24,953 nt of DNA from a virus, in IMG/VR virus record IMGVR_UViG_3300009155_000241, positions 1 through 24,953 of that record. One strand, 5' to 3'. Numbering within the stretch: the stretch's first letter is position 1; every line of letters begins with the position of its first letter. Shown piece by piece: positions 1 through 24,953 of the stretch. Under the pieces are notes generated by a model. The model was not told the DNA's origin. It searched no databases and saw only the letters and a list, made by a program, of their open reading frames with translations. A program made the translations under genes and the position numbers.

Positions 1-122
1 ACGGTGCAAACAACACGGTGCAAATAGTCGCCTTTTGCGCCCGTGCCACCCAAGACTTGCGCGGTAGAACTTGCCGCGACGTGCTCATACTGATATCGGT
101 AGGGATTGCTTACGCCACTCAT
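1..122 (-). CDS. Unidentified phage head-region protein, N-terminal 40 residues only
   Basis: An ATG at 120-122 opens a frame that stays open to the left edge, giving 40 residues that begin MSGVSNPYRYQYEHVAASST. The start overlaps the terminase large-subunit stop as ATGA, which is the junction used throughout this genome and supports a real gene. The visible part has no recognisable domain. The stretch ASSTAQVLGGTGAKGDYLHRV looks like the first beta-strands of small structural proteins often encoded between terminase and portal genes, but that is only an impression. The C-terminus lies outside the window. Confidence 0.7.
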   Translation of the reverse strand, partial: MSGVSNPYRYQYEHVAASSTAQVLGGTGAKGDYLHRVVCT

Positions 123-1447
123 AATCTTCCACTCCTAGTTGTTTTCATTGTTGACCACATATCGTTCAATGTGACGGTGTTCTCAGGCCCGACCATCAGC
201 GGTTTGATCCTGTCTGGCGGCTTGACGGTCGGTTCGGCGCGCCAGGCTATTGCCAGCATTCGCATTGCATCTGCCGGATGCGAGCACCAGTCATGCCGCG
301 GCGTCTGCCTAAATGCCTTCTTGTCCTCGTCGTATTCGCGCTGGTATTGGCGCAGCGCCTCGATGCCTTCGGCGCAATGTTCCACGTGAAACCATGTATT
401 CGGCAGCATCTGCCGCACCGCCTGGATGCCGTCCTGCACGCTCAGGTCTGGCACGATGGCTAGGTTGTTGATGCCCAGGTAGTCAGCGAGCTGCTCAATA
501 ATGCTTTTGCCCTGCGCGGCCAGCGTTTTGGCTTTAGCATCATGCGGCAGGTAGTGCTTGCCGTACTTGTACGGCTTGCCGGTGATCACCGCGGCCAGCT
601 CTGCAATGTTGGCGCCGGACACCGCGTAGTAATCGATAACGTGAATCTCGCCGCGGATGACCTGGTAGAACCAGATCGCCGTGTCGTCACGATAGCCCAA
701 ATCAAACGCGGTGTGCACAGGCACATCGAGCTGGTAGTCAACCTGACAGATCCGGCCTTGCTCGGTGGCCTCGCGCATCTCTGTGCCGTAAAACGCCCCT
801 AAAATGCTCGCTTCAAATGAAATTTCGTATTCTTGATCGTATTGATCTTTTGAAAGCTGCGCCCTTGCCGCCGCAAGCTCGCCATCAGGCAGCAGCCCTG
901 ACTTGCTGGCCGGCAGCTGCAACAGGAACCATTCATCCCGCAACCGTTCGGCAGTCTGCTTTATTTCCCAAAACTGATTCTTGCCTTTTGGAGTTCCACC
1001 GAACACCGCCCAGCCTTGCCGGTCGGAGAGCGCTGGCCGGATGACGTTGCCCCATACCGACGGTTTGAAGTCGCCATACTCGTCCATGAAGATACCGTCA
1101 AAGCCCAGCCCGCGCATCGAATCTGCATTGTCGGCGCCAAACAGCCTGACTTTGCTGCCGTTGATCATGTCCACGGTCAGCTCTGACTCATTGGTGCTGG
1201 CAGCCGAGGTAGCAGAGAAGTGCTTAAGATAATCCCACGCCACCGATTTAGCCTGGCTGCGAAACGGCGCGATGTAAGCAAACTGCGGCATCGGGCTTTT
1301 GCTCGTTACCGCGGCTCTAATCAGGTCGTTGATCGCCGCCACGGTCTTACCAGCCCTCCGGTGAGCCACCAGGCATGACCAACGCTTGGTGCGCTGGTGG
1401 AACGGCAGGAAAGCGGCACGCGGCTTGTAGGGGATAACGTGGAGCAT
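119..1447 (-). CDS. terL: Terminase large subunit (ATPase/nuclease of the DNA packaging motor)
   Basis: This is the packaging motor that docks on the portal, pumps DNA into the prohead by ATP hydrolysis and cuts the concatemer. The ATPase half shows an arginine-rich Walker A, AHRRAGKT (about residues 28-35), a Walker B DGIFMDEY (117-124) and a coupling-type motif GTPKG (151-155). The RNase H-like nuclease half shows acidic metal ligands at D249 (AFDLGYRDD), about D302 (LPHDAK) and about D392 (HPADAMRM). At 442 aa it is within the usual range and appears complete. The start at 1447 overlaps the small-subunit stop as TAATG, and the stop overlaps the next gene as ATGA, so translation is probably coupled on both sides. 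Confidence 0.96.
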   Translation of the reverse strand: MLHVIPYKPRAAFLPFHQRTKRWSCLVAHRRAGKTVAAINDLIRAAVTSKSPMPQFAYIAPFRSQAKSVAWDYLKHFSATSAASTNESELTVDMINGSKVRLFGADNADSMRGLGFDGIFMDEYGDFKPSVWGNVIRPALSDRQGWAVFGGTPKGKNQFWEIKQTAERLRDEWFLLQLPASKSGLLPDGELAAARAQLSKDQYDQEYEISFEASILGAFYGTEMREATEQGRICQVDYQLDVPVHTAFDLGYRDDTAIWFYQVIRGEIHVIDYYAVSGANIAELAAVITGKPYKYGKHYLPHDAKAKTLAAQGKSIIEQLADYLGINNLAIVPDLSVQDGIQAVRQMLPNTWFHVEHCAEGIEALRQYQREYDEDKKAFRQTPRHDWCSHPADAMRMLAIAWRAEPTVKPPDRIKPLMVGPENTVTLNDMWSTMKTTRSGRL

Positions 1448-1707
1448 TACTCAAGCCACCTGAAGGTATGCTCTTGCGGCCCGCCATCTGGCCCGGTTTG
1501 CTCTGACCTTGCTAGCTTAGGGATATGATATTCGATAGCGCGCAGGTACAAGTCGAGCTTCTTGGCCGGATCGTCAATACTTGAAAGCCACGTAGTCATT
1601 TGCCCAACGTTCGCAGACGCAAATGCGGCAATTGCCTCGCGCACATCAACCGTCGTCTTGTTACCGACCCCGGCCTTGCGCCCTCCTGTTTTTATCCCTT
1701 TTGCCAT
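1447..1707 (-). CDS. terS: Terminase small subunit (short form, probable)
   Basis: Position directly upstream of the large subunit with a TAATG overlap, plus a basic N-terminus (MAKGIKTGGRKAGVGNKTT) followed by helical sequence ending in YHIPKLARSEQ, fits the short small-terminase proteins of podovirus-like phages. In that role it recognises the packaging site and delivers DNA to the large subunit. At 86 aa it is much shorter than P22 gp3 (162 aa). No helix-turn-helix can be defended by eye. An in-frame TAG directly precedes the ATG at 1707, so the protein cannot extend upstream. The ribosome-binding site is weak (GGAAATAG before ATG). Identification rests on context and N-terminal resemblance. 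Confidence 0.75.
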   Translation of the reverse strand: MAKGIKTGGRKAGVGNKTTVDVREAIAAFASANVGQMTTWLSSIDDPAKKLDLYLRAIEYHIPKLARSEQTGPDGGPQEHTFRWLE

Positions 1708-1733
1708 CTATTTCCGTCTGAAGTGGACACTAA

Positions 1734-1767
1734 CATTTGTAAGTGGTCGCTTACTTACGCACAAATG
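1734..1767. promoter_or_regulatory. Inverted repeat upstream of the terminase genes
   Basis: CATTTGT at 1734-1740 is matched by ACAAATG at 1761-1767. Between them AAGT and ACTT (1741-1744 and 1753-1756) form a nested shorter repeat. A near-copy of the inner GTGGTCG motif recurs at 1771-1777. The site lies 27 bp upstream of the small terminase start, so it could be an operator or an mRNA hairpin in the terminase leader. No convincing -35/-10 pair was found. Confidence 0.35.
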
Positions 1768-1781
1768 ACGGTGGTCGTTTA

Positions 1782-1802
1782 AAGAGCGCCCGCATCGCTC
1801 TT
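1782..1802 (-). terminator. Terminator-like hairpin between the replication operon and terminase
   Basis: AAGAGCG (1782-1788) pairs with CGCTCTT (1796-1802) around a 7-nt loop. Read leftward the stem runs into TCTTTAAA, a weak U-rich tail. It lies after the nuclease gene at 1891-2199 and before the terminase genes, a sensible place to end the leftward replication transcript. The 7-bp stem and short tail make this tentative. The rest of 1708-1890 holds no gene that I can support. Confidence 0.35.
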
Positions 1803-1890
1803 GCCACCGCCACGCGGGTTTGCGCTGTTTGAAAGGAGACTCGCGCAACACTATCTTATCCCTCAATAATTCTGCACGCAAGCGCAAAAA

Positions 1891-2199
1891 TCAGGATAAA
1901 TCAACAATTCGTTGAATATATCTGCCTTTTGCATTTTTTCGCCAACCGTGAATTTCGATCCGAATGCCAGCTTCCCGCACCCGGCCAATGGTTTCCGATT
2001 CCGTAACCTTTGCAACCCGGTTAGCAACGGCCTGGGCGGTAACCTGAACCGCCAGCACCTCGCCGCGCTTGATAGCCAGCAAGTCAGCCCAACCCCATAA
2101 ATCCTTACGAGTTCGGGTAAATGAGTTCCATTTCTCTACAACCTCAACTAGATACCCTAGTTCCCGTAAAGCTGCAAGACTGCGTTGCGTTGGTGTCAT
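1891..2199 (-). CDS. PD-(D/E)XK-like (VRR-NUC/resolvase-type) small nuclease-fold protein
   Basis: This 102-aa protein has the core pattern of small phage restriction-endonuclease-fold proteins. An N-terminal helix MTPTQRSLAALRELGY is followed by a strand, then WADLLAIKRGEVLAVQVT (about 37-54), where D39 and the QxT at 52-54 sit where D and ExK would be, and finally a GWRKN segment (about 86-90). The usual catalytic Glu is Gln here and the Lys is Thr, so activity is uncertain. Such proteins often sit in phage replication or resolvase modules, which agrees with its place at the end of the primase-helicase operon. The start at 2199 has AAAGG upstream. An imperfect copy of this start region occurs at about 2253-2285. 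Confidence 0.6.
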   Translation of the reverse strand: MTPTQRSLAALRELGYLVEVVEKWNSFTRTRKDLWGWADLLAIKRGEVLAVQVTAQAVANRVAKVTESETIGRVREAGIRIEIHGWRKNAKGRYIQRIVDLS

Positions 2200-2208
2200 T
2201 TTTTACCT

Positions 2209-2271
2209 TTAATAATACGACATTCGGCACAGACATTCGGCACGCCAGATGCTGCGCTGGGTTGGTGTCAT
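2209..2271 (-). pseudogene. 20-codon mini-ORF repeating the start of the neighbouring nuclease gene
   Basis: The ATG at 2271 opens 20 codons whose first seven residues, MTPTQRS, are identical to those of the nuclease starting at 2199. The ribosome-binding region is also similar (AAAGGCAGAAAATG against AAAGGTAAAAAATG). After the seventh residue the sequence diverges into an unrelated tail ending at TAA 2209-2211. It looks like a partial duplication of the gene's translation start. It could also act as a leader peptide coupling translation from the upstream ORF (ATGA overlap at 2268-2271) to the nuclease. Confidence 0.5.
2219..2243. repeat. Tandem 12-bp direct repeat, period 13
   Basis: GACATTCGGCAC occurs at 2219-2230 and again at 2232-2243 with one base between. 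It lies inside the mini-ORF. The period of 13 is not a multiple of three, so the repeat shifts frame, as expected for decaying rather than selected coding sequence. Confidence 0.75.
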
Positions 2272-2453
2272 TTTCTGCCTTTATCATAATAAAATACTTC
2301 TCTCGGTTCCCAGTTCCCTTCGGTTCCCGAACCGAGAACCAGTAACGGGGGTGGGGTGTGTTGTGTGTAACACACACCCCCCTGTTCTACTGCCGGTTCC
2401 CGGTTCCCTATGCTTAAGGGGGAACCGGCAGTTTTAGAACCAGCGACGGTCAT
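2268..2453 (-). CDS. Doubtful 61-aa ORF across the GGTTCCC-repeat segment
   Basis: The frame starts with ATG 2451-2453, overlapping the primase-helicase stop as TGATG, and ends at TGA 2268-2270, overlapping the mini-ORF start as ATGA. These neat couplings are the only argument for translation. The product carries GNREP and GNWEP from the repeated DNA motif and a proline-rich middle (QHTPPPLLVL), with no recognisable domain. The DNA is dominated by inverted and direct repeats, so the frame may be open only because the repeats lack stops. I treat it as possible. Confidence 0.3.
   Translation of the reverse strand: MTVAGSKTAGSPLSIGNREPAVEQGGVCYTQHTPPPLLVLGSGTEGNWEPREVFYYDKGRK
2301..2431. repeat. 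GGTTCCC-rich segment with three inverted repeats
   Basis: GGTTCC or its complement recurs several times (2305, 2322, 2395, 2402, 2422), with variants at 2312 and 2335; another copy lies inside the primase gene at about 2511-2522. Three stems are visible. TCTCGGTT (2301-2308) pairs with AACCGAGA (2330-2337). GGGGTGTGT (2353-2361) pairs with ACACACCCC (2372-2380). CTGCCGGTTCCC (2390-2401) pairs with GGGAACCGGCAG (2420-2431), a perfect 12-bp stem. The position beside the primase-helicase gene makes an origin or iteron-like control region plausible, but this is inference. An RNA-level role within the operon is equally possible. Confidence 0.6.
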
Positions 2454-4546
2454 CAAAACGCCCCTTTTACAAAGGCTTTTCCGGCCTCAGTCAGATCAAT
2501 TACCGAGCTGCTGCCGGTTCCCACTGGCACCAGCAACCCGTCGTTTTGCCAGCCGTTAATCATTTCCAAAAAGTCCTGCTTTTTGCCCTTCAAAACCGCA
2601 AATAACCCATTCCGAGACTGCGGCCCCTTGTCCTTAATAATCCTGGCCACTTGCTTGAATTTCTCCATATTGCGCTGCGCCGGTGTTTTTTTCGACGTTT
2701 CCAACGTTGTGAATCGATACCCTTCACGCATGATATAAACCGGATCAATGGTGCGGCGTAACAGACTGCCGCGGGTGTCTACCAACTCAAGCACCACAGA
2801 TCCGTGATCAAGCGCAAAATCGTCCAAAACAGAAAAATTAAGCATTTTCCGCGCATCCTCGGTTTTTACGGTGCTCAGATTCAGAACGAAACGCAGATTG
2901 TCGGCCAGGGCCCCGCTGCCGGCGCCGCTGTATTGGTCAACCACGCCCTCTCTGGCGCCCTGCTTCGTGCCGTGGTGGTTGACGATCGCCGCGCAGCCGC
3001 AGGCGTCTGCAACGCTGGTGATGGCTTTTGTGGCCACCGTAACAAGCTGGTCGTCGTTGGTCGTGCCGCCAGCAAACTGCCGCAAGGTATCGAGCGCCAC
3101 GCAGCGAAGGTTTGGAATTTCCGATAATCCCTCAATCAATGCCTGGTCTAAGCCGGTAGACATGAAGCTCTGACCATCTTTTTTAGCAAATTTAATGGTC
3201 ATTTTCATGGACCGCAAAGAAATCAGCCGCACATTGACCCGAATGATCTCAACCTGTGACGGTTTAAACTGTTTTTCCAGCAATATCATGGCGAAGCAGG
3301 CGTCGAGATCCTCCTGCGCGTCGTCCAGACTAAGTAAAACAAAAGCTCCTTGTGTAACCGCCATGCCGAACCAGGTGCCGCCGAGTGCCGTTTCAATGCC
3401 CAGCAGCATCAAAATAGACGTTTTGCCGGTGCCGCCCTGAGAAACCAAACTGCCTGCCAAATGGGATTGAATTAGTCCCTCAACATAATATTTAATCTCG
3501 CGGATCTCGGTCACCTGCGCCGCATCTGCCGGTTTCCATGATTTCAACCGCTCAATGATCTCTGATTTGCCCTTCCCAGCTGCCGTAGGCGCGTCAGGAT
3601 CGTTTGTTTGATTCTCTTTGAGCTTGTCTACCGCCGTCGTCACCGATCGCGGTATGTCGTCGTAGCGTGCCTTCCAGCGGTCGTCTTTTGCAACTAGTGA
3701 AGATTCCATCAACCCGCGCAGCGTGCTGACCACGGTGCCAGCGTGAGCGCCGCTGGCAACCAAACTAAACGCCATCTCGTTAATCGATTCGTGCAGCCGT
3801 TCTCCCCGCACTATGTTGCTGGCCGTAAGGCGCAACAGATCCGCTTGCCCTTCGTATATAGAATTTTTGGCATCGGCTGGTTTTGCCTTCTCCATCTTCC
3901 GCAGCTCGTCAACGTCGATCCCAAACACACTGGCTGCGTCAACCAGTGACATCACGCAGTCGGCGTTCCACACGGCTAACTGATGGTCCCACGGCCCACT
4001 ATCCCGCGGCTTCTGATTCTGGCCCACCGGCAATCGCACGTAGCGCACCGAATTGTTCCCGCTGGCGTCAGCTCGCAGCAAACCGTTCTCGGCCATGCGC
4101 GTGACAATCGAGTCAACCAGGTTGCGGTTCTTGGCGTCGGGGTCATCCTTATCGATAAAGATCCCAATCTGCGCTTTGCCGGGTGAAGTGTTTAGCACGT
4201 AAGACACGGTGCCTTTGATGTCGTCGATTAGCGCATCGTCGGCAACCAGCACCAGGATCTGCTCAAAGTTCGCTTTCCGGCGCCGCACCGCACCGTCAGC
4301 GGTAGGCGAGAGCGCGGCAACAGAAAAATAGGCATTGACCGTCACCATCGAATCAACCAGCGCGTGCCGGTCCGGTCTGTAAGGACGCCCAAACCAATTG
4401 CCGCTGTCCGTCAGGTCAGGATTGCCAAAGAACGAAGTCACCCACAAGCTAGACTTCTCTGGAATGCCGGCATAAAGCAGTTGCAGGAATTCACTGTTCT
4501 TGACAACGATCTTGTCAGCACCTTTGTCTGTGTCTGTCATGGTCAT
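2453..4546 (-). CDS. Primase-helicase (RepB-type primase region plus RepA/RecA-like helicase)
   Basis: This 697-aa protein would prime and unwind phage DNA at the fork. The N-terminal third holds a stretch typical of RepB-type primase domains: VLVADDALID (about 99-108) followed by SYVLNTSPGKAQIGIFID (about 115-132). The C-terminal half is a RecA-fold ATPase with Walker A GGTGKT (about 371-376), Walker B-like RCVALDTLRQF (about 481-491) and an AAIVNHHGTKQG sensor segment (about 519-530), as in RepA-like hexameric helicases. The last 70 residues look like a winged helix. I chose ATG 4546, which overlaps the upstream stop as ATGA. A TTG at 4570 would add eight residues without a better ribosome site. 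The primase part is recognised from sequence pattern only. Confidence 0.85.
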   Translation of the reverse strand: MTMTDTDKGADKIVVKNSEFLQLLYAGIPEKSSLWVTSFFGNPDLTDSGNWFGRPYRPDRHALVDSMVTVNAYFSVAALSPTADGAVRRRKANFEQILVLVADDALIDDIKGTVSYVLNTSPGKAQIGIFIDKDDPDAKNRNLVDSIVTRMAENGLLRADASGNNSVRYVRLPVGQNQKPRDSGPWDHQLAVWNADCVMSLVDAASVFGIDVDELRKMEKAKPADAKNSIYEGQADLLRLTASNIVRGERLHESINEMAFSLVASGAHAGTVVSTLRGLMESSLVAKDDRWKARYDDIPRSVTTAVDKLKENQTNDPDAPTAAGKGKSEIIERLKSWKPADAAQVTEIREIKYYVEGLIQSHLAGSLVSQGGTGKTSILMLLGIETALGGTWFGMAVTQGAFVLLSLDDAQEDLDACFAMILLEKQFKPSQVEIIRVNVRLISLRSMKMTIKFAKKDGQSFMSTGLDQALIEGLSEIPNLRCVALDTLRQFAGGTTNDDQLVTVATKAITSVADACGCAAIVNHHGTKQGAREGVVDQYSGAGSGALADNLRFVLNLSTVKTEDARKMLNFSVLDDFALDHGSVVLELVDTRGSLLRRTIDPVYIMREGYRFTTLETSKKTPAQRNMEKFKQVARIIKDKGPQSRNGLFAVLKGKKQDFLEMINGWQNDGLLVPVGTGSSSVIDLTEAGKAFVKGAF

Positions 4547-4785
4547 AGGATGACACGCATGGAATGCCAACCTATATACGTGGTGCCCTTGTGTTGCTGA
4601 ATAGACAACACTGGCTCAGATGGGCAATTCTCACACCAAAATCTAATCTGCAACAAATCTACGGTTTCGGGATCGTCCTCTGCATCTAAGCGTTTTTGAT
4701 GCAAATTATTGCACTTGCAGTTTGGACAAATCAACGTACTGCCAAGCGTATCGACATCATTTTCTGTCGCAATAAATATTGGCAT
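4543..4785 (-). CDS. Small zinc-ribbon protein, function unknown
   Basis: The 80-aa product has two cysteine pairs, C20-P-N-C23 (with C25) and C51-E-N-C54, spaced like a zinc ribbon, in a mixed beta context. No named family is recognised. The ATG at 4785 has a strong Shine-Dalgarno sequence, GGGGAGG, which lies within the last codons of the Cro-like gene. Its stop overlaps the primase-helicase start as ATGA. It is therefore the second gene of the leftward replication operon, and a nucleic-acid or protein-docking role near the primase is a reasonable guess only. Confidence 0.75.
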   Translation of the reverse strand: MPIFIATENDVDTLGSTLICPNCKCNNLHQKRLDAEDDPETVDLLQIRFWCENCPSEPVLSIQQHKGTTYIGWHSMRVIL

Positions 4786-4786
4786 G

Positions 4787-4993
4787 TTATTTCCTCCCCT
4801 TTTTAATTGCTCGCCGACCAGGATAAACCGAAGGATCTACCCGCAAGCGACCGTTAGTAACCGCCTGCAATTTGTAAGCAGAACCCTCAGGAACCGCCTC
4901 GCCCCATTTGGCCACCGCTTGAGTAGTGATTCCCAATCGTTCGGCCAACGCCCGGCGCCCATCAAAATATTGCACTGCATCAATAGTGAGCAT
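4787..4993 (-). CDS. Cro-like helix-turn-helix repressor
   Basis: This is a 68-aa DNA-binding regulator of the lambda/P22 Cro type. Residues 13-33 (RRALAERLGITTQAVAKWGE) form a helix-turn-helix with the usual small turn, followed by a short C-terminal arm rich in basic residues (GRRAIKKGRK). The frame stays open upstream to 5083, but I start at ATG 4993, which has GAAGG 10 nt before it. The residues upstream do not look like Cro and would overlap the promoter region. It is the first gene of the leftward operon and faces the rightward early operon across about 130 bp, so it probably binds there and represses one or both promoters. No partner CI-type repressor is visible. Confidence 0.85.
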   Translation of the reverse strand: MLTIDAVQYFDGRRALAERLGITTQAVAKWGEAVPEGSAYKLQAVTNGRLRVDPSVYPGRRAIKKGRK

Positions 4994-5011
4994 GTTATTT
5001 TTACCCTTCAT

Positions 5012-5040
5012 ATAAAATAGTTGCAGTAATGTGTTGACAA
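5012..5040 (-). promoter_or_regulatory. Candidate leftward promoter for the Cro/primase operon
   Basis: On the minus strand TTGTCA (5040-5035) is followed after 17 nt by TTTTAT (5017-5012), a 5/6 and 4/6 match to the sigma-70 consensus. Its -35 box overlaps that of the rightward promoter. The predicted start would leave only about a 12-nt leader before ATG 4993, so the exact -10 is uncertain. Confidence 0.45.
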
Positions 5041-5041
5041 C
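5033..5041. promoter_or_regulatory. Palindromic operator candidate GTTG-A-CAAC
   Basis: A perfect odd palindrome, GTTG (5033-5036), A, CAAC (5038-5041), contains the -35 boxes of both divergent promoters. Flanking TTGCA (5021-5025) and TGCAA (5051-5055) form a wider inverted repeat around almost the same centre. It is the best place for the adjacent Cro-like protein to bind. Confidence 0.5.
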
Positions 5042-5062
5042 CCAAGTTGATGCAATTATAGT
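5034..5062 (+). promoter_or_regulatory. Rightward early promoter, near-consensus sigma-70
   Basis: TTGACA (5034-5039), a 17-nt spacer and TATAGT (5057-5062) give a 6/6 and 5/6 match to consensus at ideal spacing. Transcription would start near 5069-5070 and give a leader of about 56 nt before ATG 5126. It is the only strong promoter seen in the window and would drive the operon 5126-9441. Confidence 0.8.
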
Positions 5063-5125
5063 GTGATTCATACGCAAGCGCAACCCCGTAACAACCTACC
5101 AACCAACCGACCTAAAGGAAACAAA

Positions 5126-5305
5126 ATGCAAACCGTTCACTTCATACAGTCTTACAAATCGCTGGTCCTCTGGCAACGCGACCACTACAGCTACGAAATA
5201 CAAGATCGCAGGACTGGTAAGATTTTGGCAAAGCCAAAGTCTTTTGAATTGGCACTTGCGAAGTTCTACGAAATTCGTGATGCAGCTGAGCAGGTGGCAG
5301 CATGA
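5126..5305 (+). CDS. Small early protein, 59 aa, unknown function
   Basis: First gene of the rightward operon. ATG 5126 follows AAAGGAAACAAA, a good ribosome site. A GTG in frame at 5063 is rejected because it lies in the promoter. The product MQTVHFIQSYKSLVLWQRDH... is soluble, aromatic and basic, with a pattern of a short beta-hairpin (HYSYEIQDRRTGKILA) followed by a helix (SFELALAKFYEIRDAAEQV). I do not recognise a family. It overlaps the next gene as ATGA. As the first early gene it could be a host-takeover protein, but nothing in the sequence shows that. Confidence 0.75.
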   Translation: MQTVHFIQSYKSLVLWQRDHYSYEIQDRRTGKILAKPKSFELALAKFYEIRDAAEQVAA

Positions 5306-5679
5306 GCGCCCCTGAACGCTGCAACTGCGGAGCAGAAGATTGCCCGCGTTGCTACCCCCTAAACCGCAAGCAAGCAACAGTCACCGAGCGCGACCGCGCC
5401 GACGCACTTACAGAAATCGTTGAAGCAACGATGGACTACGGTCGCTACCCTAGCCGCGGTCGCGCGCAAGTCGATCTATACGAGTTCATTGCCGACCATC
5501 TGGATACCAGCTACGCCTTTGAACTAGTGGTCGCCGCTCTTGGAAAAAACAATCAGGCATTAGGCCACCGTATCGAGCGCCTGTATACCCAAGTCGAACA
5601 GATGCTCAAGTCTCATTATGCCGACACCGACATGGTTATGGAATACGCGCAAGACATAGCCAACGAGAGGTCAGAATGA
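5302..5679 (+). CDS. Early protein with N-terminal cysteine cluster, unknown function
   Basis: This 125-aa product opens with CNCGAEDCPRC (four cysteines within residues 7-17, spaced C-x-C-x5-C-x2-C), a likely metal knuckle. The rest is acidic and mainly helical, and its end (ALGHRIERLYTQVEQMLKSHY) could form a coiled coil. Overlaps of 4 nt on both sides (ATGA) place it in the tightly coupled early operon. No family is recognised. Confidence 0.8.
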   Translation: MSAPERCNCGAEDCPRCYPLNRKQATVTERDRADALTEIVEATMDYGRYPSRGRAQVDLYEFIADHLDTSYAFELVVAALGKNNQALGHRIERLYTQVEQMLKSHYADTDMVMEYAQDIANERSE

Positions 5680-5768
5680 ATACTTTTGAAATAGTAGGTG
5701 CCGCCGCGTGCGCCGTTGCAACAGTCGTAGGAGGTTGGATTTTCATCGTATTACTTTTCAGCTTTTAA
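5676..5768 (+). CDS. 30-aa single-span membrane microprotein
   Basis: ATG 5676 overlaps the previous stop as ATGA and the frame ends at TAA 5766-5768, 11 nt before the Sak4-like start. The peptide starts MNTFEIVGAAACAVATVVGG and ends in a hydrophobic run with no charges, so nearly all of it could span the inner membrane. Conserved junction style and gap-free packing suggest a real gene, but it is short and unrecognised. A second microprotein of similar design occurs at 8980-9075. Confidence 0.5.
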   Translation: MNTFEIVGAAACAVATVVGGWIFIVLLFSF

Positions 5769-5779
5769 CCGGAGGATTT

Positions 5780-6538
5780 ATGGCTATAAACTTGCAAGCA
5801 ATCAGCAGAAACACCAGCATCCAGCCACCGCGCATCATGGTTTACGGCCCGCATGGGCTGGGCAAGACGACCTTCGGCGCTAGCGCACCGGCACCGATCT
5901 TCATCCTGACTGAGGATGGTTTGGGCCGGCTGGAGGTCGATCACTTCCCGGTGGCCAGAAGTCTTAAAGATGTTCAGGAGGCGCTGGCGTCACTCAAAGG
6001 CGAGCACGACTTCTCGACCGTGGTGATCGACAGCCTGGACTGGCTCGACAACCTGATATGGGAGCAGATCAACGGCCAGTATGAAGCAAAGGATCTGGCC
6101 TACGGCAAGGGCGCCGTAATAGCCGCGGATCTCTGGCGCAAGGTGCTTGAAGATTTGAACGCCTTGCGCGCGATGGGCATGGCCAGCATCCTGCTGGCGC
6201 ACTGCGAGATCAAGCGGTTTGACAGCCCTGAAGTGGAGCCGTATGAGCGTTACCAGCCCAAGCTGCAAGCCAGGTCATCGGCATTGGTGCAAGAATGGTG
6301 CGACATCGTTGGATTTGCAAATTACAAAACCATCGTTAAATCAGCCGATGTGGGCTTTAATAACAAAGTAAGCCGCGGGATAAGCACCGGCGAGCGCCTG
6401 CTGCATACGTCTGAGAAACCGGCATATCTTGCCAAGAACCGCTACAGCCTACCCGATACACTGCCTCTGGAATGGTCAACTCTGGCAGAAGCAATGACGA
6501 CCACAAACGAAACAACCAACCAACCTAAAGGGAAATAA
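5780..6538 (+). CDS. Sak4-like RecA-fold ATPase (single-strand annealing recombinase family)
   Basis: The 252-aa product is a stand-alone RecA-core ATPase of the type called phage nucleotide-binding or Sak4 protein, which acts with a partner SSB in phage recombination. Walker A is GPHGLGKT (23-30), Walker B is TVVIDSLD (80-87), and ASILLAHCEIKRF is the expected strand-4/sensor region. The frame is open from 5708, but ATG 5780 has an excellent GGAGG 5 nt upstream and gives the usual family N-terminus. The next gene encodes a DUF669 ssDNA-binding protein and the one after a RecB/Cas4-like nuclease, which together form a complete recombination module. Confidence 0.85.
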   Translation: MAINLQAISRNTSIQPPRIMVYGPHGLGKTTFGASAPAPIFILTEDGLGRLEVDHFPVARSLKDVQEALASLKGEHDFSTVVIDSLDWLDNLIWEQINGQYEAKDLAYGKGAVIAADLWRKVLEDLNALRAMGMASILLAHCEIKRFDSPEVEPYERYQPKLQARSSALVQEWCDIVGFANYKTIVKSADVGFNNKVSRGISTGERLLHTSEKPAYLAKNRYSLPDTLPLEWSTLAEAMTTTNETTNQPKGK

Positions 6539-6541
6539 ATC

Positions 6542-6994
6542 ATGGCCGCTTTAAATTTCAACGCAGCAGAAGTAGAACCGCAACAGTCGTTTGACGCCCT
6601 GCCGCCGGGTCGTTACGAAGCCATCATTTCGGAATCAGAGATGAAAGACACTAAAGCAGGGACCGGCCAGTATTTGCAACTGACCTTCACCGTTGTCGGT
6701 GGCCAGCACGAAGGGCGCAAGCTCTGGTCCAGGCTGAACCTGGTCAACCCCAACGCCACGGCGGTAAGCATTGCCGAGCGCGAGTTGAGTGCCATCTGTC
6801 ACTGTGTCGGCATCCTTGTGCCGCAGGACAGCGAGGAGCTGCACGACCGCCTGCTTATTGTTGATGTGATCCAGGAACTCAACCCTATGTCCGGCCAGCA
6901 AACCAATCGGATCAAAGGTTACAGCCAGGCCAGCGCACCGGCGCCGAAAGCCAAACCCGCGGCACCGGCAGCGCCCTGGGCAGCTCGTAAGTAA
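6542..6994 (+). CDS. DUF669-type ssDNA-binding protein (SSB partner of Sak4)
   Basis: This 150-aa protein matches the DUF669 pattern: an N-terminal FNAAEVEPQQSFDALPPGRYEAIISESE, a beta-rich core (YLQLTFTVVGGQHEGRKLW, then RLNLVNPN), a central helix with SAICHCVG, and an Ala/Pro/Lys tail (SAPAPKAKPAAPAAPWA). Members of this family act as phage SSBs and commonly sit beside Sak4 genes, as here. The start has TAAAGGGAAATAAATC in front of ATG 6542. Its leader closely resembles that of the gene at 5126. Confidence 0.8.
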   Translation: MAALNFNAAEVEPQQSFDALPPGRYEAIISESEMKDTKAGTGQYLQLTFTVVGGQHEGRKLWSRLNLVNPNATAVSIAERELSAICHCVGILVPQDSEELHDRLLIVDVIQELNPMSGQQTNRIKGYSQASAPAPKAKPAAPAAPWAARK

Positions 6995-7028
6995 TTAACC
7001 CGCTGGGGCGGCAACGCCCCGGCGTTAA
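6995..7028 (+). promoter_or_regulatory. Strong RNA hairpin with GCAA tetraloop before the nuclease ribosome site
   Basis: GGGGCG (7005-7010) and CGCCCC (7015-7020) close a GCAA loop. The stem is extended by CGC/GCG and TTAA/TTAA, reaching from 6995 to 7028. The outer TTAA on the 3' side directly touches the Shine-Dalgarno AAGGAGG (7027-7033) of the gene at 7038. There is no U-tract, so it is more likely an mRNA stability or translation-control element than a terminator. Confidence 0.5.
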
Positions 7029-7037
7029 GGAGGATGT

Positions 7038-8159
7038 ATGGAACTGCCAGAACCGCAAAACAGCACTAGAACCGCCATTTTTAAGAGCTACGAGAAAGCT
7101 GCCGACCGGCAGGGCCGGGCCCACCTCGGCGCCAGCGAGATTGGCCACGAATGCGACCGCTACTTGTGGCTTAGTTTTAGATGGGCAAAACCGGCCGACT
7201 TTGACGGCAGGATGCTGCGCCTGTTTGACAGCGGCAACCACCAGGAGCCGCGCCTGATTGCGGATCTGCGGAATATTGGTGTTGAGGTGTGGGACAAGGA
7301 TCAGGATGGCAACCAGTGGCGCTACAAAGCTGTAGGCGGGCACTTTGCCGGCAGTCTCGACAGTGTTGGCCTCGGCCTGCCGGAGGCGCCCAAAACGCCG
7401 CATTTGCTGGAGTTTAAGACAGCGAACGCCAAGTCTTTTGCCGCGATGGTGAAAAATGGGGTAAAGAAGTCCAAGCCGCAGCATTACGTGCAAATGCAAG
7501 TATACATGGGCTGGGCAACGCTCACCCGCGCCATGTATTTGGTGGTCAATAAAGACACCGACGACATTCACGCCGAGCGCGTCGAGTTTGACCAGGACGC
7601 ATTCAACCGGGCGATCCAGCGAGCCGAGCGGATTATCACGGCGCCGGAACCCGCGGTCACGCTGGCCGACGATGCTACAAACTTTACCTGCAAATTCTGC
7701 CGGTTCAAATCGCAATGCTACGGCACAGAGGCGCCCGCGGTGAGCTGCCGCACCTGCGCCCACAGCACCCCTGAGACTGACGGTGACGGGCGCTGGAGCT
7801 GCGCGCAGGCTAAACCTGACATGGATGTATCAGCGCAACGTGCAGGCTGCGGTGAGCACCGGCACATACCAACCCTGCTGGGGCGTTTTGCCGAGCTGAT
7901 GGACGCTAGCAACAATAACCTGCTGACCTACCGCAACAAGATAACCGGCACCGAGTTCCAGCAGCCGATATTTAGCAGCCAGGACATTACCAACCTGGCC
8001 GACAAGAGCTTGCTTGGTGATGCTGGCCTGACCAATTTTAAGACGGAGTTTGACTGCGACATTAAACCGCCGGCGCCGGCACCGTTTGCCGACTTGATTG
8101 ATGATTTGCCTTGGGAAAAAGCCGCCGCGCCGAAACGTGCCAAAAAGGTAACGAAATGA
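7038..8159 (+). CDS. PD-(D/E)XK exonuclease, Cas4/RecB-like, with probable Fe-S cluster
   Basis: The 373-aa protein shows the RecB-type nuclease core: GHFAGSLDSV with D108, LLEFKTAN with E125 and K127, and VQMQVYMGWA supplying Q154 and Y156. A lone cysteine before the core (C39, in GHECDRYLW) and three after it (C218-x2-C221-x5-C227) have the Cas4/AddB layout that holds a 4Fe-4S cluster. A second cluster, C237, C240, C255 and C271, follows and could bind zinc. The C-terminal about 100 residues are not recognised and end in a basic tail. It follows the Sak4-like ATPase and SSB genes, and probably produces the single strands they anneal. ATG 7038 follows AAGGAGG; the stop overlaps the next gene as ATGA. 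Confidence 0.85.
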   Translation: MELPEPQNSTRTAIFKSYEKAADRQGRAHLGASEIGHECDRYLWLSFRWAKPADFDGRMLRLFDSGNHQEPRLIADLRNIGVEVWDKDQDGNQWRYKAVGGHFAGSLDSVGLGLPEAPKTPHLLEFKTANAKSFAAMVKNGVKKSKPQHYVQMQVYMGWATLTRAMYLVVNKDTDDIHAERVEFDQDAFNRAIQRAERIITAPEPAVTLADDATNFTCKFCRFKSQCYGTEAPAVSCRTCAHSTPETDGDGRWSCAQAKPDMDVSAQRAGCGEHRHIPTLLGRFAELMDASNNNLLTYRNKITGTEFQQPIFSSQDITNLADKSLLGDAGLTNFKTEFDCDIKPPAPAPFADLIDDLPWEKAAAPKRAKKVTK

Positions 8160-8350
8160 GGATTCAAACAGCCACTATATCGACTAAAGAATTACAGCAA
8201 GCGTTGCGGGATTTCTGCGCGGCCAACGGTGGCATTCCTGACACCGTTATCATTCAAAGCTACAGCTCGCAAATTGTAGTGAGTTTACGACCGGGCGGCC
8301 TGATAACCGCCGACGAGATAAATCATTCTGTTACAGGAGCCAAAAAATGA
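8156..8350 (+). CDS. Small early protein, 64 aa, unknown function
   Basis: ATG 8156 overlaps the nuclease stop (ATGA), which fixes the start; the open frame upstream belongs to a shadow reading. The product MRIQTATISTKELQQALRDF... looks like an alpha/beta domain: a short strand, a helix, then strand pairs TVIIQSYSSQIVVSLRP. No family is recognised. It ends in another ATGA overlap. Confidence 0.7.
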   Translation: MRIQTATISTKELQQALRDFCAANGGIPDTVIIQSYSSQIVVSLRPGGLITADEINHSVTGAKK

Positions 8351-8775
8351 GCAGCAACGAATTTAACAAACTGGACCGCGACTACACCGAGCGCGAAGAT
8401 TATCTAGCCAGCCGCGCTGAAGAACGGGGCGCGCCAATCCGAGCCCATGATAAAACGGCTTTCATGGTGGAACGCTTGCGGTATATATCAGAAACCGACG
8501 ATGCGCATTATGGCGGCATTAGAGAAACGCTTTTTGACGCCATAAGCCTTCTTGAGCAATTGGTTACGCAGGGCGCTAATGTGTTGCCGCCGAGTGGCGG
8601 CGCGGGAGCAAACAAAGGAGATGGAATGGAAATTAAATTAACACCGGCAGTCATAGCTTGTTTAAAACGCGGCTTGAACTGTTGGGCAAAACAGAACGAT
8701 GCCGAAGGTATTGAGATTAAAGAAATATTGAAGAAAGCTGAAGAAGTGAAACTACGAATAGCGGAGGATGTATGA
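8347..8775 (+). CDS. Early protein, 142 aa, two-part structure, unknown function
   Basis: The first 75 residues are charged and helical (RDYTEREDYLASRAEER; SLLEQLVTQ). A flexible linker, PPSGGAGANKGDG (about 81-93), follows, and then a second helical part from M94 (MEIKLTPAVIACLKRGLNCWAKQND). An internal ATG at 8626, encoding M94, has its own ribosome site (AAAGGAGATGGA), so a 49-aa C-terminal product may also be made. No family recognised. Confidence 0.75.
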   Translation: MSSNEFNKLDRDYTEREDYLASRAEERGAPIRAHDKTAFMVERLRYISETDDAHYGGIRETLFDAISLLEQLVTQGANVLPPSGGAGANKGDGMEIKLTPAVIACLKRGLNCWAKQNDAEGIEIKEILKKAEEVKLRIAEDV

Positions 8776-8987
8776 AATTCAAAAACATTGAAACGGTAAA
8801 ACGTCTTGATTTTGACCACCTTGACATGCTGGTAAGCGAGCGTATCGGGGCGCTTAAACTGTTAGCGCAGGGCATGACGGAGCGACAGGTAAACGACGAT
8901 ATTTGCCGCGACCTGATTCTGCCTTGCGTCTATTTGCTAACGCAGTTTCTTGAGTCAGTAGAAATTGAAGAGAAGAAAAATGATTGA
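8772..8987 (+). CDS. Small helical early protein, 71 aa, unknown function
   Basis: ATG 8772 follows GGAGGATGT, the same ribosome-site sequence used by the nuclease gene at 7038, and overlaps the previous stop as ATGA. The product is predicted to be largely helical and acidic at the end (VEIEEKKND), with MTERQVNDDICRDLILPCVYLL in the middle. It overlaps the following microprotein gene by 8 nt. No family recognised. Confidence 0.7.
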   Translation: MKFKNIETVKRLDFDHLDMLVSERIGALKLLAQGMTERQVNDDICRDLILPCVYLLTQFLESVEIEEKKND

Positions 8988-9075
8988 CCTTCTCGTAGAG
9001 TTTTCACCCGCAATCGCCATACTGATTATTGGCGCTGTTATGGTGTGGGCAATATTTACAACACTGAGGAAATAA
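8980..9075 (+). CDS. 31-aa single-span membrane microprotein
   Basis: ATG 8980 lies 8 nt inside the end of the previous gene, preceded by AGAGAAGAAAA (purine-rich, weak ribosome site), and ends at TAA 9073-9075, one base before the next ATG. The peptide has a short acidic start (MIDLLVEF), a hydrophobic run (AIAILIIGAVMVWAIF) and a basic end (TTLRK), giving a clear N-out/C-in membrane orientation by the positive-inside rule. Function unknown. Confidence 0.55.
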   Translation: MIDLLVEFSPAIAILIIGAVMVWAIFTTLRK

Positions 9076-9076
9076 A

Positions 9077-9268
9077 ATGAAATTCTTAAACTGGCTAAAA
9101 AAATTATACGTCCCCGCAACTTGCGAAGAATTGATGGCGAGGGAATTGGATGCATCGAGAAGGGATTTGTTGCTGGCAGAGACAGCGAAAGACTATGCGG
9201 AAAGTATGGTGTTATACAACGTTCAGCGAATCGAGAGGCTGAAAATTGCGCTGAAGGAGCGTTTGTGA
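9077..9268 (+). CDS. Small basic/helical early protein, 63 aa
   Basis: Begins with an amphipathic basic helix (MKFLNWLKKLYV) that could associate with membrane, followed by a long charged helix (CEELMARELDASRRDLLLAETAKD) with heptad-like leucines that may form a coiled coil. It follows the TM microprotein with a 1-nt gap and overlaps the next start by one base (TGATG). No named family; phages often encode such small proteins beside membrane microproteins. Confidence 0.65.
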   Translation: MKFLNWLKKLYVPATCEELMARELDASRRDLLLAETAKDYAESMVLYNVQRIERLKIALKERL

Positions 9269-9441
9269 TGCGGATCGTCAGGCTGATGTCAACCGCGCCG
9301 GTCAGGAAGAGCCAGAGCATATACAAACCAGTTCTTACCGAATCTCAGTGGAGGTCGCGGTACAGTGCGTTGGTGTGGTGGTATTTCAGAAAAGCAAAAC
9401 AAGATAGTTATAGAACCTTCGCAGTCTTTACAGTTCTATAA
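9268..9441 (+). CDS. Last gene of the early operon, 57 aa, unknown
   Basis: ATG 9268 overlaps the previous stop as TGATG, with GAAGGAG upstream. The product MRIVRLMSTAPVRKSQSIYK... is basic and aromatic (SRYSALVWWYFRKAKQ). The same frame is open further upstream, but that part runs through the neighbouring gene and lacks a ribosome site, so I keep the short form. Its stop is one base from the stop of the oppositely oriented endolysin gene. No family recognised. Confidence 0.55.
   Translation: MRIVRLMSTAPVRKSQSIYKPVLTESQWRSRYSALVWWYFRKAKQDSYRTFAVFTVL
9408..9441. terminator. AT-rich inverted repeat at the convergent operon ends
   Basis: TTATAGAAC (9408-9416) pairs exactly with GTTCTATAA (9433-9441) around 16 nt. 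The early gene's stop codon lies in the right arm, and the endolysin stop begins at 9443. It is the only structure at this head-on junction and may serve as a weak bidirectional end signal. The stem is AT-rich with no clear U-tract. Confidence 0.35.
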
Positions 9442-9442
9442 A

Positions 9443-9958
9443 TTACCCTAACATTCCCTCGGCAGCTTTCTTACCTTCTGCAACCCGATTAAGCCAGCCC
9501 TTGCCGAACGTAGGAAAATTAGTAAGGCTGCGATAAAAACTTTCTTTAGCTGCCGAGAAATTGTTAATAAAATCTTCTGCATTTGTATCTTGAATCGCCT
9601 TTACGGTTACGGGGCCAATGACACCATCGGCTGTTATTTTTAATGCACGTTGAATAGTTTTGATGCTACGAAACGCACCAGCATTGACAGCAAAATCAAA
9701 TGCAAGATAGTCAGCGCCGCTAGGAAGCTGGTCACCACGGACAGCATCCCAATATTCTTTCCGGTAGAGTGGCGAAACCATCTCTTTTGTGAGGCTACGC
9801 ATCTCTGCTTCATCAACTGGGTGTCCAACATATTCCTCCCAGACTCTTTGGGTTACGCCAAGATTCGTTCTTCCACCGGGGTCTGATGGATGATTGACAT
9901 ACCCGCCTTCGTGCTGCAAAACTAACGCAAGAGACTTCTCAAAGTTATTTTGCATCAT
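9443..9958 (-). CDS. Endolysin, GH108 family with C-terminal peptidoglycan-binding segment
   Basis: This lytic muramidase cleaves the peptidoglycan glycan chain at the end of infection. The GH108 signature EGGYVNHPSDPGGRTNLGVT spans residues 17-36, with E17 as the catalytic acid known for the family. ALKITADGVIGPVTVKAI (about 106-123) is the PG_binding_3-type segment usual for these enzymes. At 171 aa the length is typical. No signal peptide or SAR helix is present, so release must depend on a holin, and two candidates lie directly upstream. The start (MMQ) overlaps the upstream gene by 14 nt; M1 or M2 could initiate. Confidence 0.95.
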   Translation of the reverse strand: MMQNNFEKSLALVLQHEGGYVNHPSDPGGRTNLGVTQRVWEEYVGHPVDEAEMRSLTKEMVSPLYRKEYWDAVRGDQLPSGADYLAFDFAVNAGAFRSIKTIQRALKITADGVIGPVTVKAIQDTNAEDFINNFSAAKESFYRSLTNFPTFGKGWLNRVAEGKKAAEGMLG

Positions 9959-10166
9959 CTTCCTTAGAAAATTTTATACCCGCCAGAAGTCCTATAAAGC
10001 CGCCGATGATTGTCTGAAACGCTGGCCCAAGCAACTTAAATATATCTTCGTTGTTAACTTCTTTGTCAAACAAGCCAAAGCACAGGGCAAACACCATCCC
10101 CGCGATAACTATGCACAGTGTAAAACTTACCATCGTTGTAACCACAAAAGTTAATTTGTCGTTCAT
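9945..10166 (-). CDS. Two-span small membrane protein of the lysis cassette (possible holin or antiholin)
   Basis: The 73-aa product has hydrophobic spans at about 6-32 (TFVVTTMVSFTLCIVIAGMV and following) and about 45-65 (LLGPAFQTIIGGFIGLLAGI), joined by an acidic loop (DKEVNNEDIF), with a charged end (KFSKEDDAK). That is the topology of class II holins. It sits between the 3TM holin and the endolysin, overlapping both, so it may be a second holin or a regulator of hole formation. I cannot tell which from sequence. Confidence 0.7.
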   Translation of the reverse strand: MNDKLTFVVTTMVSFTLCIVIAGMVFALCFGLFDKEVNNEDIFKLLGPAFQTIIGGFIGLLAGIKFSKEDDAK

Positions 10167-10597
10167 CTGTTGCTCTCAGAACTTTTTATTTTCTCAACTG
10201 ACCGCATTGCCCCTAGACCCAACATACCCATCAAAATCTGAAGCGTTAAATCAGTGCTGATGACCGGAAACTCGCCCGTATACGCAAACCCGACTTTGGC
10301 GATAAACCTAGCAAACGGTTCAATCAGCGCGGCGTAGGCCAGCCCTGCTCCGCACACCCAGCCAATACCGGGTCGCCACCCTGCTACAAACCAATTCGTT
10401 GACTTAGCTTCTTCGACGTTTACCTGAAGTTGAAGTTTAGCTAAGTCAGTCTCAGACGCAAGTTTTGCAAGGTCGCCATTTTGCTGCATCTTCAGCAGTT
10501 CTAACTGAGCAGCGGCCTTCTTTTCAGGGTCAGGGAAGAACCGTTCTATCAACGACTCAGCAGCAGAGAACAGACCTGAAATCAGTAAAGGGTTCAA
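10163..10597 (-). CDS. Holin, GTA/3TM type, with TTG start
   Basis: The 144-aa protein matches the holin-of-three-TMs family: a charged amphipathic N-terminal half with a heptad-like stretch (QLELLKMQQNGDLAKLASET), then NWFVAGWRPGIGWVCGAGLA and a second hydrophobic part ending LLGLGAMRSVEKI-like (here MLGLGAMRSVEKI). WRPGIGW and GAMRSVEK are the most family-typical pieces. It would form inner-membrane lesions that release the endolysin. The start codon is TTG (10595-10597), overlapping the upstream stop as TTGA. Such a weak, coupled start would keep holin levels low. Confidence 0.85.
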   Translation of the reverse strand: MNPLLISGLFSAAESLIERFFPDPEKKAAAQLELLKMQQNGDLAKLASETDLAKLQLQVNVEEAKSTNWFVAGWRPGIGWVCGAGLAYAALIEPFARFIAKVGFAYTGEFPVISTDLTLQILMGMLGLGAMRSVEKIKSSESNR

Positions 10598-11115
10598 AAG
10601 TTACCGCCTACGGGGTTCAACACACCTACCGGCGCGTCAGTAACAATTTTAGCACCCGGCTTGATATGACCGTTGGTTGCTGGTGATTCGTTGATTGGGC
10701 CGTAGCAGGATGCAAGCATCACACCGTTTACTGGTTTGGCTTGCTTGTCGCAAAGGAATGACCACTGGTTCGACATACCGGAATCTTTGCCGAGGGTAAA
10801 TGATCGACTCACCAACGGAGCAACTGCCCACGAGGGCGCTTGTGGCGCTTCGCTCACAGTGGAAAACAGGCTCCACACTTTACCGGCAGGAGCGTCGCAT
10901 GAGTTATTCATCAGCGCACCGTTGGCTACGCTTCGGCCTTTCAGGATGGGGCAGACCGCCATGCCCTCTTGAAACACTTTACCCTTGACCGTTATTGTCT
11001 TGCCTGTAGGCGTAGAGCCACTGGCGGCGCACAGTGCATACTCACCGTTGCACATCATCAGGTCAGCAGCAGACACGCTTACTGGCAGCAGAGCGAGGAG
11101 AAATATCTTTTTCAT
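10594..11115 (-). CDS. Secreted six-cysteine protein in the lysis cassette, function unknown
   Basis: Residues 1-16 (MKKIFLLALLPVSVSA) form a clear Sec signal peptide with cleavage probably after VSA. There is no lipobox cysteine at +1. The mature part of about 157 aa holds six cysteines (MMC, ALC, AVC, NSC, FLC, ASC), enough for three disulfides in the periplasm. It is otherwise soluble and rich in small residues, with repeated turn sequences. It overlaps the TM/coiled-coil gene upstream (ATGA) and the holin downstream (TTGA), so it belongs to the lysis operon. It is not a recognisable spanin, endolysin or inhibitor. Possible roles are a periplasmic lysis factor, an inhibitor of host enzymes, or superinfection exclusion. 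Confidence 0.8.
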   Translation of the reverse strand: MKKIFLLALLPVSVSAADLMMCNGEYALCAASGSTPTGKTITVKGKVFQEGMAVCPILKGRSVANGALMNNSCDAPAGKVWSLFSTVSEAPQAPSWAVAPLVSRSFTLGKDSGMSNQWSFLCDKQAKPVNGVMLASCYGPINESPATNGHIKPGAKIVTDAPVGVLNPVGGNF

Positions 11116-11345
11116 TTGTCGGCCTTGTTTTCAAGTTTCTCAAATATCTTTGCCAGCATTGCTTTGATTTCCCTGATGTCCTCGCGGTAGTCATTTTTTG
11201 CAACGTATTCTTTCGGCAAGTCCTCGCGTAGTTTTACAAGGTCGGCTCGTAGTTCTTTGACCGCGCCCCACATCTCTCTTGCAAACCAGCCGCCAACCGT
11301 CATGCCAATGCCAAGAAACATGTTTATCAGATGCTGGTTTTCCAC
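11112..11345 (-). CDS. Membrane-anchored coiled-coil protein, 77 aa
   Basis: A short N-terminal hydrophobic stretch (INMFLGIGMTVGGWFA, about 7-22) is followed by a charged, heptad-patterned region (VKELRADLVKLREDL, then IREIKAMLAKIFEKLENK). This topology occurs in many unnamed phage lysis-region proteins and resembles a very short i-spanin, but at 77 aa it is too short to reach the outer membrane as Rz does. The start is GTG 11345 with TAAGGA 6-7 nt upstream. It ends in an ATGA overlap with the six-cysteine protein. Confidence 0.7.
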   Translation of the reverse strand: MENQHLINMFLGIGMTVGGWFAREMWGAVKELRADLVKLREDLPKEYVAKNDYREDIREIKAMLAKIFEKLENKADK

Positions 11346-11354
11346 TGTAATTCC

Positions 11355-11519
11355 TTATTGAACCGGAGCTTCGATACCGTCTGCGCCATTGGTTTTCACC
11401 TGCGGCTGCGCTTGTAATTGTATTTTCTGTATCAGCGGGGCGACTTGAGCAAAAGGCAGGGTACCCAGTGCTTGCAGGATACCGTTCACTTCATTTACAT
11501 CGAGTTCTAAGTTAATCAT
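11355..11519 (-). CDS. Small helical phage protein, 54 aa
   Basis: ATG 11519 overlaps the upstream stop as TAATG, and the frame ends at TAA 11355-11357. The sequence MINLELDVNEVNGILQALGT followed by LPFAQVAPLIQKIQLQAQPQ is a pattern I associate with a small family found next to tail-fibre and lysis genes in many phages, where its function is not known. The first strand (INLELDVNEV) and two helices look like a compact domain. The Asn/Gly/Pro-rich last 15 residues are probably disordered. Confidence 0.7.
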   Translation of the reverse strand: MINLELDVNEVNGILQALGTLPFAQVAPLIQKIQLQAQPQVKTNGADGIEAPVQ

Positions 11520-11701
11520 TACTTATCCCCTATCGGTTGAGTGGTGAGTAGACGCAAAATAACGATGCCCACCGAGATACCTATCCCGATAACCATTTGT
11601 GCTACCGGCGTCATCGGCAGCAAACCTATATAGCCCTGAACGATGGACAAGACTGCAATTAGAATCGCATACCAGACGGTTTTGCTTTTAAGCAGGTTCA
11701 T
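11519..11701 (-). CDS. Two-span small membrane protein, 60 aa
   Basis: I start at ATG 11701, which overlaps the tail-fibre stop as ATGA. The longer open frame upstream is an out-of-frame reading of the fibre gene. After a basic start (MNLLKSK) come two hydrophobic spans, about 9-27 (VWYAILIAVLSIVQGYIGL) and about 33-53 (AQMVIGIGISVGIVILRLLT), with a short LPMTP turn. This resembles small holin-like or accessory membrane proteins. With the 3TM holin and the 73-aa protein it makes three multi-span proteins in the cassette. Confidence 0.75.
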   Translation of the reverse strand: MNLLKSKTVWYAILIAVLSIVQGYIGLLPMTPVAQMVIGIGISVGIVILRLLTTQPIGDK

Positions 11702-13047
11702 TTGTTTTCCAGTGCTTCCACTTTTGCCATCAAAGCCTGAACGCAACCATAAAGCGCAGCAATCATCTGCCCGCCATTCAGGTCTAGGCAATCTTCGATT
11801 ACATCACCAATAGCCGGGGTAAACGGCTTAACAGATACCGCGTTTTTGAATACCTTTTGAACGTCTTGTGCTATCCAGCCGAGGTTGTGTTTGTCTTGAA
11901 TCTGGTCGTCGGTGTAAACGCCGGGAGCAAAGCCGAAGTGCTTTAGCGGGACTGACTTTACGATTTCATAGCAGCGGTTTAGGTTTGCGGGAACAATATT
12001 GGATTTAATGCGCTCATCTGATACGACTGTCCACAATCCACCAACACCGGGCTTGCCTGCGGAGTCTGTGACTATCTCCAGTTTGTAATTTGGGTCTGCC
12101 TTCCCGATGCCGACGTTGCCACTGCCTCGGATAGTTATGGCATCAACCTGATTGACGGATGAGGATTTTCGCACTCCAAGTATCAAATAACTGTTGACAT
12201 CATCATCAAGCGAAGTTATGTAATGCTCGGTAGGGCCACGCGAATAGATGCCTATACCAACATTTGCAGTTGTAACATCTCTAATGAGCAACCCTTTGCT
12301 TTCCCAATAACCGGTTGTTTGGTCTGCATGTTTTATGTCAAGGGTAGCACTCGGACTCGTCGTCCCAATCCCCAAGTTGCCTGAGGAGTCGAGGCGCAGT
12401 CTCTCTGTGCCAGCCGTACTAGCAGCAACCGTATCAGCAGCAGGGAACCACAGTCCGGTATCGGCTGTGCCGGTCGTAGATACGATGGCAGGAAGTGCTG
12501 CGCTACCTGCTGCGACAGTTGTTATGCCTGTAGCACTCAGCGTAGTAAACGCACCCGCAGCAGGAGTCGTAGCGCCTACTGTGCCGTTAAGAGCGCCAGC
12601 AAATTTAGTTGCTGAAAGGGAAGTGCCATCCCATGCTAACGCCGCCGCATCCGCAAGCAATCCAGCGGTGCTGGCAAATGTCACGCGGCCTGCGGTTAAA
12701 CCTGAGTCTGTGATGCTGGTTGCAGTTACTCCAGCCAGCGTAGTGGTGCCTGCAATATTTGCAGTCGTTCCAACAAACAACGCCTTTGCAACACCTACAC
12801 CGCCCGCCGTGATTATCGAGCCGGTTGTTGTGCTCGTGGAATCTGTAACCAGGCTGCTGTTGATGCCTGCGGCAAACGGTATCCTGGCTGTCGCAACCGT
12901 CTGGCCATCCTTTGTGATTGCCGTAGACAGGCCGGTGCCCAGATCCGCAGTTAAGGCGTTGAAAGCTGTTGATGAAATGACGGTGCCGGTGACGACCGGC
13001 TGGCCCGCGCTGTTGATGTTGAAAGTTCCTGAACCGTTGTAAGACAC
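11698..13047 (-). CDS. Tail fibre/spike with C-terminal S74 intramolecular chaperone
   Basis: This 449-aa protein is the best receptor-binding candidate. Residues 1 to about 200 are low-complexity Ala/Thr/Gly-rich beta-strand repeats (for example TTTGSIITAGGVGVAKALFV), as in trimeric phage fibres. LDSSGNLGIGTTSPSATLDI and GSGNVGIGKADPNYKLEI (about 215-330) are the pre-chaperone repeats common in S74 proteins. The S74 domain starts near 340 with SDERIKSNI, containing the Ser-Asp pair and downstream Lys of the self-cleaving endosialidase-type chaperone, and ends in a coiled coil (MIAALYGCVQALMAKVEALE). The start is GTG 13047 with GGAGGT 6 nt upstream. An antisense HNH gene separates it from the upstream virion genes. 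Confidence 0.88.
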   Translation of the reverse strand: MSYNGSGTFNINSAGQPVVTGTVISSTAFNALTADLGTGLSTAITKDGQTVATARIPFAAGINSSLVTDSTSTTTGSIITAGGVGVAKALFVGTTANIAGTTTLAGVTATSITDSGLTAGRVTFASTAGLLADAAALAWDGTSLSATKFAGALNGTVGATTPAAGAFTTLSATGITTVAAGSAALPAIVSTTGTADTGLWFPAADTVAASTAGTERLRLDSSGNLGIGTTSPSATLDIKHADQTTGYWESKGLLIRDVTTANVGIGIYSRGPTEHYITSLDDDVNSYLILGVRKSSSVNQVDAITIRGSGNVGIGKADPNYKLEIVTDSAGKPGVGGLWTVVSDERIKSNIVPANLNRCYEIVKSVPLKHFGFAPGVYTDDQIQDKHNLGWIAQDVQKVFKNAVSVKPFTPAIGDVIEDCLDLNGGQMIAALYGCVQALMAKVEALENK

Positions 13048-13100
13048 TAGCCACCTCCATTGATATGGTATATACTTGAAGTTCCACTAAGGAGATAAAA

Positions 13101-13664
13101 ATGACCTATCAATCCAGAGGAACAATTATTTGCGTTATTTGTAATACAGCCCCATCCATTGGACGTAAACTTTGCAGACCATGTTACAACCGAGCACGAA
13201 ATAATGGGACTTTGCATCAATTTGACCAGCTTGGCCCAAATGATGTTTTTGAATCTAGAATAAAAAAAACAAAAACTTGCTGGCTTTGGATTGGAACAAT
13301 AAATGATTACGGATATGGAATTTTTTTGTTGCCTGGTGAAATCCCAGTGCGAGCGCATAGATATGCTTATGAATTTTTTACTGGAAATAAAATACCATTT
13401 GGTAAAATAATTATGCACACTTGCGACAATCCTCCGTGTGTTAATCCAGCACATTTGCGAGTAGGAACAAAAGCGGAAAATAACGCCGATACATCGATAA
13501 AGCACCGCCATCATTACGGCATTCACCATTGGAACGGTAGATTGACTAATGCAGATATTACCAATATTCGCATTAGCAATAAAACGCAAAAAGAAATAGC
13601 GATTTATTTTAAAATAAGTCAATCTTATGTTTCCAGAATAAAAAGTGGCAATTATAGAAAATAA
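13101..13664 (+). CDS. Free-standing HNH homing-type endonuclease, inserted antisense
   Basis: This 187-aa protein has three parts. An N-terminal zinc finger uses C11, C14, C25 and C28. The HNH_3-type nuclease core runs from about 58 to 130, with RAHRYAYEFF and then IMHTCDNPPCVNPAHLRVGT, where H106, N115 and H118 supply the HNH residues. A C-terminal helix-turn-helix (about 148-184, KTQKEIAIYFKISQSYVSRI) binds DNA. It is the only plus-strand gene between 9443 and 24953 and is visibly AT-rich and lysine/isoleucine-rich compared with the fibre gene. Such genes spread by cutting uninserted alleles. ATG 13101 follows TAAGGAG. No strong promoter is seen upstream. Confidence 0.93.
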   Translation: MTYQSRGTIICVICNTAPSIGRKLCRPCYNRARNNGTLHQFDQLGPNDVFESRIKKTKTCWLWIGTINDYGYGIFLLPGEIPVRAHRYAYEFFTGNKIPFGKIIMHTCDNPPCVNPAHLRVGTKAENNADTSIKHRHHYGIHHWNGRLTNADITNIRISNKTQKEIAIYFKISQSYVSRIKSGNYRK

Positions 13665-13665
13665 C

Positions 13666-15255
13666 CTACCGGTCGTTTCTTGCGGGTTGTTGCATTGTTC
13701 CAGCTTGAGATGCAAGCAAAGCAGCAAGTCTTGCTTGTTCATTTGTTATTGGAATTTTACTTATTAAATTTGATGCAGTGCTTTTTGCAGGTTCTAAAAG
13801 TTTTGCCAATTGTCCAGTTTTGTATGCTGCTTCACCAACAAGTCTTGGTGACATAAAAGGAAGTGCCATTGCCATTGCAGGATTACCCAACAAAGCAGCA
13901 CCTGCGGTTGCTGGTGCACCTAGCTGCCCCGTTAGACCTCTTGGCGTCCAAGAACTCATAGTCTGACCGGCAATAGCAGGCATCAAGTCTTTCCCGCCTT
14001 GTTGCTCTAATGCTTTTGCAAGATCAAGTCTATAACCGTAATTTGTATTTACGTTATTACGTCCCAACGAAGTCAATTTGCGTAAAGCCGTATCAGCAGA
14101 GGCTTTATCACCTAAAGATAACGTTCTAGCTATTTCTTTTTCAAGAGTAATGGCTTCTTCGTACAATTTCATTGTTGCCGCATATTCCGGCGATTGTTTC
14201 ACAATCGTATCTTTTACTGCATTTCTTACCGTTGTTATAACTCGTTGTGCTTGGTTATGGATTGGGCTGTCTGGATAAACGGCGTCCAAACGTTGTTTTA
14301 AAGCATCTAAGCCGATGGCCGTATGAGCTGAAGGATCATCGCGCCATTCTTTTACAATATCTTTTACTTCTTCAACTTTTGTGGCTTCAGTTTTTCCAAT
14401 TTTTGAATGACCGCCTTGTTGCAAACTATCAGTTACTTTTGTTAATGCGTTATCAATTTCATTAAACTTTAACGGTGTTGTATCAGCGGCAGTTGTAGCT
14501 ATATTTGTTTTGTATTCTGCTGCTCTATCTGCTCTCATGTTTGCAAGAGCTTGTTTTGCTTGATCCAAAACATCAGTTTTTGAAACTTGGCTCCGCATAT
14601 TTTCTAAATATGTTTTTGTTCCCTCAAAACCTGATTTAGCCGCTGTTGCAATATTTTCAGCGCCAACGCCGGTTGCCATTCCTAAAACCTGTTTTGTAGT
14701 GCCGGTTACTGCTGGAGCAGCTAATTCCAATCCTTTTACCAAAGCGTTTACGGGATTTGTAACATTTGCCGCTTTTGTTAATCCAGCAGCTATACCGCCA
14801 GCTCGCGGAGCTATAGAAGCGCCGCCAGTGAACAAAGTAGATAAATCCCCGGCAACGCCCACTGGATCAGTTGCTAATGATTTTTTTATTCCTTCAATGC
14901 TTCCGTATCGTTCTTTAAAATGACCTCCTGCAGAATTTGCTGCATTTACTACACGATCAAAATCTGTAGGATTTAATTGTTGGAAAAAATTTGAAATTGA
15001 TTTAGGCGCAATATTTAATATTGTTCCAGAACCAATATCTAATAATGAAGAAGTTGTATCTATAGGATGTGCAACGGCTTGCGCTATACCGCTTACAAAA
15101 TTACCTGCGCTTGACGGCAAATTTCTTACGGCTTGGCCGGGAACGTCTGCCCACGACAATGGTTTTTTTGCGTTAACAGCCCCATACAAATCTGCCGCCA
15201 ACCCGCCAGATGGCGCGTTAGATGGCCCGCCATATAAGTCATCAATAAGAGCCAT
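13666..15255 (-). CDS. Large virion/ejection-type protein, 529 aa
   Basis: I recognise no named domain. The sequence is mostly helical, with small-residue hydrophobic stretches (about 133-165, GVAGDLSTLFTGGASIAPRA; about 435-475, with AMAMALPFMSP) separated by charged helices (for example LDQAKQALANMRADRAAEYK). This resembles the proteins ejected with DNA by short-tailed phages (P22 gp7, gp16 and gp20 role). It is the third of three large helical proteins after the nozzle gene. It starts in a TAATG overlap with the preceding gene. The DNA is more AT-rich than most of the window. The role is inferred from position and composition. Confidence 0.7.
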   Translation of the reverse strand: MALIDDLYGGPSNAPSGGLAADLYGAVNAKKPLSWADVPGQAVRNLPSSAGNFVSGIAQAVAHPIDTTSSLLDIGSGTILNIAPKSISNFFQQLNPTDFDRVVNAANSAGGHFKERYGSIEGIKKSLATDPVGVAGDLSTLFTGGASIAPRAGGIAAGLTKAANVTNPVNALVKGLELAAPAVTGTTKQVLGMATGVGAENIATAAKSGFEGTKTYLENMRSQVSKTDVLDQAKQALANMRADRAAEYKTNIATTAADTTPLKFNEIDNALTKVTDSLQQGGHSKIGKTEATKVEEVKDIVKEWRDDPSAHTAIGLDALKQRLDAVYPDSPIHNQAQRVITTVRNAVKDTIVKQSPEYAATMKLYEEAITLEKEIARTLSLGDKASADTALRKLTSLGRNNVNTNYGYRLDLAKALEQQGGKDLMPAIAGQTMSSWTPRGLTGQLGAPATAGAALLGNPAMAMALPFMSPRLVGEAAYKTGQLAKLLEPAKSTASNLISKIPITNEQARLAALLASQAGTMQQPARNDR

Positions 15256-16805
15256 TATGGATTCACCTTATAGCCTTTAGCTATCGCGTCTTTTGTTACC
15301 TCTGCGACAGTTTTTCCTGTTTTAGTTGCGGTTTCAATAATCTCATTTCTTGTGGTTATTTTTTCCGCAACAGATGGCTTATTAAGTATAGGACTTTCTT
15401 TATACCCCTGATCTTTGCTGTAAATTTCTTTCATTGCTGCTGTTTCGTTTGCAAGCTCTAATTTAAGCCGTCCTAATTTCTTTAATACAGTAGCGTTGTC
15501 ATCTGTTGAAGATGGGATAAAAGGCATCAATCTCGGTGATTCGCTCGCCGTAACTGCTGCACCGCTTCTATCATGCAATATTAACGATCCAATATCAGCA
15601 ATTTCAGCTCTAGCTGCAACGCCTTGCGGATCAACCCTATTAAGGATTGCATTCGGCAAAACTCCTTTGAAGCCAGTCGCTGACACATCACCAGCCATCC
15701 CTGGCAAATCCTTACCGGAAATCAATGTAATTGCTCGATCCAGTTGATTGTTTGCTTTTTGATTTCCAAGAATTGCCGTATTTACAGTTGCCGGTATTGG
15801 CCGCAATTTCTCACCTGGTGGCGAGTATCCTTCAATTACAGCAGGAGCGCCGCCGCCCCTTCCGGGCTGTATAAATACTGGATTGCCTGCTAAATTTTGT
15901 GCCGCAACTGGCGATCCATAAGTTACAGTTGTAGAAGCAGGAGTTCTCCCCGCAATTTTTTGATTTATTATAAATTGGTCAATGCCAATCGGCACTTTGC
16001 CAGCGGCTTTTTGTTGTTCAGCATATAAGTTATAAACAGCAAGATCGCCAGTAGCGCGTTCAGGAATAGCAACGAGCTTAGTTCTATCAACTGTGCCATC
16101 AGGATTCATCGCTGCCTGCACACTGGCTGGCGTAAATTTTGATACGTCAATAGGTGCAAATGGCGTTTTAGGCACACCGCCAGCAATCAATTTAGCTGGT
16201 TGACCGCCGGGCATAGGTTGATAACGTCCAGCGCCTTCTGCCAGCGTATAAGGTTCGTTTGCACGCCTTTCCGCGTCTATCTGCGCCTGCCTTTGCGCCA
16301 AACTCAACGCTAATACCTGATTAGCGCCTTCCGTAGTTTTCATTTTTGCTATCATTTCCGGCCCAATGTATCCAGCCTGGCGAGCCGTGACAGCAGGTAT
16401 TGCAGGCGCAGCCTCCCTACCGGGGCCACCGCCCAATTCTTCTGAAGGCATTTGTATTTCAGACCTTGCCGGAATTTCAGCAGATCCAGCTATAGCTGGC
16501 GCGTTAATAGCAGTTCCAAGAGCGGTCAAATCTGCCATTTTCTCTCCGCGATACTTTTCACCAAGAGCCTTCTCCTGCTCCCGCGCCTGATTTTGAAAGT
16601 ATGCCCCACCAAAGCCCTGTAGCAGCTTTGCCAGCCCTGCCGTGACCGGCGTGCGCGCTTCTATGCCTTTGTAGCTAAAACGTTCTGACGGTGCTTGTGA
16701 CTGCGCCTGGAGCATCTCTGCCATGCGCTGCTGGTCAGCAATCCTTGCCAACTCTGCCTGGTATGGTCCTGGAAGGTTAAAGTTATATAACTTGTTTTCG
16801 GCCAT
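15255..16805 (-). CDS. Large virion/ejection-type protein, 516 aa
   Basis: The N-terminus (YQAELARIADQQRMAEMLQA) is a helical, Gln-rich segment followed by GLAKLLQGFGGAYFQNQARE, a pattern frequent in internal virion proteins of podoviruses. The middle is Pro/Ala/Gly-rich and probably extended (about 110-330). The last 150 residues are helical (LGRLKLELANETAAMKEIYS). No enzyme motif is seen. ATG 16805 has AAAGG 8 nt upstream and a 9-nt gap to the previous gene, and the stop is coupled to the next gene (TAATG). An ejection or internal-core role is likely from context. Confidence 0.7.
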   Translation of the reverse strand: MAENKLYNFNLPGPYQAELARIADQQRMAEMLQAQSQAPSERFSYKGIEARTPVTAGLAKLLQGFGGAYFQNQAREQEKALGEKYRGEKMADLTALGTAINAPAIAGSAEIPARSEIQMPSEELGGGPGREAAPAIPAVTARQAGYIGPEMIAKMKTTEGANQVLALSLAQRQAQIDAERRANEPYTLAEGAGRYQPMPGGQPAKLIAGGVPKTPFAPIDVSKFTPASVQAAMNPDGTVDRTKLVAIPERATGDLAVYNLYAEQQKAAGKVPIGIDQFIINQKIAGRTPASTTVTYGSPVAAQNLAGNPVFIQPGRGGGAPAVIEGYSPPGEKLRPIPATVNTAILGNQKANNQLDRAITLISGKDLPGMAGDVSATGFKGVLPNAILNRVDPQGVAARAEIADIGSLILHDRSGAAVTASESPRLMPFIPSSTDDNATVLKKLGRLKLELANETAAMKEIYSKDQGYKESPILNKPSVAEKITTRNEIIETATKTGKTVAEVTKDAIAKGYKVNP

Positions 16806-16814
16806 TTTGAGCCT

Positions 16815-17066
16815 TTAGTAATTTGACGGTGTAAAGTTCTGAGAATTCGGGTCGTATTGTGTTGATTTCTCAACAACCGGAGCACCGGGCTGCGTCTGCA
16901 TAATCCGCTTCATCATCATGTCGTTGAAAGATCCCATGCCGCCGCCGCCTGATTTAGGCGCGCCCATAGGCCCGCTATACCTTTTGTAAGGCTGCGTCGG
17001 GTCTTGCAGCAACGCGGCAAGCTGCATCCGCTTGTCGTTAGGATTGAAATTGTAGGTTGAGTTCAT
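16815..17066 (-). CDS. Small virion-region protein, 83 aa
   Basis: The product starts MNSTYNFNPNDKRMQLAALL, followed by a Gly-rich linker (GAPKSGGGGMGSF) and a Met-rich helix (NDMMMKRIMQ), and ends in an Asn/Pro/Ser tail. It is encoded between the Q-rich S74 protein (ATGA overlap) and the 516-aa protein (9-nt gap), so it is probably a minor structural or assembly protein. No family recognised. Confidence 0.65.
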   Translation of the reverse strand: MNSTYNFNPNDKRMQLAALLQDPTQPYKRYSGPMGAPKSGGGGMGSFNDMMMKRIMQTQPGAPVVEKSTQYDPNSQNFTPSNY

Positions 17067-19444
17067 GTCAGCATTCCATAATTGACCATTTTGTATCCAC
17101 TAGAATGCAACACAACGGCTTCCGGCATCACGGCTTCGACTTCATCAGCCATCACGCCGCGCTCTTTGCGGTCAAAAATGTTGTATTCGTAAACTCCAAT
17201 TCCAAGCGGGTGCGTACCAATTCTCTCAATATTCGACTTTAAACGACGATCTGAAAAAAACGCTTTCCCAGCCAACCCGCCAGCAGTCCCTAACATCCCA
17301 TACAGCCCTGCATTCTGCGCGTTGACGTTGGCCGACTGGATACCGTATTGATCCATCGCAGACTGCCCTGCTGCTTGCGCTCCAGCAAAGATCGGCGTCC
17401 CCGCCACGTTCGCGCCCTGATAGCCCTGAAACTGCGGCATCTGGATCTGCGAGCCACTCATTAAACCAGCGATCTCGTTTAGCGGTTGATTTCGCAACGC
17501 GAGCTGCTGCTGCAAACTTTGCTGCTGCGCGGTATTGCCAAACTGTGCACCTTGCAAAAGTTGGTTGTATTGCTGATTTTGCGCGGCCAGGGCAGCTTGC
17601 TGTTGTTGCAATGCTGCTTGTTGGTTTTGTGCAATTGCTTGATTGCCGAGCTGCCGCTGCGTGACATTTTGACCAAACCCTTGCTGCTGACCACCGAGCT
17701 GCGCTTGATATTGAGCCAGCGCCGCCTGTTGATTCTGGTTTACGGCCTGATTCTGCAATCCCTGCACACCCATATATTGATTGTAAAGCTGTTGCGAGGC
17801 GGCATTCTGCGCTTGCTGTGCAGACAACCCTTGACCGAAATTCTGACCTACCGCTTGATTCCCTGCGGCGTTTGCGGCTTGACCTTGAGCGAAATTCTGC
17901 CCAATCCCGGCATTCTGCAATTGCTGGGCAGTAACGCCTTGACCAAAGTTCTGGCCAACCGCTTGATTTTGTAATCCAGCCAACCCAAATTGTTGTGCAA
18001 ATCCTTGCTGCTGTGCGGCATTTTGTGCAGCTTGTGCAGCCTGTGCTTGGCTAAAGTTTTGCGCTACCGCTTGATTGCCATATTGCCCCGCTTGCAACGC
18101 CTGGCCAAACCCTTGTGCGTTTGCCGCGGTATCCAAGCCAATACCTTGCAACGCCGCCTGCGAGAGCAGATCGTTCTTTTGCTGGTTTTGGGAAATCATT
18201 GCGTTTTCGTACGCTTCGCCACCCGGCACCAGACCTTGATTAATCAGTCGCTGCCGCGTTGCTGCGTCTGATCTTTCAAGCTGCGGCGCCAGGCGGTTCA
18301 TAATTGCTTGCTGGCCGGTCATGCCTGCATTAACAGGCATTGCTGCCACGTTGCTAGTGTTCAATGCGCCGCTGGCAAGCCCATATTGACCTGTTTGCGG
18401 CCCTTGATTAATTGCACCAGCTTGCACATTTGCACCTGCCAGCCCGTATTGCCCACCGCCAGGACCACCGCCCGCAAAGCCATATTGTCCCGCTTGTGGG
18501 CCTGCACCTGCCATGCCATATTGACCGCTTTGCGGTCCGGCGTTTACTGGTTGAGCGTTGACGTTTGCGCCTGCCATGCCATACGCGCTAAGTTCTGGCG
18601 CGCTCGGGGCTTGTCCTATGTTTCCTTGATTATTTGTTGGTGTATATAGCTCTCTACCGGGGCCACCTAACGGGATATTTCTTAAAGCAGCAAATTTAGC
18701 CGCAACTTCTTGAGGCATTAAAACATCATTGCCAAGATTTCCGGTAGATGGCGGAGGTGCGTTTTTTCCTCGAAAAACATCTGGATTATTCATAGAAGTG
18801 GTTTCTTCTACGGTTAGCGGCCTGTTGCCTCTGCCATCACCTAACCTTTGTCCCTGCAACCCGCTGGCTTGTCCATATCTGCTCAGATCCGGCGTTTGCG
18901 GGATTTGCCCAGCTTTGCCGACACTAGTTTGCAAGCCCGCAAGGTTTGGATTAAACGCGTTCCCAAGCACATTCTGCGCGGTGCTTATGCCTTGCTCTCC
19001 CAACCCAGCCAACGACCGCTGTACGCGCTGCTGTGCGTCTAGGGTAGCTTGCGCTTGCGGAGTCAGTGTTTGGGTTACGTTTGCTTGATCCGCATTTGCG
19101 TTTGTTGTGAATTGTTCTCTTGTCGGCGCGTTCGTTCCTGCCGCCCATTTGTTCATTGCATTCTGATAGCCAGCGGTATCGAACCCTTCCTCTGTGTAGA
19201 ATTCGTTCTGCATCGGAACCGCCCCACGCGGGCTGGCTTGATACGCCGACATTGCTTTGTCGTAATTCGCCTGGTCAAAAGTCGGCGTTCCCCAAGTAAC
19301 AGTTTGCCCGCCAAGCGGACCGATGATATTTGGATTGCTGATGCGTCCCTGCAATCGAGCAGTTGCCTCGTTTGCTGCGCCTTGCTCACGAGCTGCGCCC
19401 GCGTAGTCTGGTGCTGGAGGTGGCGAAGGTGAAGATTTACCCAT
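17063..19444 (-). CDS. Q/N/G-rich repetitive virion protein with truncated S74 chaperone domain
   Basis: The 793-aa protein has four parts. An N-terminal segment (SPSPPPAPDYAGAAREQGAA, then PLGGQTVTWG) occurs in many podovirus virion proteins. Residues about 285-370 carry five or six GQYG(L/M/F)AG repeats. Residues about 445-660 are extremely Gln/Asn/Ala-rich, with recurring NQAVGQNFGQG and QQAALAQ units. The last 66 residues (from AFFSDRRLKSNIERIG, about 728) are an S74-type chaperone start with the Ser-Asp pair and Lys, but without the coiled-coil end present in the fibre. It lies two genes after the nozzle. It may be an internal, needle-like or tail-associated protein. It starts at ATG 19444, overlapping the GNAT gene by 8 nt. 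Confidence 0.75.
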   Translation of the reverse strand: MGKSSPSPPPAPDYAGAAREQGAANEATARLQGRISNPNIIGPLGGQTVTWGTPTFDQANYDKAMSAYQASPRGAVPMQNEFYTEEGFDTAGYQNAMNKWAAGTNAPTREQFTTNANADQANVTQTLTPQAQATLDAQQRVQRSLAGLGEQGISTAQNVLGNAFNPNLAGLQTSVGKAGQIPQTPDLSRYGQASGLQGQRLGDGRGNRPLTVEETTSMNNPDVFRGKNAPPPSTGNLGNDVLMPQEVAAKFAALRNIPLGGPGRELYTPTNNQGNIGQAPSAPELSAYGMAGANVNAQPVNAGPQSGQYGMAGAGPQAGQYGFAGGGPGGGQYGLAGANVQAGAINQGPQTGQYGLASGALNTSNVAAMPVNAGMTGQQAIMNRLAPQLERSDAATRQRLINQGLVPGGEAYENAMISQNQQKNDLLSQAALQGIGLDTAANAQGFGQALQAGQYGNQAVAQNFSQAQAAQAAQNAAQQQGFAQQFGLAGLQNQAVGQNFGQGVTAQQLQNAGIGQNFAQGQAANAAGNQAVGQNFGQGLSAQQAQNAASQQLYNQYMGVQGLQNQAVNQNQQAALAQYQAQLGGQQQGFGQNVTQRQLGNQAIAQNQQAALQQQQAALAAQNQQYNQLLQGAQFGNTAQQQSLQQQLALRNQPLNEIAGLMSGSQIQMPQFQGYQGANVAGTPIFAGAQAAGQSAMDQYGIQSANVNAQNAGLYGMLGTAGGLAGKAFFSDRRLKSNIERIGTHPLGIGVYEYNIFDRKERGVMADEVEAVMPEAVVLHSSGYKMVNYGMLT
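17480..18110 (-). repeat. Degenerate Q/N/A-coding repeats within the S74 protein gene
   Basis: The DNA repeats imperfect units encoding NQAVGQNFGQG, QQAQNA and NQQAALQQ many times. On the plus strand this gives recurring TTGCTG/TTGATT patterns. Similar local sequence makes it prone to slippage and recombination and creates long shadow frames on the other strand. Confidence 0.75.
18369..18585 (-). repeat. GQYG(L/M/F)AG-coding repeats
   Basis: Five to six copies of a unit encoding (G)xYGxAGAxxxxG are arranged at roughly 30-60-bp spacing. Each carries CATATTG or a close variant on the plus strand. The codons differ between copies, which suggests selection on the peptide rather than a very recent expansion. 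Confidence 0.7.
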
Positions 19445-19871
19445 GATTTGCTATCCTTTTGCTGTATCGTGTATTTAAAAACCGGCAGTCATCGCGGCGC
19501 AATGTGTAAAACACAATGTCGCCGTGTGGTCGCCCTTCCTTAATTCTGCCTTCTTCGGTAAATCCCATTTTCCTTACCACTTTGGCACTTTGTTCGTTAT
19601 CGCTTCCAACCGGGCAAATGATCTTTTCGACCTGGCAAATGTTATACGGATAATCAAATATTGCTGCCAAATAAGCCGGTGTCAATTGGCCTTCAATAGC
19701 GAAATGGCACCATATGCTTTGATGATTCCAATTCTCGTAAATGACTCCTGCAATAAGTTCATCATTTCGTTTTAATCCTAATGCGTTGGCTCTGGTTTCT
19801 AAAAACCCATAATTCACACGTTTTGCTACCCAATGGCCGACATCCGGCCCCGATACTATATCCCTGCCCAT
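19437..19871 (-). CDS. GNAT-family acetyltransferase
   Basis: The 144-aa protein has the GNAT fold order: an N-terminal helix, the strands ELIAGVIYENWN and IWCHFAIEG, then the acetyl-CoA-binding region (ICPVGSDNEQSAKVVRKMGF) with the typical N-x-x-S-x-x-x-x-x-x-x-G-F, followed by GRIKEGRPHGDIVFYTLRR. Such enzymes transfer acetyl groups to amines of proteins or small molecules. Here the gene lies inside the tail cluster, overlapping the nozzle by 16 nt and the Q-rich virion protein by 8 nt, so it is produced late. It may modify a virion or host protein; the target is unknown. GNAT genes at this place are known in several podovirus groups. Confidence 0.85.
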   Translation of the reverse strand: MGRDIVSGPDVGHWVAKRVNYGFLETRANALGLKRNDELIAGVIYENWNHQSIWCHFAIEGQLTPAYLAAIFDYPYNICQVEKIICPVGSDNEQSAKVVRKMGFTEEGRIKEGRPHGDIVFYTLRRDDCRFLNTRYSKRIANHG

Positions 19872-21427
19872 CCGGTCTGATAAACAACGTCAGTAGATGC
19901 CCACTCAATTTGCAGCCCGCTGCTTGCGCTTTTGAGCTGGATGGATCCGCAGTAACCAAGCCCGGTGACACCTTGCCAGTTGTTGGTAATTTGTAAACCA
20001 GATCCCCACAATGCAGAATCCCACGTTCCTGCATCCCATAATCCAACAGCAGATGCCGATGCGGAAATAGGCGCGGTTGTGTCATCAACGTTAAAATCTA
20101 CGTTGATGCCGACAAAAATAGCAGGTGCGCCGTTTGTAAATATGCTGGGCCGCGCCCTGGTGAAATACTTTTTCACGCCGCGGCTGTCAAAATAGTTAAA
20201 TGCTTGGAAAACATTTGTTGCAATATTTGATGTGTTATCTACGTAAGTGTCATCCCACGCCCTTACCACAACGCCGTTGCCGCCGTAATAAGGATTATCG
20301 TTGTAGGTTTCCCAACAATTTGCTGGCCAGCCTTGAAACTGTGCCCAGCTCGTTGTGATTGTGTTCATCACATACTGTTCTTGCTGGCCTTCTGCGATCG
20401 GCACATTGATCCACACAGCATTGCGACGAGCATTGTAGTAGACCTGCCACCCAACCGCGGCGTGCGTGCCGCCGTAGTTAGTTGTGGCCTGCGTAATGGC
20501 GCCTTGAATCTTGTTTGACAGCGCCACGCGAGGATCTAAGCGGGAAGATTGCAAGCTTTGAGCCATCGGCATCAAGCCGTCATACGTCAAGATCAGCAGA
20601 TCGCCGCCCCACTTCAGCATGGATCGGTTGCCGATTGGCGAGCCAAGTTTCCAAACTCCGGTCAGCGCCCAAGTAGCATCACTGGCCGGGTCGGTGCCTC
20701 GATAAACAATAACTTCACCGTTGCTGGTAACAAACACCAGATTGTCATCTACGCCATAGCCTGCATCAATCGTCCATGTATCCAGATCCACAAGATGCCC
20801 GCCAAATTTGGCAATAGCTGACAGATCCAAAACCTGCGCGGCGCCGCCGACTGCGCTGGTCGGCAGGTACCACGCCTTGAGCGTGTCTTTCTGAATAAAC
20901 CAAAGGCGATTCTTGAACAGCGTCACATTTGATAACGTTGTTGTCGTTACGCCGGTAATAGCTGGCGTTGAAGCAGCATCAATGGCGGTCCATGTTGTGC
21001 CATCGTACAACCGCGGCTTGTCCACGCCATTTACCGCATACAAATAAGTGCCGCCGGTCGTCGTAATGTTGATGTATTCCCAAATTGCGTTGGTTAAGCC
21101 GGTGACGCTAGTTGCTGTTGCAACGCCAGCGGTGCTGGCATCGTAGAATTTAAGATCAGGAGTCCCGACAGCGGCAAACATCTTGCTGCTGGTCCCGCCG
21201 TTGTAGACCATGATCGTCTGCACCTGGCCGGTCATGCCGGTAGCCCAATTCGTCGAACCACCTCGCAGCACGCAGTTGCTGACAGTCGGGAAGAAGTTAA
21301 TCAGTTGAACCGCATCCAGCGGCTCCATGTTGGCAATGCTGTCGCGGGCGTTCCAGCCGCCAACAGGAGCTGGAACAGACGCTACTCGCGCCGCATTGCC
21401 CTGCACCAGTTGGTTAATTTGGGCCAT
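19856..21427 (-). CDS. Tail nozzle/stabilisation protein (P22 gp10-like)
   Basis: This 523-aa protein begins VASVPAPVGGWNARDSIANM followed by EPLDAVQLINFFPT, the N-terminal signature of the phage stabilisation (P22 gp10) family, which forms the nozzle below the head-tail adaptor and holds DNA in the head. The remainder is beta-rich with recurring Trp/Gly/Asp blade-like segments (for example DLKFYDASTAG and VIVYRGTDPAS), consistent with a beta-propeller-like nozzle. Its order after the adaptor gene matches other short-tailed phages. It overlaps the adaptor gene by 14 nt. Confidence 0.85.
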   Translation of the reverse strand: MAQINQLVQGNAARVASVPAPVGGWNARDSIANMEPLDAVQLINFFPTVSNCVLRGGSTNWATGMTGQVQTIMVYNGGTSSKMFAAVGTPDLKFYDASTAGVATATSVTGLTNAIWEYINITTTGGTYLYAVNGVDKPRLYDGTTWTAIDAASTPAITGVTTTTLSNVTLFKNRLWFIQKDTLKAWYLPTSAVGGAAQVLDLSAIAKFGGHLVDLDTWTIDAGYGVDDNLVFVTSNGEVIVYRGTDPASDATWALTGVWKLGSPIGNRSMLKWGGDLLILTYDGLMPMAQSLQSSRLDPRVALSNKIQGAITQATTNYGGTHAAVGWQVYYNARRNAVWINVPIAEGQQEQYVMNTITTSWAQFQGWPANCWETYNDNPYYGGNGVVVRAWDDTYVDNTSNIATNVFQAFNYFDSRGVKKYFTRARPSIFTNGAPAIFVGINVDFNVDDTTAPISASASAVGLWDAGTWDSALWGSGLQITNNWQGVTGLGYCGSIQLKSASSGLQIEWASTDVVYQTGWAGI

Positions 21428-22325
21428 ATCCGCTGTCAGGTATGTTGTCGTATCCGATTAGCACAGTGCCTGGGCGCGGTGCAAAGCTCAGATTGGCAGC
21501 CGACATATCTAGCGCCATTGCCGCTTCAAGTTCATACAAATAATTGCGATACATAGCGGTCGTATCAAAGCCCTTTGCCTCAAAATACTTGAGCTTGGTT
21601 GAAAGCACCATCAGGCGGTCAGGGTAGATCGTCGTGTCAGTGTCCACCGTGAAGCTGGTCTTTACAGCGCCAGCGGCAGAATTAGCCCAGCCGTTAGACC
21701 GATATTCATAGCCAAGATATTCAGCGGCAGAGGTGCCAGGCCATATCTGGAAATAAGATCCCAGCAAACGCCAGCGGATCCGCGGTCCGGTCGAGATATA
21801 GCCGGAGAGCAGCCACTCCCATTGTTGCGCGTCCTCTGGCCCAAGCATTTCCCAGTGCTTTGATTTATCCCACATGCTTCGCGGCACCAACGCCTCGTAG
21901 TCGCTCGGCAAGTCATACTTCATTTTCTGGAAATACGCAGTAGCAGAAGCGCCGCCAGCGGCAGCAAAGTCTTGATTAAGAGTGACCTGCGTCGAACTGT
22001 CCACAGATTCTATAAACGTATTTTGATTGATGCCGGTCCCTTGCACCTGGTAGGTCGTGTCCAGCCCCGTAGTGCTGGGAATTCCGGTGATCGTGCGCGC
22101 GGCGGTCGTCCAGTTGCCGGTGGTTGTCAGGTATTGAGTATAAAAAGCCTTTTGCTTTGTCATTGCGCGCCAGTTGTGCCGGCGCAGCAGCTCGTAACCA
22201 GTCGCGTTCATCAGCGCGAGAATCTGCGTCACATCTTGATTGGTATTGCCAGCGACATACACCGGCGCCGTGACACCTAGTTCGTTTGTGACTTGTTGCA
22301 CCAACTGGAGCATTGTGCTGCTCAT
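21414..22325 (-). CDS. Head-to-tail adaptor protein (SU10/P22 gp4-like)
   Basis: The 303-aa protein has a helical N-terminus (LQLVQQVTNELGV, then TQILALMNATGYELLRRHNW), an inserted beta-rich segment (about 65-125), and then YDLPSDYEALVPRSMWD and a YEYRSNGWA strand, ending in a helical C-terminal part (YPDRLMVLSTKLKYFEAKGF, EAAMAL). This arrangement is typical of the adaptor ring that bridges the portal dodecamer to the tail nozzle. It stands two bases from the upstream gene and overlaps the nozzle gene. No enzymatic motif is present. Confidence 0.8.
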   Translation of the reverse strand: MSSTMLQLVQQVTNELGVTAPVYVAGNTNQDVTQILALMNATGYELLRRHNWRAMTKQKAFYTQYLTTTGNWTTAARTITGIPSTTGLDTTYQVQGTGINQNTFIESVDSSTQVTLNQDFAAAGGASATAYFQKMKYDLPSDYEALVPRSMWDKSKHWEMLGPEDAQQWEWLLSGYISTGPRIRWRLLGSYFQIWPGTSAAEYLGYEYRSNGWANSAAGAVKTSFTVDTDTTIYPDRLMVLSTKLKYFEAKGFDTTAMYRNYLYELEAAMALDMSAANLSFAPRPGTVLIGYDNIPDSGYGPN

Positions 22326-22327
22326 AT

Positions 22328-22861
22328 TTACGCCTCTTTGCGCGGCCTGCCGAGTTTTTTGGTTTTCATCAACATCGCCATTTGCTGTTTCAATTCATCA
22401 AGCTCGCGGCGAGTAATCTCCAGTTCGGAAGTGTTTGCGGATTGGTTTTTTCTGGTTAAATACGTTTTTGCTCTTTCGCGCAATCCAGCACCGCCCATGC
22501 CGATGCGCTGAAGCTGGCTATCTGAAGCTGTTGCCACTTGCTCGACTGTCTGGAATTTAAGGATCTGAAGTTCGGCCATTTGATGCAAGCTGAAGTTTTC
22601 TTCATCGTCCGTGTTCCATTGCTGCAACAGCGTTCCAATAACCGGCCCATCGCCGCTCTGCATTTGAAAATGCAACCACTGGCGCGGGAATCGTTCTTTA
22701 TGATCTTCCCTGACCGGCTGGTCAACAACGTTTGTTTTATCACCAGGCACAATTATCCGCACAAAAGGCGTCGGACGATCCTTGTAAGGTTTCTGGTCGT
22801 TGGTGTAAAACTCAACATGCAAGTGCGAGTCGGCATTAAGGGTGTCGCTGTCTAAAGCCAT
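22328..22861 (-). CDS. Conserved-looking virion-region protein, 177 aa
   Basis: Residues 1-100 form a mixed alpha/beta region with the striking stretch DSHLHVEFYTNDQKPYKDRP and WLHFQMQSGD. Residues about 105-177 are helical, with IGMGGAGLRERAKTYLTRK and a probable coiled coil (ELEITRRELDELKQQMAMLM) before a basic end (KTKKLGRPRKEA) that resembles an AT-hook core. ATG 22861 has AGGAGA 8 nt upstream. I associate this type with podovirus genomes between capsid and adaptor genes, but its function is not known to me. Confidence 0.7.
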   Translation of the reverse strand: MALDSDTLNADSHLHVEFYTNDQKPYKDRPTPFVRIIVPGDKTNVVDQPVREDHKERFPRQWLHFQMQSGDGPVIGTLLQQWNTDDEENFSLHQMAELQILKFQTVEQVATASDSQLQRIGMGGAGLRERAKTYLTRKNQSANTSELEITRRELDELKQQMAMLMKTKKLGRPRKEA

Positions 22862-22881
22862 TTTGTGTTCTCCTGTGGGGA

Positions 22882-23247
22882 TTAAGTTTTAGTGCCGTTG
22901 ATGCTGTACCACATGGCATTAGACACAGCAAAAAGTATACTTGTGTGATTTTGTGCGATGGATGCCGATGTAGTTTGGTTCACCGTTGTTGCGGTTTCGT
23001 ACGGATAAACTTTGATCGTGTGCGCACTTGAATTGGCAATGTAAATTGTTGCGCCCATTTGTGTAGGCGGCAACAAAACGCCACTGCCAGAAGTTGCAGT
23101 ATCAACCGAGTTGTAAATCTTAGTCAGTTGCAACGCATCAGCGCGGGTGGAACCAGTCGCAGTCAAACCATCCACGCCGTCGCCACAGATGGCAACGGTC
23201 ATTAATGATGACGCACCCGCACCCAAAACCCGTGAGGGAATTGTCAT
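22882..23247 (-). CDS. Small beta-rich virion-type protein, copy B of a tandem pair
   Basis: ATG 23247 overlaps the upstream stop as TAATG and gives MTIPSRVLGAG, matching MAIPSRVQASG of the neighbour. The frame extends eight codons further but loses this match. The 121-aa product shares its plan with copy A: SICGDG-like (AICGDG), GSTRADALQL, GVLLPPTQMGATIYI, VYP, and ILFAVS near the end, with roughly 40 percent of positions identical by eye. Predicted mostly beta. Probable decoration or head-fibre type protein, by position near the capsid end. Confidence 0.75.
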   Translation of the reverse strand: MTIPSRVLGAGASSLMTVAICGDGVDGLTATGSTRADALQLTKIYNSVDTATSGSGVLLPPTQMGATIYIANSSAHTIKVYPYETATTVNQTTSASIAQNHTSILFAVSNAMWYSINGTKT

Positions 23248-23606
23248 TACGCAGTCAGAACAGATGCCCAAGTCGTGGCGCTAGTAGCAAACAAAATGAC
23301 GGTTTTCGCTGTTGCAACAGATAATGTTGACGCGGCAGCATTGATCGTAGATCCAGATTTCGGATAGACAGTAACCGTTTGGCCAGAATCATTACGAATG
23401 CCGATCATAGCGCCAACCTCGGTCGGCGGCAGAATTACGCCAGTTGACGCCGAGCTGGTGGTGATCGTGTTCCATACCGCAGACAATTGCAGCGCGTCAG
23501 CAATGGTGCTGCCAACGGCAACTAGGCCGGTGGCGCCATCGCCACAAATGCTAGTTGTAGAAAGTCCTGAATTACCAGATGCTTGAACACGTGAGGGAAT
23601 AGCCAT
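23247..23606 (-). CDS. Small beta-rich virion-type protein, copy A of a tandem pair
   Basis: The 119-aa product begins MAIPSRVQASGNSGLSTTSI and is paralogous to the next gene along its whole length. Shared blocks are ICGDG, GST-ADALQL, GV-LPPT-GA-I-I, VYP and ILFA-S. No catalytic residues or cysteine pairs stand out. ATG 23606 has AAAGG 8 nt upstream and is one base after the previous stop. Tandem duplication suggests heteromeric assembly or diversification of a surface protein. Confidence 0.75.
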   Translation of the reverse strand: MAIPSRVQASGNSGLSTTSICGDGATGLVAVGSTIADALQLSAVWNTITTSSASTGVILPPTEVGAMIGIRNDSGQTVTVYPKSGSTINAAASTLSVATAKTVILFATSATTWASVLTA

Positions 23607-23607
23607 T

Positions 23608-24402
23608 TTAAATCCTTTGAGTTAATGGAAAAGTCATGGCTTTCGCCATTGCGTACAATAAACCGGGACCGCAAACTTCAATTGTTACATCATCTTCGGC
23701 AAATTTACGCGCAAGCGTTTGAAAGTCACGCACTTGCTGGCACATCCACGGCGCAGCCTTGTATTTTGTTTCGTGGATTGTAGCCGTAATTACGTTTTCA
23801 CCGTCGTTGGATTCTTGTTTGTAAACATGGTGTTCGCCTTCTGAATAACTGGAATCCATCCCAAACAAGTAAATCTGCCGATAGCCTTTTAGCTTGGCCA
23901 GAATCATCGCCAACATGCCAACCGTCGTAAACCCGCCCATAAGATGCACAGGGCGCTTGCGCTCGCTTTCAAGATACTCGTAGACCCCCTCGGTTTGGAC
24001 ATGCACCAGGTCCACTTTAAAGCCCTCTAAAGCGTCAAATACGCAGGGGTCACACTGGCTGGCCACGTAAAACTGCGTTTCCAGTTTGGGATTCTTTACA
24101 AACCGCACATTCTCCGGCCTGGCATCAAGCATGACATGCCCATCAGGAACGATGCCGCGGGCAAGCAGCCAATCATAAGTGCCGTTTACCGACCAAAGTC
24201 TGGCGCCGTTCTGATGCCGAATTATTAGCTGATGCACCGACTCATTTAGACTTGGAGCACCACCGACAATGCAGATGCTTTCCTCGTTTGACTCATCATT
24301 AAAATCAAACCAGGAAAGCTGCCTTTTGCAAGACAGCTCCACATTCCCCAGCATTACGCTGGGGAGTGTGTTTCCAACAACATCTAAAACTGCATCAACC
24401 AT
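23608..24402 (-). CDS. DUF115/MAF-like protein (glycosyltransferase-type fold, probable)
   Basis: The 264-aa protein has the motif set of the DUF115 (motility accessory factor/MptE-like) superfamily. CIVGGAPSLNE (about 44-54) is the nucleotide-binding glycine loop. WSVNGTYDWLLARGIVPDG (70-88) and MLDARPEN (91-98) follow. GGFTTVGMLAMILAKLKGY (156-174) and IYLFGMDSSY (177-186) end the core. MAF proteins transfer nonulosonic sugars to flagellin in bacteria; MptE-like members are pyrophosphokinases. Which reaction applies here cannot be read from sequence. The gene lies among head genes and is coupled to its upstream neighbour (TAATG), so virion modification is one possibility. Confidence 0.65.
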   Translation of the reverse strand: MVDAVLDVVGNTLPSVMLGNVELSCKRQLSWFDFNDESNEESICIVGGAPSLNESVHQLIIRHQNGARLWSVNGTYDWLLARGIVPDGHVMLDARPENVRFVKNPKLETQFYVASQCDPCVFDALEGFKVDLVHVQTEGVYEYLESERKRPVHLMGGFTTVGMLAMILAKLKGYRQIYLFGMDSSYSEGEHHVYKQESNDGENVITATIHETKYKAAPWMCQQVRDFQTLARKFAEDDVTIEVCGPGLLYAMAKAMTFPLTQRI

Positions 24403-24953
24403 TAGGTGATTTGGCTTTGCAGGTGCGGACGGTTAATTGTTACCGTGACCGTCGAAACGGTTGCGGCAATCGTAGCCAGGTTTGCCGAACGAGCTGCGAC
24501 AACTTGCAGACCCGCAGAGGCAAGAACCTTAACGCGACCGGCAGTAGCGGACAGGAATACAGTCACTTGCGGAGATACCGCAACTGCCGTTTTCTTGATT
24601 ACCGCATTTCCAGCGATTTGATACCAGCCAAACGTGCCAGCCAGGTTAGCCGACATCGCAACTGCTACCGGGCAAGCCTGGACAGCAGTATTCGGCACCA
24701 ACACCGTTTGATAAGTCGTTGCGTTGTAACTGACCAACGAACCGACCACCGTGGAAGCCACCCCTACCAGCAGAATGAACTCGCCTTCGCCATAGGTCGG
24801 ATCGTCAGCGCGCACGATCTTGCCCAGGACATTAGGCGGCGTCGGAATGACAGACGAGCTGCCAGACGAAACGCCGCTAGGTGAAGTCACCCCGGTGTCG
24901 ATGTTTGCGATCTGAAGCAGACCGCTTTGATTTTCAGCAAAAGTATAAGCCAT
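24402..24953 (-). CDS. Capsid decoration/cement-like protein, 183 aa
   Basis: The product (MAYTFAENQSGLLQIANIDT to the end) is beta-rich, with a repeated pattern of Ala/Val/Thr strands. Central features are KIVRADDPTYGEGEFILLVG and SYNATTYQTVLVP, then FGWYQIAGNAVIKK and AGRVKVLASA. This is the composition expected of small capsid-surface cement proteins, and the position upstream of the head-tail genes agrees. The ATG occupies the last three bases of the window, so an earlier start cannot be excluded. The family is inferred, not recognised. Confidence 0.65.
   Translation of the reverse strand: MAYTFAENQSGLLQIANIDTGVTSPSGVSSGSSSVIPTPPNVLGKIVRADDPTYGEGEFILLVGVASTVVGSLVSYNATTYQTVLVPNTAVQACPVAVAMSANLAGTFGWYQIAGNAVIKKTAVAVSPQVTVFLSATAGRVKVLASAGLQVVAARSANLATIAATVSTVTVTINRPHLQSQIT

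What the first reader, a model, noticed from the sequence alone, without database searches (positions are those of the whole stretch)
10594..11115. Secreted six-cysteine protein embedded in the lysis operon
A clear Sec signal peptide and six cysteines point to an oxidised periplasmic protein, yet it is neither a lipoprotein nor a recognisable spanin, endolysin or inhibitor. It is translationally coupled to the holin (TTGA) and to a membrane coiled-coil protein (ATGA), so its dose is tied to lysis. It could be a new lysis factor for the outer membrane or periplasm, or a late-acting exclusion protein.
Basis: partly seen in the sequence, partly recalled or inferred. Interest (0 to 1): 0.6.

Follow-up and report, generated by a model that had tools for sequence, protein, structure and literature searches.

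The report
Secreted six-cysteine accessory protein of phages
Hundreds of uncultured, mostly aquatic phages carry an optional gene, usually slotted between their cell-bursting genes, for an exported protein with six invariant cysteines and a predicted shape unlike any solved structure; what it does in the host's envelope is unknown, but bursting does not appear to require it.

Summary
Window 10594-11115 (-) encodes a 173-aa protein with a Sec signal peptide, six cysteines and no lipobox, overlapping a membrane coiled-coil gene (ATGA) and a 3TM holin gene (TTGA). It belongs to a large unnamed phage family: 536 IMG/VR candidate stretches encode relatives, 206 distinct full-length sequences were aligned, and all six cysteines are invariant in 206/206. 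There is no match in Pfam, PHROGs, NCBIfam, PADLOC, PDB sequences, INPHARED phages or PLSDB plasmids, and none in about 1,390 bacterial species searches except phage-like contigs in one MAG. A deep-alignment AlphaFold2 model is confident (pLDDT 96, all-beta). It has no Foldseek match in the PDB; the only viral matches at E<=0.001 are one family member and one marseillevirus protein. The lysis-factor reading is weakened. Sister cassettes join coiled coil to holin with nothing between, 21 of 22 C6-less contigs carry no copy, and one carries only a C-terminal scar. The gene sits at three places in the cassette, with seven endolysin families, and sometimes far from lysis genes. Best reading: an accessory late periplasmic effector acting on a conserved envelope component to adjust lysis or yield; exclusion and lysis regulation remain rivals. 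Function is untested.

The parts
10594..11115 (-). Six-cysteine secreted protein (C6), 173 aa incl. signal peptide; the finding itself
   Evidence: family and invariant Cys; model
11068..11115 (-). Codons 1-16: Sec signal peptide MKKIFLLALLPVSVSA (predicted cleavage A16|A17)
   Evidence: sequence; pattern conserved in relatives, replaced by a TM anchor in about nine
10597..11067 (-). Codons 17-173: mature all-beta domain with Cys22, 29, 55, 73, 122, 137
   Evidence: AF2 with 118 sequences, pLDDT 95.9, pTM 0.90
11112..11345 (-). 77-aa membrane coiled-coil protein (XhlA-like by appearance), PHROG 462; its TGA overlaps the C6 ATG
   Evidence: the same gene abuts the holin directly in C6-less cassettes
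10163..10597 (-). GTA-type 3TM holin, 144 aa, TTG start overlapping the C6 TGA
   Evidence: PF11351 E=1.6e-23, PHROG 3427 E=3.5e-35
9945..10166 (-). 73-aa membrane protein of the lysis cassette
   Evidence: cluster 10; no convincing family match
9443..9958 (-). GH108 endolysin, 171 aa
   Evidence: PF05838 E=2.4e-28, PHROG 315 E=4.2e-50
11355..11519 (-). 54-aa small protein upstream in the cassette
   Evidence: no family match
11519..11701 (-). About 60-aa two-TM holin-like protein (likely start MNLLKSKTVW; longer ORF listed 11519-11791)
   Evidence: weak holin matches, E 0.03-0.18

Best explanation
An accessory, late-expressed periplasmic effector. SHOWN by computation: a phage family, found in the cellular genomes searched only on phage-like contigs of one MAG, with an export signal, six invariant cysteines and a confidently predicted compact beta fold without a match among solved structures; it is carried as an optional module among late genes, preferentially in the lysis cassette, and is independent of endolysin type. 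INFERRED: after Sec export and disulfide formation it acts in the periplasm on a conserved envelope component (peptidoglycan, lipid or glycan, or a conserved host envelope protein), not on a phage-specific lysis partner, and improves lysis completeness, timing or progeny yield without being required. The exact ligand is unknown.
For: Signal or membrane anchor in the aligned relatives, no lipobox in 206; six Cys invariant in 206/206. Purifying selection, dN/dS about 0.08, and at least 49% identity to the window protein across the family in phages with different cassettes, which suggests a conserved target. 87 of 112 well-flanked copies lie within 2.5 kb of an endolysin, from seven families, and 3 more near a holin only; one endolysin in a roughly 40-kb genome would give about 14% by chance (own estimate). 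At least 31 changes of context on the C6 tree (many branches weakly supported). Clean presence/absence at the coiled-coil/holin junction, a C-terminal scar in L414, and no copy elsewhere on 21 of 22 C6-less contigs. Membrane-anchored variants fit a site of action in the periplasm.
Against: No ligand, activity or phenotype is known; no cultured carrier was found. 22 of 112 well-flanked copies have no endolysin or holin within 2.5 kb (TerL 6, sugar genes 6, none 10), so a link to lysis is not universal. Late position alone cannot separate lysis tuning from other late roles.
Confidence: 0.42

Rival explanations
1. Superinfection exclusion: the protein waits in the periplasm and blocks DNA entry or tail-lysozyme action of competing phages late in infection.
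For: Periplasmic, accessory, mobile between phages, not tied to one endolysin family; also found away from lysis genes.
Against: Exclusion genes are usually expressed early, and proteins aimed at competitors usually diverge fast, whereas this family is strongly conserved; no PADLOC match.
Confidence: 0.25
2. Lysis-timing regulator working like T4 RI: a secreted protein that restrains the holin or the endolysin from the periplasmic side until triggered.
For: T4 RI is a periplasmic antiholin with a cleavable signal peptide (PMC8385771); C6 is also secreted and often directly precedes the holin.
Against: Occurs with several holin and seven endolysin families and at different distances from them; the cassette holin here is a small 3TM protein without the large periplasmic domain that RI binds; RI is helical (own knowledge) whereas C6 is all-beta.
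Confidence: 0.15
3. Essential outer-membrane disruptor replacing spanins.
For: No lipoprotein o-spanin is seen in the window or in 32 C6-carrying cassettes, so the outer-membrane step is unassigned.
Against: C6-less sister cassettes also lack an o-spanin and put nothing in its place (22 of 23 without any lipobox ORF); C6 also co-occurs with a possible i-spanin-like ORF (c35, identified by appearance; only weak PHROG hits) in some loci.
Confidence: 0.07
4. A product released at lysis that acts outside the cell, for example by coating debris or affecting neighbours or grazers.
For: Disulfide-rich proteins suit the outside; a structural relative exists in a marseillevirus.
Against: Membrane-anchored variants in about nine relatives argue for a task at the inner membrane or in the periplasm.
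Confidence: 0.1

Closest known systems
Uncharacterized protein A0A6J5QU59, uncultured Caudovirales phage (BFVD)
   Same: Same family: TM 0.95, 43% identity, E=3.2e-19
   Different: Deposited without function
Uncharacterized protein A0A481YSG1, Marseillevirus LCMAC101 (BFVD)
   Same: Partial fold similarity, Foldseek probability 1.00, E=7.4e-4, TM 0.53
   Different: Attributed to a virus of eukaryotes; 16% identity; sequence could not be fetched
Phage T4 antiholin RI
   Same: Periplasmic phage protein with a cleavable signal peptide (PMC8385771)
   Different: RI is small and helical (own knowledge) and binds the periplasmic domain of holin T; C6 is all-beta, six-cysteine, not tied to one holin
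Two-component and unimolecular spanins, disruptins
   Same: Phage late proteins acting between or on the membranes
   Different: C6 has no lipobox, no C-terminal TM, no coiled coil, and is absent from sister cassettes
Rhodoferax phage P26218 (TerL 45% identical to the window's)
   Same: Cultured freshwater podovirus with a GH108 endolysin and late genes in comparable order
   Different: No C6 match; has an unrelated secreted 169-aa protein (gp24) beside its lysis genes

Membership tests
o-spanin / u-spanin | Lipobox cysteine for outer-membrane attachment | tested here: not met
   0 of 206 relatives
o-spanin / u-spanin | Required component of the lysis cassette | tested here: not met
   Absent from sister cassettes and from 21 of 22 of their contigs; scar only in one
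Endolysin | Match to a peptidoglycan hydrolase family or fold | tested here: not met
   No Pfam/PHROG/NCBIfam match, no PDB fold match; a separate endolysin is present in most loci
T4 RI-type antiholin | Exported to the periplasm | tested here: met
   Signal peptide or anchor by sequence; not shown by experiment
T4 RI-type antiholin | Dedicated holin partner with a large periplasmic domain | tested here: not met
   Neighbouring holin is a 144-aa GTA-type 3TM protein; several holin families in relatives
Periplasmic lysozyme inhibitors (MliC/PliC/Ivy) | Sequence or fold match | tested here: not met
   No Pfam match, no PDB sequence or fold match
Superinfection exclusion proteins | Blocks infection when expressed | not testable with these tools
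   No sequence match in PADLOC; needs a plating assay
Bacterial protein captured by phages | Homologues on bacterial chromosomes | tested here: not met
   None in about 1,390 species searches except phage-like contigs in MAG G001; a sample only

The most novel reading that the evidence does not exclude
The founding family of a new protein fold and a new class of phage periplasmic effector that acts on a conserved part of the bacterial envelope, spread as a plug-in module among lysis cassettes and shared in fold with a giant virus.
Probability: 0.3. Interest if true: 0.75.

Novelty: new variant of a known kind. Interest (0 to 1): 0.5.

Why it matters
A conserved, widespread family that appears in none of the protein-family libraries searched, with a confidently predicted fold that has no solved counterpart, is a good target for a first structure. 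The natural presence/absence pairs and one natural deletion at a single gene junction make its role in lysis directly testable. These cassettes also lack recognisable spanins whether or not the gene is there, which leaves the outer-membrane step of lysis in these phages open.

Tried and rejected
(1) First AF2 run with 19 near relatives gave pLDDT 51; discarded in favour of the 118-sequence run. (2) A recollection that Legionella has related proteins was tested on 143 genomes of a Legionella-like (IcmQ-positive) family: none. (3) A weak hit in genome G257 was a chance match with five stops; other weak hits are short and mostly contain stops. (4) Spanin replacement: no lipoprotein in C6-plus cassettes and in 22 of 23 C6-less ones. 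(5) Plasmids and cultured phages with up to three divergent queries: no match. (6) PDB sequence profile hits (E 0.07-1) are chance. (7) ATGA at the C6 start was counted over relatives, but it mostly reflects the Met-Lys start, so it is not used as evidence of coupling beyond the window and the loci read directly. (8) Literature searches found no description of this family.

Full report
OBSERVATION. The ORF at 10594-11115 (-) is as described: 173 aa, a Sec signal peptide, six cysteines, ATGA overlap with the upstream 77-aa membrane coiled-coil gene and TTGA overlap with the downstream holin. The holin is a GTA-type 3TM protein (PF11351, PHROG 3427) and the endolysin at 9443-9958 is GH108. The window is an IMG/VR virus record of 24,953 bases. 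Its terminase is closest, at 45% identity, to Rhodoferax phage P26218, so a freshwater Burkholderiales host is plausible but not shown.

FAMILY. The protein has no match in Pfam, PHROGs, NCBIfam or PADLOC, in PDB sequences, or in cultured phages and plasmids, whether the window protein or divergent relatives are used. In IMG/VR, 536 candidate stretches encode relatives. Of these and further scans, 206 distinct full-length sequences were aligned: all six cysteines are invariant in 206/206, and identity to the window protein falls only to 49%. dN/dS is about 0.08, rough because dS is near saturation. No relative has a lipobox; about nine carry an N-terminal membrane anchor in place of the cleavable signal. 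In cellular genomes the only hits are contigs with phage late genes in one MAG, with nothing else credible in about 1,390 species searches, some genomes counted in more than one search.

STRUCTURE. With 118 sequences the mature domain is predicted at pLDDT 95.9 and pTM 0.90, all-beta. Foldseek finds no PDB match (best E=0.49, probability 0.07). In BFVD only two matches pass E<=0.001: an uncharacterised phage protein of the same family, and a 200-aa protein of Marseillevirus LCMAC101 (E=7.4e-4, probability 1.00, TM 0.53, 16% identity). A new fold is therefore likely but unproven; no AlphaFold DB of cellular proteins was available to check.

GENOMIC SETTING. Of 112 distinct copies with at least 2.5 kb on both sides, 87 have an endolysin within 2.5 kb and 3 more a holin only. 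The endolysins belong to seven clusters, identified by Pfam/PHROG searches of representatives and, for GH24, by appearance. The other 22 lie near the large terminase (6), near a WbpG/HisF-like sugar gene pair (6; names by appearance) or near nothing recognised (10). On the C6 tree the context changes at least 31 times, although many branches are weak. With one holin family alone, the gene stands before the holin, after it, or after the endolysin.

OCCUPIED AND EMPTY SITES. Starting from the window's holin rather than from C6, 45 of 80 loci contain C6. In many of the C6-less loci the coiled-coil gene runs directly into the holin (...GACAAATGAACCC...), while in the window clade the C6 gene lies exactly between them and the holin then starts with TTG (...GGTAACTTTTGAACCC...). 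In L414 the same junction holds only the last part of C6, in frame (ATGAGC, then ESPATNGHIKPGAKIVTDAPVGVLNPVGGNF, then stop): a natural deletion that has removed the signal peptide and all six cysteines. Whole-contig searches of 22 C6-less cassettes found no C6 elsewhere in 21 and only this scar in the other; contigs may be fragments. No lipoprotein candidate for an o-spanin was found in the window's lysis region, in 32 C6-plus cassettes, or in 22 of 23 C6-less ones, so C6 does not trade places with a spanin.

INTERPRETATION. These facts make C6 an optional, partner-independent, exported protein carried with late genes. The strong conservation across unrelated cassettes argues for a conserved target in the envelope rather than a fast-changing rival phage or one dedicated holin. 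The best reading is an accessory periplasmic effector that adjusts lysis or yield; exclusion, RI-like timing control and an extracellular role remain open in that order. The essential-lysis-factor idea is unlikely. Everything about activity is inference; no experiment exists.

NOVELTY AND INTEREST. Unknown phage families are common, which limits surprise. The combination of size, absolute cysteine conservation, an unmatched predicted fold and a ready-made natural knockout at one junction makes this one a better target than most.

Noticed in passing
window 9443-11800 and the holin-anchored loci: The lysis cassettes carry no recognisable lipoprotein o-spanin, with or without C6, so their outer-membrane step is unexplained.
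   Followed up: partly
window 13101-13664 (+): 187-aa ORF with an HNH-like motif (HTCDNPPCVNPAHL) on the strand opposite the late genes; looks like a homing-type endonuclease.
   Followed up: no
window 19856-21427 (-): PHROG 5107 labels this protein 'amidase' (E=3.7e-124) although it sits among structural genes; the label is doubtful.
   Followed up: no
L377 15489-15998 (-) (Rhodoferax phage P26218 gp24): An unrelated secreted 169-aa protein lies beside the lysis genes of the closest cultured phage, perhaps a second accessory secreted gene at this place.
   Followed up: partly
L214, L217, L224, L226, L228, L237: C6 lies between a WbpG-like sugar amidotransferase-like gene and a HisF-like gene, several of them in larger phages.
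   Followed up: partly
L163, L165: C6 is near a secreted DNA/RNA non-specific endonuclease (PF01223, E=4.2e-38 in L165) rather than near lysis genes.
   Followed up: no
holin start, window 10597 and L383-L434: In the window clade the C6 module leaves the holin with a TTG start where C6-less cassettes have mostly ATG, which may lower holin translation.
   Followed up: partly
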